Assembly: GCA_002898555.1 (NCBI GenBank)
Contig: BEHR01000006.1
Coordinates: 1-64,000, forward strand
Length of the DNA: 64,000 nucleotides
Direction of reading: 5' to 3'
From: a bacterium HR15
GTDB lineage: Bacteria; Armatimonadota; Fimbriimonadia; Fimbriimonadales; GBS-DC
Part shown: positions 1 through 64,000 of the stretch, in pieces
Numbering within the stretch: the stretch's first letter is position 1
Layout of the letters: every line of letters begins with the position of its first letter
Notes under the pieces: model-generated
What the model was told of the DNA's origin: nothing
Seen by the model: the letters and a program-made list of their open reading frames with translations, nothing else
Databases searched by the model: none
Program-made: the position numbers and the translations under genes

Positions 1-375
1 CGATTCACCGACCTTAGCAAGCCAATCAATAAGACCTTTCAGTACAATTCTCCCACTCGGATCCACCGCATTCACGGGGTCATTCAGGCAGTAGGCATAC
101 CCATTCAGCGTGAGCGGGGCATAGATAGAACCCAGCCACGGGTCTTGCTGCAGGAACCGTCCCACTACAGGGTCGTACCAGCGCACACCTACCTGCACCA
201 AGCCGCCCGTCTCGGCCAGCTCGTTCCGATACAACCACGCCCCGTTCCAGTCGTACACCTGACGCATCCCGTTCACCGTGTCCCCGAAAGCGTCCGTGAT
301 CGGCACATTCGCCGACGAAGTGCCGATTCCTGCCAAGTCACCACGCAGGTTCCAGTGAAGGTAGTCGTCACGCAC
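1..375 (-). CDS. Orphan Rhs core C-terminal fragment with a new tip (partial, runs off window)
   Basis: Reading the minus strand from 375 gives the end of an Rhs/YD-repeat core: [13 protein letters not shown], then [16 protein letters not shown] and [19 protein letters not shown], which is the hallmark that precedes a variable C-terminal toxin tip. The tip begins [18 protein letters not shown] and leaves the window. There is no Rhs N-terminus: an in-frame TGA lies at 376-378 and the first possible start is a GTG at 375. It is therefore a displaced 3' fragment, not a full rhs gene. Its core is almost identical to that of the neighbouring copy (see repeat at 102-276). It could be a silent cassette used by recombination or a decaying pseudogene; translation is uncertain because of the missing ribosome site. 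Confidence 0.7.
102..276. repeat. Rhs core-end repeat, copy 1 (copy 2 at 1453-1627)
   Basis: This 175-base block matches 1453-1627 with a constant offset of 1351 bases and a single mismatch by eye (position 253). Identity falls off sharply on both sides, where the same protein motif is still encoded but synonymous and amino-acid changes appear. That is the pattern expected after recent recombination or gene conversion between Rhs core ends that carry different tips. Confidence 0.85.
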
Positions 376-538
376 TCATAGACTGCTTTTCTGTAACCAC
401 TAAGTACCAATGACACCATTCATCCGGTCCATAATAACCATATCCCTTGAGATCCTTGCACCAAAATGTTAGGTTCTGCCAGCACCCTACACCTAACCAT
501 ACATGTACATACATCCAACCTATATCTTCATCCTCCAT
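368..538 (-). CDS. Small aromatic-rich ORF directly after the putative immunity gene
   Basis: A 56-codon frame beginning ATG at 538 and ending TGA at 368-370. It is rich in Trp, Tyr and Cys (for example [16 protein letters not shown] and [16 protein letters not shown]). Its ATG follows the TAG of the upstream gene (539-541) without a single base between, and in the same frame, so it may be a separate coupled gene or the C-terminal part of that gene cut off by an amber codon. Its end overlaps the first GTG of the next Rhs fragment. No family recognised; it may be part of the immunity function of the tip locus or a remnant. Confidence 0.35.
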
Positions 539-1036
539 CTAACTACTCACATTGTCTGATAATAACTCGACTTTGTATCCAACAACGTGAAAAATTATCA
601 GGCTGTAATCTATCCACTCATGGTACATGCCAATAGGATGTTCGCCTCTCTCAACAACCATCTCTAAACTATCAACAACAATCTTTACAGGGAAAGGAAA
701 ATCAGTATCAAATCTTATATTGCGCTTTCTATCGTTATAAAGTATTTTGTATAATTGGCAATATTCCGTCGCAATTTGCTTCTCATCCAGCGAATATTCA
801 GATACATGCCTAATCTCGATCACATCTGGAAAAATCGGACAACTATACTGCCACTTACACCAGCGGACTTTTTTTGCTATCTGTTGGCTTGGGTCTCCTC
901 TGTAGAGCGGGATGAAAACCTTTCGCTCGGACTCCGAGAAAACCAGTCTCTCTGGAGCCACTAAAGATGGATAAGTAAGTCGCTGTGTCCACTCCTTAAA
1001 GTCTTCCACCGAAGAGATCACAATTCGCTTTTCCAT
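539..1036 (-). CDS. Putative Rhs-tip immunity protein
   Basis: A 165-residue protein of no recognised family, with no signal peptide or membrane segment, starting three bases after the stop of the Rhs-tip gene. In Rhs, CDI and other polymorphic toxin systems the small gene immediately behind the tip normally encodes the cognate immunity protein, and the position, size and AT-richer composition here fit that rule. Function is inferred from position only. It contains FKEWTQRLTYPSLVAPERL near the N-terminus and a hydrophobic IDYSLIIFHVVGYKVELL stretch at the C-terminus. The TAG stop is followed directly by an in-frame ATG ORF (368-538), so the native protein may have been longer. No clear ribosome site; translational coupling with the Rhs gene is likely. 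Confidence 0.6.
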   Translation of the reverse strand: MEKRIVISSVEDFKEWTQRLTYPSLVAPERLVFSESERKVFIPLYRGDPSQQIAKKVRWCKWQYSCPIFPDVIEIRHVSEYSLDEKQIATEYCQLYKILYNDRKRNIRFDTDFPFPVKIVVDSLEMVVERGEHPIGMYHEWIDYSLIIFHVVGYKVELLSDNVSS

Positions 1037-1039
1037 TTT

Positions 1040-2065
1040 CTACCGAGCTGGCCAGATTGGCAGGCGAACCGCACCCTCTCCCCAAGGAACACCCTTGACT
1101 CCTGGGCTCCAATAGTTCCATTGAATATGCCAATAACCACGCCCGCCCCATTTATGGTGGGGGCCGTGGAGTCCGATTTTGACCCAAGTCGGGATGCGTC
1201 TGCAAACTGCTACTGTTTTGGTCATCGGACCTGCTACGGGAAGCGCCCCAATAAGCCCTAAACCAACGTGCTTATACCAAGGATCGTCTAAGTTGGAGCC
1301 ATCACCATTTTGGTCACCATCTAGATAATCCTCTAGCAAACTTAGTCCTGCTCCTATAGCAAAACCAATAGCAATACCAACAACCACTGGGAAGGCAATG
1401 GTTCCTGTAGGATCCACCGCATTCAATGGATCATTCACGCAGTAGGCATACGCATTCAGCGTGAGCGGGGCATAGATAGAACCCAGCCACGGGTCTTGCT
1501 GCAGGAACCGTCCCACTACAGGGTCGTACCAGCGCACACCTACCTGCACCAAGCCGCCCGTCTCGGCCAGCTCGTTCCGATACAACCACGCCCCGTTCCA
1601 GTCATACACCTGACGCATCCCGTTCACCAAATCCCCAAACGCATCCGTGATTGGTACATTCGCGCTGGAGGCATTAATCCCTGCCAAGTCGCCACGCAGA
1701 CTCCAGTGCAGGTAGTCGTTCCCACGCTGGTACAACCACGCTCCGAAACTCTGCACCACCCACGCACCACCGTTCGCACGCTCAGCAAGCACACTGTCGC
1801 CTGCACCGTACAAAAACTCCAGCGTATTGCTGCCCAGCTGCGCCTTCACCCGACGACCTAAACCGTCATAAGTATAGACCCAGCCAACACTTGCCCCTTG
1901 ACGCTTCAAACGCACCAAGTTGCCCTCCGAGTCATAACCCAATTCCCAAGTCTCGCCGTTCACCCGACGCACCACCACATTCCCGTCCGCATCGTGTTCC
2001 CACGCTTGACCGTTCCAAGCAGTCAACTGGTTCGCCCCGTTGTACTGAAAACGATCCGACGCCAC
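1040..2065 (-). CDS. Truncated Rhs repeat protein with C-terminal toxin-like tip
   Basis: A 341-residue protein that starts (GTG at 2065) in the middle of a YD/Rhs core: [15 protein letters not shown], then [10 protein letters not shown], then the core terminus [16 protein letters not shown] and NAVDPTG near residue 220. Normal Rhs proteins exceed 1000 residues, so most of the shell is missing. After the core there is a hydrophobic Ala/Gly/Ile segment ([18 protein letters not shown]), like the membrane segments seen ahead of many tips, and a final region rich in His, Trp and Gly ([17 protein letters not shown]), which I take as the toxin domain; I cannot assign its activity. The frame stays open upstream of the GTG into the end of the next gene. 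This is an orphan tip module with its immunity gene at 539-1036. Confidence 0.75.
1453..1627. repeat. Rhs core-end repeat, copy 2 (copy 1 at 102-276)
   Basis: Second copy of the nearly identical 175-base Rhs core end, inside the 1040-2065 gene. The two copies are direct repeats and could recombine, deleting or swapping the intervening tip and immunity genes. Confidence 0.85.
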
Positions 2066-2097
2066 CCCCCTGACCGTTCCCTCCCTGACGGCTTTTA

Positions 2098-3096
2098 TTA
2101 ATCGCGTACCCCCAGCAATACCTCTAAGGGAATAAAATGTCGCTCCACACCGCGTCCATCAGCCGTGCGCTTAACAAACTCAAGCCCAACCTCCCACTTG
2201 CGAAAAACAAGCTGCGTTGAGTACGAAGATTCCACTGGCAATAGTCGCGCTTCATTTCCCAGTAACGATTGTAATTCATCAAATGAGAACGATCTGCCTA
2301 TTGAAGGGATAGTCTTATCCGGATAGAAAATTTTCCACAGGTGATCCAAAGCATTCGGCAGTGTCTTAGCCACTTGACTTTGTAAGTGTGTGAGCCACTC
2401 CAAATACGCTTTCATGTGCTCTGCTTGCTGCGGAGGAGGCAGTGGATGGGAGAAAAGGAACCGCCACTGTTTCACTCTTTCGCGCGACAAGCGTGATTCC
2501 GCCTCAGACTTAGATGATTCAGGGACAACAGAATGACTAAAAAGTGCCAGCACTTGGTTAGGTGCAATCTGTTGACGCTGAGACTCTGCCACCACCACTA
2601 TAGGCGTCTTTCCTGGCTCCTCTATGCCCTCAAACCACCAAGCGTCCCCCAGTCCTATTAGGATTTCCCCTTGCTGTAGTTTGGTGCGTAGGCTTTCAGC
2701 AGAGGGTTCCACTGCCCCAAAGCGCACCAGCTGGGGGCGATTAGCCAGAGACAAGATTGCCTGCTGCAGGGACGGCGATAACTCCTGCAGGCGGCAAAGG
2801 GGAATCGGTTGCTTGGAGAGCTGTTCCACAAGCGGGATAATGAAACGCTCTGCGAAAGCAGGGGTGTAATAAGCAGGGATCAGATAGACAACGGCTGAAT
2901 CGCCTACCACTTCAAAGCCTGCTTTTCGGCACTCCTCTTCCCAGGAGCTGCGTTTGTAGTTTGATCGGTGTACCTGCTCAATTAGTTGTTCGGCGATTTG
3001 AGCTTGGTGTTCGCTTTCGCAACCTGCCAGCACCAGAGTTTGAGGGGTTGCGCTCAGTACATTTATCCAGAGAATCCAACCGACAAGAGCACGCAT
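2098..3096 (-). CDS. Hypothetical secreted protein
   Basis: 332 residues. The start at 3096 is chosen because it is preceded by GAGGTGAG at a normal spacing and opens with a signal peptide ([20 protein letters not shown]...); the longer upstream frame lacks both. No domain recognised. The mature part is mixed alpha/beta with a Trp-containing [13 protein letters not shown] segment and a charged C-terminal half, and contains Cys in LAGCESEHQ (possibly a lipobox-like or early-mature Cys) and EEECRKAG. Its ribosome site overlaps the TGA that ends the -1 frame of the preceding gene (3107), so the two look like one operon. The 3' end overlaps the open frame leading into the Rhs fragment downstream. 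Confidence 0.7.
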
Positions 3097-3106
3097 TGCG
3101 CTCACC

Positions 3107-3379
3107 TCACTGAGGTACAGGGATGGGCAAGGGAACCAACGATGGGCAGCAACCTTGTTCTTGCTGATACAAGAATCGCATGCTATGCGACACGGGACAT
3201 TCCGTATGCCTGTTTGCGATGATTTTCTCCTCGTCATTTTGACAAATTAGCCGTAAAGTATTATACCGTTCTTTACCGTATAGATCAATAAACACATAGA
3301 GTTTGCTGCATGGCGGCACAAGTCCACCCGGATAGACAGTATAACTACCTCGGTGCGGGACCCACATCGGAAAAAAGAT
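3107..3379 (-). other. Minus-one-frame continuation of the 3720 gene
   Basis: Downstream of the T-run at 3371-3376 the -1 frame reads PMWVPHRGSYTVYPGG, then KLYVFIDLYGKERYNTLRL and a Cys-containing tail (TECPVSHSM, QEQGCCPSL) to a TGA at 3107-3109. It looks more protein-like than the zero-frame tail, and its stop sits within the ribosome site of the next gene, as expected for the true gene end in an operon. Joined to the first 117 or so codons it would give a product of about 204 residues. Confidence 0.5.
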
Positions 3380-3720
3380 GGCATAAGACTGCATTGGCAA
3401 TTAGGATCCCCTATAACATTCTCTATCGTGATGCGAACAGGATACACTCGTGGAACGGGTAAACACCAATCTGGTGCTTCGCACTGAAAGTTGCTACAAG
3501 ATACAATGTCATTCATGCAGAGGTAGTACGATTCCTCAGAAAACAGGTCTTCCAGAACGATACAACCAGCGCATGGGTCATCGAAAGTTCCATAATCCAC
3601 AGCAGCGATGCTCAACGGCGGGGGCACCACCAACGACACGCACAGCACCACGGCAAACGCCTTTGCCGTTCCCTTCCGCGCCAACACCTGGCGCACCCAA
3701 CGCAAACTGCCTCGTCGCAT
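3247..3720 (-). CDS. Cys-rich secreted protein, frameshifted near its middle
   Basis: Zero-frame product of 157 residues. The start at 3720 has an AAGGAGG box and a clear export signal: basic MRRGSLRWVRQVLARKG followed by AKAFAVVLCVSLVVPPPLS and an Ala-Ala cleavage region. The exported part is Cys-rich (DDPCAGCIV, IVSCSNFQCEAPDWC, GDPNCQC), suggesting disulfides. In frame, the sequence reaches T-TTT-TTC at 3376-3370, a canonical -1 slippery heptamer; the zero frame then ends at 3247, while the -1 frame runs to 3107. Either programmed frameshifting makes two products or a base has been lost from the T-run. No family recognised. Confidence 0.6.
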   Translation of the reverse strand: MRRGSLRWVRQVLARKGTAKAFAVVLCVSLVVPPPLSIAAVDYGTFDDPCAGCIVLEDLFSEESYYLCMNDIVSCSNFQCEAPDWCLPVPRVYPVRITIENVIGDPNCQCSLMPSFFRCGSRTEVVILSIRVDLCRHAANSMCLLIYTVKNGIILYG

Positions 3721-3792
3721 CGTTGTTGCCTCCTTGTTCCAAAGGTTCGCTTCTATTTATAGCCCATCCTGCAGGGGTTTGTCAAGGAGGGG

Positions 3793-4098
3793 AGAGAGCG
3801 TTCGAAAATTCACTCGCTGGAGGGCGAGGCTCCCGCCGAGCCGTTAAAGAATATTTGGCATGGGTTTTTGGGTAGACAAAATTTTCTTTTCCGGGGTAGC
3901 CCAAAATTTTTTTCTCTGGGGTACTCGTCTGGGTCAGAGAAAAAAATTTTGCTGCTGGGTCGGAAAAGAAAATTTTGCACGCAGGTTTGCCCCTACACGC
4001 TGGGAGGCTCGCCCTCCACGCCCCTCTCCCTCTGGGAGAGGGGCAAGGGGTGTGAGGGCCTTCGGCTCGCCAGGAGGCTCGCCCTCCAAATGCAACGA
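3793..4098. repeat. Mosaic interspersed repeat element, copy A
   Basis: Shares its building blocks, in the same order, with the element at 25302-25774: GTTCGAAAATTCA-type left end (3794-3812), one GGAGGGCGAGGCTCC unit (3819-3842), GTTAAAGAATATTTGGCATG, several AT-rich hairpins built from CCAAAATTTTCTTTT and TTTCTCTGGGGTAC, a CCCCTCTCCCTCTGGGAGAG hairpin near 4021-4045 and an inverted GCTCGCCCTCCA end near 4087. The right terminal repeat of the 25-kb copy is not seen here, so this copy seems truncated. Short frames on both strands in this stretch are translations of the repeat, not genes. Confidence 0.75.
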
Positions 4099-4151
4099 GT
4101 GGTGAAGGAGGAGGCGAGTGCCCTGTTGTACGGGCAATAGGGGTGCTTGTT

Positions 4152-5441
4152 TTAGCGAGGCAGCAGGCTTGCCTGCGAAGGCTCTTTGTCCTCTTCACCG
4201 TTTGGCGGCAGGTTCTGAAATAGGCGATCGTAGGCGCAAAGCAGCACCTGCTCGCTCCGCTCCCAGCTGAGGCACTCCAGGAAGCGTCGTCGTCCGAACT
4301 CGCTCATCAGTTTGCGTCGCCCCTCATCCAGCAGCAGCTCCAAAATCGTGTCGCCAAACGCTTCGGGGCTGTCGTCAGGGGGTGAGATAAGCGCGTCTTG
4401 GGCAGACCACTTGTTTTCGATGCTGCGCGTGGCAACGATCGGCAGTCCCACCGACATGAACTCGATGATCTTGTTCATCGTGGAGCGGGCGGTATAGCTG
4501 TTATCGGGGTCGCTGGCGACACCCACATCGGCGGTGCTGAGGTAGCGCACCAGCAGCTCGCGATCGCGAACGAACCCGGTGAAGGTGATATGCTCCTGCA
4601 TACCCAGTTCATGGGCGAGCTGCTTGACCTCTTCCAGGCAGTCTCCGGAGCCTATCGCCACGAAGTGGACATCAGTAAAGCCGCGTTTGTGCATGATATG
4701 GTGTGCCGCTTTGACGAAGGTGTCGGTGCCGTCTTGCGGTCCCATCACACCCAGATAGCACACAAGGAACCGTTTGCCGCACTTGAGCGCGGGGTCTGGC
4801 TCGACCGGGTAGAACTCCGAGGCGCGGGGACCGCTGCGCACAATCACAATTTTATCGGGGCGCGCCCGTCCGCGCTGCAACGCATTCTGCCGATACGATT
4901 CGTTCATCTCGATAATCATATCGGCAAAGCGGTAGGAGAGCCGCTCGAACCATACCTGCAGGTGATAGAACAGTCCTCGCTTCTTGAAGCGCACCTCATA
5001 CAGCTCAGGGCATAGGTCCCGATGTTCATAGACGAACTTTTTGCCGCGCAGCTTATAGTACAGCCCGATGGACCAGAAGATGTCCAGCGGGTTGCCTGCG
5101 TGGAACACATCGAAGCCTTGCTCCTTTTCCACACGCTTGCTCAGGCGGAAGGTGTGCCAGAGGCAGTAGAGGGCTTCGCGCACAAAGTTGCCCACGCTGT
5201 GGGTTGGGGGTAGCATCGGGTAGCGGTAGAGATGGATGCCTTCTAACTCGCAATATTCGGGTTCATCGGGTGGGCGCGGGGAGATAACCGAGACATGGTA
5301 GCCTGCGCGACGCAAGGAGGTAGCAACCTGCCACATGCGACGGTCATGCGGCACGGGCAGGTTCTCCAGCACCAATAACACGCGTCTCGTTGCGTGCATC
5401 CCTTGCTGAGCCGTCTCAGCCTGCTTCGGTTGGTTCAGCAT
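4152..5441 (-). CDS. Family 4 glycosyltransferase (exopolysaccharide)
   Basis: 429 residues, cytoplasmic, GT-B fold type. The N-terminal half carries the acceptor-side LLVLENLPVPHDRRMWQ motif shared with the protein at 6649-7914, and the C-terminal donor-binding half has NKIIEFMSVGLPIV, the E-x7-E-like region of GT4 enzymes (near residue 330). Likely transfers a sugar from a nucleotide-sugar to a lipid-linked acceptor; the sugar is unknown. It starts at 5441, overlapping the stop of the preceding gene by 7 bases, with GAGAG upstream, so it is the last gene of a four-gene operon that begins with the sugar dehydrogenase at 9211. The C-terminal tail (EEDKEPSQASLLPR) is charged and probably disordered. 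Confidence 0.88.
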   Translation of the reverse strand: MLNQPKQAETAQQGMHATRRVLLVLENLPVPHDRRMWQVATSLRRAGYHVSVISPRPPDEPEYCELEGIHLYRYPMLPPTHSVGNFVREALYCLWHTFRLSKRVEKEQGFDVFHAGNPLDIFWSIGLYYKLRGKKFVYEHRDLCPELYEVRFKKRGLFYHLQVWFERLSYRFADMIIEMNESYRQNALQRGRARPDKIVIVRSGPRASEFYPVEPDPALKCGKRFLVCYLGVMGPQDGTDTFVKAAHHIMHKRGFTDVHFVAIGSGDCLEEVKQLAHELGMQEHITFTGFVRDRELLVRYLSTADVGVASDPDNSYTARSTMNKIIEFMSVGLPIVATRSIENKWSAQDALISPPDDSPEAFGDTILELLLDEGRRKLMSEFGRRRFLECLSWERSEQVLLCAYDRLFQNLPPNGEEDKEPSQASLLPR

Positions 5442-6652
5442 ACAAGTTCACTCTCTGACAACTCCGATGAGTCAGCGATGGTAGCCGAGTCGAACGGCAC
5501 CAATCCCATCTGCTGGCATGCTTTTTGCACATGTGCTTCGATAGAGAACTGCTGAGCGGTCGCTCTGGCTCCCTCGCTCAGGCGGTCGCGATGCCGATAT
5601 GCGCGTTCCAATAAGTCCGCCAGCTGGTCGGGATCGCGCTCATGCAACACATAGCCGTTCCAATCGTCGCGGATGACGCTGGGCAATCCGCCCACCGCGG
5701 TGACGACGGCAGGTAGTCCGCATGCCAGCGCCTCCAGCAGCGCGTTCGGCAAGCCTTCCCACCGCGAGGTTAGCACGAACACATCCGCCGATTGATAATA
5801 CGGCAGAATCGCCTCACGCGGCAGCAAGCCAGTCATCTGCACCGACGATTCAACGCCATGTTCGGCAATCCATGCCCGTACCTCGCTCTCCACCGGGTTA
5901 TAATCTTGCGAGCCACCCACCAGGATCAGTCGGGCGTTGGGGCAGCGCTGCCGGAAGCGAGCAAAGCCTGCAATCAGCAGGTCCAGCCCTTTGGAGGCAT
6001 CCAGTCTGCCCACGAATAACACGGTCGGTAGGTGTGCCTCGCGCGTGGCAGGTGGGCGATAGATCTCGGTCTCCACGCCCAGCGGGATATAATGGAATTT
6101 CTCGCGCAGCGTGGGGAACTTGCTCACATAAAAATCGTAATCGGCTGGGCTGATCACAATCACGCCCTGCGCCCGTTGGATCACGCGCGCCTCCGTGCGA
6201 TAGAACCACTGGCGGAACCATCGCCAGCGGAACAACGGATGGCTCGTCCATCGCTCCACGAAGGCGGACTGTCCATGCGTGTTGAAGTAGAGGGGTGTGG
6301 GCGTGTGCAGAAAAGGCAGCCCATGCTCCGCTCGCTGAATATACAGGGGGGCACCAAGCGACAAAATCTCGTTTCGGTAGCGGCGGAGTGCCTGCACAAA
6401 GCGATAGTTAAGCGGGATTCGCGAGCGACGCTGGTGGTGTTCGTCCACATAGAGAATCGGCAGAAAGGGTCGCGCCACTGTCCCCATGCAGAGCGTGTTC
6501 CAGTGCCCTACTGGCTGGCTCGGATCTAAGGTCAGCCCCACCACATAGACCTCCACGGGGGCGTAGCGGGCAAAGTTCTTGGCATATTCCAACACACCCC
6601 CCATCGGGTAGCTTCGGAAATCGCCGCTGTAGATCAGCACTAATCGGCTCAA
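5435..6652 (-). CDS. Family 4 glycosyltransferase (exopolysaccharide)
   Basis: 405 residues with a TTG start at 6652 supported by GGGGGTGAG; the TTGA overlap couples it to the previous gene. Classical GT4 architecture: N-terminal Rossmann domain (SGDFRSYPMGGVLEYAKNFA), a middle hinge ending HYIPLGVETEIYRP, VLFVGRLDASKGLDLL at the start of the donor domain, and EGLPNALLEALACGLPAV, the donor-phosphate E-x7-E motif, near residue 310. Not closely similar to the two flanking enzymes, so it probably adds a different sugar to the same repeat unit. The last twenty residues (TIADSSELSESEL) look unstructured. Confidence 0.9.
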   Translation of the reverse strand: MSRLVLIYSGDFRSYPMGGVLEYAKNFARYAPVEVYVVGLTLDPSQPVGHWNTLCMGTVARPFLPILYVDEHHQRRSRIPLNYRFVQALRRYRNEILSLGAPLYIQRAEHGLPFLHTPTPLYFNTHGQSAFVERWTSHPLFRWRWFRQWFYRTEARVIQRAQGVIVISPADYDFYVSKFPTLREKFHYIPLGVETEIYRPPATREAHLPTVLFVGRLDASKGLDLLIAGFARFRQRCPNARLILVGGSQDYNPVESEVRAWIAEHGVESSVQMTGLLPREAILPYYQSADVFVLTSRWEGLPNALLEALACGLPAVVTAVGGLPSVIRDDWNGYVLHERDPDQLADLLERAYRHRDRLSEGARATAQQFSIEAHVQKACQQMGLVPFDSATIADSSELSESELVC

Positions 6653-7914
6653 GGTCTCACCCCCTTGTTAGACAAGTCGGATATATCCGACGCAGCCATT
6701 AATGCCGCCGTTTTGGGATGCAGCAGGCGGTCATAGAACTCGATGAGCTTCTGCTTGCTGTGTTCCCAGCTGAGGCACTCCAGAAAGCGTTTGCGTCCAA
6801 ACTCGCCCATCTGCATGCGTCGCTCTGGGTCATTCAGTAGATCGATAATCGCTTGCGCGAACGCTTTTTCGTCGTTGTTGGGCACATAGACCGCTGCTTC
6901 CTGGGCGGAGTAGCGCGATTCTTTCAGGTCAAAGGAAATGATGGGCAAGCCGACTGCCATGTACTCGATCACCTTGTTCATAGTGGAGACATCGTTCAGC
7001 GGGTTGAATGGGTCTGGCGCGAGGGCGATATCCGCTGTGGAGAAGTAGCGCAGCAGGTCTTCGTCGGGAATGCGACCCGTGAACTCGACAAACTCGTTCA
7101 GGCGCAGGTCATGGCACATCTGCACGAGGTCAGGATACATATCGCCACCGCCGATGAGGGCGAAGTGCGTGTCGGTGTGCCCAAAGGTGTAGACCACATG
7201 GTGGATAGCGCGCAGCAAGTAATCCACGCCGTCCTGCGCGCCCATCACGCCGAGGTAGACACCCAGAAAGCGTCGTCCCCGCTTGAGGCGAGGATCAGGC
7301 TCCACGCGCTGAAAGCGGCTTGCTATCGGTCCGCTGCGGACCACCGTGACACGCTCTGGTGGAATGTCGCCCCGCTCCATCGCGACGCGCCGGTACGATT
7401 CGTTCGGTGCAATCACGCCATCGGCAGTGCGATAGGTTTGCTTCTCCAGCCAGAGCAGCCCTTTGTAGAGCAACCCACGCCTGCCGAAGCGCGATTCATA
7501 AAGTTCGGGGCACAGGTCATGCTGGTCATACACGAACTTGACGCCTTTGCGCTTGTACCAGCGGGCGATGGTCCAGAAGGTATCGGGCGGGTTGCATGTG
7601 TGGATCACATCGATGCCCTGTTCGCGAGCGACACGCCGTGTGAGCCGCCAGGTGTGCAGCCAGCAGTAGATGAACTCATAAAAGAAGCTGAAAATGCTGC
7701 GAGTAGGCGGCGGCATGGGGTAGCGATAGAGATGAACACCTTGCAACACCGTATATTCCGGCTCATCAGGCGGGCGCGGCGAGATGACCGACACCTTATA
7801 GCCCGCCTCGGTCAACGCCAGCGCTTCCTGCCACACCCGTCTATCCATCGGCACAGGCAGGTTCTCCACCAGAATCAAGATTCTTCCTTTGCATTCACCA
7901 GTACAGTCCGACAT
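6649..7914 (-). CDS. Family 4 glycosyltransferase (exopolysaccharide)
   Basis: 421 residues from ATG 7914, which has GAGGTGAT just upstream; the longer frame to 7962 would run deep into the dehydrogenase gene without a ribosome site. It is a paralogue of the 4152-5441 enzyme: both share ILVENLPVPMDRRVWQ-type N-termini, VISPRPPDEPEY, DLCPELYE and RSGP motifs and a donor motif NKVIEYMAVGLPII. It overlaps the end of the dehydrogenase gene by 20 bases, consistent with tight co-translation. Predicted cytoplasmic, peripheral to the membrane. Confidence 0.88.
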   Translation of the reverse strand: MSDCTGECKGRILILVENLPVPMDRRVWQEALALTEAGYKVSVISPRPPDEPEYTVLQGVHLYRYPMPPPTRSIFSFFYEFIYCWLHTWRLTRRVAREQGIDVIHTCNPPDTFWTIARWYKRKGVKFVYDQHDLCPELYESRFGRRGLLYKGLLWLEKQTYRTADGVIAPNESYRRVAMERGDIPPERVTVVRSGPIASRFQRVEPDPRLKRGRRFLGVYLGVMGAQDGVDYLLRAIHHVVYTFGHTDTHFALIGGGDMYPDLVQMCHDLRLNEFVEFTGRIPDEDLLRYFSTADIALAPDPFNPLNDVSTMNKVIEYMAVGLPIISFDLKESRYSAQEAAVYVPNNDEKAFAQAIIDLLNDPERRMQMGEFGRKRFLECLSWEHSKQKLIEFYDRLLHPKTAALMAASDISDLSNKGVRP

Positions 7915-9211
7915 AATCACCTCGCACTTTAGAGGGGTCGAGGGCACGTGCCAGGTCGACAATCACCTGGTCATCCCGTATCTGCGACTGCACCCTTTCG
8001 CGCAGCGCACGGTCTAAATGCCCCACGATGACCACCTCCGCATGGTCCAGCAGTTGTTCAATTTCTTCGCACAGGATCTCGCGAATGTGTGGGATCTCGC
8101 GCTCAATATAGGCTTTGTTTGATCCGTGCAGCGCGGCATAGGACACATTCGAGTCATAGACAAGCAAATTATACCCCTTGCCGATTAATCGCTCTGCCAG
8201 CTCCACTAAGGGGCTTTCCCGCAGATCATCCGTTCCCGGCTTGAACGACAGCCCGAACAGTCCCAGGCGTCGCCGCTGGAACCGCTGCACCATCTTGACC
8301 ACGCGCTCGATCTGCAAGCGGTTGCTGGGCAGTACATGCTCCAGCATAGGCAGGTGCAGGTCACGCGCCCGGGCACGGTAGGTCAACGCACGCAGGTCTT
8401 TGGGGAGACAGGAGCCGCCGAAAGCGAAGCCCGGCGTCAGATAGCGCGCCGAAATGTTGAGCTTGGTGTCTGTACAGAAGATGCGCATTACCTCATGGCT
8501 GTCGATGCCCTCGGCTTTGCAAAGCATGCCGATCTCGTTCGCAAAGGTGATTTTGACCGCGTGGAAAGCATTACAGGCGTATTTAATCATCTCCGCGGCA
8601 CGGATAGAGGTGATAAAAAGCTGTGCATCCACACCCTCGTAGAGCTGAGCGACCGTTTCCGCATCCTCGCGTTTGAGCGAGCCGATGATGGTGAAGGGCG
8701 GGTCATAAAAATCTTTGATGGCGACACCCTCACGCAGGAACTCTGGGTTGACGCATAGCCCGAAGCTTGCGTTCACCCGCTTGTTAGATCGCTCTTCTAA
8801 GAGGGGCAGCACCACCTGTTCCGCCGTGCCGGGTAGCACCGTGCTGCGGATGACCACGATATGATAGCCCTCTTTGGTGCGCAGCGCATCGCCAATTTCG
8901 CTCGCCACACGCTCCAGAAAGTCGGTGCGCAAGTCGCCGTTCTCTTTGCTGGGCGTACCGACGCAGATTAAAGAGATGTCCGTCTGATGGACGGCTTCCT
9001 GGGCGCAGTCGGTGACCTGCAAGCGTTCTGCGCGAATGGCTTCCTGCAGCAGCGGCTCCAGATTCTCCTCAACGATCGGGGCGCGCCCCTGCCGAATGAG
9101 GCTCAGTTTGTACGGGTCGACATCGACGCCGATCACCGTGTGCCCCTCTTTCGCGAAGCACGCTGCCGACACTGCACCCACATAGCCCAGTCCGAATATG
9201 CTCACTCTCAT
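7895..9211 (-). CDS. algD: GDP-mannose 6-dehydrogenase-like nucleotide-sugar dehydrogenase
   Basis: 438 residues, the usual length of the UDP-glucose/GDP-mannose dehydrogenase family. The NAD-binding GLGYVGAVSAACFA is at the N-terminus, then CVGTPSKENGD, AEMIKYACNAFHAVKITFAN, the catalytic Cys in FAFGGSCLPKD and FKPGTDDLRESPLVELAE. The overall text, including the C-terminal region, is closer to AlgD than to Ugd as I remember them, so it should oxidise GDP-mannose to GDP-mannuronate by two NAD-dependent steps. UDP-glucose dehydrogenase is the alternative. First gene of the operon; the upstream 110 bases hold AAAGGGAC as ribosome site and an inverted repeat at 9238-9264 near a TATATC box. Confidence 0.82.
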   Translation of the reverse strand: MRVSIFGLGYVGAVSAACFAKEGHTVIGVDVDPYKLSLIRQGRAPIVEENLEPLLQEAIRAERLQVTDCAQEAVHQTDISLICVGTPSKENGDLRTDFLERVASEIGDALRTKEGYHIVVIRSTVLPGTAEQVVLPLLEERSNKRVNASFGLCVNPEFLREGVAIKDFYDPPFTIIGSLKREDAETVAQLYEGVDAQLFITSIRAAEMIKYACNAFHAVKITFANEIGMLCKAEGIDSHEVMRIFCTDTKLNISARYLTPGFAFGGSCLPKDLRALTYRARARDLHLPMLEHVLPSNRLQIERVVKMVQRFQRRRLGLFGLSFKPGTDDLRESPLVELAERLIGKGYNLLVYDSNVSYAALHGSNKAYIEREIPHIREILCEEIEQLLDHAEVVIVGHLDRALRERVQSQIRDDQVIVDLARALDPSKVRGDYVGLYW

Positions 9212-9237
9212 CAGCCCGTGTCCCTTTCTGCTTTATT

Positions 9238-9264
9238 CCATAGATATACCCTCTATCCCTATGG
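9238..9264. promoter_or_regulatory. Inverted repeat in the algD-like upstream region
   Basis: CCATAG (9238-9243) and CTATGG (9259-9264) form a 6-base inverted repeat around a TATATC box read on the minus strand (9243-9248), 27 to 53 bases ahead of the dehydrogenase start. It could be an operator over the promoter of the polysaccharide operon. Short, so the assignment is weak. Confidence 0.3.
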
Positions 9265-9325
9265 ATTAGCCGTTATTTGATATCTGTGTGCGCAATGCAC
9301 GCACCTGGCTATTTCAGAGTTGGTC

Positions 9326-9889
9326 TCACTCCTCCAGCAGCACCTGTAGATTAATCTCGAAGCCTGGCAGCGCGGCGGGTCGGAACACCTCACCCGCATC
9401 CGCTACTGTACAGACCTGGTATCCGCCAGGGGTCAGCATCAGTTCCTGAATGACCAGTGTTTCGCTGTCCACCAGCCAGTACCAGGGCACACCCGCCTCC
9501 TGATAGGCGCGCAACTTCTGCACTGTATCGCGACGGCGCGTGCTGGGCGAAATCACTTCCACCACAAGGTCGGGCACGCCCCTGATTTTACCCCCCGGCG
9601 TATACAGCTCATCCTCCCGCTCGCGTCGCACAACCACCAGATCAGGGATATAGCCCACGCCTGTTGGCAGGACGAGATCGATCTCCATGTCCACATACCC
9701 GAAATCTGTCACATTCGCCCATTTGTCCATGTAATAAAACAATTTGCCGACGATGCGTTGATGTCGGCGCGTGGGTGAAGCCATTCGGACAAGCCTCCCA
9801 TGCTCAAATTCATAGCGTGGTTCCAGCTCGGTATCGAGCCACTCCTCCAGTGTCCAGCGGCGCTGTTTCACGGCACTCCTCTGCGCCAT
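9326..9889 (-). CDS. Uma2 family (DUF820) putative endonuclease, copy 2
   Basis: 187 residues from ATG 9889, preceded by GAGGAGGG; the longer frame lies inside the neighbouring gene. Typical Uma2 layout: W(T)LEEWLDTELEPRYEFEHGRLV at the N-terminus, then GYIPDLVVVRRERED, VPDLVVEVISPSTR and the conserved KLRAYQEAGVPWYWLVD. The D (PDLVVE) , E-x-(I/V) and later Lys form a PD-(D/E)XK-like active site. The family is very widespread in cyanobacteria, Chloroflexi and Armatimonadota and its role is unknown. It starts one base after the stop of its paralogue at 9891-10460, a tandem duplication. Confidence 0.9.
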   Translation of the reverse strand: MAQRSAVKQRRWTLEEWLDTELEPRYEFEHGRLVRMASPTRRHQRIVGKLFYYMDKWANVTDFGYVDMEIDLVLPTGVGYIPDLVVVRREREDELYTPGGKIRGVPDLVVEVISPSTRRRDTVQKLRAYQEAGVPWYWLVDSETLVIQELMLTPGGYQVCTVADAGEVFRPAALPGFEINLQVLLEE

Positions 9890-9890
9890 C

Positions 9891-10460
9891 TTAATTACCC
9901 TCCTCCAGCAGCGCCTGCAGATTAATCTCGAAGCCTGGCAGCGCGGCGGGTCGAAACGCTTCGCCTGCCTCTGCCACCGTTCGCAAAAGGTATCCCTCTG
10001 GCATGAGTTGCAGCTCCTGAACGGTGAGCGTCTCGGCATCGATCAGCCAGTACCATGGCACGCCTGCTTCCTGATAGGTACGCAGCTTGCGCACAGTATC
10101 GCGCACATATCCGCCTGGTGAGATCACCTCTACCACCAGATCGGGGATACCGATCACCTTGCCTCGGGGGTCCAGCACCTCTGCCTCGCGTTCGCGGCGC
10201 ACAAATACGAGGTCAGGAATGTAGCCTCTGTGCGGCGACAGCACCACATCCACACCCATCACCACTGTGCCCAGCCGATTCGCACGGCAGAATCGGCGCA
10301 TCTCGTACCCCATCAGCAAAACGATATCCTGATGCTGTTTCGTTGGAGCAGCCATCGGGATAAGCCTCCCATCCTCGAACTCGTAGAGCGGTTCCAGCTC
10401 GGTGTTGAGCCACTCCTCCAGTGTCCATTCGCGCTTCTCGATAGCTTCGTTCGCCATCAT
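9891..10460 (-). CDS. Uma2 family (DUF820) putative endonuclease, copy 1
   Basis: 189 residues. Same architecture as the downstream copy: EWTLEEWLNTELEPLYEFEDGRL, GYIPDLVFVRREREAE, IPDLVVEVISPGG and KLRTYQEAGVPWYWLID. The two proteins are identical over many blocks, including the C-terminal FRPAALPGFEINLQ, but differ in the central strand region, so they diverged after duplication. GGGGGGTG serves as ribosome site and a TATAAT (10479-10484, minus) lies 19 bases upstream. Divergent from the methyltransferase at 10529. Confidence 0.9.
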   Translation of the reverse strand: MMANEAIEKREWTLEEWLNTELEPLYEFEDGRLIPMAAPTKQHQDIVLLMGYEMRRFCRANRLGTVVMGVDVVLSPHRGYIPDLVFVRREREAEVLDPRGKVIGIPDLVVEVISPGGYVRDTVRKLRTYQEAGVPWYWLIDAETLTVQELQLMPEGYLLRTVAEAGEAFRPAALPGFEINLQALLEEGN

Positions 10461-10478
10461 AAGGGTTCACCCCCCTTT

Positions 10479-10484
10479 ATTATA
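10479..10484 (-). promoter_or_regulatory. -10 box for the Uma2 pair
   Basis: Read on the minus strand, TATAAT preceded by GGC and followed by the AAAGGGGGGTG ribosome site. A leadered promoter, in contrast to the divergent one facing the methyltransferase. Confidence 0.5.
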
Positions 10485-10511
10485 GCCGATTTTTGCCATA
10501 AAGCAGGCGGG

Positions 10512-10517
10512 TACAAT
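10512..10517 (+). promoter_or_regulatory. -10 box, probable leaderless start of methyltransferase gene
   Basis: GGGTACAAT 11 bases before the ATG at 10529, with no ribosome site between. Supports ATG 10529 rather than the TTG at 10517. Confidence 0.45.
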
Positions 10518-10528
10518 TGGCTCAAGCG

Positions 10529-11260
10529 ATGCAGGCAGAAGAGTATGCGCGCATGTTCCAGTTCGAGACCGACTACTGGTGGTTTGTTGGTAGGCGGCGG
10601 TTGGTGATGCGATTGTTGCAGCCATATCTGTCGGGGTGCGAGGGCTGGATACTGGACGCGGGCTGCGGCACGGGCGCGATGTTATGCGAGCTTCAAGGAT
10701 TTGGACAAGTGGTGGGGCTGGATCTCGAGCCGCTCGCGTTGCGCTACGCGCGCCAGCGGGGCGAGTTTGCTTTGGTACAGGCACGGTTGGAATCGCTGCC
10801 GTTCCGTGCCGAGACCTTTTGTGCCATCACCGCGCTCGATGTGCTGGAGCATCTGCCTGATGACCGACCCGCCTTCCAGGAACTTTGGCGCGTGCTGCAG
10901 CCGCGGGGCGTGCTGGTCGTTACCGTGCCTGCCTATCGGTTCTTGTGGAGTAAGCACGATATTGCGCTGCGCCACTATCGTCGCTACACGGCGCGCGAGC
11001 TGGGGCAACGCCTGTGCGAGGCGGGCTTCGAGGTGCAGAAGCTCTCTTACGCGGTCTCAGTGCTGTTCGTGCCGATTATGCTCTTTCGCTGGTGGGATCG
11101 GTGGCGTCGCACGCCACCCGCTGCGACACTCGTGCCTGTTAACCCGGCGATCAACCGCTGGCTGATTCGATTGCAGGAGTGGGAGGCGCGTCTGATACAG
11201 CGGGTGAATCTGCCGTTTGGGGTTAGCTTGGTGGCGGTGGCGCGTAAGGGCGGGAAATGA
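10529..11260 (+). CDS. Class I SAM-dependent methyltransferase
   Basis: 243 residues. Motif I LDAGCGTGAML is at about residue 45, followed by VVGLDLEPLALRYA (acidic residue for the ribose) and the motif IV region TALDVLEHLPDDRPAFQELWRVLQPRGVLVVTVP. The N-terminal FETDYWWFVGRRRLV is common in methyltransferases found in polysaccharide and lipid-sugar loci. The C-terminal part has a short hydrophobic segment (VSVLFVPIMLF) that may bind membrane. Substrate unknown. The start is set at 10529 because the TACAAT box at 10512-10517 would leave a TTG at 10517 untranscribed. It stands alone, convergent with the phage-head cassette. Confidence 0.82.
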   Translation: MQAEEYARMFQFETDYWWFVGRRRLVMRLLQPYLSGCEGWILDAGCGTGAMLCELQGFGQVVGLDLEPLALRYARQRGEFALVQARLESLPFRAETFCAITALDVLEHLPDDRPAFQELWRVLQPRGVLVVTVPAYRFLWSKHDIALRHYRRYTARELGQRLCEAGFEVQKLSYAVSVLFVPIMLFRWWDRWRRTPPAATLVPVNPAINRWLIRLQEWEARLIQRVNLPFGVSLVAVARKGGK

Positions 11261-11322
11261 GTGGCGAGCTTTATCTAACCAAAATTTTGGGCTACTCCAG
11301 AAAAAATTTCGCTCGCCACTCA
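11258..11322. terminator. Stem-loop between convergent genes
   Basis: Perfect 12-base arms TGAGTGGCGAGC (11258-11269) and GCTCGCCACTCA (11311-11322), the left arm including the methyltransferase stop codon. The loop holds CCAAAATTTTGGGCTACTCCAGA-type AT-rich sequence related to the palindromes of the interspersed elements. It probably terminates transcription from both sides and may be a decayed repeat copy. Confidence 0.5.
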
Positions 11323-11330
11323 CTTTCTGG

Positions 11331-12251
11331 TTAGCCTGTGCCCATCAGAATCGTCTGCCACAGCCCGTAGCCGACGCCGTAGCGGGCACGCACACCATAG
11401 AACACTTTGTCGCGCATGAACACGCTCTCGCTCGTCGGGCGATCCAGCGCGGCAAATTCCAGCGGGACATCACGACGCTCCTGCAGAATCACCGCACGCA
11501 CCGCGCGGGAGGTATCCAGCAGGAACCACTTCTCGGCATCGGCACCCGTGATATAGGGTGAGACGACGAGGCGCAGCTTGCCCTGCAGCACATTGCGATA
11601 GGGCGTAAAATTGCCTGTGGTGTTCACCTGCACCACGACAGGTGATTCCAGCAGCTCCATCGCCAGCCACTGCAGCGCGGGTCCGACCAGCAGCGTGTCA
11701 GGGATGATGCCCATCGGGCGACCGCGATCATCCTTAATGCTCATCATCTGCGCGATGGCATCCTGCAGCGTCTCGGTTGCCAGGGCACCATTGAGGATAT
11801 TGCTCTGGATGCCACTTTCACCCTCCTCGTGATTGGTGTTGAACAGGGGCTTGCCATCATAGCCCATGCCGTTTGTGAGGAGAGCGTTGATGACGAGTTG
11901 CTCCCGATGGCGCACCGCCTCCAGCGCCAAGTCCTGCACGCGCATGCGGATCATGTCGTACTGCTCGTCTTCCAGCGCACGGCGATCGATGGCGATAGAG
12001 GCTTCCCACACCTGATCGCTAATGGCATACTCGAAGACGCGCAAGCCAACGGGAACCCGCTCATCAACGAACTCGCGCATGGTGGGCACGCTGCCCAGCC
12101 AGCCATATTTTTGGGTGGGCAAGTTCGTGCGCACGATCGTCGCGATGCGGGGTGTGATGCTCGACTCGCTCAACTGGCGATAGGCGCGGAAGAACTCTGT
12201 GCGCAGCCCCGCCTCCATCAGCGACAGCAAATCACTTCGAACCAGTGGCAT
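11331..12251 (-). CDS. Mu gpT-like major capsid protein
   Basis: 306 residues, matching the size of Mu gpT-type major head subunits. Start at 12251 has CAGGAGGAGGG upstream; the longer frame is repeat sequence. Signature regions: KYGWLGSVPTMREFV near residue 55 (compare the YGWLG..P..REW of Mu gpT), a central NTNHEEGESG, and the C-terminal WFLLDTSRAVRAVILQERR followed by VFYGVRARYGVGYGLWQ. These are known features of the HK97-fold gpT family. It is the last gene of a three-gene head module. No portal, terminase or tail genes are present, so this is a prophage remnant, a satellite module or a domesticated shell. Confidence 0.85.
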   Translation of the reverse strand: MPLVRSDLLSLMEAGLRTEFFRAYRQLSESSITPRIATIVRTNLPTQKYGWLGSVPTMREFVDERVPVGLRVFEYAISDQVWEASIAIDRRALEDEQYDMIRMRVQDLALEAVRHREQLVINALLTNGMGYDGKPLFNTNHEEGESGIQSNILNGALATETLQDAIAQMMSIKDDRGRPMGIIPDTLLVGPALQWLAMELLESPVVVQVNTTGNFTPYRNVLQGKLRLVVSPYITGADAEKWFLLDTSRAVRAVILQERRDVPLEFAALDRPTSESVFMRDKVFYGVRARYGVGYGLWQTILMGTG

Positions 12252-12267
12252 GGTGTCTCCCTCCTCC

Positions 12268-12314
12268 TGAAATTTTTTCTCTGGGGTACCCGTCTGGGTC
12301 AGAGAAAAAATTTC
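12268..12314. repeat. AT-rich palindromic repeat inside the head cassette
   Basis: Arms TGAAATTTTTTCTCTG (12268-12283) and CAGAGAAAAAATTTC (12300-12314) with GGGTACC-containing loop. The same palindrome occurs inside the element at 3793-4098 and, in a shorter loop form, at 48917-48953. Between the decoration and capsid genes it could act as a partial terminator or RNA processing hairpin. Confidence 0.65.
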
Positions 12315-12315
12315 G

Positions 12316-12729
12316 TCAGACTGTGTGGTTGTCGATGCGGATGCGCACCGTCGTGCTGGATGGTAACGCCACCACGGTGCCGACCGCGATGTTGTTCGTG
12401 GTGGACTTAGCGACCTCGTTATCGGAAGTGGCTTTGACCACCACACCGAGGTCGCTCTGGCTAAATGCACCGGACCGGTTGTAGACGAAAGTACCGCGCT
12501 TGATAACACGGCACTTTTTGTCGCCATCTGCGCCGCCGAGATTGTCCACGCTCTCGAAGGCAACACCCACAAAGCGCAGATTCGCCGTGTCTGACGCAGG
12601 CACAAGGTAACCGCTGCTATCCACGCAGACCAACGCGCCTTTCCAGATGCGTGTATTGCCTTTCACCGGATAGGCGACCAGCAGTCCCTCCTTCTCCTGG
12701 GACTCATACGGTTTGGACAGTGCAGGCAT
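12316..12729 (-). CDS. Putative capsid decoration (cement) protein
   Basis: 137 residues, small and beta-rich: GLLVAYPVKGNTRIWKGALVCV at the N-terminus and FVGVAFESVDN in the middle, ending in TTVRIRIDNHTV. This layout is that of DUF2190-like or capsid cement proteins encoded between the scaffold and capsid genes of Mu-like and other tailed phages. The assignment rests on position and sequence style, not on a strong motif. Start at 12729; GAGGTGATGTCC upstream acts as ribosome site. It lies 14 bases after the protease/scaffold gene. Confidence 0.6.
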   Translation of the reverse strand: MPALSKPYESQEKEGLLVAYPVKGNTRIWKGALVCVDSSGYLVPASDTANLRFVGVAFESVDNLGGADGDKKCRVIKRGTFVYNRSGAFSQSDLGVVVKATSDNEVAKSTTNNIAVGTVVALPSSTTVRIRIDNHTV

Positions 12730-12743
12730 TGGACATCACCTCC

Positions 12744-13550
12744 TCAAGTGCGGTTCGCCAGAATCTCAGCGGGGTCCAGGTTGGGGAACACCTGCTGCAG
12801 GAACTGGGCTTCCTCGGGGGAGAGTGCCGGCGTCTCATAAGCGGGCATCGGGGCATACTCGTTCAGGGGTGAGTGGGCGGGCAGCGCGTCCACAAAGCGG
12901 CGGAACAGCTCGGCAATCGGCAGCGTCTCACCGCTGAACTGCACGCTGGCTTCGCCCTGCATCAGGATCGCCTCTGCCAGCGGCACCATGGCAGGGGGCA
13001 GCTTGCCGCTCAGTGTCCATCGCTGCACCTGTTCGCGCACCTGCTGAGCAAGCAGCTCGTACTCCAGCTGGCGCACACGCTCGCGCAACTGCTGCACTTC
13101 GGCTGGAATCTCCTGTGGGGTCTCCATCGGTTCCATGCGATTCACCTCCGGAGGCAGCAAAGCGGTGGAGAACAGGCGGGCATCGGGCACACGCGGGCTG
13201 CCCGTGACAGACACTTCCACGATGCGCTGCAGGTCGCGACTCAAGCCGAGGCTCAAGCCGCGCACACGCAAGCGTTGCAACAGGGCGTCCGCTTCGGGGA
13301 GCAGCCACAGTCGCCCGAATAGCTCTGTGCCCTGCCGCCAGACCGCCACCAGCCAGCCCAGCTGCACAGGCGAGGGACGATGCTCCACGAACAGCGGTAC
13401 TGGCGCATCGAAACGCGCCACGAGACGCTCCATGTCTTCTATCGTGAGCGCCAGCCCACGCTCGGGATAGACACCCGCCTCCAGCAACTTGGCTTCACGC
13501 GCTACCCAGCCCTTCGCCAGGACACCCGCCTGAAACGGTGCTCCGCTCAT
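12744..13550 (-). CDS. Mu gpI-like prohead protease/scaffold protein
   Basis: 268 residues from ATG 13550 (GGAGGC upstream; the longer frame is intergenic). The first half resembles phage prohead proteases of the Mu gpI type: KGWVAREAKLLEAGVYPERG, MERLVARF, PLFVEHRP (a candidate catalytic His), RLRVRGLSLGLSRD, VSVTGSPRVPDARLF. The second half, from about residue 150, is a helical, Glu/Gln-rich scaffold-like region (EVQQLRERVRQLEYELLAQQVREQ) ending in a short LDPAEILANRT tail. Protease-scaffold fusions followed by decoration and capsid genes are the standard head-assembly order. Confidence 0.72.
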   Translation of the reverse strand: MSGAPFQAGVLAKGWVAREAKLLEAGVYPERGLALTIEDMERLVARFDAPVPLFVEHRPSPVQLGWLVAVWRQGTELFGRLWLLPEADALLQRLRVRGLSLGLSRDLQRIVEVSVTGSPRVPDARLFSTALLPPEVNRMEPMETPQEIPAEVQQLRERVRQLEYELLAQQVREQVQRWTLSGKLPPAMVPLAEAILMQGEASVQFSGETLPIAELFRRFVDALPAHSPLNEYAPMPAYETPALSPEEAQFLQQVFPNLDPAEILANRT

Positions 13551-13692
13551 GCTGCCTCCACAGGAAGCCGGGCAGCACTCTCTCCCGGAGTCAACCGTTG
13601 CAGGGAGCTGTTCGAAAAATTCCGCAGGATACCTCTCCTGCGAGCTTCCCCGCCAGCGAGGGAAACCGAAAAAAAACACAACGAAGCAACGA

Positions 13693-14496
13693 TTATGGCT
13701 CTTGTCGGCAAGCAGGTTCATATTCACTGCACTCCGGAAACGGGATCTTGGGGCAGAAGTAGTGTTTGGGAACCGTATCGATGCAGTGGTCAATCCGAGC
13801 CTCCTGCCGACTATGACGGGCGCGCACCCACTTGCTATGCCCATCGAAAAAGAGAAAGACCGCGCCATTGTTGTGCATAATGGAAGGGCAATCTATAAAG
13901 CGGGCGCCGCTGCCCGTGTTGGACAGCGCGTAGAAATAACCATCGTTGAGCGTTTCCGCCTCGTCAATCAATTGCACAAAGCGCGAAGCACGCTCCACCA
14001 CTGCCTCCGGGATGTAGCTGGCGACGGCGTTCATGGAATAGCTCAGCTTCTTCTCCTGCCCACGCCGATCGGAAGGACAGATGTACACCTCAGGGTTCTT
14101 CACATAGGGATAGATGACGCCCTTCGTCACATGACCCCACAGCAGCCATAATCCGCTAACAGGGGAGTTGGGATCGGTGATATTGACCAACACCGAGTAG
14201 CAGGGAACCCACTGGGCATCCAACCGTGAGACAAAGCCCGTCATCCAAGAAGGCCACCAAGGAGATGACCATGTGCCAGGACAGTGTCCGCCATCGCCCG
14301 GACCGGGGTTGCGTCCCTCATAATCGCTGCGATACATTTCGAACGCCATGCCCAGCTGGCGGAGGTTCGAAAGACACTGCGTTTGACGCGCCTTTTCACG
14401 CGCCTGAGCAAACACGGGGAACAGGATCGCGGCTAAAATCGCGATAATCGCGATGACCACCAGCAACTCGATAAGCGTGAAGCCATCCCGTTTCAT
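13693..14496 (-). CDS. Prepilin-like Hx9DG secreted protein
   Basis: 267 residues. Type IV prepilin-like leader [21 protein letters not shown] with the Glu at position 5 of the mature protein, then [19 protein letters not shown]. The body contains Cys-flanked segments ([10 protein letters not shown]) and the C-terminal H-x9-D-G motif ([12 protein letters not shown]), known from large families in Planctomycetes and Armatimonadota. The leader should be cleaved by PilD-type peptidase and the protein assembled in or anchored by a pilus-like machine. GGAGG precedes the start and a TATAAT box lies at 14531-14536. Unlike the two other copies in the window it has no small membrane partner gene behind it; the 142 bases downstream contain only a lone GCTGTTCGAAAAATTC half-site (about 13608). 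Confidence 0.85.
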
Positions 14497-14530
14497 CGCT
14501 CCATCCTCCTATCGGGTATCAGATGCTATT

Positions 14531-14536
14531 ATTATA
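14531..14536 (-). promoter_or_regulatory. -10 box for prepilin-like gene
   Basis: Minus-strand GGCTATAAT 34 bases before the ATG at 14496, followed by the GGAGG ribosome site. A leadered promoter. Confidence 0.5.
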
Positions 14537-14563
14537 GCCCAAGTGACTGCTCTTTACCACTGA

Positions 14564-15403
14564 CTACTCGCCGCTTATCACCTCAAAATAGCTGCGTGGG
14601 GTCTCGTAGAGACGCACGCGATAGAGGTGTGCGCGCCCGCTTAGATGGGGCGACAGCCGCTGGTAAATGAACTGCACCAGATGCTCCGTGGTGGGGATGA
14701 TCTGCTGAAACTCGGCAACCTCCTCGTTCAGGAAGCGGTGGTCTAACGGCTCCAGCACCTCGCGTTGCACCAGCGCATCCAGCTCGCCAAGGCTGATAAT
14801 CATGCCCGTGATGGGGTCAGGCTCACCGCGCACCGTGACTTCCAATCGGTAGTCGTGTCCGTGTCCATAGGGATGGCTGCACTTCCCAAACAGCGCACGA
14901 TTTTCATCTTCGCTCAGCTCAGGGTGATAGAGCCGATGGGATGCCGAGAAGTGATATGCGCGTGTCAAATAGACCATGGGCACCTCCTCGCCATGAGAAT
15001 GTAGCTGTCGCTCGCCCCGATAGCTCGCCCAGAGCCAGTCTGATTCGTATACCTCCACCTCATCCAGCTCACACGGTAATGCTGCCTGCAGGTCGTCCCA
15101 GAGATAAACCGCTATGTTCTCGGTCGTGGGCAGGTGCTGGCGAAAATAGGGATGTTCGAGGTTTAGGCAGCGGTGGTCGAACTGCGGATCGATCCGCTCT
15201 CGCAGTCGCTGCTCCAGCTCCTTCGGGCAGAAGTGGCTCTGGGGATTAGGCTGCAAGCGTAGGCACGCGCAGACACGATAGTTATGTCCATGGTGCCGTG
15301 CTGCCTTGCCAAACAGCTGCTCATTTTCTGCCTCGCTCAGATGGGGCAGCCGATAAAAGTGCGACGCCTCAAAAGCGAACCATTGGGCGATGCGCCAGCG
15401 CAT
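14564..15403 (-). CDS. Didomain 6-pyruvoyl-tetrahydropterin synthase (PTPS/QueD family)
   Basis: 279 residues holding two fused PTPS domains; single enzymes have 120-150. Domain 1 (about 5-130) has FEASHFYRLPHLSEAE, HHGHNY and FDHRCLNLE with TTENIAVYLW; its catalytic Cys position reads KAARHHGH, so Cys is missing while zinc His remain. Domain 2 (about 145-279) has FSASHRLYHPELSEDE, GKCSHPYGHGHDY with the Cys and zinc His, PLDHRFLN and TTEHLVQF, resembling animal-type PTPS more than QueD. Probably makes 6-pyruvoyl- or 6-carboxy-tetrahydropterin from dihydroneopterin triphosphate, with domain 1 structural. Start at 15403 is favoured by the -10 box at 15413-15418. Confidence 0.83.
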   Translation of the reverse strand: MRWRIAQWFAFEASHFYRLPHLSEAENEQLFGKAARHHGHNYRVCACLRLQPNPQSHFCPKELEQRLRERIDPQFDHRCLNLEHPYFRQHLPTTENIAVYLWDDLQAALPCELDEVEVYESDWLWASYRGERQLHSHGEEVPMVYLTRAYHFSASHRLYHPELSEDENRALFGKCSHPYGHGHDYRLEVTVRGEPDPITGMIISLGELDALVQREVLEPLDHRFLNEEVAEFQQIIPTTEHLVQFIYQRLSPHLSGRAHLYRVRLYETPRSYFEVISGE

Positions 15404-15412
15404 CTCACCTTG

Positions 15413-15418
15413 AGTGTA
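15413..15418 (-). promoter_or_regulatory. -10 box, probable leaderless or short-leader start of PTPS gene
   Basis: Minus-strand CGGGTACACT 9 bases before ATG 15403. An AAGGTG lies within those bases, too close to the start for normal ribosome binding. Confidence 0.4.
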
Positions 15419-15542
15419 CCCGAAACCCTGTCCCAAGAGACGCAGAAAACGGTGAAAACGCGCCGCCCCATGTGGAAAAATGCTCTTGTATCGGAAAAAA
15501 ACCTGAGCGATCTGAAGGGTCCGCTCTGATGGAGGATAAGCG

Positions 15543-16406
15543 ATGGCGATCCAAACACGAACCTTCGCATCAGCAGAAGAGGTTATCCAGCGGTTGCAGG
15601 ACCTGCCCAGCCTGCCCGCAGTGGTCATGCAGGTGTACCAGATGGCGGACAACCCAGAGGTGTCAGCACAGCAACTGGCGCTGGTCATCGGCAAAGATCA
15701 GGGCTTCACGATGCGCCTGCTGCGCCTCGCCAACTCCGCCTACTACGGCATGGTGCGGCGCATCGGCACAATCGAGGAAGCGGTGGTGGTGCTGGGTATC
15801 AACACCGTCAGGAACCTCGCGCTAATCGCAGCAACCTATCCACTGTTTCGGCGTGCCCTGCTGGGCTACACCCCACAGGTGAGCGGACTATGGAGCCACT
15901 CGCTGGCGGTGGGGCTGGTGGCGCAAACGGGCGCGCGCATCTTCGATGTGCAGGTGCGCAACGAGGCGTTCACTGCAGGGCTGCTGCACGATGTGGGCAA
16001 GCTGGTCATCAGCACCGCGCTCACCGATTGGATGGGCGAGCTGCATGACCTGGTACATCATTACCGCATGCCCGTGCATGAAGCCGAACGCGAACTATTC
16101 GGCTTCACCCACGAGGAGATGGGCGCCCTGCTGGTGGAACGATGGAACCTGCCACCGCTTATCGTGAAAATGATTCGGTTCCACCACCAATCGCTGGAGC
16201 AGAACGATGCCCCTTGCGCGCTGATCGAGTTCGCCGATTATTGCGCGAACCAGCTGGGCTATATGATGAATCCAGAGGCGCCGCCCGAACCCTTTGACAC
16301 GCGCGTGTTGAATGTGTTAGGAGTGGACTACGAAGAGGCGGAACAGTTCATGACGCGCGTTAAAGAGGTGCTGCAGGCATCGCAGTCGCTGTTCATGTTG
16401 CAGTGA
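15543..16406 (+). CDS. HDOD domain protein
   Basis: 287 residues. The HDOD region (about 10-215) has LQDLPSLPAVVMQVYQMADNPE, LALVIGKDQGFTMRLLRLANSAYYG, AVVVLGINTVRNLALI and the HD-like AGLLHDVGKLVIS. In true HD phosphohydrolases more metal ligands follow; HDOD proteins usually lack some and serve as signalling or regulatory scaffolds near chemotaxis, motility and cyclic-di-GMP systems. Single-domain form, no receiver or GGDEF. GGAGG sits upstream of the ATG. Divergent from the PTPS gene, convergent with the membrane glycosyltransferase (2-base gap), so it is a single-gene unit. Confidence 0.88.
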   Translation: MAIQTRTFASAEEVIQRLQDLPSLPAVVMQVYQMADNPEVSAQQLALVIGKDQGFTMRLLRLANSAYYGMVRRIGTIEEAVVVLGINTVRNLALIAATYPLFRRALLGYTPQVSGLWSHSLAVGLVAQTGARIFDVQVRNEAFTAGLLHDVGKLVISTALTDWMGELHDLVHHYRMPVHEAERELFGFTHEEMGALLVERWNLPPLIVKMIRFHHQSLEQNDAPCALIEFADYCANQLGYMMNPEAPPEPFDTRVLNVLGVDYEEAEQFMTRVKEVLQASQSLFMLQ

Positions 16407-16408
16407 AT

Positions 16409-17767
16409 CTAAGTGGAACCGAAACGACTCGTCCGCCAAATGAGCGTCGAGCAACCCCACACCACACCCAACACCAGATAGGGCTGCAGGGGCAGCATCG
16501 GGCGGCTGCCCCCCGCATACACCCAAATGGTCAGCCAAACCCACCCAGCAAGCAGAATCACCAACCACTGTAACGCCACCTTGGGCGTGTAGGGACAGGC
16601 AGAAGAACTGCCCCTACGGGGTATCATCCGCGCAAACCCGTACACCGCCATCAGCAAATAAAGCCAGTAGAGCAGGTCGGCTCCTCGTAATGCCATCGCC
16701 AACCGCCGATTGCCGGGATCTTGCAAACCGAAGGCGGAAAGGCTCAAGCGCGTCTTGAGCCAAAGCAAGCAGGCAAACGCACCCGGATTCTCCCAAACCC
16801 ACTGTAGGGCAAGGCGCAACGCCTTGCGATCACGCTCCACAGGGTCCACTGAAGCAATCGCCTGCTGCACATCCACCACCTTGCCACCCACCACCATCGT
16901 CTCCGGCAGACCGGGTCTGAAACCACCGTCGGCTTCCGGGTTATTCGCCCACAAGAACACATAACCACCCAACCCAACAGGAATAAAATGTCCGAAACGG
17001 GCATAAAGATACGCCACATAGGGCGCAACAGTAAGGCATGCGGTAAGAAGCAGGATGGCAGCGGCGCGCAGACCGCTGCGTCCCCCCATGCCCTTTGGAG
17101 GGCGAGGCTCCTGCCGAGCCGAATCTGGAGGGCGAGGCTCCTGCCGAGCCGAATCTGGAGGGCGAGGCTCCCGGCGAACTGTGAACCTCCAAACCCATAA
17201 TGCCACCAGCAAGATGAAGGGCAAAAAGCTTGCCCGCGTGAGGGCAAGCATCCCCAGCAATCCCCCTACCAGCACCCAGCGCCAGCCTGAAGTGTCTGCC
17301 CCGTCGGACACCGTCAACACACAGAATGTCATGCTCCATACCAATAGCGGCAACACCAAGTTCTCGGTGTAGAGCCAGCCAGTAATCATGAGCAAGTGCG
17401 GGTGCAGCGCGGCAAGCAGCAGCGTCCCGTTCGCCACCCGCTCGCCAAAAAGCCGCCGCCCCATCACCCACAGACCCGCTAATGCCAATAGCCCCAGCAG
17501 CGCATTAACAAGCCGCACGGCTTGCGGCTGATGACCCACTAAGGCATAAACCCCTGCCATCAGCCAGATATAAGCCGGTGCGACCTGCAAGCCCTTCTCA
17601 TACACATAGCGACCCTCCGAAACCAGCGTCCATGCGATGTGGTCATGCACCACCGCGTCGCCATGGAGCGGATCGCGCCGCAGAAAGGGGTCAATCTGTA
17701 CCGCCCACAGCGCATAGCCCACACGCAGAACCACCACCAGCACCCACAGGAAGAGTGTGGCTCTCAT
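16409..17767 (-). CDS. Polytopic membrane glycosyltransferase (GT39/ArnT-like) with in-frame repeat insertion
   Basis: 452 residues, about ten hydrophobic segments. The DPLHGDAVVHDHIAWTL loop after the first membrane helix resembles the acidic catalytic loop of GT39/GT83 lipid-sugar transferases, followed by GWLYTENLVLPLL. Between two membrane helices, about residues 197-225, the chain reads RREPRPPDSARQEPRPP and so on, coded by two and a half copies of the genome's 30-base interspersed repeat (17097-17180). Another Cys-Pro loop, RRGSSSACPYTPK (about 390), comes from a second repeat-like stretch near 16588-16620. Overlaps the next membrane transferase gene by 4 bases (co-translated). Confidence 0.75.
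   Translation of the reverse strand: MRATLFLWVLVVVLRVGYALWAVQIDPFLRRDPLHGDAVVHDHIAWTLVSEGRYVYEKGLQVAPAYIWLMAGVYALVGHQPQAVRLVNALLGLLALAGLWVMGRRLFGERVANGTLLLAALHPHLLMITGWLYTENLVLPLLVWSMTFCVLTVSDGADTSGWRWVLVGGLLGMLALTRASFLPFILLVALWVWRFTVRREPRPPDSARQEPRPPDSARQEPRPPKGMGGRSGLRAAAILLLTACLTVAPYVAYLYARFGHFIPVGLGGYVFLWANNPEADGGFRPGLPETMVVGGKVVDVQQAIASVDPVERDRKALRLALQWVWENPGAFACLLWLKTRLSLSAFGLQDPGNRRLAMALRGADLLYWLYLLMAVYGFARMIPRRGSSSACPYTPKVALQWLVILLAGWVWLTIWVYAGGSRPMLPLQPYLVLGVVWGCSTLIWRTSRFGST
17097..17180. repeat. 30-base repeat array inside a coding region, copy B
   Basis: Units of 30 bases beginning GGAGGGCGAGGCTCCTGCCG and ending GAGCCGAATCT start at 17097, 17127 and 17157, the last being diverged and partial. 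Because the unit is a multiple of three it stays in frame on the minus strand and adds an Arg/Pro/Glu-rich cytoplasmic or periplasmic loop. The same unit is intergenic at 3819, 25332-25505 and 44791-44876. Confidence 0.85.
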
Positions 17768-19599
17768 TGTTTGGCGTCAGATGAGTCCGACAGCGCGTAG
17801 ATTTCCACACCGCGCTCCGCAAAAACGGGTTGAAGTAAGCCCTGCGCGATTGCCTCGTAGTAGAGCGCACGCCAATGTTCCGGCTCACCCTGCGGCGTGA
17901 AACGCCGATTAATCAGCACATAGCCATAGCCTTGCCGATGGAGCCACGCCATCAGCTCACGCCCCGATCGGAATCGCCCGTAAGGGATTAATCGGTGATG
18001 CCCCGCATTGCCCCATAAGTAAGGTCGGTCCAGATAGTAGCCGCGCGTCTCATCCAGCAAAATCACCCCTTTATCCGGGTGGGTGTGCGCGTTGAGAAAG
18101 CGAGTGGCAGGATAAATCTGCAGACGCCGTTCCAGATAGGCTTCACGGTCGCGCAGCACAAGTGGCAGAGAGGGCAGATAAGCGTTCCCGAATAGCCAGA
18201 GCGTGAACAATGCCTGCACGCCGAGCAGCGCGCCATACGCCCCTTGCAGCCATCGAGAAGCAAGATGCGCCTGCGCCGTGCCACTTACAGCAAATAAGGG
18301 AAACACCACTATCAAATAGCGCACCTGCTGCATCAGATAAAACCAGCCGAGCGTGTTCAGCCCCGCCAGCGCCAACAGCCAGCCCGCCCCCGTCGCCAGA
18401 CCTGTGCCTGCCATTAGCCCCAGCGTCGCCAGATAACCCATCCCTGCTGATGGCAGTAGGTAAACCTGCTCGCCCACCGTCACACCGATAGGGTCGGTAA
18501 AATGGAGCGGGTGCGCGGTCAGATTCCACGGCAGCAGCAGTAGTTGGGCTGGATCGCGCCCCATGCCAAACTTCAGCTGGTCGCCCCGATAGGCAAGTGC
18601 CTGCTCACGGCTCCAGTTCTTACCGCCGAAAATTTCATAAGCAAACGGATAGACGGGATTGCCTGTCCAGAACCAGTTGCGCAAATAGAAGGGCGAACTG
18701 ATAGCAAGTGCCAACAGCCCCATGAGCGCGACAAGGCGCGCACCATGGCCCCAGCGCTCGCGCCCGCACCATGCCAACCCCATCAGCCACCACAAGCCCC
18801 ACGAGAGCAGCGCGGTGTACTTGGTCGTCAACGCGAAGCCCATCATGACACCTGCCAGCCAGAGCCAGTTGGGTGCACGCTCTTTTATAGCCCAGGCAAG
18901 TGCAAATGTGCCTAACGCCACATAGAGCGCGGTGGAAAGATCGATATACGCGCTGAACGATTGCCACATAACCACCGGGGTACCCATCAATAACAGCGCG
19001 CTCCAGACACCCTGCCCGCCCAATCGCCCGACAAATGCTGCTGTGCCCACCACCATCAGCATCGCCATCAGCCAATGAAACACCTTCGCGCACGATTCAC
19101 CGTCCAGCCACAGCCCCAGCAGATAGAGCATATCCACCAGGGGAGGGAAATAGCTTTGGTGCATAAAGGGGATCTCGATCATGCCGCCCGCTTGCAGGTA
19201 AAGCTTCGGGAAGGCGAGGTGATAGGCAAGCGCGTCCCACTCGTTGCCATCAGGCGGTAGCAGGCACAACACCAGCCCCAGCAGGAAAAGCATGCTCACC
19301 AGCCCCCATGCCAGCCAGGAGAGACCTGCCCAGCTGGTCTGCAGGGTCCAGCGTGTCCGACGCAGCTCCCACACCCACCCCCACAAGCCTGCCACCATCG
19401 TCAAGCCAAGCAATAACCACAACCCCATCAGCCAGTGCAGCGCGGCAAAGAGCGACACGCCATACGCGAGCAGCCCCAGCCCCAGCGCGCCGCCATAGGC
19501 GATCCGCTCCCCAAAAGCCAGCGGCAGTCGACTCAGCAGTCGCATGCCGGCGCCCGTCGCCAGCAACCCAATCGTTAGCCCAATGAACAGCCCCACCAT
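17764..19599 (-). CDS. Large polytopic membrane glycosyltransferase-like protein
   Basis: 611 residues with more than ten hydrophobic helices and a soluble C-terminal part of about 120 residues. After two helical hairpins comes PPDGNEWDALAYHLAFPKLYLQAG, the acidic first loop typical of GT39/PMT_2-like transferases that use polyprenyl-phosphate sugars. GNPVYPFAYEIFGGKNW and LMQQVRYLIVVFPLFA are further landmarks. The C-terminal region (PDKGVILLDETRGYYLDRP, ...YGYVLINRRF) looks like a small alpha/beta domain. First gene of a two-gene operon. A TACACT box at 19608-19613 suggests leaderless transcription. Confidence 0.75.
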   Translation of the reverse strand: MVGLFIGLTIGLLATGAGMRLLSRLPLAFGERIAYGGALGLGLLAYGVSLFAALHWLMGLWLLLGLTMVAGLWGWVWELRRTRWTLQTSWAGLSWLAWGLVSMLFLLGLVLCLLPPDGNEWDALAYHLAFPKLYLQAGGMIEIPFMHQSYFPPLVDMLYLLGLWLDGESCAKVFHWLMAMLMVVGTAAFVGRLGGQGVWSALLLMGTPVVMWQSFSAYIDLSTALYVALGTFALAWAIKERAPNWLWLAGVMMGFALTTKYTALLSWGLWWLMGLAWCGRERWGHGARLVALMGLLALAISSPFYLRNWFWTGNPVYPFAYEIFGGKNWSREQALAYRGDQLKFGMGRDPAQLLLLPWNLTAHPLHFTDPIGVTVGEQVYLLPSAGMGYLATLGLMAGTGLATGAGWLLALAGLNTLGWFYLMQQVRYLIVVFPLFAVSGTAQAHLASRWLQGAYGALLGVQALFTLWLFGNAYLPSLPLVLRDREAYLERRLQIYPATRFLNAHTHPDKGVILLDETRGYYLDRPYLWGNAGHHRLIPYGRFRSGRELMAWLHRQGYGYVLINRRFTPQGEPEHWRALYYEAIAQGLLQPVFAERGVEIYALSDSSDAKQ

Positions 19600-19607
19600 C
19601 GGCAGAG

Positions 19608-19613
19608 AGTGTA
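19608..19613 (-). promoter_or_regulatory. -10 box, probable leaderless start of membrane transferase operon
   Basis: Minus-strand GAGGTACACT 8 bases before ATG 19599, with no ribosome site between. Confidence 0.45.
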
Positions 19614-19682
19614 CCTCTAAGAAACTGCTTGGGGCAACAAAAGTTCACACCGTGTCTTTGTGTGCCCGTTTGATTGCGCGGG

Positions 19683-19688
19683 TATACT
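19683..19688 (+). promoter_or_regulatory. -10 box, probable leaderless start of restriction gene
   Basis: GCGGGTATACT six bases before ATG 19695; no ribosome site. This argues against the upstream TTG at 19674. Confidence 0.5.
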
Positions 19689-19694
19689 CTCGAT

Positions 19695-20855
19695 ATGCGG
19701 CGTCCTATCATTCGACTGCGCGGGTGCATTCAAAGCCTCAGCTTTCGGGGGCAGCCAGTTGAACTTACCACTTACGACTGGGAACGCTTCGACATCAACA
19801 CCGCTTCTCGCGCCTGCAAAGTACGCTTACCGAGCGGTACGGAGATTGCCCTCTCCAAATGGACAGGACCAAAACGCACACGAACCTATCCGCTGGCGAA
19901 AGTCTACGATACCTATTCGCATGGAGGCAAAATCGTCACAGTTATCCCTATCATTAAGGATGAAGGTAAAGGCGAGCGTCGAAACGATACGAACCTCGAC
20001 CGCCTGAACTTTATTACGCTTTCATGGATGAACCTGATGAACATTTATGTGGTGCTGGCATGGTACTGTGATGCAAAGAAAAAAGATCGCTACCGCATCA
20101 CAGATCAGATACTGGATAATAGTTATGTGCGCCAGATGATAGAACAAATCGATCAATACAAGATGGATGCACATCACTGGAACCATGACCACTTTGTGCA
20201 CAAATTCATTCCGATATATGAGAAAGCGTTGCAAAGCTACGATCAGATTTCGCAACGTCTTGAGGTGGACCTGCACGATAAGAAACGGCACGCGCACTTT
20301 CTTGATTTAGTACGCGAGTCCGAAGATTCACAGTGTTTAGATCTCCAGAAATATGCCGAACAATCGCTCCCAGCATCTCTGCGTGCAGCACTCCGTGAGG
20401 CAGAAACACAACATCTTCTGGAACGCACACAAGGCGGGGTGGCAAAAGGCTTTCTGGAGATCCGTAATTATCTTGGAGGGGTCTATTATCTTACCGCTGA
20501 CGAGATTATTTTTGAGAGTCCGCAAAATATTATAATTCAAGAAAGCAAAAATAGCACGAAACAGACTCTACCTTCAGTAGACGACATTAAGGATGGTCTG
20601 TTCAAGCTTTTGCTCTATTCGCAGCTTCAAAAGCTGTGGTTAGTAGAAAAGGAAGAGGATATTCCGCTTCAGTTTAGCGTACGCCTGCGCCTGACGGGCA
20701 AGTTTGCGGGCACACTGTACTTACCGGAAGAGGCAGAGCAGTTGCAAAGCTTTGCTAAAGGTTGGGGCAGAAATAGCATTGAGCGGCTGAAGTGGCTCAA
20801 TGATGAAATTCAGCGGATGGGTATAAAGGCTGTTTTGGAGGGCAGCGATGATTAA
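19695..20855 (+). CDS. Putative type II restriction endonuclease
   Basis: 386 residues, overlapping by 8 bases the adenine methyltransferase gene behind it, which is the usual arrangement for a cognate restriction enzyme. No named family recognised, but the C-terminal third has a plausible PD-(D/E)XK core: EIIFESPQNIIIQESKNS followed by LPSVDDIKDGLFKLLLYSQLQ, the latter a pattern I associate with several type II enzymes. The E and E-S-K would be catalytic. The middle holds charged helices (YDQISQRLEVDLHDKKRHAH). Composition is more AT-rich than the neighbours, a sign of transfer. The target should equal that of the methylase; not determinable here. Confidence 0.65.
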   Translation: MRRPIIRLRGCIQSLSFRGQPVELTTYDWERFDINTASRACKVRLPSGTEIALSKWTGPKRTRTYPLAKVYDTYSHGGKIVTVIPIIKDEGKGERRNDTNLDRLNFITLSWMNLMNIYVVLAWYCDAKKKDRYRITDQILDNSYVRQMIEQIDQYKMDAHHWNHDHFVHKFIPIYEKALQSYDQISQRLEVDLHDKKRHAHFLDLVRESEDSQCLDLQKYAEQSLPASLRAALREAETQHLLERTQGGVAKGFLEIRNYLGGVYYLTADEIIFESPQNIIIQESKNSTKQTLPSVDDIKDGLFKLLLYSQLQKLWLVEKEEDIPLQFSVRLRLTGKFAGTLYLPEEAEQLQSFAKGWGRNSIERLKWLNDEIQRMGIKAVLEGSDD

Positions 20856-21714
20856 GAGTCCACTTCGTTTTCCCGGAGGCAAATCGCGGGCGCTGTCACA
20901 GATCCTGCCCCTTGTGCCCGATTTCGAAGAGTATCGCGAGCCAATGGTAGGTGGCGGCTCAGTGTTTTTGGCGTTGCGTCAGCGGTTCCCAGACCGACGG
21001 TTTTGGATTAACGATATCAATTATGATCTTTACTGCTTCTGGCGAGTGCTTCAGGAGCGCGCCAATCACCTGATAGAAGTGGTTTCGCGCATTCACGCGG
21101 AGACGCGCGACGGCAGAACGCTTTTTTACCAGTTATTGGAACGATATGGTGAGGGTGACGAGTTCGAACGCGCGGTAAGGTTTTTTATCCTTAATCGCAT
21201 CACCTTCTCTGGCACGGTGGATTCAGGGGGATATTCGGAGCATGCGTTTCGGGAGCGATTTAATGTTGCAGCGATTGAGCGGTTGCGACGGGTTGCGCCG
21301 TTGTTGCAAAATGTACGAATTACATGCAGCGACTATGAACCCGTGATTCGCGAGGATGGGGTGGGCGTATTTCTCTTTCTGGATCCGCCTTACTATTCTG
21401 CGACCGAATCACGCTTGTATGGCAAACGCGGAGAGTTGCATCTTGGCTTCGAGCATCAGCGCCTGGCGCGTGTGCTGAGCCAAACAACACATCGCTGGCT
21501 GCTCACCTACGATGATAGCCCGTTCATTCGCGGGTTGTACAGCGACTATACCCAGGTACGCTGGACGCTTCAGTATGGAATGAATAACTACAAGCAGCCG
21601 ATAGCGCGTCCGGGACAGGAGTTATTTATCGCGAACTATGCCATTCACGTGCGGGGCACATCCCAGTTAAGTCTTGTTTTTGAGCGTCGCATCCAGGATT
21701 ACACGCCTCAATAA
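20848..21714 (+). CDS. DNA N6-adenine methyltransferase (D12 class)
   Basis: 288 residues. The D12 (Dam/DpnM/EcoRV) order is clear: SPLRFPGGKSRAL at the N-terminus (SAM-binding motif I), EPMVGGGSVFLAL, the long target-recognition segment, FFILNRITFSGTVDSGGYS, and FLFLDPPYYSATE, the catalytic DPPY near residue 180. The last 15 or so residues extend past the conserved core. It should protect host DNA from the enzyme at 19695-20855. Overlap with that gene means translation is coupled. A hairpin follows at 21769-21802. Confidence 0.92.
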   Translation: MIKSPLRFPGGKSRALSQILPLVPDFEEYREPMVGGGSVFLALRQRFPDRRFWINDINYDLYCFWRVLQERANHLIEVVSRIHAETRDGRTLFYQLLERYGEGDEFERAVRFFILNRITFSGTVDSGGYSEHAFRERFNVAAIERLRRVAPLLQNVRITCSDYEPVIREDGVGVFLFLDPPYYSATESRLYGKRGELHLGFEHQRLARVLSQTTHRWLLTYDDSPFIRGLYSDYTQVRWTLQYGMNNYKQPIARPGQELFIANYAIHVRGTSQLSLVFERRIQDYTPQ

Positions 21715-21768
21715 GAACACTGCCAATCTTGATGCAGTCATCGCCGGAGAAGCTTGCCATCACAAAGC

Positions 21769-21802
21769 GAAACCGCCCCGTGGGGGACGACGGGGCGGTT
21801 TC
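21769..21802. terminator. Strong stem-loop between convergent genes
   Basis: Perfect 13-base arms GAAACCGCCCCGT (21769-21781) and ACGGGGCGGTTTC (21790-21802) with an 8-base loop, between the methylase stop and the end of the E2 gene. No long T-run on either side, but GTTTCTT on the plus strand and the position suggest a bidirectional terminator. Confidence 0.7.
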
Positions 21803-21830
21803 TTGGGGGACGGGTCGGATGCAAGCCTCG

Positions 21831-23174
21831 CTACCTGAAAAACTCGAACTCCTCGATCGCGCGTTTGACACGCTGCAAGAAGCGTCCTGCGTACATGCCA
21901 TCAATCAACCGATGGTCATAGCTCAGGCATAGGTGCATCATGGGGCGAATCGCTATCATATCGTTGATGACTACAGGCATCTTCACGATGGCATAGGTGC
22001 CCAGAATGGCAGTCTGCGGGTGGTTGATGAGCGGCGTGCCAATCAGCGCGCCATAGCTGCCCGGATTGGTCAGGGTGAAGGTTGCCCCCTGCACCTCCGC
22101 GAGGCTGATACTTTTCGCGCGGGCGCGCTGGGCAATCGCCTCCAGCTCGCGGGCAAGCTCAACAATAGACTTTTTGTGCGCATCGCGTATCACAGGCACT
22201 ATCAGCCCCTCCTCGCCCTTCTCGCCCAGTGCGACCGCCACCCCCATATGCACATAGTGGCGCACAATAATCTGGTCACCGACAAGCGAGGCATTCAGCA
22301 TCGGGAACTCCAGCAGGGCATCCGCCGCCGCCTTGATAAAGAACGGCGTATAGGTCAGGCGCACACCGTACTGCTGCTGGAACGATTCTTTATTGCGCTC
22401 GCGAAACTCCACCAGACGCGAGACATCGACCTGAATCACCGTGGTGACATGCACCGCTGTCTGATAGCTGCGGGCGAGGTGTTCGGCAATCGCTTTGCGC
22501 ATGCCGACCAGCGGGATTATCTCCTCACCTTCACGCGGGGCAGCCGCAGGAGTCGGTTGTGGCGCGGGGGCAGGAGCAGGCGTTGGTTGAGGCACAGCCG
22601 CACGCTGCGCCAAATAGCGCTCCACATCGGCACGCGTAATGCGCCCGCCTGCACCTGTGCCCTGAATAGAGAGCAGCTCCTGTTCGCTGAGGTTATGCTC
22701 ACGCGCGATTTTCTGCACAACAGGCGAGAGGAACAACCCCCTGCCTGCGCGTTTGCCGTCGCCAGCGGGTGGTGCAGGCGTAGGAGCTGGACGCGCCTCC
22801 GTTCCCTCCGCTGTGCTCGACACAGGCTCTGACGGAGCATAGAAGCCTGCTGTATCGGGCACAGGAGGTGGCGCCAGCACGACGCTCTCGCTTGCCTGCT
22901 CGGTGACGGTCGGAGTGGTCTCATGGTCTGCCTCGCCCCCGGCTTCAATAATCGCCAGCTCCTGACCCACACGCACGACGGCATTTGCAGGCGCGAGAAT
23001 GCGCTTCAACACACCGCTGGCAGGCGCAGGCAGCTCAGTGTTCACCTTGTCGGTCATGATTTCCACAATCGGCTCATCTTCTTGCACTGGATCACCTTCG
23101 TTTTTGAGCCAGCGCACGATCGTGCCTTCCACAATGCTCTCGCCCAGTTCTGGCATCACCACAGAGACCGCCAT
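21831..23174 (-). CDS. 2-oxoacid dehydrogenase E2 (dihydrolipoyl acyltransferase)
   Basis: 447 residues from ATG 23174 (GAGGGAGGC upstream). Order: one lipoyl domain (residues 1-75, lipoylated Lys in EIMTDKVNTELPAP), a Pro/Ala/Glu-rich linker, the peripheral subunit-binding domain (about 145-180, FLSPVVQKIAREHNL...GRITRADVERYL), a second Pro-Ala linker, and the catalytic acyltransferase domain (about 215-447) with DHRLIDGMYAGRFL carrying the catalytic His and Asp. Transfers the acyl group from E1 to CoA. Last gene of an E1alpha-E1beta-E2 operon; no E3 gene in the window. Pyruvate, acetoin and branched-chain substrates cannot be separated by reading. Confidence 0.93.
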   Translation of the reverse strand: MAVSVVMPELGESIVEGTIVRWLKNEGDPVQEDEPIVEIMTDKVNTELPAPASGVLKRILAPANAVVRVGQELAIIEAGGEADHETTPTVTEQASESVVLAPPPVPDTAGFYAPSEPVSSTAEGTEARPAPTPAPPAGDGKRAGRGLFLSPVVQKIAREHNLSEQELLSIQGTGAGGRITRADVERYLAQRAAVPQPTPAPAPAPQPTPAAAPREGEEIIPLVGMRKAIAEHLARSYQTAVHVTTVIQVDVSRLVEFRERNKESFQQQYGVRLTYTPFFIKAAADALLEFPMLNASLVGDQIIVRHYVHMGVAVALGEKGEEGLIVPVIRDAHKKSIVELARELEAIAQRARAKSISLAEVQGATFTLTNPGSYGALIGTPLINHPQTAILGTYAIVKMPVVINDMIAIRPMMHLCLSYDHRLIDGMYAGRFLQRVKRAIEEFEFFR

Positions 23175-23188
23175 CGAGTTTGCCTCCC

Positions 23189-24175
23189 TCAATAGTGCGC
23201 TAATTGACGCGCCGCCATGAGAATATCATCCACGCTGGGCAGGACGAACTTCTCCAGCGGCTCGGCAAAGGGCACAAAGCTGTCTTTTGCTGCGACGCGC
23301 ATGATGGGCGCGTCCAGCCACTCGAACAGGTGTTCCGCCAGACGCGCTGCAATCTCCGCCCCTACACCCCCTGTCAGCGGCGCCTCGTACACAATCAGTA
23401 CCTTGCTGGTCTTGCGCACCGAGTGGAAAATGGTCTCCATATCGAGCGGTTTAATCGTGCGCAAATCAACGACTTCTGCCGAGATGCCTTCCGTTTCCAG
23501 CTGCTGGGCTGCCTCCAGCGCGAAATGTACCATCGCCCCATAGGTGATGATGCTTAGATGCGTGCCCTCTCGGCGGATACGCGCCTCACCCAGCGGAACG
23601 ATGAAATCTTCGCCCGGCTGCGGGATATGCCCCTTAATGCGTCGGTAGAGAAACTTATGTTCAAAAAACAGCACGGGATTATTGTCGCGAATCGCCGCTT
23701 TCATCAGCCCATAGGCGTCGTCAGGAAAGGCAGGCTGCACCACCTTCAGACCGGGCACATGGAAAAACCATGCCTCGAACTGCTGGCTATGATACAGGCT
23801 GCCACCCACATAGCCGCCCGAGGGTCCCCGAATGACCAACGGCAGGCTCACTGTGCCGCCCGAACGGTAGCGATAAGTGGCGGCGACATTCACCACCTGA
23901 TCGAAGCCACAAGAGATGAAGTCCATAAACTGCATTTCGGCAATGGGGCGTTTGCCCATCGCAGCAGCGCCGACCGCCACACCGATGATAGCGGTTTCGG
24001 AGATAGGTGCGTCCACTACACGGTCGGGTCCAAATCGCTCTAAAAAACCATGCGTGACGCCAAAGGCACCGCCCAATCGCCCAATGTCTTCGCCAATCAG
24101 GAACACATTGGGGTCGCGTTCCATCTCCTCCCACATCGCCGTGCGGATTGCCTCCAGCAGCGTGACCTCTCTCAT
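23189..24175 (-). CDS. 2-oxoacid dehydrogenase E1 beta subunit
   Basis: 328 residues, the usual length. Features: VFLIGEDIGRLGGAFGVT near the N-terminus, DAPISETAIIGVAVGAAAMG, EMQFMDFISCGFDQVVN and the C-terminal transketolase-type domain with VEVVDLRTIKPLDMETI and VYEAPLTGGVGAEIAA. With the alpha subunit it binds thiamine diphosphate and decarboxylates the 2-oxoacid. Overlaps the alpha gene by 4 bases and lies 14 bases ahead of the E2 gene. Confidence 0.93.
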   Translation of the reverse strand: MREVTLLEAIRTAMWEEMERDPNVFLIGEDIGRLGGAFGVTHGFLERFGPDRVVDAPISETAIIGVAVGAAAMGKRPIAEMQFMDFISCGFDQVVNVAATYRYRSGGTVSLPLVIRGPSGGYVGGSLYHSQQFEAWFFHVPGLKVVQPAFPDDAYGLMKAAIRDNNPVLFFEHKFLYRRIKGHIPQPGEDFIVPLGEARIRREGTHLSIITYGAMVHFALEAAQQLETEGISAEVVDLRTIKPLDMETIFHSVRKTSKVLIVYEAPLTGGVGAEIAARLAEHLFEWLDAPIMRVAAKDSFVPFAEPLEKFVLPSVDDILMAARQLAHY

Positions 24176-25224
24176 CGCGACACCCCCGCGCCCTCGTCGT
24201 AGATGTCTTCTAAGGCGGTGTGCGGTTCGGGATCAGGGCTTCGAATGGCGTACTCGACGGCATCCTGAATCTCAGCCACCACATCAGGAGGTGGAGTGGG
24301 CAGTTCCTCTTCCGTGAACAATCCAGTACTCAGCAAATATTCTCGAAATCGAGGCAGCGGATCGCGCTTCTCCCACATCTCTATCTCCTCAACAGGGCGA
24401 TACTGCCGGGCGCGAGTCTCATCGTGGTCGGCATGCCCCTGCAGGCGATAGGTCACGCATTCGACGATGCTGGGCCCCCTGCCTGCTCGCGCATGCTCGA
24501 TAGCGGCACAAGTGGCGTCGTATACCTCCAGCACATCGTTGCCATCGACAGTATAGCCTGGAATACCATAGCCCAGTGCGCGATCCGCCACACGGGGCGT
24601 GGGCACCTCCAGCTCGATAGGTGTGGAATAGGCATACTGATTGTTCTCCACGATTAAAATGATAGGGAGCTTATGCACCGCAGCATAGTTCATACCCTCA
24701 TGAAACGCGCCCGTCGCTGTGGCCCCTTCGCCCAGATAGGTCATGATAACCGAGTCGGTCTTGCCGTCCAGTCGCAACGCCCAGGCGACACCGCACGCCA
24801 CCGGGATAGTGGAGCCGAGCATGCTGGTGGAGTGGATAATGCCCAGTTTCAGGTCGCCCATATGGCTCCATGAGTCTTTGCCGCGGCTGGGTGCGTTCGC
24901 TTTGCCCCATACCTGGCACATCACCTGCCGAGTAGTCATACCCTTGAAAACAAAGATAGGCATATCGCGATGGATAGGCGACACGAAGTCCGTAGGACGC
25001 AGGGGATAGCTGGTACCCACCTGAATTGCCTCCTGTCCACGCGAGCCGTACACATTCCCGCGGCGCAACCGCCCTTTCTTCTTCAGGTCATACAGTGTCT
25101 CGTCGAACACACGCGCAAACCACATGCGCCGATAAATCTCCACCAAATCCTCTTTGGTCAGGCGGTCCCGATAACGCGCGACTTTCTCCTCGTCCGTCAT
25201 CCGATTTTTGACCCGTGTACTCAA
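24172..25224 (-). CDS. 2-oxoacid dehydrogenase E1 alpha subunit
   Basis: 350 residues with a TTG start at 25224 supported by AAGGAGGAT; the longer frame (to 25272) has no ribosome site and crosses the promoter. Thiamine diphosphate motif MTYLGEGATATGAFHEGMN ... ENNQYAYS (G-[D/E]-G-x-N type) at about residues 165-205, preceded by SMLGSTIPVACGVAWAL and HRDMPIFVFKG. RLQGHADHDETRARQYRP marks the phosphorylation-loop region of the family. First gene of the complex; promoter at 25251-25256. Confidence 0.93.
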   Translation of the reverse strand: MSTRVKNRMTDEEKVARYRDRLTKEDLVEIYRRMWFARVFDETLYDLKKKGRLRRGNVYGSRGQEAIQVGTSYPLRPTDFVSPIHRDMPIFVFKGMTTRQVMCQVWGKANAPSRGKDSWSHMGDLKLGIIHSTSMLGSTIPVACGVAWALRLDGKTDSVIMTYLGEGATATGAFHEGMNYAAVHKLPIILIVENNQYAYSTPIELEVPTPRVADRALGYGIPGYTVDGNDVLEVYDATCAAIEHARAGRGPSIVECVTYRLQGHADHDETRARQYRPVEEIEMWEKRDPLPRFREYLLSTGLFTEEELPTPPPDVVAEIQDAVEYAIRSPDPEPHTALEDIYDEGAGVSR

Positions 25225-25250
25225 GGCGAGATCCTCCTTAGGTGTGGAAT

Positions 25251-25256
25251 AGTATA
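25251..25256 (-). promoter_or_regulatory. -10 box of the 2-oxoacid dehydrogenase operon
   Basis: Minus-strand GGGTATACT 26 bases before the TTG start, followed by the AAGGAGGAT ribosome site: a short-leader promoter. Confidence 0.5.
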
Positions 25257-25301
25257 CCCAATAACTCGCCAAATGCTCCTGACGGATACATACCTTCGGT
25301 T

Positions 25302-25774
25302 GAGGGTGTTCGAAAATTCACGCGGCTCGCTGGAGGGCGAGGCTCCTGCTGAGCCGAGATTGGAGGGCGAGGCTCCTGCTGAGCCGAGATTGGAGGGCGA
25401 GGCTCCTGCCGAGCCGAAATTGGCGGGCGAGGCTCCTGCTGAGCCGAGATTGGAGGGCGAGGCTCCTGCCGAGCCGAGATTGGAGGGCGAGGCTTCCGCC
25501 GAGCCGTTAAAGAATATTTGGCATGGGTTTTTGGGTACCCAAAATTTTCTTTTCCGGGGTACCCCAAAATTTTTTCTCCGGGGTACCCTGCTGGGTCGGA
25601 AAAGAAAATTTTGCACGCAGGTCTGCCCCTACCGCTGGGAGGCTCGCCTTCCACCCCCCTCTCCCTCTGGGAGAGGGGCAAGGGGTGTGAGGGTATGGGG
25701 CAGGCACGGAGGTCTGCCCCTACACGCCAGGAGGCTCGCCCTCCAAATGCTTGGTGGATTTTTCGAACAGCCTC
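25302..25774. mobile_element. Mosaic interspersed repeat element, copy C (MITE-like, with terminal inverted repeats)
   Basis: About 473 bases bounded by GAGGGTGTTCGAAAATTCA (25302-25320) and the inverse of GAGGCTGTTCGAAAAATCCA (25755-25774). Inside: a six-unit 30-base array (25332-25505), GTTAAAGAATATTTGGCATG, three AT-rich CCAAAATTTTCTTTT/GGGGTACC palindromes (about 25530-25615), a CCCTCTCCCTCTGGGAGAGG hairpin (about 25660-25680) and GCTCGCCCTCCA at the right, an inverse of the unit start. No transposase. Copy A (3793) follows the same order. It occupies most of the 820-base gap between the E1alpha operon and the next prepilin gene; 25775-25965 shows nothing recognisable. Confidence 0.7.
25332..25505. 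repeat. 30-base tandem array, six units
   Basis: Units start at 25332, 25362, 25392, 25422, 25452 and 25482. Each begins GGAGGGCGAGGCTCC (one GGCGGG variant) and continues TGC(C/T)GAGCCGA(G/A)ATT. There are no spacers, so this is not a CRISPR array. Both strands give open frames (EGEAPAEPR or SAGASPSNLG types) that should not be called genes. Confidence 0.9.
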
Positions 25775-25968
25775 TACCTTAGGTTCAACTTTCAAATGGG
25801 GCTTGGAGGCAAGAGCAGCTCTCTCACCCACCGCATGAGAGGGAAGATATACCTGAAGAGGGTTAAAAAAGCGGGCTTTGTCAGCTCGCTACAGGACACG
25901 GGGGCGTATCCCTGTCAGCTTCCATTGATCCTATAGAGACCCCATACCTTTGCAAAAGGGGAATAGGG

Positions 25969-25996
25969 TATAATAAGAGTGATTGAAGCGCTTCAA
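25969..25996 (+). promoter_or_regulatory. Promoter with palindromic operator for the prepilin module
   Basis: TATAAT (25969-25974) preceded by AGGG, then a perfect 14-base palindrome TTGAAGCGCTTCAA at 25983-25996, which would lie at about +2 to +15 of the transcript. Position and symmetry, with a central GC step, are like operators of LacI/GalR-type repressors. The repressor is not in view. Confidence 0.5.
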
Positions 25997-26047
25997 AAGG
26001 CGTGCGGAGGCGACGCCCGTCCAAATGGAAGCGCGAAGGAGGCTCTG

Positions 26048-26854
26048 ATGATGAGGCGAAGAGGCTTTACGCTGATTGAGCTACTGGTCGTAATCGCGAT
26101 CATCGCCATTCTGGCGGCGATTCTATTCCCCGTGTTTGCGCAGGCGCGCGAGAAGGCACGCCAAACGACCTGTACCAGCAACCACAAGCAGATGGGCATG
26201 GCAACACTGATGTACCTCAGCGACTACGATCAGCTCTGGTTCCCCGCTTGGCACGATATCCCAGGTCCAGGCAACGGGCACTGGTTCTTCAAAATCTCAC
26301 CCTACATCAAATCAGGTACCGGCGCGGACTGGAGCACCTATCGGCGTGATAAGAATGTGGAGATTCGCATCTGCCCGTCGGGCATCGCTATCGCCTTCAA
26401 CTACAGTATGAACGGGCATATCAGCCTGTTGCGTCAGGATTGTCCCCAGGGTCCGAATACCTGCTATGACCCCGATTCGGAAGCCATCTTCACCCATCCT
26501 GCCGAGACGATTATCTATGGCGACGCGACGCAGATCGAGGGCTGGGACTGGGCATCCTCGGCGAACTTCTGCTGGTGGCCCTCGCAAGCCACTTGCTGGA
26601 ATGGGGGGCGGTTTCCACAAGGCGACGAGGACCCGCTCTGGCGGATTGTGGATCGCGATGTGCCCCGCTCCGTGTGGGACCCGAACACCAGCTGGAACCC
26701 GAACCTGGGCTATGGACAGGTGCGCTATCGCCATCAGCGTATGGCGGTCTTTACCTTCGCGGATGGACACGCCAAAGCGATTCGGCGCGGCGCGGTGAAA
26801 GTGCCGTGGAACTGGTCCATCACCGCGCAGAACGAGAACGACTGGGTCAGGTAA
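26048..26854 (+). CDS. Prepilin-like Hx9DG secreted protein
   Basis: 268 residues from ATG 26048, with AAGGAGG five bases upstream; the frame reaching back to 25979 crosses the operator. Leader [22 protein letters not shown] and [24 protein letters not shown], then a Trp-rich body ([18 protein letters not shown]) with several Cys, and the H-x9-D-G motif [12 protein letters not shown] near the end. Likely processed by a prepilin peptidase and displayed or retained at the membrane. It is followed at 26878 by a small membrane protein, an arrangement repeated at 52210-53418. Confidence 0.86.
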
Positions 26855-26877
26855 AATCGCCCGGAGGGAACAGAGCA

Positions 26878-27120
26878 ATGCTTAAGCAAGAGATACCGAT
26901 GCCTGTGGCAATAGGGATTATCGTGGTGGTGCTGCTGGTGGTGGGCTTTTTCGTCTATCGCTCCCTTTTCGCGCCTGCACCCACAGTAAGCGGCATTCCG
27001 GAGTTTCAGCCGCCACCGCCAAGCGCAACCGCGCCTCCATCACCCGGTGCGCCCGCCCCTTCCAATGACCCTACTCGCGCACCCATCAATCCGCCACCCG
27101 GCTATGGGGCACCACGGTAG
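26878..27120 (+). CDS. Small Pro-rich membrane protein, partner of prepilin
   Basis: 80 residues starting at ATG 26878 (GGAGGGAACAGAGCA upstream), 23 bases after the prepilin stop. One membrane segment near the N-terminus (PMPVAIGIIVVVLLVVGFFV) and an outside tail rich in Pro, Ala and Ser (PPPPSATAPPSPGAPAP). The start EIPMPVAIGI resembles EIPKPIGIAI of the protein at 53197-53418, which also follows a prepilin gene. Function unknown; a membrane tether or assembly helper for the prepilin is my inference. Its last 19 bases overlap the convergent apgM gene. Confidence 0.6.
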   Translation: MLKQEIPMPVAIGIIVVVLLVVGFFVYRSLFAPAPTVSGIPEFQPPPPSATAPPSPGAPAPSNDPTRAPINPPPGYGAPR

Positions 27121-28304
27121 AGAAAGAGCCACTCAATCAGCCGATGTCCGTCCTCCACGAAGGGGATGCCGGGTTCATTCAGTACCGACTCATCATAGGG
27201 CAGGCGATTCGGGCGCGGCTGCTCTGAATCGTAAAGGAGAAAGGGTACCGCGCCCTCTGCATGCGTGCGCTTGGCAACGGGAGTGAAGTGGTCGGGCACG
27301 ACCATCAGGCGGAAAGGTTGTCCTTGTGTACGCAGACCATCCACCACCTGCCCAATAATATGGCGGTCAATCTGTTCAATCGCCCAGATTTTGGCTTCGA
27401 TATCACCATGATGCCCCGCTTCATCGGGCGCTTCAATATGAGTGTAGACAAAATCGTGCTTCTGCAACATGCGAAGCGTATACTCCCCCTTGGCACGATA
27501 ATCGGTGTCCACATAGCCTGTTGCGCCGGGCACTTTGGGCACCTCCAGCCCTGCCAGAACGCCCAACCCCTTCACCAGGTCAACCGCGGCGACAACCGCG
27601 CCCGTAACGCCCCATTTCAGGCTAAACGGTTCCAGGCGCGGGGCGCGCCCCTGACCCCAGAACCAGACCATGTTGGCGGGAAGCTTACCCTCGTCGCGAC
27701 GACGGCGATTAATCGGGTGCGCATCGAGCAGTTCAAACGAATCCTCCATCAGCTGGCGCAGCATTTGCTCGCCGTCGCCACGCGGATAGTGAGGTCGCAG
27801 GGGCTGCCCCACGATTTCGTGGGGCGGCGTGCAGTTCAATTCGGTGGGACCGTCGCTCCAGCGCATTACATGGCGATAGCCAACACCCGCGAAGAAATGG
27901 ATGCGTGGCGTGCTAAGCCGCTGCTCCAGCAACTCGATGAGTAAACGCGCCTCATCGGTGGAGATACCCCCTCCGCCATAGTCAAGCAGTGTCTCGCCAT
28001 CAGTGCTGATAAGCGAGCAGCGGAAAGCAACATCGCGCGGGTCTAACGGAACGCCCATCGCAGCAGCCTCCAGCGGACCACGCCCCGTGTAGTGGAGGCG
28101 AGGGTCATAACCCATCAGCGCCATATTCGCCACATCACTGCCCGGATACATCCCCTGTGGCACGGTCAGCACCGCGCCTACCAGCGATTCGCGGGCGAGC
28201 CTGTCTATAGATGGCGTGCGCGCCACCATGAGGGGAGTGCGTTCATCCAGCTCTGGCAAACGCCAATCCGCCATCCCATCAGGCACAATCAGCACATACT
28301 TCAT
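27102..28304 (-). CDS. apgM: Cofactor-independent phosphoglycerate mutase, archaeal type
   Basis: 400 residues, normal for the ApgM family (distantly related to alkaline phosphatase). It interconverts 3- and 2-phosphoglycerate in glycolysis. Metal and phosphate-site motifs: LIVPDGMAD at the N-terminus, PGSDVANMALMGYDP with the phospho-Ser, YTGRGPLEAAAMGV, IEAPDEAGHHGD and VPDHFTPVAKRTH. The start is ATG 28304; MLKYRR upstream lies in the -10 box (28313-28318), so the mRNA is probably leaderless. Convergent with the small protein at 26878. Confidence 0.92.
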   Translation of the reverse strand: MKYVLIVPDGMADWRLPELDERTPLMVARTPSIDRLARESLVGAVLTVPQGMYPGSDVANMALMGYDPRLHYTGRGPLEAAAMGVPLDPRDVAFRCSLISTDGETLLDYGGGGISTDEARLLIELLEQRLSTPRIHFFAGVGYRHVMRWSDGPTELNCTPPHEIVGQPLRPHYPRGDGEQMLRQLMEDSFELLDAHPINRRRRDEGKLPANMVWFWGQGRAPRLEPFSLKWGVTGAVVAAVDLVKGLGVLAGLEVPKVPGATGYVDTDYRAKGEYTLRMLQKHDFVYTHIEAPDEAGHHGDIEAKIWAIEQIDRHIIGQVVDGLRTQGQPFRLMVVPDHFTPVAKRTHAEGAVPFLLYDSEQPRPNRLPYDESVLNEPGIPFVEDGHRLIEWLFLYRGAP

Positions 28305-28312
28305 CCGCCGAT

Positions 28313-28318
28313 ATTTTA
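28313..28318 (-). promoter_or_regulatory. -10 box, probable leaderless start of apgM
   Basis: Minus-strand TGCTAAAAT 8 bases before ATG 28304; no ribosome site between. Confidence 0.45.
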
Positions 28319-28337
28319 GCATGAGCCGTGCCCATGC

Positions 28338-29078
28338 TTATCGCACGATCACATAGGGGCGGAGCTGCTCCAGCCGTTTGGGACCGATGCCACGCACCTC
28401 GAGCAGTTCATCAACCGATTGGAACCGTCCATGGGCACGGCGATATTCGACGATCCGCGCTGCCAACACAGGCCCGATGCCAGGCAACTGTTCCAGCTCC
28501 TCAGCGGTGGCGCGGTTGATGTCCAGCGGAAAGCGAGCCGGCGATTTCAGAGGGGCACGCGGCTCGTTGAAGGCGGTGGCGACACGGGTCTCCGCTTTGT
28601 GAGGCACATAGATTTTCTGCCCGTCGCTGAGCGGTTCCGCAAGGTTGACCCCATCAAGATCCGCCTCTGGCTTTGCGCCACCAGCTTGCTGCAACGCGTC
28701 GCGAAGGCGACTGCCAGATGGCAAAGTATATACGCCCGGCTTGCGAACCTGCCCCGCCACATGCACCACAACGGACGCACCGGCTCCTGAGTCGCTCAAA
28801 TCGATCTCCTGCACAGGGGTTGCTGCAGGCGCAGCATTTTCCGGCGAAAGGGTTCCATCGAAGCTGGTGCCCAGTTTCGCCGTGTTATTAGAAGACGAGC
28901 GTGGAGTGGAGGCGATTTCTCTCTCTGTCGGCGCGGCAGAGGGGCTGAAGCCAAGAGGATTCTCTGAACCACGCCCCAAATTGTAGGCAACGAGAAAGGT
29001 CAGCAGGAGCGAAACGCCATACACCGCCCCTAACCACGCCTTCTCTTTCCAATCCAACTTCTCCCAGATCGACGGCAT
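28338..29078 (-). CDS. comEA: ComEA-like DNA-binding competence protein
   Basis: 246 residues from ATG 29078 with GAGGTGGG upstream. A single membrane anchor (WLGAVYGVSLLLTFLVAYNLG, about 12-32), a Ser/Pro/Thr-rich linker, an SLBB domain (VVVHVAGQVRKPGVYTLPSGSR..DALQQAGG, about 110-175) and a C-terminal pair of helix-hairpin-helix motifs (INRATAEELEQLPGIGPVLAARIVEYR and FQSVDELLEVRGIGPKRLEQL). This is the ComEA architecture: a membrane-anchored receptor that binds incoming DNA outside the cytoplasm during natural transformation. No comEC beside it. Confidence 0.88.
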   Translation of the reverse strand: MPSIWEKLDWKEKAWLGAVYGVSLLLTFLVAYNLGRGSENPLGFSPSAAPTEREIASTPRSSSNNTAKLGTSFDGTLSPENAAPAATPVQEIDLSDSGAGASVVVHVAGQVRKPGVYTLPSGSRLRDALQQAGGAKPEADLDGVNLAEPLSDGQKIYVPHKAETRVATAFNEPRAPLKSPARFPLDINRATAEELEQLPGIGPVLAARIVEYRRAHGRFQSVDELLEVRGIGPKRLEQLRPYVIVR

Positions 29079-29166
29079 TGCCCACCTCAACTGGGGCATC
29101 TGTTCGCATCTCATAGGCATAATCCTGCAGGGAATCGACCCAGAAAAGAGAAAATCCGCAAGTGCC

Positions 29167-30723
29167 ATGAGAAGGTATTGGCTTGCCGTGGTACTGCTGC
29201 GGCTACTTGTTGCGGGCTGGGCGCAGGAGGCGTATATCTCTGGCGTGGTGTATCACGACCGTAATCGGAACGGTATCCGCGATCCTGGCGAGCCGGGCAT
29301 TCGCGGCGTGCTGGTCTCCAATCAGCGCGAGGTGGTGCGCACCGATTCCAAAGGACGCTACCGCTTACCCATCGAGGAAGATACTATCGTCTTTGTGATC
29401 AAGCCGCGCGGGTGGATGACCGTGCTGGACAACAATAATGTGCCCCGCTTTTACTATATCCACAAGCCGAACGGGTCGCCTCCCGTTGCCTACCTGGGCG
29501 TTATGCCCACCGGAATGTTGCCCGAATCACTTGACTTCCCGCTCTACCCACAGCGCGAATCGAACCAGTTTACCTTTCTAATCTTTGGCGACACGCAGCC
29601 GCGTGATTTGCGGGAGGTGTCCTACATCGCCCATGATGTGCTGCGTGAACTCGTCGGCACGCGCGAAGCCGTGCTGGGCATCGTGCTGGGCGATGTGGTG
29701 TTCGACGACCTGTCATTGATGCAGCCTCTTGCACGGGCTATCGGGCGAATCGGCATCCCCTTCTACTATGTGTTGGGCAATCACGATATGAACTATGACT
29801 CGCCCAACGATCACTACAGCGACGAGACATGGGAACGCGTGTTCGGACCAAACTATTATGCTTTCCAGTATGGGCATGTGCATTTTCTGGCGCTGGACGA
29901 TGTGATGTGGGAAGGGGCAACGGAGGGCAGGCGTGGACGCTATCGTGCCGGGCTGGGCGAGCGACAACTGGCATTCATTCGCAACTATCTGCAACATGTG
30001 TCGCGGCGTGACTGGATCGTGCTGGGCATGCATATCCCTATGTGGGAGTGGCCCGAAGAAGAGCGACGCGCCGTGTTCGAAATACTGGCGCCTTTCCCAC
30101 ATACGCTCTCCCTCTCGGCACATACCCACTATCAGACGCAGCGATTTTTCGGTGAAGCAGACGGTTGGCACGGGAAGGAACCACATCTGCACTGGAACGC
30201 CGTCACGGTGTGCGGTAGCTGGTGGACAGGCGCGCCCGACCCACTGGGCATTCCCCACACCACGATGCGCGACGGCACGCCCAACGGCTACCTCTGGGTC
30301 ACTTTCGACCGTCAGCGACTGCGCATCCGCTATCAGGCATCCCGCCGCCCACCCGATTACCAAATGAACATCTACCTACCCGACGCCATCCCGCAGGAGC
30401 AACTCGCAACCACGAGGGTGCTGGTGAATGTGTTCGCCGGTTCCGAACGCTCCCTCGTAGAGATGCGCATTAACGATGAGAACGACTGGATACAATTAGA
30501 GCGCGTGACGGATCAACCAGATCCTGCCTACGCCGAACTGAAGCGGCTGGAGCAGGAGTATAAACTGCCCGGCCGCCCACTGCCAGGTGCGATGCCGTGC
30601 CCACACCTCTGGAGCGGACAGCTACCCAGCTGGCTGCCGCGCGGAACCCATGTGCTGTATGTGCGCACAACCGACATGTTCGGGCAAACCTTTGTCGATA
30701 AACGGCTCTTTCGCGTGGAATAA
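29167..30723 (+). CDS. Secreted calcineurin-like metallophosphoesterase
   Basis: 518 residues. Signal peptide (MRRYWLAVVLLRLLVAGWAQ), an N-terminal SdrD/carboxypeptidase-regulatory-like beta domain (about 25-115; GVVYHDRNRNGIRDPGEPGI), the metallophosphatase domain with LIFGDTQ, LGDVVFDD, LGNHDMNY, GMHIPMW and LSAHTHYQ (about 140-400), and a C-terminal beta domain. This three-part order is that of MetallophosN-Metallophos-MetallophosC proteins, usually periplasmic or surface phosphoesterases of unknown substrate. The two-metal ligands Asp, His, Asn and the late His pair are all present. Weak ribosome site; divergent from comEA. Confidence 0.88.
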   Translation: MRRYWLAVVLLRLLVAGWAQEAYISGVVYHDRNRNGIRDPGEPGIRGVLVSNQREVVRTDSKGRYRLPIEEDTIVFVIKPRGWMTVLDNNNVPRFYYIHKPNGSPPVAYLGVMPTGMLPESLDFPLYPQRESNQFTFLIFGDTQPRDLREVSYIAHDVLRELVGTREAVLGIVLGDVVFDDLSLMQPLARAIGRIGIPFYYVLGNHDMNYDSPNDHYSDETWERVFGPNYYAFQYGHVHFLALDDVMWEGATEGRRGRYRAGLGERQLAFIRNYLQHVSRRDWIVLGMHIPMWEWPEEERRAVFEILAPFPHTLSLSAHTHYQTQRFFGEADGWHGKEPHLHWNAVTVCGSWWTGAPDPLGIPHTTMRDGTPNGYLWVTFDRQRLRIRYQASRRPPDYQMNIYLPDAIPQEQLATTRVLVNVFAGSERSLVEMRINDENDWIQLERVTDQPDPAYAELKRLEQEYKLPGRPLPGAMPCPHLWSGQLPSWLPRGTHVLYVRTTDMFGQTFVDKRLFRVE

Positions 30724-30728
30724 GACGG

Positions 30729-30734
30729 TAAAAT
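30729..30734 (+). promoter_or_regulatory. -10 box, probable leaderless start of the 30742 gene
   Basis: ACGGTAAAAT seven bases before ATG 30742, just after the stop of the metallophosphoesterase; no ribosome site. Confidence 0.45.
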
Positions 30735-30741
30735 AGTATCC

Positions 30742-31521
30742 ATGCCGTTGGTACAGATTTGGCAGGAAGCGTTGCCAGCCGATACGCTCAGCTTCGATGT
30801 GCTGACGCCGCCGCGCCAGCCAACGCAGCTGGTCACGCTGGATGAGCAACGCCTGCGCTTCTGGCTCTGGCAAGAAGGCAAGTTTCAGGAAATACGCAGC
30901 GAGCGATGCTTCCTGCAACGGGACCTCTACTGCTTGTCCAATCCACCCGGCGGCAAGCCGATCCTCTACACCGACGGTAGAGGCTTTGAATGGAGCGAGA
31001 AAGCTCTTACACCCATCATTCCCACGCGCAAAGTGCCCATCGGACGCATAGTGGATGGCGAGGGTCTCACGCGCATCCTCTGCTTCGACCACGACGAGGA
31101 ATCGCCTGTCTACTATATCCCCGATAAGCCAGAAGCGATCGATGACACGGTGCTTTTCACGCTCGATGACCTCTTCGGCGATAAAGTGCAAAGCGTGGTG
31201 ATGAGTATCCCGCGTCTGGCGAAGGCGTATAGGGCGTTTTACAGTGCAGGCTACCGCTTCTTTTGCCTGCTTCGGCAGGAGAAGAAGGAGCCTGTGCGTG
31301 TGTACGGCGTCGCGCCCGACCGAATCGCATGGCTGGAGTCGCGCAACGGGCGTCCCTATGCTCGCTGGCGAATGCGCCTGGAAAGCATCGGCAATCCACG
31401 CCGTGAGCAACCGCTCGTGGTGCGCATGGGCGACCCGAAAAACGAGGGCATACTCGCCTTGCTTGTGATGCAGGCGTCACGCGAGACGGTGCTCCTTCAG
31501 GCGTTCCGCCCGTCACGCTAA
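30742..31521 (+). CDS. Hypothetical protein
   Basis: 259 residues, no signal peptide or membrane segment, no domain recognised. Rich in Arg and aromatic residues, with blocks such as RFWLWQEGKFQEIRSERCFL, LYCLSNPPGGKPILYTDGRG and YYIPDKPEAIDDTVLFTLDD. It appears all-beta with a helical insertion (SIPRLAKAYRAFYSAGYRFF). Probably cytoplasmic. It sits 18 bases after the metallophosphoesterase but has its own -10 box, so it may not share its transcript. Its stop overlaps that of the convergent gene at 31518. Confidence 0.7.
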   Translation: MPLVQIWQEALPADTLSFDVLTPPRQPTQLVTLDEQRLRFWLWQEGKFQEIRSERCFLQRDLYCLSNPPGGKPILYTDGRGFEWSEKALTPIIPTRKVPIGRIVDGEGLTRILCFDHDEESPVYYIPDKPEAIDDTVLFTLDDLFGDKVQSVVMSIPRLAKAYRAFYSAGYRFFCLLRQEKKEPVRVYGVAPDRIAWLESRNGRPYARWRMRLESIGNPRREQPLVVRMGDPKNEGILALLVMQASRETVLLQAFRPSR

Positions 31522-33161
31522 CACCCGCTGCCAAAGTTGAATAACACCATCAGCAGGTCGGCGTCGTCCACGGTGCCGTCGCCGTTCACATCCTCCGAAC
31601 CGCAACCTGTGCTGCAACCGAAGGCAAACAGCACCTGAAGGAGATCGGCATCATCCACGCAGCCATTGCCGTCTACATCGCCCTCCACCCAGTTGCCCGT
31701 ATACACAGCGTACAGGTAGCAATACGGATCGGTGCTGCTCTGCCCCAATAGGGTGGTGCCAAAGTAGACCACGCTGCTATCGCGCGAGAAGCGCGGGCGC
31801 GAGTAAAGCACTTGATTGCCCCCGTTCTCACTCCCTAAATCTACCTGCCACAGCAGCTGCCCATTTTGCGTGCTGTAGCCACGCACAAAGCCGGGCGTGC
31901 CCAGCTGGGGTTGACCACCTGTCACGATGAGTTGATTGTTCGGGCTGACAATCGGATACTGTAGGATGGAACCGTCCGAAACGCTCCAGCGCAGCGTGCC
32001 GTTCGGGTTCACCGCGCTGAGATAACTTAAACCGTGAGCGAAATAGATGACCCCATCACTGCCCACATCGGGCGCGGAAACATCATTCCCCACAGGGGGA
32101 GTATAGCGCCAGCGCACCGCCCCATTCTCCGGGTTGAAGGCGTTTAGCTGATGCCCCGCAGAAGAGGAAAAGGTTGTGATATATACCGTTCCATCGGGTC
32201 CAACGGCAGGTTGGCACTGCCGCTGCATGAAAACACTCTGGGACTGCCCACCCGAGGGCACTGCCCACTGCTGACCGCCACTCATGCGGAAGGCGTACAA
32301 AGACGAAACGCCCGTACCCCGCTCGTCGAACGCCACATAGAGCTGGTCGATCGGGCGCCCTGCACGCGAGGGACCAAAAACAATCTCCACACCTACCGAA
32401 CCATGATCAAACACTGGGGGATTGCCCCGATGGCTCCATCGCAGCTGCCCCGCTGGGGTGAGCGAAAACACGCCCAGCCCCACACCAGATGCCGTCTCAG
32501 TCGCGACATAGATATTCCCATCGGGTCCAACCGTAGGACCGGCGATGATCCAGAGACCGCCACCCACCGTATCCGTGAATTGCCAGCGGAGCGAGCCATT
32601 CGTCGGGTTCAGCGCTTTGACGGTCGCCCCCGTGCCGACATAGACCGTGCCGTCGGCTCCAATGCTCGGCGGTCCATAAGGAACGCCTGCTAAGTGAATC
32701 CATTTCAGCCCCCCCTCAGGACTGAGCGCATACACATAGCCACGCGAGTCGTGAACCACGAGGGTGCCATCGGGACCAACCGCCGGACGATGATAGATAT
32801 AGTCGGCGTCCGCCTGAAAACGCCACAGCACACGCCCCTGACGCACCCGCGCAGTGACCTGCAGCAGCACAGTATTGCTTGCGCCCGCTGAGGTCACGAC
32901 CTGCACTGGATGCGTGCCTATAGGCAACGATTCGGGCACATAAGCCGTAATCGCGGTGTCGCTCCAGCGTGTGGTCCAGCAGCGCACACCGCCGATGGTC
33001 ACATAGCTGCTTGCGGACGCAGCCCCGAAATTCGCGCCGAGAATACGTAGCCGCCCGCTACGCGGCAAACTGCTCGCCGACAACGAGCTAATCTGGGGTA
33101 CCTGGGCGAACCCCAGCCACATCGAAAGCACTGCCCCAATCCCAATCCACCAGCTGCGCAT
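31518..33161 (-). CDS. Secreted IPT/PQQ-propeller protein with dockerin-like tail
   Basis: 547 residues from ATG 33161 (GGAGGG eight bases upstream). Signal peptide (MRSWWIGIGAVLSMWLGFAQ), an IPT/TIG immunoglobulin-like domain (about 22-110; LRILGANFG..SYVTIGGVRC..YVPESLPIGTHPVQV), then a PQQ-like beta-propeller (about 115-480) with repeats such as YVYALSPEGGLKWIHLAG and TVKALNPTNGSLRWQF, and a C-terminal pair of EF-hand/dockerin-like motifs (GDVDGNGCVDDADLLQVLF, EDVNGDGTVDDADLLMVLF). Calcium-binding and surface attachment through the tail are inferred. The same tail ends the proteins at 34025 and 45002. Confidence 0.83.
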   Translation of the reverse strand: MRSWWIGIGAVLSMWLGFAQVPQISSLSASSLPRSGRLRILGANFGAASASSYVTIGGVRCWTTRWSDTAITAYVPESLPIGTHPVQVVTSAGASNTVLLQVTARVRQGRVLWRFQADADYIYHRPAVGPDGTLVVHDSRGYVYALSPEGGLKWIHLAGVPYGPPSIGADGTVYVGTGATVKALNPTNGSLRWQFTDTVGGGLWIIAGPTVGPDGNIYVATETASGVGLGVFSLTPAGQLRWSHRGNPPVFDHGSVGVEIVFGPSRAGRPIDQLYVAFDERGTGVSSLYAFRMSGGQQWAVPSGGQSQSVFMQRQCQPAVGPDGTVYITTFSSSAGHQLNAFNPENGAVRWRYTPPVGNDVSAPDVGSDGVIYFAHGLSYLSAVNPNGTLRWSVSDGSILQYPIVSPNNQLIVTGGQPQLGTPGFVRGYSTQNGQLLWQVDLGSENGGNQVLYSRPRFSRDSSVVYFGTTLLGQSSTDPYCYLYAVYTGNWVEGDVDGNGCVDDADLLQVLFAFGCSTGCGSEDVNGDGTVDDADLLMVLFNFGSGC

Positions 33162-33268
33162 GGTCATACCCTCCACAGAACACAAACTCGAACGACTCAG
33201 CCGTGCCCCAGGTTCCCTCTTGATTGCGGTGTCTTGCAGGAAGCGGCTCAGAAGCGGTGAACCTGTGA

Positions 33269-33955
33269 ATGGCGGTGGCAGGGACGCTCTATGTGGTTGC
33301 CACACCGATTGGCAATCTGGAAGACATCACTTTGCGGGCACTGCGCGTGCTGCAAGAGGTCGCGCTGATTGCCGCCGAGGACACGCGCCATACTCGCAAG
33401 TTGCTCGCCCGCTACACCATCGAGACACCCATGCTTAGCTTTCACGAACATTCGCCTCCCACACGCCTGCGGGAACTGCTTCAACGATTAGAAGCAGGTG
33501 AATCGATCGCGCTGGTGACGGACGCGGGCACGCCGGGCATCTCCGATCCGGGCGCGGCGCTGGTCAAAGCTGCTCATGACGCGGGCATTCCCGTCGTGCC
33601 TATTCCCGGACCGAGCGCAATAACCGCTGCACTCGCTGTCTCGGGCTTTTCAGCCCAACGGTTCCGCTTCGAAGGGTTTCCGCCCCGCAAAGAGGGCGCA
33701 CGCACCCGCTTTTTTGAAGCACTCCAAGAGGAAGAGGCACCCATTGTGCTTTTCGAATCGCCCCACCGCTTACTCAAGACACTCCAAACCGCTCACACCG
33801 TGCTGGGCAATCGTCCCGTGACGGTGTGCCGAGAAATGACCAAGCAGTTCGAGGAGATCCTTCACAGCACACTGAGCGAAGCCATCACCCACTATCAGCA
33901 ACATTCCCCCCGTGGCGAGTTCGTTATCGTCATCGGAGCCAGGAAGAAGGAGTGA
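33269..33955 (+). CDS. rsmI: 16S rRNA (cytidine-1402) 2'-O-methyltransferase
   Basis: 228 residues, a compact member of the RsmI family, which methylates the ribose of C1402 in the decoding centre. Conserved blocks: GTLYVVATPIGNLEDITLRA at the N-terminus, IAAEDTRHTRKLL, VTDAGTPGISDPGA, and VPIPGPSAITAALAVSG. It ends shortly after REMTKQFEEI and RGEFVIVIGA, lacking the longer C-terminal extension of some family members, as is common. GGTGAA is the only ribosome-site candidate. Followed by a stem-loop at 33979-34008. Confidence 0.93.
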   Translation: MAVAGTLYVVATPIGNLEDITLRALRVLQEVALIAAEDTRHTRKLLARYTIETPMLSFHEHSPPTRLRELLQRLEAGESIALVTDAGTPGISDPGAALVKAAHDAGIPVVPIPGPSAITAALAVSGFSAQRFRFEGFPPRKEGARTRFFEALQEEEAPIVLFESPHRLLKTLQTAHTVLGNRPVTVCREMTKQFEEILHSTLSEAITHYQQHSPRGEFVIVIGARKKE

Positions 33956-33978
33956 GGGGAACGGGAGAGTGAAGCCTA

Positions 33979-34008
33979 CCCCCTCCCCCAAAGCTTTGGG
34001 AGAGGGGG
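33979..34008. terminator. Palindrome between convergent rsmI and secreted-protein genes
   Basis: Arms CCCCCTCCCCCAAA (33979-33992) and TTTGGGAGAGGGGG (33995-34008), one mismatch. It is followed by CAAGGGGTTGAGGG, the same flank that follows the CCCTCTGGGAGAGG hairpin inside the interspersed elements near 4045 and 25680. So it is a solo copy of that repeat module, probably acting as a bidirectional terminator. Confidence 0.6.
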
Positions 34009-34024
34009 CAAGGGGTTGAGGGCA

Positions 34025-35920
34025 TTAACTCCCGCACCCGAAGTCAAACAGCACGATCAGCAGGTCCTGATCATCCACGAAGTCATCGCCGTTCAAATCC
34101 TCAGGACAACCCGGACAGAAGTTGCCAAAGGCGAACAGCACAGCTAACAGGTCAGTATCATCGGTGTGACCATCGCCATTGACATCGCCCGCACAGCCCG
34201 GAGGCGTCTCGCAACCCTGCGGGCTGACGAAGTACGCGCCCTGCAGCTGGATGACATAGGTGCCACTGCCGCCCGTACCAGTCCAGCCTGCAACCGGGTT
34301 CGCCGCACCTGGCCCATCGGGGCAACGAATCTCGCCAAACGGCGAGTTATTCCAGATGAGCTGACCGCTGCTGTCCACCGGATCCTGATTATAGCCTGTG
34401 ATGGCAAGCAGGTAAATACCCGACTCGGTGATGCAGCCAGTAGAGTTGTCGATGCAGGACTGCAAACTCCCGCAGTCGTCGTTATGCACCACGCCAGTGC
34501 CATCGCAGCGGAACAGGAACAGCTGCGTGTCGAACGCCGCGCCACCGACCGTTGTTGCCGAGAAGCTGGCGGGATCGGTGATGCAGATAATGTACATATC
34601 GGCGTCGGAAGAATTAGCACGATTACCGCTGATGCGTGTGACTGCGGTCTGGCAAGGGGTCGCTTCTGGTCGCGAGACCACTTGCGCGGTAGCAGGCAGA
34701 TCACCCGCGTCACCGCCGCCATTTATGGTCTCGTCCCAGTGGTCGAGGGGCGGCGGCGGACAATCGTCCGGGTTGCCCGCGGTCGTGCCTTCCGCACCCT
34801 GCAGCGTGATGATGTAAGTGCCACCCGCCGTAGTGCTACCCGACCAGCCACTTACCCGCGACGCCGCTTCGGGACCATCAGGGCAGCGAATGGCATCAAA
34901 CGGCGAGTTATTCCAGATAAAACCGCCTTCACAGCCCACAGGATCGCGATTGTACCTGCTGACGGCAAGATAGTACACCCCTGCCTCGGTGATGCAGCCG
35001 GTGGAGTTGTCGATATAGGAGAGCAATCCGAAGGTATCATCATTGTGTACCGCACCGGTACCATCTGCCTTAAACAGGAACAGCTGCGTATCGAACAGCG
35101 CGTTGCAGCGCAGGGAGGCACTGAACAAGGCAGGATCGGTGATGCGAATAGCATACATATCTACGCCGTCCGCCTCCAGATCGCCTCGAATGGCGGTCAG
35201 CGTGCCACTACCAGTGCTCTGCGCGGTCTCCGGGGTTTCGCCGGCATCGCCACCCCCGTTAAGGGTCTCATCCCAGCCGGTGAAGGGTGGCGTCGTGCCA
35301 AACTGGAAGCTGAGCGTGCCGCTGTCCCAGTTGCCGTCCTGTCCGCAGTCGGCGAAGTCGTTGAAGGTCTCGAAGAACTCCAGATAGAGGTTGCCGTCGG
35401 GCAGGGGCAGGTCAGGCAAATTGTACACATCGCACAACTTGCCCACGCCGCCACTGGTGTAAAAACCTGTGCCGGCGGAACAGTCCGCGGCGCCCGGGCG
35501 CAGGATATAGCCCTGCCCGTTCACATTCGTGATGAGCACCGCGATCTCGCAGCGCCAGCTGGGCGAGGTGGCAGTGAGCTGCACATCCCAGCCAATGCCG
35601 TTGAAGTTGTCTCTGCCCGCAGGCGCGGGAATGGTCATGCGAATGTTGCACGCGGCGCCTGCACTATCATAGCTGGGTGTGCCCGTCACATCGACCACCA
35701 CGATATCGCCTGAAGCCGGGGAGAAGTCGCCCCCACTATAGGGGACATACAACGCGGGATTGCGCGGACCAACATTGACGGGCTCCACAAGGAGCGTCGT
35801 CCGCGGCTTCTCATACTGGTCCTTAGGAGACAGTGCTCCCTTCTGTGCCAGCATCGACGCACTTAAAGCGAGGGCTGTCATCAACAGTCCAAACCACCGA
35901 AAACAGACAGCGCTTCTCAT
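34025..35920 (-). CDS. Secreted repeat protein with dockerin-like tail
   Basis: 631 residues. Signal peptide (FRWFGLLMTALALSASMLAQ), an N-terminal beta domain (about 50-220, several Cys), then two similar domains of about 165 residues each, starting GWDETLNGGGDAGETP and HWDETINGGGDAGDLP. Each contains MYAIRITDP, a DTQLFLFKADGTG-HNDD segment and TEAGVYYLAV, a pattern of PPC/pre-peptidase-like extracellular domains. The C-terminus has two EF-hand/dockerin-like motifs (GDVNGDGHTDDTDLLAVLF, DLNGDDFVDDQDLLIVLF). Probably an exported, calcium-stabilised surface protein. AAAGGAGG ribosome site. Confidence 0.83.
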   Translation of the reverse strand: MRSAVCFRWFGLLMTALALSASMLAQKGALSPKDQYEKPRTTLLVEPVNVGPRNPALYVPYSGGDFSPASGDIVVVDVTGTPSYDSAGAACNIRMTIPAPAGRDNFNGIGWDVQLTATSPSWRCEIAVLITNVNGQGYILRPGAADCSAGTGFYTSGGVGKLCDVYNLPDLPLPDGNLYLEFFETFNDFADCGQDGNWDSGTLSFQFGTTPPFTGWDETLNGGGDAGETPETAQSTGSGTLTAIRGDLEADGVDMYAIRITDPALFSASLRCNALFDTQLFLFKADGTGAVHNDDTFGLLSYIDNSTGCITEAGVYYLAVSRYNRDPVGCEGGFIWNNSPFDAIRCPDGPEAASRVSGWSGSTTAGGTYIITLQGAEGTTAGNPDDCPPPPLDHWDETINGGGDAGDLPATAQVVSRPEATPCQTAVTRISGNRANSSDADMYIICITDPASFSATTVGGAAFDTQLFLFRCDGTGVVHNDDCGSLQSCIDNSTGCITESGIYLLAITGYNQDPVDSSGQLIWNNSPFGEIRCPDGPGAANPVAGWTGTGGSGTYVIQLQGAYFVSPQGCETPPGCAGDVNGDGHTDDTDLLAVLFAFGNFCPGCPEDLNGDDFVDDQDLLIVLFDFGCGS

Positions 35921-36004
35921 TAGCTTGCCTCCTTTCGCGGTCGTTTGACCGCTGACTAATTATACCCCATCCCAATCAACATTCCTCTCACCACTCGCCA
36001 AAGG

Positions 36005-36010
36005 TATAAT
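36005..36010 (+). promoter_or_regulatory. -10 box, probable leaderless start of the M32 peptidase gene
   Basis: AAGGTATAAT 11 bases before ATG 36022; the bases between (CTCGCCTGACC) contain no ribosome site. Confidence 0.5.
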
Positions 36011-36021
36011 CTCGCCTGACC

Positions 36022-37548
36022 ATGGCAAACGCGCAGGAAGTGTATCGGCAGATGGAGGCGTGGTCGCGGGAGACCGCGCTGCTGAGCTCGACAATCGGGG
36101 TGCTGGGTTGGGACCAGCGCGTGATGATGCCACCGCGTGCGGCGCCGCACCGCGCCAATCAAATCGCTCTGCTTTCAGGCATGGTGCATCAGCGTATGAC
36201 CGACCCGCGGGTGGGCGAATGGCTCGCCATTCTCGAAACCAGCGAGCTGACTGCCGACCCCGAGAGCGTGGAAGCAGTCAACATCCGTCAGTGGCGACGC
36301 ACCTATGACCGCATGACCAAACTGCCCAACGAATTAGTGGTGGAGTTCGCGCGGGTTACCTCGCTGGCAGAAAAAGCATGGGAAGAGGCACGCGCCCAAT
36401 CGAGCTACGCCCTATTCAAGCCGCACCTGTCGCGCATCGTGGAGTTGACCCGCGAAATCGCCGCGCGACTGGGCTACGAAAAGGAGCCTTACGACGCCCT
36501 CTTAGATGAATACGAACAGGGGATGACAGCGCAGCAAGTGGAGCAGCTGTTTGCGCCCCTGCGCCAGAAAACACCCGAACTGGTGCAACAGATTCGGAGC
36601 GCGCCGCGTCAGCCCAACAGCAGCATCCTACACCGCCACTACCCGCGCCCTCAGCAGGAGGCGTTCTGCCAACTGATCGCCGAACGCATCGGCTTCGACT
36701 GGCAGAGCGGACGCTTAGACCCCACTGTGCATCCCTTCGCCACGCGCCTGGGACCCGGCGATGTGCGCATCACCACCCGCTACTACGAAGATTTCCTCAG
36801 CCCCTCCCTGTTCGGCACCATCCACGAGCTGGGGCACGCGCTATATGAGCTGGGTCTGCCGGAGGAGCATTTCGGCACGCCGATGGGCGAATCGGTCTCG
36901 CTGGGCGTGCACGAATCGCAATCGCGTATGTGGGAGAACTTCGTCGGGCGCAGCCATGCCTTCTGGGAGCATTTCTACCCCCTTGCCCAGCAATACTTCA
37001 CCGCCCTGCAGGATGTGTCGCTGGACGAGTTCGTGTTCGCCATCAATGAGGTCAAGCCTTCGCCCATCCGAGTGGAAGCAGACGAGGTCACCTACAACCT
37101 CCACATTCTCTTACGCTTCGAGCTGGAACTGGCGTTGGTGCGAGGCGACTTGCAAGTGGACGACCTACCTGATGCATGGAACGAGCGGTTCGAGTCCTAT
37201 CTGGGTTTCCGCCCTGCCAACGATGCGGAGGGCGTGTTGCAAGATGTACACTGGTCAGGGGGGCTAATCGGCTACTTCCCCACCTATACGCTGGGCAATC
37301 TCTACGCAGCGCAGCTCTTTGAGGCGGCGACACGCGATTTAGGCGACCTGCCCGCGATGTTCCGCAAAGGCGAGTTCGCACCGCTGCTGGAATGGCTGCG
37401 CGAAAAGATTCATCGTCAGGGCAAACGCTACACGCCCAGCCAGCTCATCGAGCGTATCACCGGACTGCCACCCAGTGCAGAACCGCTCCTGCGCTACTTC
37501 GAGCGCAAATTTGGAGCGCTCTATTTCCACGCCGACGGAAGCGAGTAA
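36022..37548 (+). CDS. Carboxypeptidase Taq, metallopeptidase family M32
   Basis: 508 residues, the usual length (about 500). Zinc site FGTIHELGHALYELG near residue 275, with the third ligand in the following helix (SLGVHESQSRMWEN). Other family landmarks: LGWDQRVMMPPRAAPHRANQIA at the N-terminus (family WDxxTxMP-type region), DPTVHPFATRLGPGDVRITTRY, and NEVKPSPIRVEADEVTYNLHILLRFELE, then GLIGYFPTYTLGNLYAAQ. It removes C-terminal residues from peptides in the cytoplasm; family members are often thermostable. Confidence 0.93.
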   Translation: MANAQEVYRQMEAWSRETALLSSTIGVLGWDQRVMMPPRAAPHRANQIALLSGMVHQRMTDPRVGEWLAILETSELTADPESVEAVNIRQWRRTYDRMTKLPNELVVEFARVTSLAEKAWEEARAQSSYALFKPHLSRIVELTREIAARLGYEKEPYDALLDEYEQGMTAQQVEQLFAPLRQKTPELVQQIRSAPRQPNSSILHRHYPRPQQEAFCQLIAERIGFDWQSGRLDPTVHPFATRLGPGDVRITTRYYEDFLSPSLFGTIHELGHALYELGLPEEHFGTPMGESVSLGVHESQSRMWENFVGRSHAFWEHFYPLAQQYFTALQDVSLDEFVFAINEVKPSPIRVEADEVTYNLHILLRFELELALVRGDLQVDDLPDAWNERFESYLGFRPANDAEGVLQDVHWSGGLIGYFPTYTLGNLYAAQLFEAATRDLGDLPAMFRKGEFAPLLEWLREKIHRQGKRYTPSQLIERITGLPPSAEPLLRYFERKFGALYFHADGSE

Positions 37549-37551
37549 TCG

Positions 37552-39285
37552 TTAGTCCACCGGGCTAAACTGTTCGTACAAGCGCGAGTTCATCGCGACA
37601 AGAATCGCGCCCACAGAGAGGTTCGCCACGATGACGATGGGCGCAAGCAGCAATGGCGAGAACTTCAACGCCAGCCCCACGCCCAAAATCAATCCACCCG
37701 GCAAACCCGTGAGCAGAATCACGGGAAGCATCAACAAGCTCAGCACCAGCCGCTGCGTGTAGTCATTGGGATCGGGGTTGAGCAACGCCAGCGCCCACAT
37801 AGCCATCTGCAACACAGGTGCAAAGGATGCCAACGCCAACCCCATCCCCAGCCAGAATCCCCACGCCTGCGGGAAGAAGAAGGTCGCCACCAGCGCAACC
37901 ACCAACTGCACCATCAAAAACAGCAGTGCGGTTGGCAGCGATTCGACCAGCACCACCTCGCGCGAGCTGAACGGGAACGGCTTCTGAAAATCGACCCGAC
38001 GCAGCAAATCCACAATCCCGTAATAGCTGCCCAGCGCGGTCATAAGCACGACCATGTACTGAATCATCACATAGATGAGCTTTGCAACGGCGAGCGGGTT
38101 CTTTTCGAGAGTGTAGCGCACGATGCCCAGCGGGATAGCAGGAATGGCAACCAGCAACAGGAGCATCAGCACCAGCCCCCAGCCCTGCAGTCGCCATGAG
38201 AGCAGCAGGTCGCGCCAAAGTAAAGCCCACACACCGCGCGGTGTCCACCGCTCCAACCAGCGCAAGGTGCGCACCGAACGCTGCCGCTTGCTCATCCGTT
38301 CCAGCGCGTTCTGATACATCATGCGCATCGGGTCGCTGCGGGCAGCACGGAAGCGCGACCCTCGCTGGGCCATCTGCGACGCCACTTCATAAAGCCATCC
38401 CGCATCGCGGGCAATGCGACCATCCGCCCAGAGCAGCACGCCCAGCCAGAAAAGCAGCCCGAACCCGATCGCGGGCGTCCAACCCTGATAAATGATCAAC
38501 GCGGCATCGCTCAACGCGCGTGCAGGCAGCAGCCACACATAGACTGGCAGCCAGTCAAGACTCGCCTGCAACGCAGCCGCAAGCCGCATATCCCCCTGTT
38601 GAAGCAGCACCCATGTGCGCATGCCCACAAGCCACACACCCAGCAGTGCCCAGCCCAGCAGCCCTCCCCAGAACCACCACTGGATGCGCGGACGATACTC
38701 CTCCATCAACCGCACGGCAACACCCAGCCAGAGTAGCGACAGCGACATTAGCAGAAACAGCGGCGGATAGATTAATAACGCCCAGCCACTTGCCTGCGGC
38801 TCCGCCACCAGCGCTAATTGCCGCAGCGAACGCCCGCCCGACATCAGCAGATACACGAATAACACCAGCATCAGAAAGAGAGTGCCTATCGCCCCGCGCA
38901 CCAACAGCAAGCCACGAAAAAGGCTCAGCGGGCGCACCGGCGTGGGAAACAGAAAATTCACATCCCCCTCCACAAAGTAGCTCCACTGCCCGCGTGAGAA
39001 AGCAGGGATAATCCCCAGCACGATATAAAGCAGATGCAGACCCAACACGATAACCATACTGCGCCCCAGAACCACTTCTGGATCCAGCATCACGCCAGGC
39101 GTGCGCGACGGGCGGACAGGTTCCAGAAAGACGCCAATCAGTGCGCTAGCCCACCCACACAAGATGAAACCCACCACCAGCACCGTCAGCACCGCTCGCA
39201 AGGGATTCTCAAACGCGCGTCGGAAACTGTTGACCGCCACACGCACCGTGAGAAAAATCAATACCTGTGCCGTTCGTCGCTCCAT
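37552..39285 (-). CDS. Putative ABC exporter membrane protein
   Basis: 577 residues from ATG 39285, just downstream of a TATCCT box (39293-39298). About twelve hydrophobic segments in two halves separated by a long charged loop (about 275-320; QRGSRFRAARSDPMRMMYQNALERMSKRQRSVRTLRWLERW). The FVEGDVNFLFPTPVRPLSLFRGLLLVRG segment and the KPFPFSSREVVLVESLP segment in the second half look like the conserved coupling regions of ABC-2/ABC-exporter-type permeases (for example FL.PFSS.E). No ATPase adjacent; a candidate ATPase is at 54778. Substrate unknown. Confidence 0.7.
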   Translation of the reverse strand: MERRTAQVLIFLTVRVAVNSFRRAFENPLRAVLTVLVVGFILCGWASALIGVFLEPVRPSRTPGVMLDPEVVLGRSMVIVLGLHLLYIVLGIIPAFSRGQWSYFVEGDVNFLFPTPVRPLSLFRGLLLVRGAIGTLFLMLVLFVYLLMSGGRSLRQLALVAEPQASGWALLIYPPLFLLMSLSLLWLGVAVRLMEEYRPRIQWWFWGGLLGWALLGVWLVGMRTWVLLQQGDMRLAAALQASLDWLPVYVWLLPARALSDAALIIYQGWTPAIGFGLLFWLGVLLWADGRIARDAGWLYEVASQMAQRGSRFRAARSDPMRMMYQNALERMSKRQRSVRTLRWLERWTPRGVWALLWRDLLLSWRLQGWGLVLMLLLLVAIPAIPLGIVRYTLEKNPLAVAKLIYVMIQYMVVLMTALGSYYGIVDLLRRVDFQKPFPFSSREVVLVESLPTALLFLMVQLVVALVATFFFPQAWGFWLGMGLALASFAPVLQMAMWALALLNPDPNDYTQRLVLSLLMLPVILLTGLPGGLILGVGLALKFSPLLLAPIVIVANLSVGAILVAMNSRLYEQFSPVD

Positions 39286-39292
39286 AGAAAAT

Positions 39293-39298
39293 AGGATA
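39293..39298 (-). promoter_or_regulatory. -10 box, probable leaderless start of the ABC-exporter-like gene
   Basis: Minus-strand GCGGTATCCT seven bases before ATG 39285, no ribosome site. Confidence 0.4.
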
Positions 39299-39374
39299 CC
39301 GCCTTCGGGCGAGTCGAACCAACCGGGCTCCGCACGCAATTTCACTCACAGGAACCTGCGGTTTCCATTTCAGG

Positions 39375-39380
39375 TAAAAT
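39375..39380 (+). promoter_or_regulatory. -10 box, probable leaderless start of mnmA
   Basis: CAGGTAAAAT 9 bases before ATG 39390, no ribosome site. Confidence 0.45.
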
Positions 39381-39389
39381 CTCCATGCG

Positions 39390-40577
39390 ATGGCACGCAA
39401 GCGTGGCACAGTGCTGGTGGCGATGAGCGGGGGAGTGGATAGCTCGGTCGCTGCAGCGCTCCTGCAAAAGCGCGGCTACGAGGTGATTGGCATCACCATG
39501 CAGATCTGGCAGGAGTCGCATCCTGACCCCCGCTACGGTGGGTGCTGCTCGCTGGGCGCGGTAGAGGACGCCCGGCGCGTGGCACGCCGCCTCGGCATTC
39601 CACACTATGTGCTGAACTTCCGCCGCCTCTTTGCCGATACGGTCATCCGCGACTTCGTACACGAGTATCGCAACGGGCGCACGCCCAACCCATGCGTGCA
39701 GTGCAACCGCTTCGTGAAGTTCAATGCCCTGCTCAAGAAGGCGGACGAGCTGGGCTGTGACTACATCGCCACAGGACACTATGCCCGCGTGCGCTTCAAC
39801 GCGCGCACAGGACGCTGGAACCTGCTGCGCGCCCGCGACAAGCACAAGGATCAATCCTATGTGCTCTATATGCTGTCGCAGGAGCAACTGGGGCGCGTGC
39901 TGTTCCCGCTCGGCACGATGCCCAGCAAGGAGCAGACACGGCGACTGGCGGCAGAACTGGGACTGTGGACCGCCAACAAGCCCGATAGCCAGGAGATTTG
40001 CTTTGTAGCGCACGCCGGCGGCTATCACCAGTTCTTGCGCGAGATTACACCCGATGCCTTCCAGCCAGGCGAGATTCGCGATGTGCATGGGCGTGTGTTG
40101 GGCAAGCACAACGGGATCGCCCTCTACACTGTGGGGCAGCGACGGCGGCTAAACATCTGCTCACCTGTGCCACTCTATGTGCTGCGCATCCTGCCAGAGG
40201 AGAACGCTATCATTGTCGGCACCGAGGAGCAGCTCTACGAGCGCGAGATGTTCGTGGAACAGGTCATCTGGAGCAGCATCCCCACTTTAGAGAAGCCTCT
40301 CAAGGTGATGGCAAAAATCAGGTATAATGCCCCTGTCGCGCCCGCATGGGTCTATCCAGGCGAGACACCCGATGTGGTACGGGTCGTCTTTGACCAGCCC
40401 GTGCGAGCGATTACGCCCGGACAGATTGCCGTGTTCTACCGGGGCGAGACCGTGGTCGGCGGCGGCACGATTCGCGGCGCGACCCCTATGCAGGCGGACC
40501 TGCAGGCGACCGACCTGGCAGTGCGACGCGCCCTGCAAATGGTGCAGCCGCTGATGTGTGAGGGACTGGACGGATGA
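39390..40577 (+). CDS. mnmA: tRNA-specific 2-thiouridylase
   Basis: 395 residues. MnmA transfers sulfur to U34 of Lys, Glu and Gln tRNAs. PP-loop ATP motif AMSGGVDSSVAAALL is at about residue 12, the catalytic Cys is in GRTPNPCVQCN (about 100), and the second, persulfide Cys is in KPDSQEICFVAHAGG (about 205). The C-terminal beta-barrel (KVMAKIRYNAPVAPA) is complete. First gene of a chain that runs, with overlaps, through DUF948, YtxH, AI-2E transporter and DUF167 genes, toward gcvH-gcvPA. Confidence 0.94.
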   Translation: MARKRGTVLVAMSGGVDSSVAAALLQKRGYEVIGITMQIWQESHPDPRYGGCCSLGAVEDARRVARRLGIPHYVLNFRRLFADTVIRDFVHEYRNGRTPNPCVQCNRFVKFNALLKKADELGCDYIATGHYARVRFNARTGRWNLLRARDKHKDQSYVLYMLSQEQLGRVLFPLGTMPSKEQTRRLAAELGLWTANKPDSQEICFVAHAGGYHQFLREITPDAFQPGEIRDVHGRVLGKHNGIALYTVGQRRRLNICSPVPLYVLRILPEENAIIVGTEEQLYEREMFVEQVIWSSIPTLEKPLKVMAKIRYNAPVAPAWVYPGETPDVVRVVFDQPVRAITPGQIAVFYRGETVVGGGTIRGATPMQADLQATDLAVRRALQMVQPLMCEGLDG

Positions 40578-41176
40578 ACGAGACGCTGCTGTTGATTCTT
40601 ATTGTCTTGATGGCGCTCACACTGCTGATACTCAGCTGGGCAACCATTGCGCTGTTAGTGCAGGCGCGTCGCGAGCTGCCCGTGCTGCGTCAGCGTGTGG
40701 ATGAGCTGAACGGGCGATTGGCGCGTGTGCTGGAGGAAACGGTGCCTGTATTGCAGACCACCACCCGCGCCTTAGAAGAAGCGGCGGAGACCATCGAAAA
40801 TCTCCATATCGTCACCGATAACCTTCGCCACAAGCTGGAAGTGGCGGACGAGGTGGCGGGCAAGATGCGGCGCATGCCCGAAAAGGCGGCACGCATGCTC
40901 GGACGCCTGATGCACTACACTTTCAAACTGGGCGGGCAACTCCTCTTCCAGCGATTGCAGGCGGGGCGCGACCGAAAACCGCTGCCCACTTTAGAACACT
41001 CCTCACCCATGCCGATACGCCAAAAGGGGAACGCCTCATCAAAGAGCGAGGAGGAAAGCCTGCCTGGTGAGGGCGAGGAAACCCAGAAGGAGACAACGAG
41101 TTCTACTCCGACAGGAGTAGAGACCGCCTCCCACACGGAGGCAAACCCAACCAACACGGGAAGGAGGGATGACTGA
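40574..41176 (+). CDS. DUF948-like membrane-anchored coiled-coil protein
   Basis: 200 residues. N-terminal membrane segment (LLLILIVLMALTLLILSWATIALLV), then a helical, probably coiled region (RRELPVLRQRVDELNGRLARVL, and TTRALEEAAETIENLHIVTDN) and an acidic/Ser-Thr-rich tail (SKSEEESLPGEGEETQ). DUF948 proteins are usually next to YtxH proteins, as here, and are thought to be general-stress-associated envelope factors; their function is unknown. Start ATG overlaps the mnmA stop (ATGA). Confidence 0.75.
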   Translation: MNETLLLILIVLMALTLLILSWATIALLVQARRELPVLRQRVDELNGRLARVLEETVPVLQTTTRALEEAAETIENLHIVTDNLRHKLEVADEVAGKMRRMPEKAARMLGRLMHYTFKLGGQLLFQRLQAGRDRKPLPTLEHSSPMPIRQKGNASSKSEEESLPGEGEETQKETTSSTPTGVETASHTEANPTNTGRRDD

Positions 41177-41445
41177 TGAACCATGATGAGCGCAGTGGGC
41201 TGCTCTATCTGCTGGCTGGAATCGGGCTGGGTGTGCTGATTGGCGCAGTGCTCGGTCTGCTCTTCGCGCCCAAATCGGGCGAGGAGCTGCGGGGCGAGCT
41301 GAGCCAGCGCATCCACGACCTCTCCGAGAAGGTGCGCGAACTGGCGCAACAAGCCTACGAAAAGGGCGGCGAGACGGTGCGCAATGTGCGTGAGCGTGTA
41401 AGCCGCCGCGCCGCCGGCGAGGAGGTCGCCCCCGAGGAAGCCTGA
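41176..41445 (+). CDS. YtxH domain protein
   Basis: 89 residues. One N-terminal membrane helix with Gly pattern (LAGIGLGVLIGAVLGLLFAPKSGEELR), the YtxH signature, then an amphipathic helix of Gln/Glu/Lys repeats. Start overlaps the DUF948 stop (TGATG). Family role unknown; the Bacillus YtxGH proteins are stress-induced. Confidence 0.85.
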   Translation: MNHDERSGLLYLLAGIGLGVLIGAVLGLLFAPKSGEELRGELSQRIHDLSEKVRELAQQAYEKGGETVRNVRERVSRRAAGEEVAPEEA

Positions 41446-41446
41446 G

Positions 41447-42685
41447 ATGTTCGGGCGTATCTTTCTCGCGGTGGCAGCGATCCTGTTCAGCACCCTTTTT
41501 ATCGCTGCCACCCTTTACTTTCTCTACCTCATTCTGGGCGCGCTGGTGCCCTTCCTCGTCGCAGGCATCATCGCACTGCTGCTCAATCCGTTCGTGGAAC
41601 GGCTCTGTCAGCGTGGCTATTCGCGCCCACGCGCCGTGTTCAATGTGTTCCTCGGATTTATTCTCCTGCTACTGGCAATTGGCATCGCGTTGCTGCCCAG
41701 CTTCTATCAACAGGCACAAAACATTATCGACTTCTTCTCCTCGCCCAAGAACACCAACATCACCCGCACCGTCAACAGCTGGGTCGAAAAAACGCAAGGT
41801 TATCTGCAGGAGGAGATGAAGCGGCGCGAGCCGTGGATCGAACGCAACCGCAACACGCTCAGACGACTGGGCATCCCCACCACTCCTGAAGAGGTCAACC
41901 AAGCTACCGATCGGCTGCGCACCCGCTTGCAGAATCTGCTCACCGAATGGGCAACGAAGGTGTTCAACGCGATTGTGCAGACACTGATCGGCCTGCTCTC
42001 GCGAGTAATCTGGGTGATCCTTATCCCGCTCAGCGTTTACTTCTTTCTGCTGGATATGCCGCGTGTGCGTCAGGCGTTTTTGTATCTGCTGCCCCCTGCC
42101 CAGCGCGAGCCAGCAACCCGTCTGCTAAACGAGATCGGCACGGTCTTTTTCAACTATATTCGAGGTCTGGTGACCGCCGCGCTTACCTATGGATTGACCT
42201 GTATGGTCTTTTTCTGGGTGCTGGGCGCACCAAACCCCGTTCTGCTGGGTGTGCTGGCAGGATTGCTCTATCCGATTCCCTATGTGGGCGCGTTCCTGAT
42301 CGCGCTCACCTCCGGCGGGTTCACCCTGCTGTTTGAGCCGTCGCCTTTGCTGTTCTACTTCACGCCATCGAAGGTGTGGCATGCCGTGATCGTGGTGCTG
42401 GCGGGCATCGGGTTGAACACGCTGTTCGATATGCTCATCACACCGCGCTTGCTGGGGGGTGCAGTAGGATTGCGTCCGCTGGCAGCTCTTATTGCGATTG
42501 TGGTGGGCGCAACGGTCGGCGGTATCTGGGGCATGATGCTGGCGGTGCCTGTCACCGCCTCGATACTGATTATCATCCGTCAGCTACTGCACTACTTCTA
42601 TGGAGAGCCTGAGAAGGAGAACCTGATGCTGCATGCGGAAGAGGTGGTGAATGCGGATGAAGCCCCCGCGCATCATAACGGTTAA
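41447..42685 (+). CDS. AI-2E family transporter
   Basis: 412 residues with about eight membrane helices in the family layout: two N-terminal hairpins (FLVAGIIALLLNPFVERL; LGFILLLLAIGIALLPSF), a long cytoplasmic or periplasmic helical insertion (about 90-170), then IPLSVYFFLLDMPRVRQAFLYL, GLVTAALTYGLTCM, VLAGLLYPIPYVGAFLIALT and the C-terminal TPRLLGGAVGLRPLAALIAIVVGATVGGIWGM. Members export autoinducer-2 or act as Na+/H+ antiporters; the substrate here is unknown. Starts one base after the YtxH stop. Confidence 0.9.
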   Translation: MFGRIFLAVAAILFSTLFIAATLYFLYLILGALVPFLVAGIIALLLNPFVERLCQRGYSRPRAVFNVFLGFILLLLAIGIALLPSFYQQAQNIIDFFSSPKNTNITRTVNSWVEKTQGYLQEEMKRREPWIERNRNTLRRLGIPTTPEEVNQATDRLRTRLQNLLTEWATKVFNAIVQTLIGLLSRVIWVILIPLSVYFFLLDMPRVRQAFLYLLPPAQREPATRLLNEIGTVFFNYIRGLVTAALTYGLTCMVFFWVLGAPNPVLLGVLAGLLYPIPYVGAFLIALTSGGFTLLFEPSPLLFYFTPSKVWHAVIVVLAGIGLNTLFDMLITPRLLGGAVGLRPLAALIAIVVGATVGGIWGMMLAVPVTASILIIIRQLLHYFYGEPEKENLMLHAEEVVNADEAPAHHNG

Positions 42686-42887
42686 GGTAATACCGCGCGC
42701 CTCGCAGAATCGGCTGGAACTTCAGCCCGATGGAAGTTTTGTGGCGCGTGTCACAGCACCGCCTGTGGAGGGCGAGGCGAACCGGGCGGTGATTCAACTG
42801 CTGGCAGACTATTTTGGCGTGGCTCCCTCCCGCATCGCGCTGGTCACCGGCGCGAAAGCACGCCTAAAGCGGTTCCAGATCAAGTAG
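42651..42887 (+). CDS. DUF167 (YggU family) protein
   Basis: 78 residues, family-typical. VKVIPRASQNRLE, then FVARVTAPPVEGEANRAVIQLLADYFGV and IALVTGAKARLKRFQI, which is the conserved DUF167 fold. Function unknown; commonly encoded in cell-division or YggT/YggU loci. Its first 35 bases overlap the transporter gene, so translation is coupled. A second start two codons later (M-K-P) is possible. Confidence 0.85.
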   Translation: MRMKPPRIITVKVIPRASQNRLELQPDGSFVARVTAPPVEGEANRAVIQLLADYFGVAPSRIALVTGAKARLKRFQIK

Positions 42888-42902
42888 CAAGTGGCGAATG
42901 GG

Positions 42903-42908
42903 TACAAT
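42903..42908 (+). promoter_or_regulatory. -10 box ahead of gcvH
   Basis: GGGTACAAT 16 bases before ATG 42925 with a GGAGG in between; suggests a promoter for gcvH-gcvPA apart from the upstream operon. Confidence 0.4.
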
Positions 42909-42924
42909 AACAACGGAGGCGACG

Positions 42925-43311
42925 ATGAGAATCCCGAACGAACTGCGCTATTCGCGCACCGATGAGTGGGTGCGTGTGGAAGGAGACGAGGCGGTGATCG
43001 GCATTACCGATTATGCCCAATCGGAATTAGGCGATATCGTCTATCTGGAACTGCCAGAAGTGGGACGCTACCTACAGGTGGACGAGCCGTTCGGCGCGAT
43101 TGAGTCGGTGAAGGCAGCATCCGATCTCTACGCGCCGGTGGAGGGCGAGGTGGTGGCGGTCAATAACACCCTGCACGCCGCCTTGGAAACCATCAACGAG
43201 GATCCCTACGGCGCAGGCTGGCTGATTCGAATCCGACTCAAAGACCCTGCCCAGCTGAACCACCTGCTATCTGCTGACGAATATAAACGCTACCGCCAAA
43301 TCGAAGATTAG
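42925..43311 (+). CDS. gcvH: Glycine cleavage system H protein
   Basis: 128 residues from ATG 42925, with ACGGAGG upstream; the longer frame from 42898 overlaps the -10 box. The lipoyl-bearing loop reads GAIESVKAASDLYAPVEGE with Lys at the modification site. RYSRTDEWVRVEGDEAVIGITDYAQSELGDIVYLELP is typical of the N-terminal half. H protein carries the aminomethyl group from the P to the T protein. Two bases before gcvPA. Confidence 0.94.
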   Translation: MRIPNELRYSRTDEWVRVEGDEAVIGITDYAQSELGDIVYLELPEVGRYLQVDEPFGAIESVKAASDLYAPVEGEVVAVNNTLHAALETINEDPYGAGWLIRIRLKDPAQLNHLLSADEYKRYRQIED

Positions 43312-43313
43312 CC

Positions 43314-44657
43314 ATGCGCTACATTCCCCACACCGAGCAAGATGTCCGCCAAATGTTGGACGCGATCGGCGTCCGTTCCATCCGCGACTTGTTTGCTGAC
43401 ATCCCTGAGACGCTTTATCTCAAGGAGCCGCTGAACATTCCGCCACCCCTCGACGAGCATGCCCTGTTTCGACAATTGAGCAGCCTCGCGGCCCGGAACG
43501 CCGATACCCGTCGCTATTTGAGCTTTTTGGGCGCGGGCGCGTATGACCATTTCATCCCTGCGATTGTGGAAGCCATCATCAGCCGGGGCGAGTTCCTAAC
43601 CGCCTACACGCCCTACCAGCCCGAAGCGAGCCAAGGATTGCTCCAGAGCATCTTCGAGTTCCAGACAATGGTGTGCGAGCTGACGGGCATGGAGGTTGCG
43701 AACGCCTCGATGTATGACGCGGCGACCGCGCTCGCTGAATCGGCACTGATGGCATGCCATATCACGGAGCGCTCTAAGGTGCTGGTCTCGAAAGCCGTTC
43801 ATCCCCACTATCGGCAAGTGCTACACACCTATCTGTGGACGAACGAGCGCAAACTGGTCGAACTTCCCCTTGCAGAGGGGCTGACCGACTGCAATGCCCT
43901 CAGTGACATCCTCGATGAGCAAACCGCCTGCGTGATAGCCCAGTACCCCAACTTTTTGGGGCTGATCGAACCGTTGGCACCCATCGTGGAGGCAGCACAT
44001 CGCGTGGGCGCACTCGCTATCGCCTGCGTCGACCCCATTGCATTAGGCGTGCTGAAGCCACCGGGCGAGTACGATGTCGATATCGTGGTGGGTGAAGGGC
44101 AATCGCTGGGCAACGCGATGGGCTACGGCGGTCCGATGCTGGGACTGTTCGCTTGCAAGCAGTCCTATGTGCGACGCCTGCCAGGGCGCATCGTGGGACA
44201 AACCACCGATGTGGAAGGACGACGCGGATTCGTGATGACCCTGCGCACGCGCGAGCAGGACATCCGCCGCGAGAAAGCGACCTCGAACATCTGCACGAAC
44301 GAGGCGTTATGCGCCCTCGCCAGCACCGTGTTTATGGCAGCGCTGGGCAAACAAGGCTTTCGCGAACTCGCCGAGACCTGCACGCAAAAAGCTCACTATG
44401 CTGCAGCACGCCTCACCCAAATCCCAGGCGTGCGCCTGCGCTTCCCCCACACCCCCTTTTTTAAGGAGTTTGTGCTGGAACTGCCTCACCCAGCCCAGGC
44501 GATGTGCGAACGGCTACTGAGGCAAGAGATTATCGCTGGCTTGCCACTGGGCAACTACTATCCCGACATGTCGCACGCGCTGCTTGTGTGCGTCACGGAA
44601 ACGCGCACACGCGAGGAGATCGATAGATTCGTACAGGTACTCACGGAAAACTGTTGA
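43314..44657 (+). CDS. gcvPA: Glycine dehydrogenase (decarboxylating) subunit 1
   Basis: 447 residues, the size of the alpha (GcvPA) half of the split P protein found in Firmicutes, archaea and thermophiles. Blocks: [78 protein letters not shown] and [29 protein letters not shown]-like text. The pyridoxal-phosphate lysine is on the partner subunit GcvPB, which is not in this window, nor is gcvT, so the system is split across the genome. Follows gcvH by two bases. Confidence 0.93.
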   Translation: [447 protein letters not shown]

Positions 44658-44730
44658 CAATGTACGCGAAAACCCTATCTATACGAGAAGGAACCCAGGG
44701 CCATTCGCGCACATTGCTATTTATGCTCTA

Positions 44731-45003
44731 AGAGACTGTTTAAAAACTGGAGTTCAAGGAGATGGTCAGGCATTCACGCTGGAGCATTTTGGGGGGCGAG
44801 GCTCCTGCCGAGCCGAATCTGGAGGGCGAGGCTCCTGCCGAGCCGAATCTGGAGGGCGAGGCTCCCGCCGAGCCGTTCCAACCGACGCCGCACTAAGACA
44901 GGACTGTCTTCGCCACACATGTCGGCTCGCGGGGACGCTCGCCCTCCACTGTGAGGTTCGAGCAGATGCGCCAGTCTGTCCCTACCATTCTTAAACAGTC
45001 TCT
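44731..45003. mobile_element. Interspersed repeat element, copy D (MITE-like)
   Basis: 273 bases framed by 16-base terminal inverted repeats AGAGACTGTTTAAAAA (44731-44746) and the inverse of AGAGACTGTTTAAGAA (44988-45003), one mismatch. Inside are two full and one partial 30-base units (44791-44876), then GACAGGACTGTCTTCGCC, and an inverted unit-like GGCTCGCGGGGACGCTCGCCC (about 44923-44943). No transposase. Its right end overlaps the stop codon of the 45002-46300 gene. The terminal repeats differ from those of copy C, so different termini carry the same 30-base core. Confidence 0.72.
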
Positions 45004-46300
45004 AACATCCGCTGCCGAAGTTGAATAGCACTAACAACAGGTCGGCATCATCTACAGTGCCGTCGCAATTAATGTCCAACGGAGTACTCGATTGTCCGAA
45101 CGCAAACAGCACTTGCAGCAGGTCCGCATCATCCACGCAACCGTTGCCGTCGACATCGGGGTCAGGAGGCGGACAGAGCCGTGCATCCTCCAGCAAGAAC
45201 GCCTCTTCACGCCCTGTAGAAGCGTTATAGCCAACCCCGACGAGATAGCGCCCGTCCTGCGATACACCGAACACACTATACAGGATGGAACCGTTCGCCA
45301 ATAGATCCGCGTAGATGCGGTTCAAGTTGCGCATGCCCGTCTGGGCAGTCCAGCGCACCGCCCGCCAACTGTTGGTCGCCCGAATGCGCACTTTGCCCCC
45401 AATGACCGCTCCATCACCAGAGGCAGCAAAAGCATCGCTATCGTCGAAGCCGGGTAAGATGCCCAACTCCTGAAGCCCTGTTGAAGCCGTCCAGCGACAG
45501 GCGCGATACTTGCCCTCCGCGTTATTGACAGTGCCAACAACCACTTGTCCGTTCGCGGAGATCCCCCAGGCGCTGCTGTAGCTGCCCCCAGGAAGGACCC
45601 CCAAATCCTGCATGCCAGTTAAAGCCGTCCATCGGAAGGCGCGCGTCTGACCGCTGGCATTTTCTGCCCAACCGACAATAATGCTGCCATCAGCGGAGAT
45701 ACCGTATGCCCAACTGGTGCGCCCGCCCAAAGTACCCAGATCTTGCATCCCACTGGAGGCGGTCCATCGAAACGCATGGTAGCCACCCCCGTCGATCGTA
45801 GCCGCTCCGACAACCACACTGCCATTGGCGGAAACCGCTTCACCCCAGCTGTCACCCGCACCGCCGAGCGAGCCGAGATCCTGCATCCCCGTGCCAGATG
45901 TCCAGCGAAAAGCGCGGAACATATAACCCGAGGTACCCGCCGAATCTCCCACAATCACCTGCCCGTTCGCGGAAGCACCTTTTGCCCTGCTGTTGCGCCC
46001 CGGCCCCGCCAGTGAACCAAGATCTTGAGGTTGCCACCCGTTAACAGATGTCCAGCGCACCGCACGCATCAGCGCACCAGGCGGATCAGCATCCCACGAG
46101 AACCCTACCACGGTGCTGCCGTCTGCCGAGATGCCATATGCCCAGCTCGATTCATGACCAGGTAAGGGTGCAAGCCAGCGCAGAGTCTGTGCTTGCACAA
46201 ACGCGACCATCGGACATAACCCAATAAGCAAAGACCGGACAACACCTTTCCAGTGAACACTTCGCCAGAAAGACCCATCTCTCCAGAGCATTTGCCTCAT
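45002..46300 (-). CDS. Secreted HAF-repeat protein with dockerin-like tail
   Basis: 432 residues. Signal peptide (SLLIGLCPMVAFVQAQ), then about seven HAF-type repeats of roughly 50 residues, each like ISADGSTVVG...RAVRWT..GMQDLG, forming a likely beta-propeller (residues 40-350), and at the end two EF-hand/dockerin-like motifs (PDVDGNGCVDDADLLQVLF, DINCDGTVDDADLLLVLF, with Cys replacing Asn-Gly in the second). Probably exported. AGGAGG ribosome site. Its stop codon lies in the right terminal repeat of element D. Confidence 0.83.
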   Translation of the reverse strand: MRQMLWRDGSFWRSVHWKGVVRSLLIGLCPMVAFVQAQTLRWLAPLPGHESSWAYGISADGSTVVGFSWDADPPGALMRAVRWTSVNGWQPQDLGSLAGPGRNSRAKGASANGQVIVGDSAGTSGYMFRAFRWTSGTGMQDLGSLGGAGDSWGEAVSANGSVVVGAATIDGGGYHAFRWTASSGMQDLGTLGGRTSWAYGISADGSIIVGWAENASGQTRAFRWTALTGMQDLGVLPGGSYSSAWGISANGQVVVGTVNNAEGKYRACRWTASTGLQELGILPGFDDSDAFAASGDGAVIGGKVRIRATNSWRAVRWTAQTGMRNLNRIYADLLANGSILYSVFGVSQDGRYLVGVGYNASTGREEAFLLEDARLCPPPDPDVDGNGCVDDADLLQVLFAFGQSSTPLDINCDGTVDDADLLLVLFNFGSGC

Positions 46301-46518
46301 CGCTTCTCCTCCTCTACAACGCTGTGAGCAAGGGGCGTACTCTGCCCAATTTGCTCCCTCATAATTTTAACCCATCTCCTTCGCTCGATGCAAGTAGGTT
46401 ACCATTTTGTAAGTAGGTCACTTTTTGGAAACCCCACGCTGTTTGCGTTTGAGCAGTTGGATAGCCAGCGTGGCCGCGTCGATATAGATTGTGATAGTTC
46501 GAACGCCCTCACTGACCC

Positions 46519-46546
46519 TTGACAAAACGGGGTGATGAGGTATAAT
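46519..46546 (+). promoter_or_regulatory. Sigma-70 promoter of rplJL
   Basis: TTGACA (46519-46524), 16-base spacer, TATAAT (46541-46546). The best canonical promoter in the window. Predicted start about 46553. Confidence 0.85.
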
Positions 46547-46552
46547 AGCACC

Positions 46553-46690
46553 GCGATTGCCGCAGACAGCAGGCGCCCCGCTTTGCGGGCATAATCCGGG
46601 ACCCGGTCCGCCTGCCGAGGGAAGACGCAAGGGGCAGTAGCCCATCGCAAGTGGCAAGTACATTTCCACTTGCCGCATGCGTTGTGCGCC
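46553..46690 (+). ncRNA. L10 leader (ribosomal protein autoregulatory RNA)
   Basis: The 5' untranslated region ahead of rplJ, starting near 46553. It contains GCCGCAGACAGCAGGC followed by a hairpin CGCCCCGCTTTGCGGGC (46573-46591), the ATAATCCGGGACC loop region and GCCTGCCGAGGGAAGACGC, which resembles the conserved core of L10 leaders that bind the L10-(L12)4 complex. A second helix AAGTGGCAAGTACATTTCCACTTGCCGC (46650-46676) follows. Exact limits are approximate. The region 46301-46518 upstream holds nothing else I recognise apart from a GTTCGAACGCCCTC half-site near 46497. Confidence 0.7.
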
Positions 46691-46692
46691 TT

Positions 46693-46725
46693 GGCGAGCC
46701 TGCTGGTCTGCGTGGCTCGCCTTTT
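46693..46725 (+). terminator. Attenuator hairpin in rplJ leader
   Basis: GGCGAGCC (46693-46700) pairs with GGCTCGCC (46714-46721), followed by TTTTCG, between the L10 leader and the rplJ ribosome site. It has the form of an intrinsic terminator and so may be an attenuator that responds to L10 binding upstream. Confidence 0.65.
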
Positions 46726-46750
46726 CGCATTTAAACAGGAGGTGAAACGG

Positions 46751-47272
46751 ATGCCCTCACCCAAAAAGGTGGCGCAGGTAGAACAGATTCGGCACTGGCT
46801 GGCACAGGCGCGTGGGCAGATCTTGACCGACTATCGCGGGCTGACCGTGCGCGAGATCACCGAGCTGCGCCGTCAGCTGCGCCAGGCAGGGGCGGAGCTG
46901 CATGTCGTCAAAAACACGCTCTATCGGCTGGCAGCGAACGGCAACCTGCCACCAGAACTGGAACCGTACCTGCAAGGACCGACCGCCGTTGCCTTCATTC
47001 ATGGCGACGAGGCGGCAGCTGCCAAAGTGCTGGTGGATTTTATCAAGCAGGTGCGCAAGACGGAGGTCAAGGCGCTCGTGCTGGGACAGCAGGTCTATCC
47101 TGCCAGCGCGGTGGAGACGCTGGCGAAGCTGCCATCGCGTGAGGTCATGCTGGCACAGCTGCTCGGCGCGTTGCAATCGCCCATTAGCGGGCTGGTCGGC
47201 ACGCTTTCCGAACTCATTGGACAGTTCGTGCGCACGCTGCAAGCCGTTGCCGATAAGAAGGCGCAAGCCTGA
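46751..47272 (+). CDS. rplJ: 50S ribosomal protein L10
   Basis: 173 residues, usual length. Starts at ATG 46751 after CAGGAGGTGA. N-terminal rRNA-binding domain (PSPKKVAQVEQIRHWLAQARGQ..LTDYRGLTVREITELRRQLRQAGAELHVVKNTL) and C-terminal helices for L12 dimers (LLGALQSPISGLVGTLSELIGQFVRTLQAV). L10 joins L7/L12 to the ribosome stalk and represses its own leader. Upstream rplK-rplA and downstream rpoB are absent. Confidence 0.94.
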   Translation: MPSPKKVAQVEQIRHWLAQARGQILTDYRGLTVREITELRRQLRQAGAELHVVKNTLYRLAANGNLPPELEPYLQGPTAVAFIHGDEAAAAKVLVDFIKQVRKTEVKALVLGQQVYPASAVETLAKLPSREVMLAQLLGALQSPISGLVGTLSELIGQFVRTLQAVADKKAQA

Positions 47273-47302
47273 CACCCACTCAAAACGAAGGAGGCGATAC
47301 CT

Positions 47303-47701
47303 ATGGCAAAACTAACTGCAGAAGAGATTATCCAAGCGATCGATGAGATGACCGTAATGGAGCTGAACGAGCTGGTCAAAGCGCTGCAAGAGAAGTACGG
47401 TGTCACCGCGGCGGCGCCCGTCGCAGTGGCAGCGGTACCCGGCGTGGCAGCAGCGGGCGCGCCCGCAGAAGCTGCCCCCGCCGAAGAAAAAACGGCGTTC
47501 GATGTCATCCTTGCCAGCGCAGGCGACCAGAAGCTACAGGTCATCAAGGTGGTGCGTGAAATCACCCAGCTGGGTCTGAAGGAAGCAAAGGACCTGGTGG
47601 AAGGCGCACCGCAACCAGTGAAGCAGGGAGTCAGCAAGGAGGAAGCCGAGGAGATCAAGCGCAAACTCGAAGAGGTGGGCGCAAAGGTTGAAATCAAGTA
47701 G
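47303..47701 (+). CDS. rplL: 50S ribosomal protein L7/L12
   Basis: 132 residues. N-terminal dimerisation helices ([29 protein letters not shown]), an Ala/Pro hinge ([15 protein letters not shown]) and the C-terminal factor-binding domain ([38 protein letters not shown]...). AAGGAGG ribosome site, 30 bases after rplJ. Recruits translation GTPases to the stalk. Confidence 0.95.
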
Positions 47702-47729
47702 CCTGGCTACTCCCTGCGCTTCTCCAACC

Positions 47730-47805
47730 ACCGGGTACGACGAACTCCCTAACCTGAAAATTCTTCTCTGACCCAGCTACGCTCAGCATTTCAGTCGTAC
47801 CCGGT
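47730..47805. terminator. Large nested stem-loop after rplL
   Basis: Outer arms ACCGGGTACGAC (47730-47741) and GTCGTACCCGGT (47794-47805) are perfect. The inside contains a decayed copy of the CTGAAAATTCTTCTCTGACCC-type palindrome. Likely ends the rplJL transcript, though no T-run follows. The rest of 47806-47921 shows only a CAGGAGGAT box near 47863 not followed by a gene. Confidence 0.45.
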
Positions 47806-47921
47806 GCTCTGCTACTTCCCCCTTGCCCCTTACTCCTCGCGCCGTACCGCACCGCGATCGCGCAGGAGGATAACCAATAGGCGCGAAGTTAGGCATAGAC
47901 CAAGCCACCAAGGGCAAGAAG

Positions 47922-48911
47922 ATGGAAGCGATTCGCTATTCAGCACCAGGCAGGGCGGGTATCATCGGCAATCCCAGCGATATGTACGGTGGCACCGTGA
48001 TTTCCTGCGCGGTTCCACTGCGAGCGCGCTGCACCCTGGAACCAGCAGACCATCTGAGTTTCCAGTCACCGATTCGCGCCATTAAACCCGATACGCTGGA
48101 GCTACAGGGCGATGAGTTCGATCTGTGCCGAGCTGCGCTGGCAGAACTCGGCTACTCAGTGGAGCATGCACCTTTCACACTGCGCATCGAAAGCGACATT
48201 CCGGTCCAGTCGGGGCTGGCTGGTTCATCCGCCTTATTGACCGCGATCGTCGCTTGTCTCTTGCATTATCAAGAGGGTGAATTGCCCCCACTGCCACATC
48301 TGGCAGAGCAGGTTCGCAGGATCGAAGCGCATCGATTGGGCGTGAGCTGTGGCTATCAAGATTTCTATATGGCAGTGTTCGGCGGTATTCAGGTGATGGA
48401 GTTCCGCGACAAGGAGGGCTTGGGCAGTGATGCGCAGGAACCGTTGGCGACAATAGAAGCCCTTTCCAGCTACTTGCGCGGCGTATCGCTGCCATTATGG
48501 CTGGCGACAACAGGCGGACAGCGGTTTTCTGGTGCCGTGCACCGCTCGCTGCGCTCCCGATGGGAGGAGGGCGAGCGTGCGGTGGTGGAGGGGATGGCAC
48601 GTATCGGACGGCTGGCACGCGAAGCCAAACGCGCCTTGCTGGAGCAAAACTGGCAGCGACTGGCTGGATTAATGAACGAAAACTACGCCCTTATTCGCGA
48701 ACTGGGGGGCAGTGGCGAGACGCTGGACACGCTTGTGCAAGTCGCGCTGGCGAACGGGGCGTTGGGGGCAAAACTGGCAGGTGCAGGTGGCGCAGGCGGC
48801 ACCATCATCGTGCTAACCTTGCAACCCCAGCAGACCCTGCCCGCCCTGCGTGAACATGCCGAACAGATTATTCCTGTGGCACCCTATGCACCCGGACTCA
48901 TCCGATGCTGA
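47922..48911 (+). CDS. GHMP family sugar kinase
   Basis: 329 residues, cytoplasmic. GHMP landmarks in order: SAPGRAGIIGNPSDMYGGTVIS at the N-terminus, the phosphate-binding IPVQSGLAGSSALLTAIVACLL (motif 2, P-x3-G-L-G/A-S-S) and GAKLAGAGGAGGTIIVL (motif 3) near the C-terminus. The early GNPSDMYGG resembles sugar-acid kinases such as glucuronokinase or heptose kinases more than mevalonate kinase. Substrate unknown; one possibility is recycling of a sugar for the polysaccharide loci. Stand-alone, with a weak ribosome site. Confidence 0.85.
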   Translation: MEAIRYSAPGRAGIIGNPSDMYGGTVISCAVPLRARCTLEPADHLSFQSPIRAIKPDTLELQGDEFDLCRAALAELGYSVEHAPFTLRIESDIPVQSGLAGSSALLTAIVACLLHYQEGELPPLPHLAEQVRRIEAHRLGVSCGYQDFYMAVFGGIQVMEFRDKEGLGSDAQEPLATIEALSSYLRGVSLPLWLATTGGQRFSGAVHRSLRSRWEEGERAVVEGMARIGRLAREAKRALLEQNWQRLAGLMNENYALIRELGGSGETLDTLVQVALANGALGAKLAGAGGAGGTIIVLTLQPQQTLPALREHAEQIIPVAPYAPGLIRC

Positions 48912-48916
48912 CCGCG

Positions 48917-48953
48917 CTGAAACTTTTTCTCTGACCCAGAGAAAAAATTTCAG
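48917..48953. terminator. Near-perfect palindrome between convergent genes
   Basis: Arms CTGAAACTTTTTCTCTG (48917-48933) and CAGAGAAAAAATTTCAG (48937-48953), one mismatch, 3-base loop. Same family as the palindrome at 12268-12314. T- and A-rich arms on either side mean it could terminate both the kinase and the cytochrome transcripts. Confidence 0.65.
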
Positions 48954-48966
48954 TAGAAGATACCTC

Positions 48967-50346
48967 CTATCGATTGTCTCGTAAGGATTGCCCGTGCTCT
49001 ATCTGTTGCCAGTAGGTCGGGAAATCGAAGTTAGGGCTGTGGGCAGGCACATGGCATTGCATGCAGGAAGCTTCCCCCGCCTTGCCCAGTTTGTGATTGA
49101 GCGGATCCTGAACATGCTTGCGAGCGGGTCCGTGGCAGCTCTCGCAGCCGACATCTTTAAGTTGAGGGGTCTTATCCATGCTGACGAAGCCACCTTCGTA
49201 CTCCAGCCCGACCACATGGCAGATAACACATTCGGGGTCCTTGTCGTGCTTCTCGTCGATAAGGGTCTGCATCGCTTTGGCATGCTTGCTGCGTTCCCAG
49301 ATGCGGTAATCCTCGGCGTGGCAGGGTCGGCAAGCACGGCTGCCCGCGAAGGTATCGCCATTCAGCGTGGGGCGGCGCGCCACCTGGAGCAATAGCCCTT
49401 CCGCATCCACGCGCGCCAGATAACCCAGTTTAATCTGCAGGGCGTCAGGATCGTCTTTGTAATCCTCGGTCAGGCGGATATGATCGATTCGCGCGAGGGT
49501 AAGCGCAGGGTTGGTCTCGTGCTCCAGATAGGCAAGCCCGACAAATTTGGCATCCGTGCCACTGAATACAAGGCGCGTTTTGCCCACCTGCTTTGGTGGG
49601 AGCGGTCCATCACCCGCGTGCGCATAGACAATCAGATCAAAATAGGGGTGCTGCTTGGCAATCTGCTCCGCCTCCTGCTGGCTGCCGTGCCAGAGCAGGA
49701 TACGCAACTCGCCCGCTGTGCTGAGCTGCTCACGCAGCTCGTCGAGCCGCTGGAGAGCAGGCAGCACCTGAAGGTCGGGATTGCGCTGACGAATGGTATC
49801 TGCATACCGCTCCGAGAGGAGCCCCACCACCAGCACCTGCACGGTGCGTCCGTTGTGGCTCGTGTCAAGCAGAGTGAAAGCGTCAAAGAGGGGCTTGCCA
49901 GCGCTATCGACCACATTCCCACAGAGCATTTTGCCCTGAAACCGTTGCTGCAACGCCTGCAGGTACGCTAATCCCAGCTTGAAGTCGTACTCGCCCAGAT
50001 TGAGCGCATCATAGCCCATTAGATTGAGCATCTCGATAAGTGTTTCGGCTTTCAGTTCATCTTGTCGCCCGCTCGCTTTGGTCAGGTCGCCGTTTTCGAG
50101 TTTGAGCAGGCGATAGCTCTTAGCAAGCTGTTTGAGCAGGGTCGCACGGCGAGGAATGCCGCCGACCATCGGCTTACTGCAACCACAGGGAGTCAGATAA
50201 CCATTGATTTCGGAGCCGAAGACGATCAGCAAGGGCTGCCCCTCACCTGAGCTACCCACACCTCTATAGGGCGTGCGGTCCCAGCCAAGCAGGAGCAGCC
50301 CCAACAACCCAAAGCCCGGCAGAAGCCAGAGCATCAGACGACGCAT
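48967..50346 (-). CDS. Multihaem c-type cytochrome with phosphoesterase-like N-terminal region
   Basis: 459 residues. N-terminal membrane segment (LMLWLLPGFGLLGLLLLGWD, about 3-23) anchors it outside. Residues 40-310 resemble 5'-nucleotidase/metallophosphoesterase-type proteins found in such fusions: IVFGSEINGYLTPCGCSKPMVGG, LENGDLTKASG, YDALNLGEYDFKLG and LWHGSQQEAEQIAKQH. Four c-type haem sites follow at about residues 340-445: CRPCH, CVICH, CESCH, CMQCH (a cytochrome c554-like or octahaem-type tail). Likely a periplasmic electron carrier. The stop is shared with the start of the DUF1573 gene upstream (1 base overlap). Confidence 0.85.
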   Translation of the reverse strand: MRRLMLWLLPGFGLLGLLLLGWDRTPYRGVGSSGEGQPLLIVFGSEINGYLTPCGCSKPMVGGIPRRATLLKQLAKSYRLLKLENGDLTKASGRQDELKAETLIEMLNLMGYDALNLGEYDFKLGLAYLQALQQRFQGKMLCGNVVDSAGKPLFDAFTLLDTSHNGRTVQVLVVGLLSERYADTIRQRNPDLQVLPALQRLDELREQLSTAGELRILLWHGSQQEAEQIAKQHPYFDLIVYAHAGDGPLPPKQVGKTRLVFSGTDAKFVGLAYLEHETNPALTLARIDHIRLTEDYKDDPDALQIKLGYLARVDAEGLLLQVARRPTLNGDTFAGSRACRPCHAEDYRIWERSKHAKAMQTLIDEKHDKDPECVICHVVGLEYEGGFVSMDKTPQLKDVGCESCHGPARKHVQDPLNHKLGKAGEASCMQCHVPAHSPNFDFPTYWQQIEHGQSLRDNR

Positions 50347-51989
50347 CAGGAACCTCCTGCTGCTTGCACCACATTCGCTGTCAGCGTGACCTGAATGGTG
50401 GACTGCTTCGGATCGTCGGTCTCGATAGTGAGCTTGTGTTGTACAACACCTGCCGGCCAGCCACCCTTATAGCGAATGATGAGCCGATGCTGTTTCCCGT
50501 CGTCCATCGTCTCATGCTTTACTTCGATGGCGGGATCGTCGGCGTCGATCTTGCGGATCTGGAAGCCCTTATCACGACGCGCCAGCGTCACGATGCGCTC
50601 CACCGGCAGCTGAGTCTGAGGGGTAATCACACCGAAGAACACATTGGTTGGTGTGACGATGATACCCTTCTCTGCCATGACGGTGATGTTCACCTGAGGT
50701 GTGCGCTGCGAGTTGGTACGCGCCACCACCACAAAGTTGTTTCGCCCAGGGGGAGCATCAGGATTGATAGTGATTATCACTTTCTGACGCTTGTCGTCGA
50801 TGCGCTGCGCTTCCGCTTTCACGAAGGGGGCGCTGGTAGTCAATTGCTGAATCTCCAGCGGTTCATCGGTGTTGGAAACAATCTCCACTTCCTGGACGGT
50901 GGGCTCATCCTCCTTGAGGGCGACGGTCAGTGTCTCGCTGGGTCGCACCTCGAAGGCGGTCTTGATGTTGGCGGTTAGGCGAAGCGTTAGATTGGGTTGA
51001 TCGGGGTCGTTGGTGGTGACCTGAATCGTTTTAATCTGACTACCGCGGAAGCCTGCGGTGCGCAGCTCCGCCTCCAGCACGCCCTCCTGCTTCGGTTGGA
51101 TGACCCGATCATAGTGGGGTGTCACGCAGCCACAGCTTGGGCGGGCAGTAATCTCCAACGGGGCATCACCCTCGTTGCGCACTTTGAAGGTGAACTTCAC
51201 ATTATCGCCCTGCGCAATATCCCCGAAGTCGTGTTCCATTGGCTCGATCACGATTTTCGGCTTGGGAATGTAGACCGCCATGCGCTGAGTAGCATAGTTA
51301 ATCAGTTCGCGCCGAATCTGCATCAAGTTGCGGGCACGCTCCACTTCCTCAGCCGTTGGCGCAGTGGGCAGTTCCTCACTGTTCCACACGGGTCCCATAA
51401 TCTCGGTATCTTTTTGCGATTCGGCAAGCCCCAGATAGGTTCCAATCGCTTGCCCTACCAAGTGGGCGACCGCTTTCGCGCTTTGAGGCATCTCGGTATA
51501 GGGGATGTAGGTCGCGATGCGTGCCCGCACACGGCGCTTCTCCCCCTTCTGGGGAGGCAACATCAGCCGCGCTTTGCCATGCATCAGACGAAACTGCCCC
51601 GCCGTAATCTCGGCGACATCCTCCTCGAACACGATTTGCACATCCGCGCTCGCCTCATCCTCGGTCCACTCCAGCTTGGGGTTGCCGTTCAGCGCACGGT
51701 TCCAGCTATTGACAGCGTCGATCGACGCTTGCCGAAACGATTCGCGCAGCTCGGCAGGGATAGTCGCCCAGCTGGCATAGACGCGAATAGTTGCGGGCAC
51801 ATCGATACCCTTGAGCAGGTTCATCGCGCTGTCAAAGTCGGATTTCGAAAGCAGGTTCGCTGCCTGATAGAGCTGATCATACTCTATTTTGGCGGTGTAA
51901 TCTGGGGGCAGGGGCGCGCGAGGCGCGTTCTGGCTCCAGCCCGCAACCAGCACAAAAACTACTCCCAGCCAAGGTAAGGCTCTTTTCAT
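50346..51989 (-). CDS. Exported DUF1573 protein with degenerate metzincin-like domain
   Basis: 547 residues. Signal peptide ([20 protein letters not shown]), residues about 60-215 resemble an M10-type matrixin with the zinc site changed: [18 protein letters not shown] where HExxHxxGxxH would be, so it cannot bind zinc normally. From about residue 240 comes a DUF1573 domain ([39 protein letters not shown], a Cys pair) and further immunoglobulin-like repeats. Co-transcribed with the cytochrome (1 base overlap); probably a periplasmic scaffold or assembly factor for it. GAAGAGAACG upstream. Confidence 0.72.
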
Positions 51990-52185
51990 CGTTCTCTTCC
52001 CTCCTATTCAAGATGCGTATAGGCATGATACCCCAACCGCCACCCATATCGTGCCTGCCCAGCGTGTGTACAAAGCCATCCGCCGGCGCAGAGGGCTGGG
52101 CATTCCAATACAGCGTCCCATGCGTTGCGCTCGCCTGGTTATTTTTTCGGACACCCTCTGTGGAGGGAACTGTAGAAGCCTGCGG

Positions 52186-52191
52186 TATAAT
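52186..52191 (+). promoter_or_regulatory. -10 box of the second prepilin module
   Basis: GCGGTATAAT 18 bases before ATG 52210, followed by GGACGGAGG. Divergent from the DUF1573 gene. Confidence 0.5.
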
Positions 52192-52209
52192 GTGGACGGA
52201 GGTCCAGCT

Positions 52210-53184
52210 ATGAAGAGTCGACGGCATGGTTTCACGCTTATAGAGTTGCTGGTCGTAATCGCGATCATCGCCATTTTGGCGGCGATCTTGTTCCCCGTGT
52301 TCGCGCAAGCGCGTGAAATGGCGCGTCAGATCACCTGTGGCTCCCGTTTTTATCAAGCTGGGCGTGCGGTTGTGATGTACTCAGGTGATTATGAGACGAT
52401 GCAGCCACTCACACAATGGTTTGCCTCCTTCGCTGGTGACCCAGAAGAAGCGGAGTGCCAGGATCGGATTCTGGCGCAGCTGATACAGCCTTATGTGAAG
52501 AACTGGGAGGTGTTTCGCTGCCCTTCTGACCCGATGGCGACCGATGCGATTCTGGACGCCTGTCCCTACGATGGTGAGCAGCCCCCGACGCGCCAGTGCG
52601 CCCGCGAGTATCGCTGGGCGTTGAAGACCGATCTGGGCTACAACTATGTGTACCTCTCACCTATCATGACGGGGAACTATCCGGGGCGCAATGGCTGGGC
52701 AAATGTCCCCGCCTCCGATGCGCGTATCAAGAACCCATCCTCCACGGTAATGTTTGTGGACAGCCTGTGGTGGCGCGATCCCCAAACACGCCAGCCCCAA
52801 TGCGGTGGCAACTGGATCGTGATGCCACCCTGCCGCTGGTGGTACGATTCTGCAGGCAACCGCATCGATACCTTCACCATCATCCGGGAGGAGTGCAGCA
52901 GCGGGCGTGCCTGGGGCTGGTACAGCTATCGCGGACAAAGCTGCAATAACCCGCTGCCTGCCTGCTGGATGCTGGAAAACGCCCGCGGTTGGTACACCTG
53001 GATGGAGTTCGGCGGCACTTGGCCATGGCACCGCAACGAGCGGATGATGGTGGTGTTTGCGGATACCCATGCAAAGCCCTACACGCCGCGTCAGCTGGCA
53101 CAGGGTTGCGAACTGCAGTCGATGTGCCGAGGGCGCATTACCGACCCAAAAGCCTATCTCTGGGACCTGGATGACTATTATTGA
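52210..53184 (+). CDS. Prepilin-like secreted protein (Hx9DG variant)
   Basis: 324 residues from ATG 52210 (GGAGG 7 bases upstream). Leader [39 protein letters not shown], and a body unusually rich in Trp and Cys ([27 protein letters not shown]). Near the end [16 protein letters not shown] is in the place of H-x9-D-G, with one extra residue and Thr for Gly, so the motif is diverged. Likely processed by prepilin peptidase. Followed by a small membrane protein gene (53197), as for the 26048 gene. Confidence 0.83.
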
Positions 53185-53196
53185 TGAGGTTTGCCG

Positions 53197-53418
53197 ATGG
53201 AGATTCCCAAACCGATTGGTATAGCGATTGTGGCGGTTGTCGCCATTCTGGCGCTGGCGTTGGTGTGGTACTTCAGTGGCGGCGCGGGCGTGCGATCGGG
53301 CGAGGTGAAGCCGAGCGCCTATCCCGAATATAAGCGCAACGCGCCTCTGCCTGATAGCGAGCTGCGCGGACCTGAGGTACCACCGCCTATTGCAGGCGCA
53401 CGCGGCGGTAGACGCTGA
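53197..53418 (+). CDS. Small membrane protein, partner of prepilin
   Basis: 73 residues from ATG 53197 (GATGAGG upstream), 12 bases after the prepilin stop. One membrane helix (IGIAIVAVVAILALALVWYF) after MEIPKP, and a short outside tail (GGAGVRSGEVKPSAYPEYKR...PPPIAGARGGRR). The EIP(K/M)P start and helix match the small protein at 26878. Function unknown; linked to the prepilin by repeated pairing. Confidence 0.6.
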   Translation: MEIPKPIGIAIVAVVAILALALVWYFSGGAGVRSGEVKPSAYPEYKRNAPLPDSELRGPEVPPPIAGARGGRR

Positions 53419-53432
53419 AGGGGCCTGTTTTT

Positions 53433-53469
53433 CCTGCCGAGCCTCCGAGGGGTATAATCCCTCGGCAGG
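53433..53469 (+). promoter_or_regulatory. Promoter with nested inverted repeats for the aminotransferase
   Basis: TATAAT (53453-53458) lies between CCGAGGG (53445-53451) and CCCTCGG (53459-53465), and between the wider arms CCTGCCGAG (53433-53441) and CTCGGCAGG (53461-53469). The right arms lead into the GGAGG ribosome site. Either a repressor operator over the -10 region or a 5' mRNA hairpin. Confidence 0.55.
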
Positions 53470-53478
53470 AGGCAGGAA

Positions 53479-54756
53479 ATGGGTTTCCAATTGCCTGAGC
53501 AGCCCGAGGCGTTCACCGACGAGATTGCTGCGCTGACCGAGCGACATCTGAATCCCGGTCTGGCGAAGGTGCTGCGCTTCGCGGGGCTGGGCGTGGAATG
53601 GTACGCAGAAGGGTGCTACATCTGGGATGCGCAGGGGCGTAAATTTCTCGATTGCCTCGGTGGCTATGGCATGTTCGCACTGGGACATCGCCACCCGAAA
53701 GTACTGGAGGCGGTCAAACGCCAGCTCGACCTGATGCCGATGCCCAGCAAGATTATGTTTAATGCGCCTCAAGCACGGCTGGCAGCCCGCCTTGCTGAAA
53801 AATTGCCCGGCGACCTGCAATATACTTTTTTCTGCAATTCGGGCGCGGAGGCGGTGGAGGGCGCGCTCAAACTGGCTCGCAAAGGCACCGGGCGCGTGAA
53901 GTTCATTACCACCCGCGGCAGCTATCACGGCAAAACGCTGGGCAGCCTGAGCGCAAGCGGACGCGAAGTCTATCGCCAGCCGTTTGAGCCGCTGGTGCCC
54001 GGCTTTGTGCATGTGCCTTTCGGTGATGCGGACGCAGTGGCTGCGCATATTGATAACGAGACGGCTGCCGTGATTGTGGAGCCAATTCAAGGCGAGGGTG
54101 GTATCCGAACCCCCCCTGACGACTACCTGCCGCGCCTGCGCGAACTGTGCGATCGCTATAGCGCGTTGCTGATTGCCGACGAGGTGCAAACTGGGCTGGG
54201 ACGCACGGGCAGATGGTGGGGAGTGGACCACTCCGGCGTGCAACCCGACATCGTCACGCTGGCGAAATCGCTGGGAGGAGGTATCCTGCCCATTGGCTCC
54301 TTCTCGGCAAACGAGACACTTTGGCACGCTATGTTCGGAGAGAACCCCTTACTGCATACCAGCACCTTCGGCGGCAACGAGCTTGCCTGCGCGGCAGGGC
54401 TGGCAACACTGCAGGTGATTGAAGAGGAAGGGCTGGTGGAAAACGCCCGCGAGATAGGCAATTACCTGCTCAAAGGCTTGCAGCAGGTGCAAGCGGAGTA
54501 TCCCGATTTCATTCAGGAGGTGCGCGGGCGGGGGCTGATGATTGGCATCGAGTTCCACGAGGCAGATTACGGCGAGTTGACCATCACCAACATGATCCAG
54601 CGCGGTGTCATCGCGGCGTACACGCTGAACAACCCAAAAGTGATTCGCATGGAGCCGCCGCTCATTCTGACGCGCGCGCAGGCGGAGTTTGCCCTGCAAG
54701 TGTTTGCGGAGTCGGTGTCCGCCGCGCGGGAGTTAGTGCATGCAGTGAATGCGTAG
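53479..54756 (+). CDS. Class III pyridoxal-phosphate aminotransferase
   Basis: 425 residues. Family blocks: ILDAxG-like IWDAQGRKFLDCLGGYGMFALGHRHP, CNSGAEAVEGALKLARKGTGR (about 110), GSYHGKTLGSLSASG, EPIQGEGGIRTPP, LLIADEVQTGLGRTG, TLAKSLGGG with the pyridoxal Lys (about 260) and STFGGNELACAAGLATL. Closest in layout to putrescine, acetylornithine or beta-alanine-type ornithine/omega aminotransferases; substrate not decided. Start at 53479 after GGCAGGAGGCAGG. Single gene with its own operator-like promoter. Confidence 0.92.
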   Translation: MGFQLPEQPEAFTDEIAALTERHLNPGLAKVLRFAGLGVEWYAEGCYIWDAQGRKFLDCLGGYGMFALGHRHPKVLEAVKRQLDLMPMPSKIMFNAPQARLAARLAEKLPGDLQYTFFCNSGAEAVEGALKLARKGTGRVKFITTRGSYHGKTLGSLSASGREVYRQPFEPLVPGFVHVPFGDADAVAAHIDNETAAVIVEPIQGEGGIRTPPDDYLPRLRELCDRYSALLIADEVQTGLGRTGRWWGVDHSGVQPDIVTLAKSLGGGILPIGSFSANETLWHAMFGENPLLHTSTFGGNELACAAGLATLQVIEEEGLVENAREIGNYLLKGLQQVQAEYPDFIQEVRGRGLMIGIEFHEADYGELTITNMIQRGVIAAYTLNNPKVIRMEPPLILTRAQAEFALQVFAESVSAARELVHAVNA

Positions 54757-54777
54757 GGGCGAACTCGCGAGAGGGTC

Positions 54778-55539
54778 CTAACCACCCTGCACGGGCATCG
54801 CTTCAGGAGCGGGCGATTCGGCTTCTTCGGTGAGGCGTAGGAACACCTCCTCCAAGGTGCTGCCCTCCATCTGGGCGCGTGCCTGCAACTCGCTCAGCGT
54901 GCCCTCCGCCAGAATATGCCCCTTATGCATGATAATCACGCGGTCGCACAGTCGTTCGGCGGTGTCCAGCTGGTGCGTGCTGACCAGAATCGCGCAGCCC
55001 TCGTCGCGCAGACGCTGCAGCTCCGCTTTCAAGGTGTATTGTCCGCGCGGGTCGATGCCCATCAACGGCTCATCGCACAGGAACACTTTGGCATCATGCA
55101 CCAGCGCACACACGGCTGCCAGCTTCTGCTTCATCCCTTTGGAGAGTGTGCCCGCCAGCGCGTTCGCCTTGTCCAACAGCTCGTAGCGGGCAAGCAGCTC
55201 GTCCGCACGCTGTTCGTAGAGGGGAAGCGTGTCGTAGCACATGGCGATGAGCTTCAAATGCTCGCGCACGGTAAGCAGTTCATAGGGGTTGGGCGTTTCG
55301 GGGATGAAAGCGAGCAGGCGTTTCGCCTCGCGCTCATGTTGGGCAAGGTCATAGCCACCAATAACGATGCGCCCTGCATCGGGTTTGAGAATACCGCAGA
55401 TGCAGCGCAGCGTGGTGGTCTTACCTGCCCCGTTGGGTCCCAAAAGCCCCACAATCTCGCCTGCTTCCACGCGGAAAGTGATGCCATCCACCGCGCGGAA
55501 TCCCTTGAACGATTTGACCAGCCCCTCAACCTCTAACAT
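54778..55539 (-). CDS. ABC transporter ATP-binding protein
   Basis: 253 residues from ATG 55539 (GAGG upstream). Walker A GLLGPNGAGKTTTLR (about 35), Q-loop FIPETPNPYELLTVREHL, signature TLSKGMKQKLAAVCALVHDAK (LSxGxxQ with Lys-Gly-Met), Walker B VFLCDEPLMGIDP and a His switch in ILVSTHQLD. Type ABC-2 exporters of drugs, polysaccharide or lipids use such ATPases. It follows the LolA-like gene, with a 12-base gap. No permease adjacent. Confidence 0.9.
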   Translation of the reverse strand: MLEVEGLVKSFKGFRAVDGITFRVEAGEIVGLLGPNGAGKTTTLRCICGILKPDAGRIVIGGYDLAQHEREAKRLLAFIPETPNPYELLTVREHLKLIAMCYDTLPLYEQRADELLARYELLDKANALAGTLSKGMKQKLAAVCALVHDAKVFLCDEPLMGIDPRGQYTLKAELQRLRDEGCAILVSTHQLDTAERLCDRVIIMHKGHILAEGTLSELQARAQMEGSTLEEVFLRLTEEAESPAPEAMPVQGG

Positions 55540-55550
55540 AAGACAAGACC

Positions 55551-56291
55551 TCACTCTTTCGGCATCTGGAACAGGGTATCCCTTAGCAGCACATTATGAC
55601 GCACCTGCTGCACCGTGACGAGGGTTTCCACCCCTGCTGCCTGCTGACGAGTGCGGAAAGGATAATAAACGCCGTCTACCTTGCGATAATCCTCGAAAAG
55701 CTGGACCGTAGGCAGCTTGCCACCCTGCATCACGACCTCCATATCAACCCGACGAGTCAGGAACTGTTTCGTGTCGATGTAGAAGGTGATGGTCGTGCCA
55801 TAGGTGGTCGTTGCGCGGATGACATAGGTCTGGAAGCTGCCCACTTTTTGCATGCCCTGCAGTTTCGGTGAGCGGACGAACTGTCGCCAACGGGCGGTAG
55901 CGGTATTGTCGGAGGTGTATTTCAGTTGCTCCAGCTCTGCGCCCTGCAGGCGACGCAGCCCCGTCAGCGGGCTTTTCTCCCAACCGCTTTTGCCATCGAA
56001 CCCTTGACGAACTTCACCCACGCCCTGAATTGCCTGCACCACGAGCAACCTGTTGGGCGATTTCCAGTAGAGTTCGAAGTCGCCTCGAATCCCTTGCGCC
56101 GGCACGCTGATTTGCCCTTTCAGATGCCTCGTTTTGATGCGGGCGCGGACGGCAGACGGGGCTTCGGTCTGCGATGCACGATCCAAAATCTGCTCAGCGG
56201 TTAACTTCGCGCCGGCACGCTGGCCTAACAACCCCATCGGGGCAATCAGCAACGCAACTGCCAGCCCAGCAATAAAGCCCTGTGTTCTCAT
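55551..56291 (-). CDS. LolA-like outer-membrane lipoprotein-sorting protein
   Basis: 246 residues. Signal peptide (GFIAGLAVALLIAPMGLLGQ), then a beta-rich domain: LTAEQILDRASQTEAP, RTRHLKGQISVPAQGIRGDFELYWKSPNRLL, GFDGKSGWEKSP and QTYVIRATTTYGTTITFYIDTK. It is the convex, half-barrel fold type of LolA/LppX proteins that shuttle lipoprotein or lipid across the periplasm. GAGGAGAAACACGG ribosome site. Co-oriented with the ABC ATPase; together a possible lipid-export pair. Confidence 0.75.
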   Translation of the reverse strand: MRTQGFIAGLAVALLIAPMGLLGQRAGAKLTAEQILDRASQTEAPSAVRARIKTRHLKGQISVPAQGIRGDFELYWKSPNRLLVVQAIQGVGEVRQGFDGKSGWEKSPLTGLRRLQGAELEQLKYTSDNTATARWRQFVRSPKLQGMQKVGSFQTYVIRATTTYGTTITFYIDTKQFLTRRVDMEVVMQGGKLPTVQLFEDYRKVDGVYYPFRTRQQAAGVETLVTVQQVRHNVLLRDTLFQMPKE

Positions 56292-56322
56292 CCGTGTTTC
56301 TCCTCGTCCGTTTTTTGGAGCC

Positions 56323-57222
56323 TTACAATTGTACCTGCTTAAGCATCGCCTCTATAGCCGTCTCCTCCTCGCTCAATTCGCCCACCCGATGCAGCGACCA
56401 CCATTCTGTATGCTCCAGCATGGCGCCGGGCAACAAGCGTGTGAGCGGTGAGAGTGTTTCCAGCTCCAGCATCTCCGCGTTTGTAAATACCTCACAGTTG
56501 CAGCCGAAGTCGGGGTAAGAGGCATGAGGGTGGTGGTCGAACCGCTTCAGGAACAGTTCGCCATGCCGATAATACGCCATCCAGCCCTGTCGGTTCAGCA
56601 CACCACATTTCTGGGGAGCTGTCATCGTAGGCTCCTGACGGAGCTGGATATAGTGATTGCCCCATCGCCAGCGTGGGTCGCTCATGTCGGTGTACGCCCA
56701 CAGCACCAGGGGACGCACAGGCAGCAGGGCTTCAGGATGGGGTTGAAACGGCTCTTGAGGAAGGATTGCCCTACCGCCAGGCGCCATCACACTTAATGCC
56801 CATGCCGCCAGTTCCACGCTCCACAAGTTATGATTAATGAGTCGATGCACGACCTCGACCGCGCCTTTGCCCCAGCGGATTTCAATCTCCTTCTGGATCC
56901 CTGTGCGCGGTTCAGTGGGTTGCCGCAGGAGCAGGCGTTGCCCATCCCAGTCCCATTCGATGGGGTCGTTATCGGGCGCGTAGGTGCGAATGGGGTGTTC
57001 GGGGGCATGCCAGAGGCGGTGCCCACCATAGATGCGCCACTCGCTGCCACCCGTTTTGCCCTGCTGGTCGGGATGTTCCCAGAACAGGTTTTGCCCATTC
57101 ACAAATCCGCACCGAATGATGCGTGGGCCAACCTGTGTTGTGGCGATTAGCTCCCAGTTCCCGTCGCTTACGCGCAGGCACTCTTGCCAGCCATGGTAAG
57201 GCATCACTTCGCAGTGCGGCAT
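56323..57222 (-). CDS. DUF4380-type (mutarotase-fold) protein
   Basis: 299 residues, no signal peptide. Blocks: RIIRCGFVNGQNLFWEHPDQ, GGSEWRIYGGHRLWHAPEHPIRTY, NDPIEWDWDGQRLLLRQP, AWALSVMAPGGRAILPQEPFQPH and YPDFGCNCEVFTNAEMLELETLSPL, which is the aldose-epimerase-like fold seen in DUF4380 proteins. Predicted to bind carbohydrates in the cytoplasm, function unknown. The gene ends 30 bases downstream of the LolA-like gene and is oriented with the polysaccharide block to its right. Confidence 0.7.
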   Translation of the reverse strand: MPHCEVMPYHGWQECLRVSDGNWELIATTQVGPRIIRCGFVNGQNLFWEHPDQQGKTGGSEWRIYGGHRLWHAPEHPIRTYAPDNDPIEWDWDGQRLLLRQPTEPRTGIQKEIEIRWGKGAVEVVHRLINHNLWSVELAAWALSVMAPGGRAILPQEPFQPHPEALLPVRPLVLWAYTDMSDPRWRWGNHYIQLRQEPTMTAPQKCGVLNRQGWMAYYRHGELFLKRFDHHPHASYPDFGCNCEVFTNAEMLELETLSPLTRLLPGAMLEHTEWWSLHRVGELSEEETAIEAMLKQVQL

Positions 57223-57247
57223 GCTTTTCTGATTCGCTGTTTGTCTG

Positions 57248-57278
57248 TTTATTCCCGCTCAAACAGGGCACGGATGGT
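57248..57278. repeat. 31-base direct repeat, left copy
   Basis: Identical to 58067-58097, 819 bases away. The sequence starts TTTATTCCCGCTCAAACAGG. The right copy is the 3' end of the sugar transferase gene (codons for TIRALFERE and stop), so this left copy is the displaced end of that gene. The two copies bracket the MNT-HEPN pair and are the expected footprint of integration at a gene end. Flanks are also partly alike (GTTTG 6-12 bases left of each). Confidence 0.9.
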
Positions 57279-57301
57279 GTCCCTGAATGCCTTTACACCA
57301 C

Positions 57302-57709
57302 CTAATTCGCTGAATTGGTTTCCTGATTTTGTTTCCATTGTTCGAGATACGCTGAGACACTTTGCACGAACGCTTGCGCATCGATTAGAAGTTGCTGTAC
57401 CTCATTCGGGTCAAGCATCAGACCTATTCCATAATCTCCGATGACTCGTTTGTCGTAGGCGTCGTTAAGAAGCCTTCCCATGCTTCTGGGGAAGATGCCA
57501 GCCCTTACAAAATGCTGACTAAACAGCGAGAGAACCCCCTTATGCGATGAGGCTGTTAATCCCTTGGTCAGGAGGGCGGCTTCCGCCATGAAAAACATGG
57601 CGTAATAGCAGCGTGAGGCACAGGAGTCATAATCGCCTATTTCGATGGCTTTTGTAGCAGTTGCTAAGAATCGCTGTGCCTTCTCCGATAAATCATCGAT
57701 AGCTTTCAT
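57302..57709 (-). CDS. HEPN domain protein (toxin-type partner)
   Basis: 135 residues, helical HEPN fold: SCASRCYYAMFFMAEAALLTKGL, SSHKGVLSLFSQHFVRAGIFP, and RLLNDAYDKRVIGDYG. I do not see a clear R-x4-6-H ribonuclease motif, so toxicity through RNA cleavage is uncertain; many HEPN proteins of this subtype are paired with MNT proteins. ATGA overlap with the MNT gene. Inside the segment flanked by 31-base direct repeats. Confidence 0.83.
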   Translation of the reverse strand: MKAIDDLSEKAQRFLATATKAIEIGDYDSCASRCYYAMFFMAEAALLTKGLTASSHKGVLSLFSQHFVRAGIFPRSMGRLLNDAYDKRVIGDYGIGLMLDPNEVQQLLIDAQAFVQSVSAYLEQWKQNQETNSAN

Positions 57710-58044
57710 ATCTTTATCGCTTCCTGACGCAGGTTGCGCAGGAATGCCGATTCGTTTGCTTCATAATACCGCTTTGGCAGGACAATGACCGAGACGAGTT
57801 CCCCCTGCTCTACCAGGATGTCGAAGAGCAGCTCGCTCAGGCTGGCTCGCACCTCGGAAGGGTTGAGGGTGTCATGGATTAGCACCAGCAGGTCGATGTC
57901 CGATTCTGGGCCTGCTTCACCGCGTGCATGAGAGCCATACAGCAGGATCGAATCGACACCCGTCCCGAAACGCTGGAACAGATGTGCCTTGATTCGTTCA
58001 GTGATTTGTCGAATCTCGGTTCTGTTTTTGTTACTCATCGCCAT
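57706..58044 (-). CDS. MNT-type minimal nucleotidyltransferase (antitoxin-type partner)
   Basis: 112 residues from ATG 58044 (ATG 58038 is the alternative). G-S-x10-D-x-D motif in LYGSHARGEAGPESDIDLLVL (about residues 34-54), which in MntA-type proteins AMPylates or otherwise modifies the HEPN partner, with a following helix (RASLSELLFDILVEQ). The third catalytic Asp is not obvious. TATGAT at 58049-58054 lies just upstream, so the transcript is probably leaderless. The gene pair is nested between the 31-base repeats behind the sugar transferase. Confidence 0.83.
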   Translation of the reverse strand: MAMSNKNRTEIRQITERIKAHLFQRFGTGVDSILLYGSHARGEAGPESDIDLLVLIHDTLNPSEVRASLSELLFDILVEQGELVSVIVLPKRYYEANESAFLRNLRQEAIKI

Positions 58045-58048
58045 AGTG

Positions 58049-58054
58049 ATCATA
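58049..58054 (-). promoter_or_regulatory. -10 box of the MNT-HEPN pair
   Basis: Minus-strand CGGGTATGAT 4 bases before ATG 58044 (10 before ATG 58038); no ribosome site. Confidence 0.35.
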
Positions 58055-58066
58055 CCCGTTTGCTGA

Positions 58067-58097
58067 TTTATTCCCGCTCAAACAGGGCACGGATGGT
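58067..58097. repeat. 31-base direct repeat, right copy (3' end of sugar transferase)
   Basis: Identical to 57248-57278. It codes the last residues and stop of the sugar transferase (minus strand). Confidence 0.9.
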
Positions 58098-58691
58098 ACG
58101 CACCAGCAGATAGAGGTCGAACGCGAGGCTGCGCCGTTGTACGTACTCCATATCGGATGCCAGCTTGAGGGGTAGCAGGACTTCGCAGTAATATTTCTCC
58201 GGGTCAGGCTGTTGGGCGAGCAGAGCTTCCTCATGTCGGTAGCGGATTTGGGTCAGCCCAGTGATGCCTGGGGGCACGCTCAGCACGATATTGCGCAGTG
58301 TTGGTTCCCACAGCTGCACATACTTCTCCACTTCAGGGCGCGGTCCCACCAGGCTCATCTCGCCTTTGAGTACATTCCAGAGCTGGGGCAGCTCGTCAAG
58401 TTTGGTTTTACGCAGGATCCTGCCGATGCGCGTGATACGGGGGTCGTGTTTGGTGGTAATTGCGCCGCCTCGCCGGGGTGCGTCCTGCATCATTGTGCGG
58501 AATTTCAACACTTTGAACTTGCGCCCGTGCTGCCCGACGCGTTCGTGCGCGAAAAAGACGCTGCCTGGCGAGTCGAGCTTGATTGCCAGCGCGATGATGC
58601 CCATCAGGGGCAGCAGGAGCAGTAACCCCAGCCCTGCCACGATGATGTCCAAAGTGCGTTTGAGAACCTCATACACTATCAGGGTTGTCAC
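58068..58691 (-). CDS. Undecaprenyl-phosphate sugar phosphotransferase (bacterial sugar transferase family)
   Basis: 207 residues from GTG 58691, with AGAAGG seven bases upstream, overlapping the end of the aminotransferase gene; the longer frame has no ribosome site. One membrane helix (LKRTLDIIVAGLGLLLLLPLMGIIAL, about 9-34), then the conserved cytoplasmic part: ERVGQHGRKFKVLKFRTM, TRIGRILRKTKLDELPQLWNVLKG and SLVGPRPEVEKYV, the PF02397 catalytic Asp-Glu and Pro-Arg-Pro motifs. It attaches the first sugar-1-phosphate to undecaprenyl phosphate. The short form lacks the N-terminal membrane extension of WbaP-like enzymes. Confidence 0.9.
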   Translation of the reverse strand: MTTLIVYEVLKRTLDIIVAGLGLLLLLPLMGIIALAIKLDSPGSVFFAHERVGQHGRKFKVLKFRTMMQDAPRRGGAITTKHDPRITRIGRILRKTKLDELPQLWNVLKGEMSLVGPRPEVEKYVQLWEPTLRNIVLSVPPGITGLTQIRYRHEEALLAQQPDPEKYYCEVLLPLKLASDMEYVQRRSLAFDLYLLVRTIRALFERE

Positions 58692-58695
58692 CGCG

Positions 58696-59868
58696 CTACC
58701 TTCTGAACCGCGCTCCGACATCATACACCGCCTCAATCACATCCGCCACATCTTGATCGCTCATCGCAGGATAAAGAGGCAGCGAGAGCGTACGCTCGTA
58801 GTAATACTCCGCGTTTGGGAAATCACCTTGTCGCCAACCGTAGCGGGCATAGTGCGGATGGTAGTGAATGGGGATAAAATGCACGCTGGTGCCAATGTTG
58901 CGTGCTTTTAATTCCTCGAGAAATTGTGCCCGATTGATACGGAGCGCGTCCAGGTTCAGCAGAATCGTGTAGAGATGCCACACATGGGTGCGGTCGGGGG
59001 GTAGGGTTAGTGGGAAGGGTATCAGGAAGTCCATTTCGGCAAAGGCGCGGTGATACTGCTCGGCGATTTGCTGACGACGCGCGTTGAGCGCGTCCAACTT
59101 ACGCAGCTGGCAGAGACCCAGCGCTGCCTGAAGATCGGCCATGTTGTACTTGTAGCCCAGTGTCTGCACCTCATAGTACCAGGTGCCCGTTGCCATATAG
59201 CGTTTCCATGCGTCGCGGCTAATGCCGTGCAGGCTCAAAATGCGGCAGCGATCAGCGAAGGCGGGGTCGTGAGTCGTGATCATGCCGCCCTCGCCTGTGG
59301 TCAGATTCTTGGTCGCATAGAAGGAGAAGGCGGTCGCATGGGCAATCGCGCCGATCTTGCGCCCTTTATACTCGGCACCAACTGCATGGGCGGCATCTTC
59401 CAGAACCAACAGGTCATGCCGATGCGCGATCTCCATCAGCGTATCCATCTCGCAAGGCAGGCCGCCGTAATGTACGGGCAGAAGCACGCGTGTGCGCGGC
59501 GTAATGGCGTCCACGACGCGGTTCGGATCGATATTGGCGGTGGCGGGGTCGATATCGACCAGCACAGGTGTCGCGCCCACATACTCAATCGCTTCGATAG
59601 TGGCGCAGAAAGTGAGCGGGGTGGTAATCACTTCGTCTCCTGGTCCGATGCCCCATGCTGCCAGCACGAGGTGCATCGCCGCCGTGCAGGAGTTGACCGC
59701 GACGGCATAAGGTGCACCCGTGTAGGCAGCGAACTCCTGTTCGAACTGCCGCACTTTGGGTCCCGTGGTCAACCAGCCGCTGCGCAACACCTCCAGCACA
59801 GCTTGCTCTTCCGCCTCATCAATAGAGGGTAACGCATAGGGCAAAAAGATCTTGCGTTTTGGAGTCAT
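58696..59868 (-). CDS. DegT/DnrJ/EryC1/StrS sugar aminotransferase
   Basis: 390 residues. Landmarks: GWLTTGPKVRQFEQEFAAYTGAPYAVAVNSCTAAMHL, GDEVITTPLTFCAT, VLVDIDPATANIDPN, LVLEDAAHAVGAEYKGRKIG and SFYATKNLTTGEGGM with the pyridoxal-binding Lys (about residue 185). Makes an amino-sugar nucleotide such as a dTDP- or UDP-4-amino-sugar for the polysaccharide. Starts at 59868; ends inside the ribosome site of the sugar transferase. Confidence 0.92.
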   Translation of the reverse strand: MTPKRKIFLPYALPSIDEAEEQAVLEVLRSGWLTTGPKVRQFEQEFAAYTGAPYAVAVNSCTAAMHLVLAAWGIGPGDEVITTPLTFCATIEAIEYVGATPVLVDIDPATANIDPNRVVDAITPRTRVLLPVHYGGLPCEMDTLMEIAHRHDLLVLEDAAHAVGAEYKGRKIGAIAHATAFSFYATKNLTTGEGGMITTHDPAFADRCRILSLHGISRDAWKRYMATGTWYYEVQTLGYKYNMADLQAALGLCQLRKLDALNARRQQIAEQYHRAFAEMDFLIPFPLTLPPDRTHVWHLYTILLNLDALRINRAQFLEELKARNIGTSVHFIPIHYHPHYARYGWRQGDFPNAEYYYERTLSLPLYPAMSDQDVADVIEAVYDVGARFRR

Positions 59869-59876
59869 AAGGTTCT

Positions 59877-60575
59877 CTACTGTTTATAGATCAAACCCAT
59901 GTAATGAGTACATAGAAATGGGATAGCCTCTAATACCCAACAAAGCGGCCATGAGATACGCGCAAGGCGACGTGCTATAGGCGGCGCCAAAGTGATGCGT
60001 CTCAACTTGCATGGATGCCCGGGAAAAAGAGCGCGTATACGGGCACGAGTCATCCCAATAGTATCAGGGTTTATCGGGTTAGTCCAGAAGTCGTACCAGA
60101 GTATTGCGCCGTCTGGTTTTAGCACCCGCATCACTTCTGCAGCGACTCGATGTTGCATTTCTGAATCGAGAATGGAACTCATAATCATGAACATCAGCAC
60201 GAGATCCCAGCTCTCGTCTTCGAAGGGTAAAATCTCAGCGCTGCCCACAATGAAACGAATGTTCGGGCTTACTTGTTGGGCGTGCTGAATATGCTCCTCC
60301 AGCAGGTCAATCCCGCAAAGGTTTTCAGGGCGAGCACCCAACAGCACCAATCTTCGCAGAACACTACCATCTCCACAGCCAACATCCAGAATGCGAATTT
60401 CTTGGAGTGTACGTGTCGGCGTAAGGAAGGTGCGGAGTATCCGAATCATGTACCTATCACGCGAGGTCAGAAGATAGAATGCACCTATATCGAGTGGGTT
60501 ATAAGTAGTTAACTTCATAACCTCGCGCCTCCTGTATACGGCACGGATTCGTTCTACCTCTTGCCATTTCACCAT
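59877..60575 (-). CDS. SAM-dependent methyltransferase (polysaccharide cluster)
   Basis: 232 residues from ATG 60575, which has GGAGGG just upstream; the ATG at 60587 lies in that box. Class I motifs: RILDVGCGDGSVLRRL (about 62-78), NLCGIDLLEEHIQHAQQV, DLVLMFMIMSSILDS and MRVLKPDGAILWYDF. C-terminal Trp/Leu-rich segment (RISWPLCWVLEAIPFLC). It lies between the aminotransferase and the glycosyltransferase and could methylate a sugar of the repeat unit. More AT-rich than the left part of the window. Confidence 0.83.
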   Translation of the reverse strand: MVKWQEVERIRAVYRRREVMKLTTYNPLDIGAFYLLTSRDRYMIRILRTFLTPTRTLQEIRILDVGCGDGSVLRRLVLLGARPENLCGIDLLEEHIQHAQQVSPNIRFIVGSAEILPFEDESWDLVLMFMIMSSILDSEMQHRVAAEVMRVLKPDGAILWYDFWTNPINPDTIGMTRARIRALFPGHPCKLRRITLAPPIARRLARISWPLCWVLEAIPFLCTHYMGLIYKQ

Positions 60576-60618
60576 TGTTCCCTCCATTGTGGAAGTTTAC
60601 CCAAGTCGGACCTAACCC

Positions 60619-61764
60619 CTAACGAATGGGCTTCCATGCTGCCATGGATATTCCTTTTACTCCGAGCCATAAACCATGCAACATGGCTATCTGTGCTGTT
60701 AGATAATAGTAAAGAAAATGTATCAGAAAAGGAGCACGCTTCTTCAGTCTTGATTCAATCAAATACCCCATGAGTGCTGATAGATACATACCTATTTGAC
60801 CAATACCCAGCCACTTATACAAGTTGCTATCCGTTAGAAGCATCATATTAGTTAGCAACATAACTGCTAAGAATATCCCATGCCCCCATCGCAGTAGGCG
60901 ATGAGACCACATTTGAAGGGCAAAGAAACCGTACCTTACAGGATTAAGCAAAGCGCGCATCGCTGGATAATAGAGTATACTATATACGGCTCTACATACC
61001 ATTCGCACGCGACGTCGCATCTCGCCTTCAACACTCTCTGTGCTGCGCAGCCATGCAATTGCTTCTGGTTCAAACACGATTCGATGCCTTCGATAGACGA
61101 CCAACAATGGTCTTACAAGATCCTCCTGCATCTCTGGTGGGATCGGCTCAAAGAGGTCTCGTCGGAGAGCATATAACGGCCCAAAAGCCCCCACAGGTGA
61201 TGATAGACAGCTTTCTAATTCAAATAACTTCGTCTCATATCGCTGATACCAAGATTCGCCTCTATCATCAATATAGCATACTTTGCCAGCAACACATCCA
61301 ACCGAAGAATCAGCAAAATGTTGCACCATCTTCCGCACCGCATCGGATTGCAGCAGAGCATCGGCATCTGTAAAGATGATGATCTCACCTTTTGCATGGC
61401 TTACAGCAACATTTTGGCAGTACGACTTACCTTTCCGCCCTTCCACTCGTATAAGCTGGACACCATCATCTGCGTAGCGGCGTACAATCTCATCCGTTCG
61501 ATCTGTGGAGGCGTCCGAGAATACGATAACCTCAAGCTTTTCGCGAGGATAATTTAGCTGAAGGGCATTTTCTATTTTCTGGGCAATAGTGCCCTCTTCA
61601 TTATAGGCAGCAATAATGATTGAAACACAAGGTTCGTATTGCGCATCTTTTTTGGAAGTTCGCTTAGCCATCGGTCGGAGTAGCCTCAGTAAGAGTAGGT
61701 ATCCAACCTGAATGTACAAGGAGGTTCCTATTGATAACCAGAAAATAAACTCCACTCCCTTCAT
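60619..61764 (-). CDS. Family 2 glycosyltransferase with C-terminal membrane segments
   Basis: 381 residues. N-terminal membrane helix (EFIFWLSIGTSLYIQVGYLLLLRLL), then the GT-A domain: CVSIIIAAYNEEGTIAQKIENAL, LEVIVFSDASTDRTDEI, IIIFTDADALLQS (the DxD motif) and FGPLYALRRDLFEPIPPEMQEDLV (late acceptor-binding motif). C-terminal half has two or more membrane helices (LRWGHGIFLAVMLLTNMMLL). Processive-type, hyaluronan/cellulose-synthase-like layout but without a QxxRW motif seen. Adds sugars to the lipid-linked chain. Confidence 0.87.
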   Translation of the reverse strand: MKGVEFIFWLSIGTSLYIQVGYLLLLRLLRPMAKRTSKKDAQYEPCVSIIIAAYNEEGTIAQKIENALQLNYPREKLEVIVFSDASTDRTDEIVRRYADDGVQLIRVEGRKGKSYCQNVAVSHAKGEIIIFTDADALLQSDAVRKMVQHFADSSVGCVAGKVCYIDDRGESWYQRYETKLFELESCLSSPVGAFGPLYALRRDLFEPIPPEMQEDLVRPLLVVYRRHRIVFEPEAIAWLRSTESVEGEMRRRVRMVCRAVYSILYYPAMRALLNPVRYGFFALQMWSHRLLRWGHGIFLAVMLLTNMMLLTDSNLYKWLGIGQIGMYLSALMGYLIESRLKKRAPFLIHFLYYYLTAQIAMLHGLWLGVKGISMAAWKPIR

Positions 61765-63080
61765 ATGCCTTGTCCCCTGCTGGTAAGTGATGCATGCATG
61801 CCAACAAATGTATGAAGCTTGGAAGTGCTGGGCGTTCTAATTCCGTTCACCAGTATACCTATTACCATCCATGTAAAAGGGTGATACAATAATGAAAAAG
61901 AAAAGAACATTATAAGAAGCACAAACCAAGTATAGATCCATGGAAGCAGTTCACTGTTTGCAGACTTGATACAATTGAGGCAGAGAAGACTGACTAAGAT
62001 TAAAATAGCTAACCATAAGGAGAATCCTGTCAGCCCTGTCTCGAACAGTGCATCCAAATAGGTTGAATGACTGTATTTACCTCCCAACAGTAGCTCGGTG
62101 CTACGTAAGCCTGATCCCCATATAGGATTCCAGTCTTCTACGATTGCATGGTTGAGTATATGCCAGCGTTCAAACCGGATGGTTTTCTCCGCCAGTTCGA
62201 TACGCTTAGAAATGTATTCGGTATCGGTCCACAACACACTCACGCACAGAATTACCGATATCATTAGTAAAGGCACAGTTATAATTCTGATGATATATTT
62301 CCGCAAGGCACGCGCACTCCACAGCATTGGTGTCAAAGCAAGCGAGGTAAATAGAATTGCAATAAAGAAGCTGCGTGAGAGCGCCATCCCCACTGAAAGC
62401 GCTATCGGTAGCCAGAGTACTGTACTAAATCGTCCTCGTATTAGCCCGGTAATCAGCAAAGGTGTCATCCACAAAGAGTAAAAATTTGGATCCTTCGCCA
62501 GACCGATCAATCTTAGAACACCCCCTGAATCTAAATAATATCCTACGGAGGGATGCTGGAGATTAGAATTGGCTATTATCCTCTCGTATTGAGAAAGACC
62601 AGAAATATACAAGCCAATAGCAATTACGGCCAATCCTGCTCCCACCCAAAGCAGGTGCATGTTTATCTTATACAGATTGAGATCTTCAGAAGTAATTATC
62701 ATAATGAGAACGCAGGTGTTTAACATCTGTATCAACACCATTGTTAATGCACGCTCTGGTAGCGGAGAGAACAGAGCACGAAAAGTAATCCATATTGTAA
62801 GAATTATTGATAAAATAAATATCATTTTTGATATACCAAATATGTTTGATATTTTAATCGGAATATTTCTAATATAAAACCTAAATAATATCAAAAAAGC
62901 GAAAAAGACTATCACAATATCCCATATTGCAAGCGACAGTTCCCCTACTTGCACCACACCGATTCCATACAGATGGAATGCAATAAACAGTAGAATTACA
63001 AGCCACTCAGTAACACGAGTGCCCATGCGCTTGGAATAAGTTTTGCTGTCTACCTGACTGAACGATGCTTTTAGTACCAT
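61761..63080 (-). CDS. O-antigen ligase/polymerase-like membrane protein (Wzy_C type)
   Basis: 439 residues from ATG 63080, overlapping the last 10 bases of the upstream glycosyltransferase gene; no strong ribosome site, and ATG 63026 is an alternative. About ten membrane helices and, at about residues 310-350, an outside loop ending RWHILNHAIVEDWNPIWGSG..YSHSTYLDALFETGLTG, which is the Wzy_C/O-antigen ligase signature. Predicted to polymerise or ligate the lipid-linked repeat units at the outer face of the membrane. Clearly AT-rich. Confidence 0.83.
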   Translation of the reverse strand: MVLKASFSQVDSKTYSKRMGTRVTEWLVILLFIAFHLYGIGVVQVGELSLAIWDIVIVFFAFLILFRFYIRNIPIKISNIFGISKMIFILSIILTIWITFRALFSPLPERALTMVLIQMLNTCVLIMIITSEDLNLYKINMHLLWVGAGLAVIAIGLYISGLSQYERIIANSNLQHPSVGYYLDSGGVLRLIGLAKDPNFYSLWMTPLLITGLIRGRFSTVLWLPIALSVGMALSRSFFIAILFTSLALTPMLWSARALRKYIIRIITVPLLMISVILCVSVLWTDTEYISKRIELAEKTIRFERWHILNHAIVEDWNPIWGSGLRSTELLLGGKYSHSTYLDALFETGLTGFSLWLAILILVSLLCLNCIKSANSELLPWIYTWFVLLIMFFSFSLLYHPFTWMVIGILVNGIRTPSTSKLHTFVGMHASLTSRGQGI

Positions 63081-63985
63081 AAGCGTCCAAAGTGCTTTCG
63101 CAAGTAGTTCATAGCAGTGTGGTTTAAGACCTCTCGTGGAGTGCGTCGAGCTAATTGAATGCCGGCTGCAATACCTTTCATAAGCACCATTGGGCATCGT
63201 GCGCGCAAAGCCATGCTGGCATAAATCCAGAGCCAGACTGTCAGGTGTACCAATGCATATCGCATTGGCAAATAGCGACATACAATATAAATGCGATTCT
63301 TAATATGATGGAAAAGCTCAGTACATAGATGGTTTTCTTGACCGACTACAGAGGGTTGGGGAAGATGATATACTACAATTGCCGGCTCATAGTAGATTTT
63401 CCACCCATATGCTATTGTACGATACGCCAAATCTAATTCTTCCTCACCAAACATCAACTCAGAGTGATAACTTCCACAGGTTTCTATCACCTGCCTCCGA
63501 ATCCCATGAGCACCGCCCAAGAAGTAGCTAACTAATTGAGCCTTTTCTTCAATGCCTGGGAATCTACGAAGTACCTTTCGAGGAAAAGGAACCTTCTTTA
63601 TTTGCACACCATTACAGATTTCCAGAATCTTGCAAGCAACGATGCCAATCTCGGTGTATTGAGTGAAGATCTGCGCTAATCGTGCAAGCGTTTCAGGGCT
63701 TTGTAATACAGCATCGTCATCCAGCACGAAAAAGATATCTCCTGTGGCATGTTGGAATAGACGGTTCCGTCCTCCTGCAACTCCCAGCTGTTTCTCTGAA
63801 CGAACAATTTGGACGCGTTTGTCCCCTATCTGTTGTAGAAGCCGAGGATAGGCTTCTGCGTTGTGCGAAGCATCATCCAAAATGACAACCTCAAATGGTT
63901 CGTATCCCTGCATTAGGACACTTTCGAGGCATTGCTGCAAAATGCCTGGACGATTACGAGAGCCAATCAATACGGAGATCTTCAT
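63071..63985 (-). CDS. Family 2 glycosyltransferase
   Basis: 304 residues; ATG 63985 follows GGAGGGATTCTC. GT-A motifs: ISVLIGSRNRPGILQQCLESVL at the N-terminus, EVVILDDASHN, GDIFFVLDDDAVLQSPETLARL (DxD) and GGAHGIRRQVIETCG..FGEEELDLAYR (ED-type acceptor motif). C-terminal part is a helical, membrane-near segment (ALVHLTVWLWIYASMALRA). It probably adds a single sugar (rhamnosyltransferase-like). The cluster continues to the right of the window. Confidence 0.88.
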   Translation of the reverse strand: MKISVLIGSRNRPGILQQCLESVLMQGYEPFEVVILDDASHNAEAYPRLLQQIGDKRVQIVRSEKQLGVAGGRNRLFQHATGDIFFVLDDDAVLQSPETLARLAQIFTQYTEIGIVACKILEICNGVQIKKVPFPRKVLRRFPGIEEKAQLVSYFLGGAHGIRRQVIETCGSYHSELMFGEEELDLAYRTIAYGWKIYYEPAIVVYHLPQPSVVGQENHLCTELFHHIKNRIYIVCRYLPMRYALVHLTVWLWIYASMALRARCPMVLMKGIAAGIQLARRTPREVLNHTAMNYLRKHFGRLWY

Positions 63986-64000
63986 GAGAATCCCTCCGAG

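What the first reader, a model, noticed from the sequence alone, without database searches (positions are those of the whole stretch)
25302..25774. Non-autonomous mosaic repeat family with terminal inverted repeats
Copies at 3793-4098 and 25302-25774 share a set of modules in the same order (TTCGAAAA ends, 30-base units, CCAAAATTTT/GGGGTACC palindromes, CCCTCTGGGAGAGG hairpin, inverted unit end). The 44731-45003 copy carries the same 30-base core with different termini (AGAGACTGTTTAA). No transposase is encoded. Single modules also occur alone (12268, 33979, 48917). This looks like a modular, fold-rich repeat family that travels by trans-acting enzymes or by gene conversion.
Basis: partly seen in the sequence, partly recalled or inferred. 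Interest (0 to 1): 0.65.

Follow-up and report, generated by a model that had tools for sequence, protein, structure and literature searches.

The report
Transposon that lands on gene promoters
The repeats are short, transposase-less relatives of a bacterial jumping gene that mostly inserts at one exact base of a gene's promoter (the -35 box) and rebuilds that box as it lands, a base-precise promoter targeting for which I found no description in bacteria.

Summary
The modules exist, but form two unrelated MITE families sharing a passenger. Family A (3794-~4093, 25302-25774; ends GAGGGTGTTCGAAAA) and family B (44732-45002; ends GAGACTGTTTAA, 3-bp TNA duplications in 13/14 copies) both carry 30-bp units (148 genome-wide). 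B is ordinary and IS5-like. A is not: its terminus sits just upstream of TTGAC at 42 places in this genome. In relatives, A-type MITEs and full IS have 9-11-bp target duplications whose edge falls at T|TGAC of a -35 box, leaving the promoter restored: 17/20 in an unbiased sample (chance ~1% each). 87% of occupied TTGAC sites have a correctly spaced -10 box, against 19% of other intergenic TTGAC. Full IS (950-1026 bp, DDE_Tnp_1) occur in Armatimonadota and Thermosulfurimonas dismutans, MITEs also in WOR-3; the named relative ISAae1 (Aquifex) obeys the rule. This genome keeps only broken transposase copies. Copies with promoters at both ends and no duplication look like recombination junctions. 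I found no published description (open-access search only). Copy 3794 sits exactly on a -35; the focal copy 25302-25774 has an 11-bp duplication (one mismatch) but no recognisable -35.

The parts
3794..4093 (+). Family A MITE copy 1: intact left terminus GAGAGCGTTCGAAAA, one 30-bp unit, palindromes, hairpin, inverted unit; right terminus lost
3785..3793 (-). Target segment, read on the - strand TCCCCTCCT, directly followed by TGACA of the -35 box
3756..3785 (-). Host promoter of ORF 3247-3720(-): -35 TTGACA (3780-3785), 18-bp spacer, -10 TATAAA (3756-3761)
25302..25774 (+). Family A MITE copy 2 (473 bp), both termini present
25332..25505 (+). Six 30-bp units (passenger) in copy 2
25291..25301 (+). 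Left target duplication TACCTTCGGTT (11 bp, one mismatch to the right copy)
25775..25785 (+). Right target duplication TACCTTAGGTT
44732..45002 (+). Family B MITE (271 bp), ends GAGACTGTTTAA, unrelated target rule
44791..44874 (+). Three 30-bp units inside family B copy
44729..44731 (+). Left TAA duplication of family B copy
45003..45005 (+). Right TAA duplication of family B copy
46497..46510 (+). Solitary family A terminus (GTTCGAACGCCCTC) followed by ACTGACCCT|TGACA and TATAAT
17097..17180 (+). Three 30-bp units without A or B ends, in frame inside ORF 16409-17767(-) (passenger repeat alone)

Best explanation
Family A consists of MITEs of an IS5-superfamily, ISAae1-like insertion sequence whose preferred target is a sigma70/sigmaA-type promoter. 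The element is joined between the first T and TGAC of the -35 box and 9-11 bp upstream on the other strand. After gap repair those 9-11 bp are duplicated and the -35 box is complete again, so the element ends up just upstream of an intact promoter. Either end can face the promoter. The internal DNA (30-bp units, palindromes, hairpin) is passenger. In this genome the transposase is decayed, so A copies are probably stranded. Copies with promoters at both ends and no duplication are junctions left by recombination between copies. Family B is a separate IS5-type TNA MITE carrying the same 30-bp units. SHOWN by sequence: ends, duplications, exact target position, association with a DDE transposase, promoter enrichment, unoccupied site in relatives, one changed gene neighbourhood. 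INFERRED: catalysis in trans, recombination origin of two-promoter copies, and that the promoter rather than the TTGAC string alone is read.
For: 42 A ends at N{2,12}-TTGAC in this genome, reversed control 0; 22 of 291 genomes of the phylum, patchy within genera. Unbiased G183 sample: 17/20 verified duplications end exactly at a -35 match of >=5/6 (chance 0.9% per site, binomial 3e-32). Information confined to T|TGAC. -10 box at occupied versus other intergenic TTGAC: 109/126 versus 25/134. Full IS with the same ends and target: KatS3mg016, G183, T. dismutans; homologous transposases. ISAae1 copy at T|TTACA-N16-TATACT with 9-bp duplication. TetR promoter unoccupied in relatives and TetR/COX2 about 302 kb apart in G164.
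Against: The focal copy 25302-25774 has no recognisable -35 at its duplication. In G172 and G165 only 1/3 and 2/5 duplication-verified copies have a -35 of >=5/6. One G183 IS lies in a coding ORF. Many A ends in this genome face no TTGAC (28 of 56 do), because one end of a simple insertion need not and many copies are recombined or old. No transposition was observed.
Confidence: 0.87

Rival explanations
1. The transposase reads only the string T|TGAC (target-sequence specificity); promoters are hit because TTGAC in genes is purged and intergenic TTGAC is often a -35.
For: Sequence information is confined to T|TGAC(A/T); one IS sits at a GGAC-like site inside a coding ORF.
Against: -10 boxes at 87% of occupied versus 19% of other intergenic TTGAC; sites with weak -35 but strong -10 at 17-18 bp. 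Selection should tolerate non-promoter intergenic sites at least as well.
Confidence: 0.4
2. Box A is a transcription-factor site belonging to promoters and not a transposon end.
For: Fixed 8-10 bp spacing to -35 and occurrence at both sides of divergent promoters.
Against: Perfect 9-11-bp duplications around identical elements, IS with the same ends and transposase, absence at orthologous promoters in relatives, zero copies in congeners.
Confidence: 0.03
3. One reading: a single mosaic repeat family spread by gene conversion or trans-acting enzymes.
For: Shared modules in shared order between the two A copies.
Against: Ends A and B have different target rules, 9-11 bp at promoters versus 3-bp TNA; units also occur alone.
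Confidence: 0.05
4. For the two-promoter, no-duplication copies: the transposase itself joined a second element end to a second -35 box (adjacent deletion or inversion) instead of recombination between copies.
For: The 8-10 bp spacing is exact at both ends; adjacent deletions by IS are known (review PMC9330008).
Against: Copies without any promoter exist, as expected for reciprocal recombination products; copies are many and similar; TetR and COX2 lie about 302 kb apart in G164.
Confidence: 0.3

Closest known systems
ISAae1 (IS5-like element, Aquifex aeolicus, plasmid ece1)
   Same: Homologous transposase (34% to the T. dismutans one), related ends (GAGCCTGTTGAAAAAATC), about 1010 bp, 9-bp duplication; its ece1 copy also lies at a -35-like T|TTACA with TATACT 16 bp on
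   Different: Different terminal bases; only one copy could be examined here; I found no statement of promoter targeting for it
IS5 family groups with TNA duplications
   Same: Family B MITEs have 3-bp TNA duplications (13/14)
   Different: Family A has 9-11-bp duplications; no transposase linked to B was found
BrickBuilt MITE of Porphyromonas gingivalis (PMC4596501)
   Same: A MITE containing a tandem minisatellite, intergenic, about 20 copies
   Different: 23-bp unit, not known to be promoter-targeted; there promoters lie within the element
Ty3 of yeast and Tf1 of fission yeast (own knowledge)
   Same: Insertion just upstream of transcription units, Ty3 with base precision
   Different: Retrotransposons that use polymerase II/III factors; here a bacterial DDE IS and a -35 box
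IS elements that supply a -35 or -10 (review PMC9330008); Correia elements
   Same: IS and promoter are juxtaposed; Correia duplications (TA and longer) resemble -10 boxes
   Different: There the element donates promoter parts; here a complete host promoter is the target and is regenerated
H-NS-captured transposons (PMC11335895)
   Same: Target choice shaped by genome regulation
   Different: Regional capture by DNA bridging, no base-precise site

Membership tests
MITE (family A) | Short, no coding capacity, terminal inverted repeats, target duplication | tested here: met
   107-473 bp in this genome, inverted ends; duplications in C27:5059, C3:47621 (1 mismatch), 25302-25774 (11 bp, 1 mismatch); perfect in relatives
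MITE (family A) | Ends match an autonomous IS | tested here: met
   KatS3mg016, G183, T. dismutans IS; own-genome IS decayed
IS5 superfamily / ISAae1 group | DDE_Tnp_1 transposase with D, D, E | tested here: met
   PF01609 3e-8 and 7e-9; invariant D123, D202, E260
IS5 superfamily / ISAae1 group | Passes NCBIfam IS5 cut-off | tested here: not met
   Best NF033579 33.9 and 84.1 bits against cut-off 140: IS5-like, not filed as a member of that model
IS5 superfamily / ISAae1 group | ISAae1-like ends and about 9-bp duplication | tested here: met
IS256/Mutator | Transposase_mut PF00872 | tested here: not met
   0 of 10 genomes
IS5-type TNA MITE (family B) | 3-bp TNA duplication | tested here: met
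   13/14
IS5-type TNA MITE (family B) | Matching autonomous IS | tested here: inconclusive
   None in own genome; relatives not searched for it
REP element mobilised by a RAYT (the 30-bp unit) | Units next to a Y1_Tnp gene | tested here: not met
   One Y1_Tnp at C10:34510; no unit in C10:33000-36500

The most novel reading that the evidence does not exclude
A bacterial IS lineage recognises engaged promoters, through contact with sigma/RNA polymerase or the promoter's own structure rather than TTGAC alone, lands one base into the -35 box and rebuilds it: a bacterial counterpart of Ty3-type targeting. Pairs of such insertions would act as exchange points that reshuffle genes promoter-to-promoter.
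Probability: 0.4. Interest if true: 0.9.

Novelty: new variant of a known kind. Interest (0 to 1): 0.77.

Why it matters
Bacterial transposons are usually described as choosing short sequences, AT-rich DNA, one chromosomal site, or regions marked by DNA-binding proteins such as H-NS (PMC11335895). An IS group that targets the promoter -35 box to the base would explain how dozens of copies are tolerated in compact genomes. It makes promoter recognition by a transposase directly testable, marks functional promoters in uncultured bacteria, and suggests a promoter-specific insertion tool for laboratory use.

Tried and rejected
IS256/Mutator origin (PF00872 absent). RAYT/REP origin of the units (one distant Y1_Tnp). 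Fixed insertion orientation: suggested by a first look biased to TTGAC, rejected by the unbiased sample, where either end faces the promoter. Box A as a regulator site (duplications contradict it). Structure prediction of the transposase gave pLDDT 44 and was not used. Rfam: no match in the window. Viral contigs: no relative of the transposase. Ten literature searches, one of which returned an error and was reworded, found no report of -35-targeted insertion, but subscription journals and ISfinder were not searchable. A first sparse-genome build wrongly flipped minus-strand loci and was redone.

Full report
WHAT IS THERE. The 30-bp unit occurs 148 times in the 3.04-Mb genome within 3 mismatches, reversed control 0, and the 25302 copy has 72 BLAST matches. 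The units occur in three settings: inside elements with ends A, inside elements with ends B, and alone, in places within genes. For example, three units lie in frame in a PMT_2-type ORF at 16409-17767. The units are therefore a shared passenger and do not define the mobile element.

FAMILY B IS ORDINARY. 44732-45002 and 13 other copies (211-283 bp) have ends GAGACTGTTTAA...TTAAACAGTCTC. 13 of 14 are flanked by a 3-bp TNA duplication (TAA, TTA, TGA, TCA), the rule of several IS5-family groups (my own knowledge). No autonomous partner was found in this genome: PF01609 gives two decayed hits.

FAMILY A IS NOT ORDINARY. Reading outward from each A end (TTTTTCGAACACCCTC), the next 8-10 bases vary and then, at many ends, comes TTGAC, followed at promoter spacing by TATAAT-like boxes. 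The pattern end-N{2,12}-TTGAC occurs 42 times here, against 0 for its reversed control, and in 22 of 291 genomes of the phylum, with very different numbers inside one genus: 18 in G165, 0 in G164. That patchiness suggested a mobile element.

THE RULE. In G183, a distant genome of the same phylum, a 186-bp MITE with these ends is flanked by 9-bp duplications, and in a first sample, chosen for TTGAC, the duplication edge falls at T|TGAC. I then read consecutive G183 copies without regard to target. Of 20 copies with a verified duplication, 17 have a -35 match of at least 5/6 exactly at the duplication edge, where about 0.2 are expected. Either end can face the promoter. Over 36 perfect-duplication records from all sources (about 34 distinct sites; two are counted from both sides), sequence information is confined to T|TGAC(A/T); that set includes TTGAC-chosen loci and each site was oriented by its best match. 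The duplication restores the -35 box.

PROMOTERS, NOT JUST TTGAC. At occupied TTGAC sites a -10 match of >=4/6 at 16-19 bp is present in 109/126; at other intergenic TTGAC in the same DNA, 25/134; inside ORFs, 92/1105. For >=5/6 the Fisher p is 2e-26. Purifying selection should not favour promoter over non-promoter intergenic sites, so this argues that the promoter matters. Some sites with a weak -35 (TTGCGC, TTGCAT, TTGTGT) have an excellent -10 at 17-18 bp. Crude ORF calls and possible orthologous sites limit this control.

THE ENZYME. Full-length IS with the same ends exist. KatS3mg016 (G165, identified by equal contig lengths) has L166:850-1875. G183 has at least four intact copies of a 1012-bp IS; three read in detail have duplications CTTGAATCTCT|TGACA, CAAAATGCAT|TGACA, and one inside a coding ORF, CCTGCAGCT|GGACT. 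T. dismutans has a 950-bp IS with 10-11-bp duplications at TGACA. The transposases carry DDE_Tnp_1 and are homologous (30% over 286 aa between KatS3mg016 and T. dismutans). WOR-3 genomes have MITEs with the same ends and target, but no relative of the transposase was detected in the one searched. The closest named element is ISAae1 of Aquifex aeolicus. Its ends are related, and its copy on plasmid ece1 has the 9-bp duplication AACCAAGGT followed by T|TTACA-N16-TATACT. A more distant Thermus relative has a 9-bp duplication not at a -35. The window's own genome has only broken transposase remnants, so its MITEs are probably immobile now.

COPIES WITH PROMOTERS AT BOTH ENDS. Eight A copies in the fetched part of this genome, and L166 in G165, have -35 boxes at both ends and no duplication. 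For L166, the divergent TetR and COX2 genes are neighbours only through the IS. In the single-contig relative G164 their matches lie about 302 kb apart, and the TetR promoter carries no such element in ten other genomes of the genus, although one of them (L256) has a related-looking end nearby that I did not resolve. Recombination between two ordinary insertions explains this and predicts reciprocal copies without promoters, which exist. Adjacent deletion by the transposase is the rival.

THE WINDOW. Copy 1 (3794) sits exactly on the -35 of ORF 3247-3720 (TCCCCTCCT|TGACA, 18-bp spacer, TATAAA); its far end is lost. A solitary A end at 46497-46510 abuts ACTGACCCT|TGACA...TATAAT. The focal copy 25302-25774 has an 11-bp duplication with one mismatch but no recognisable -35; it lies upstream of the E1-dehydrogenase gene 24172-25272.

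MECHANISM, SHOWN AND INFERRED. Shown by sequence: inverted ends, 9-11-bp duplications, target edge at T|TGAC, link to a DDE transposase, promoter enrichment. Inferred: staggered joining 9-11 bp apart with gap repair, mobilisation of MITEs in trans, recombination junctions. Open: whether the transposase reads naked TTGAC, promoter DNA or a polymerase-bound promoter. I lean slightly to the promoter as a whole because of the -10 result.

LIMITS. No transposition was observed. Targeting is strong in G183, T. dismutans and WOR-3, weaker in the few duplication-verified copies of G165 and G172. The literature check covers open-access full text only.

Noticed in passing
window 17097-17180 in ORF 16409-17767(-): Three 30-bp units lie in frame in a PMT_2-type membrane protein, coding QEPRPPDSAR repeats; units alone occur at many other places in the genome, some apparently inside genes. 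How the unit itself spreads is unknown.
   Followed up: partly
G000:C10:34510-34848: A single Y1_Tnp (PF01797) gene, the only candidate RAYT-like enzyme in the genome, with no 30-bp unit in the fetched flanks.
   Followed up: partly
window 4022-4058, 25657-25693, 33994-34026; G183 MITEs: A CCCTCTCC...GGAGAGGGG hairpin module recurs in A elements of this genome, alone, and in similar form inside the 186-bp MITE of distant G183: a second passenger repeat with wide spread.
   Followed up: no
L263 (G172:C54) and L166 (G165:C2): The COX2 promoter carries different A-type elements at the same -35 in two species, suggesting repeated independent insertion at one promoter.
   Followed up: no
L157, L158, L297, L311, L339: Tandem or side-by-side A-type copies separated by one target duplication, i.e. 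a second copy can enter the same promoter.
   Followed up: partly
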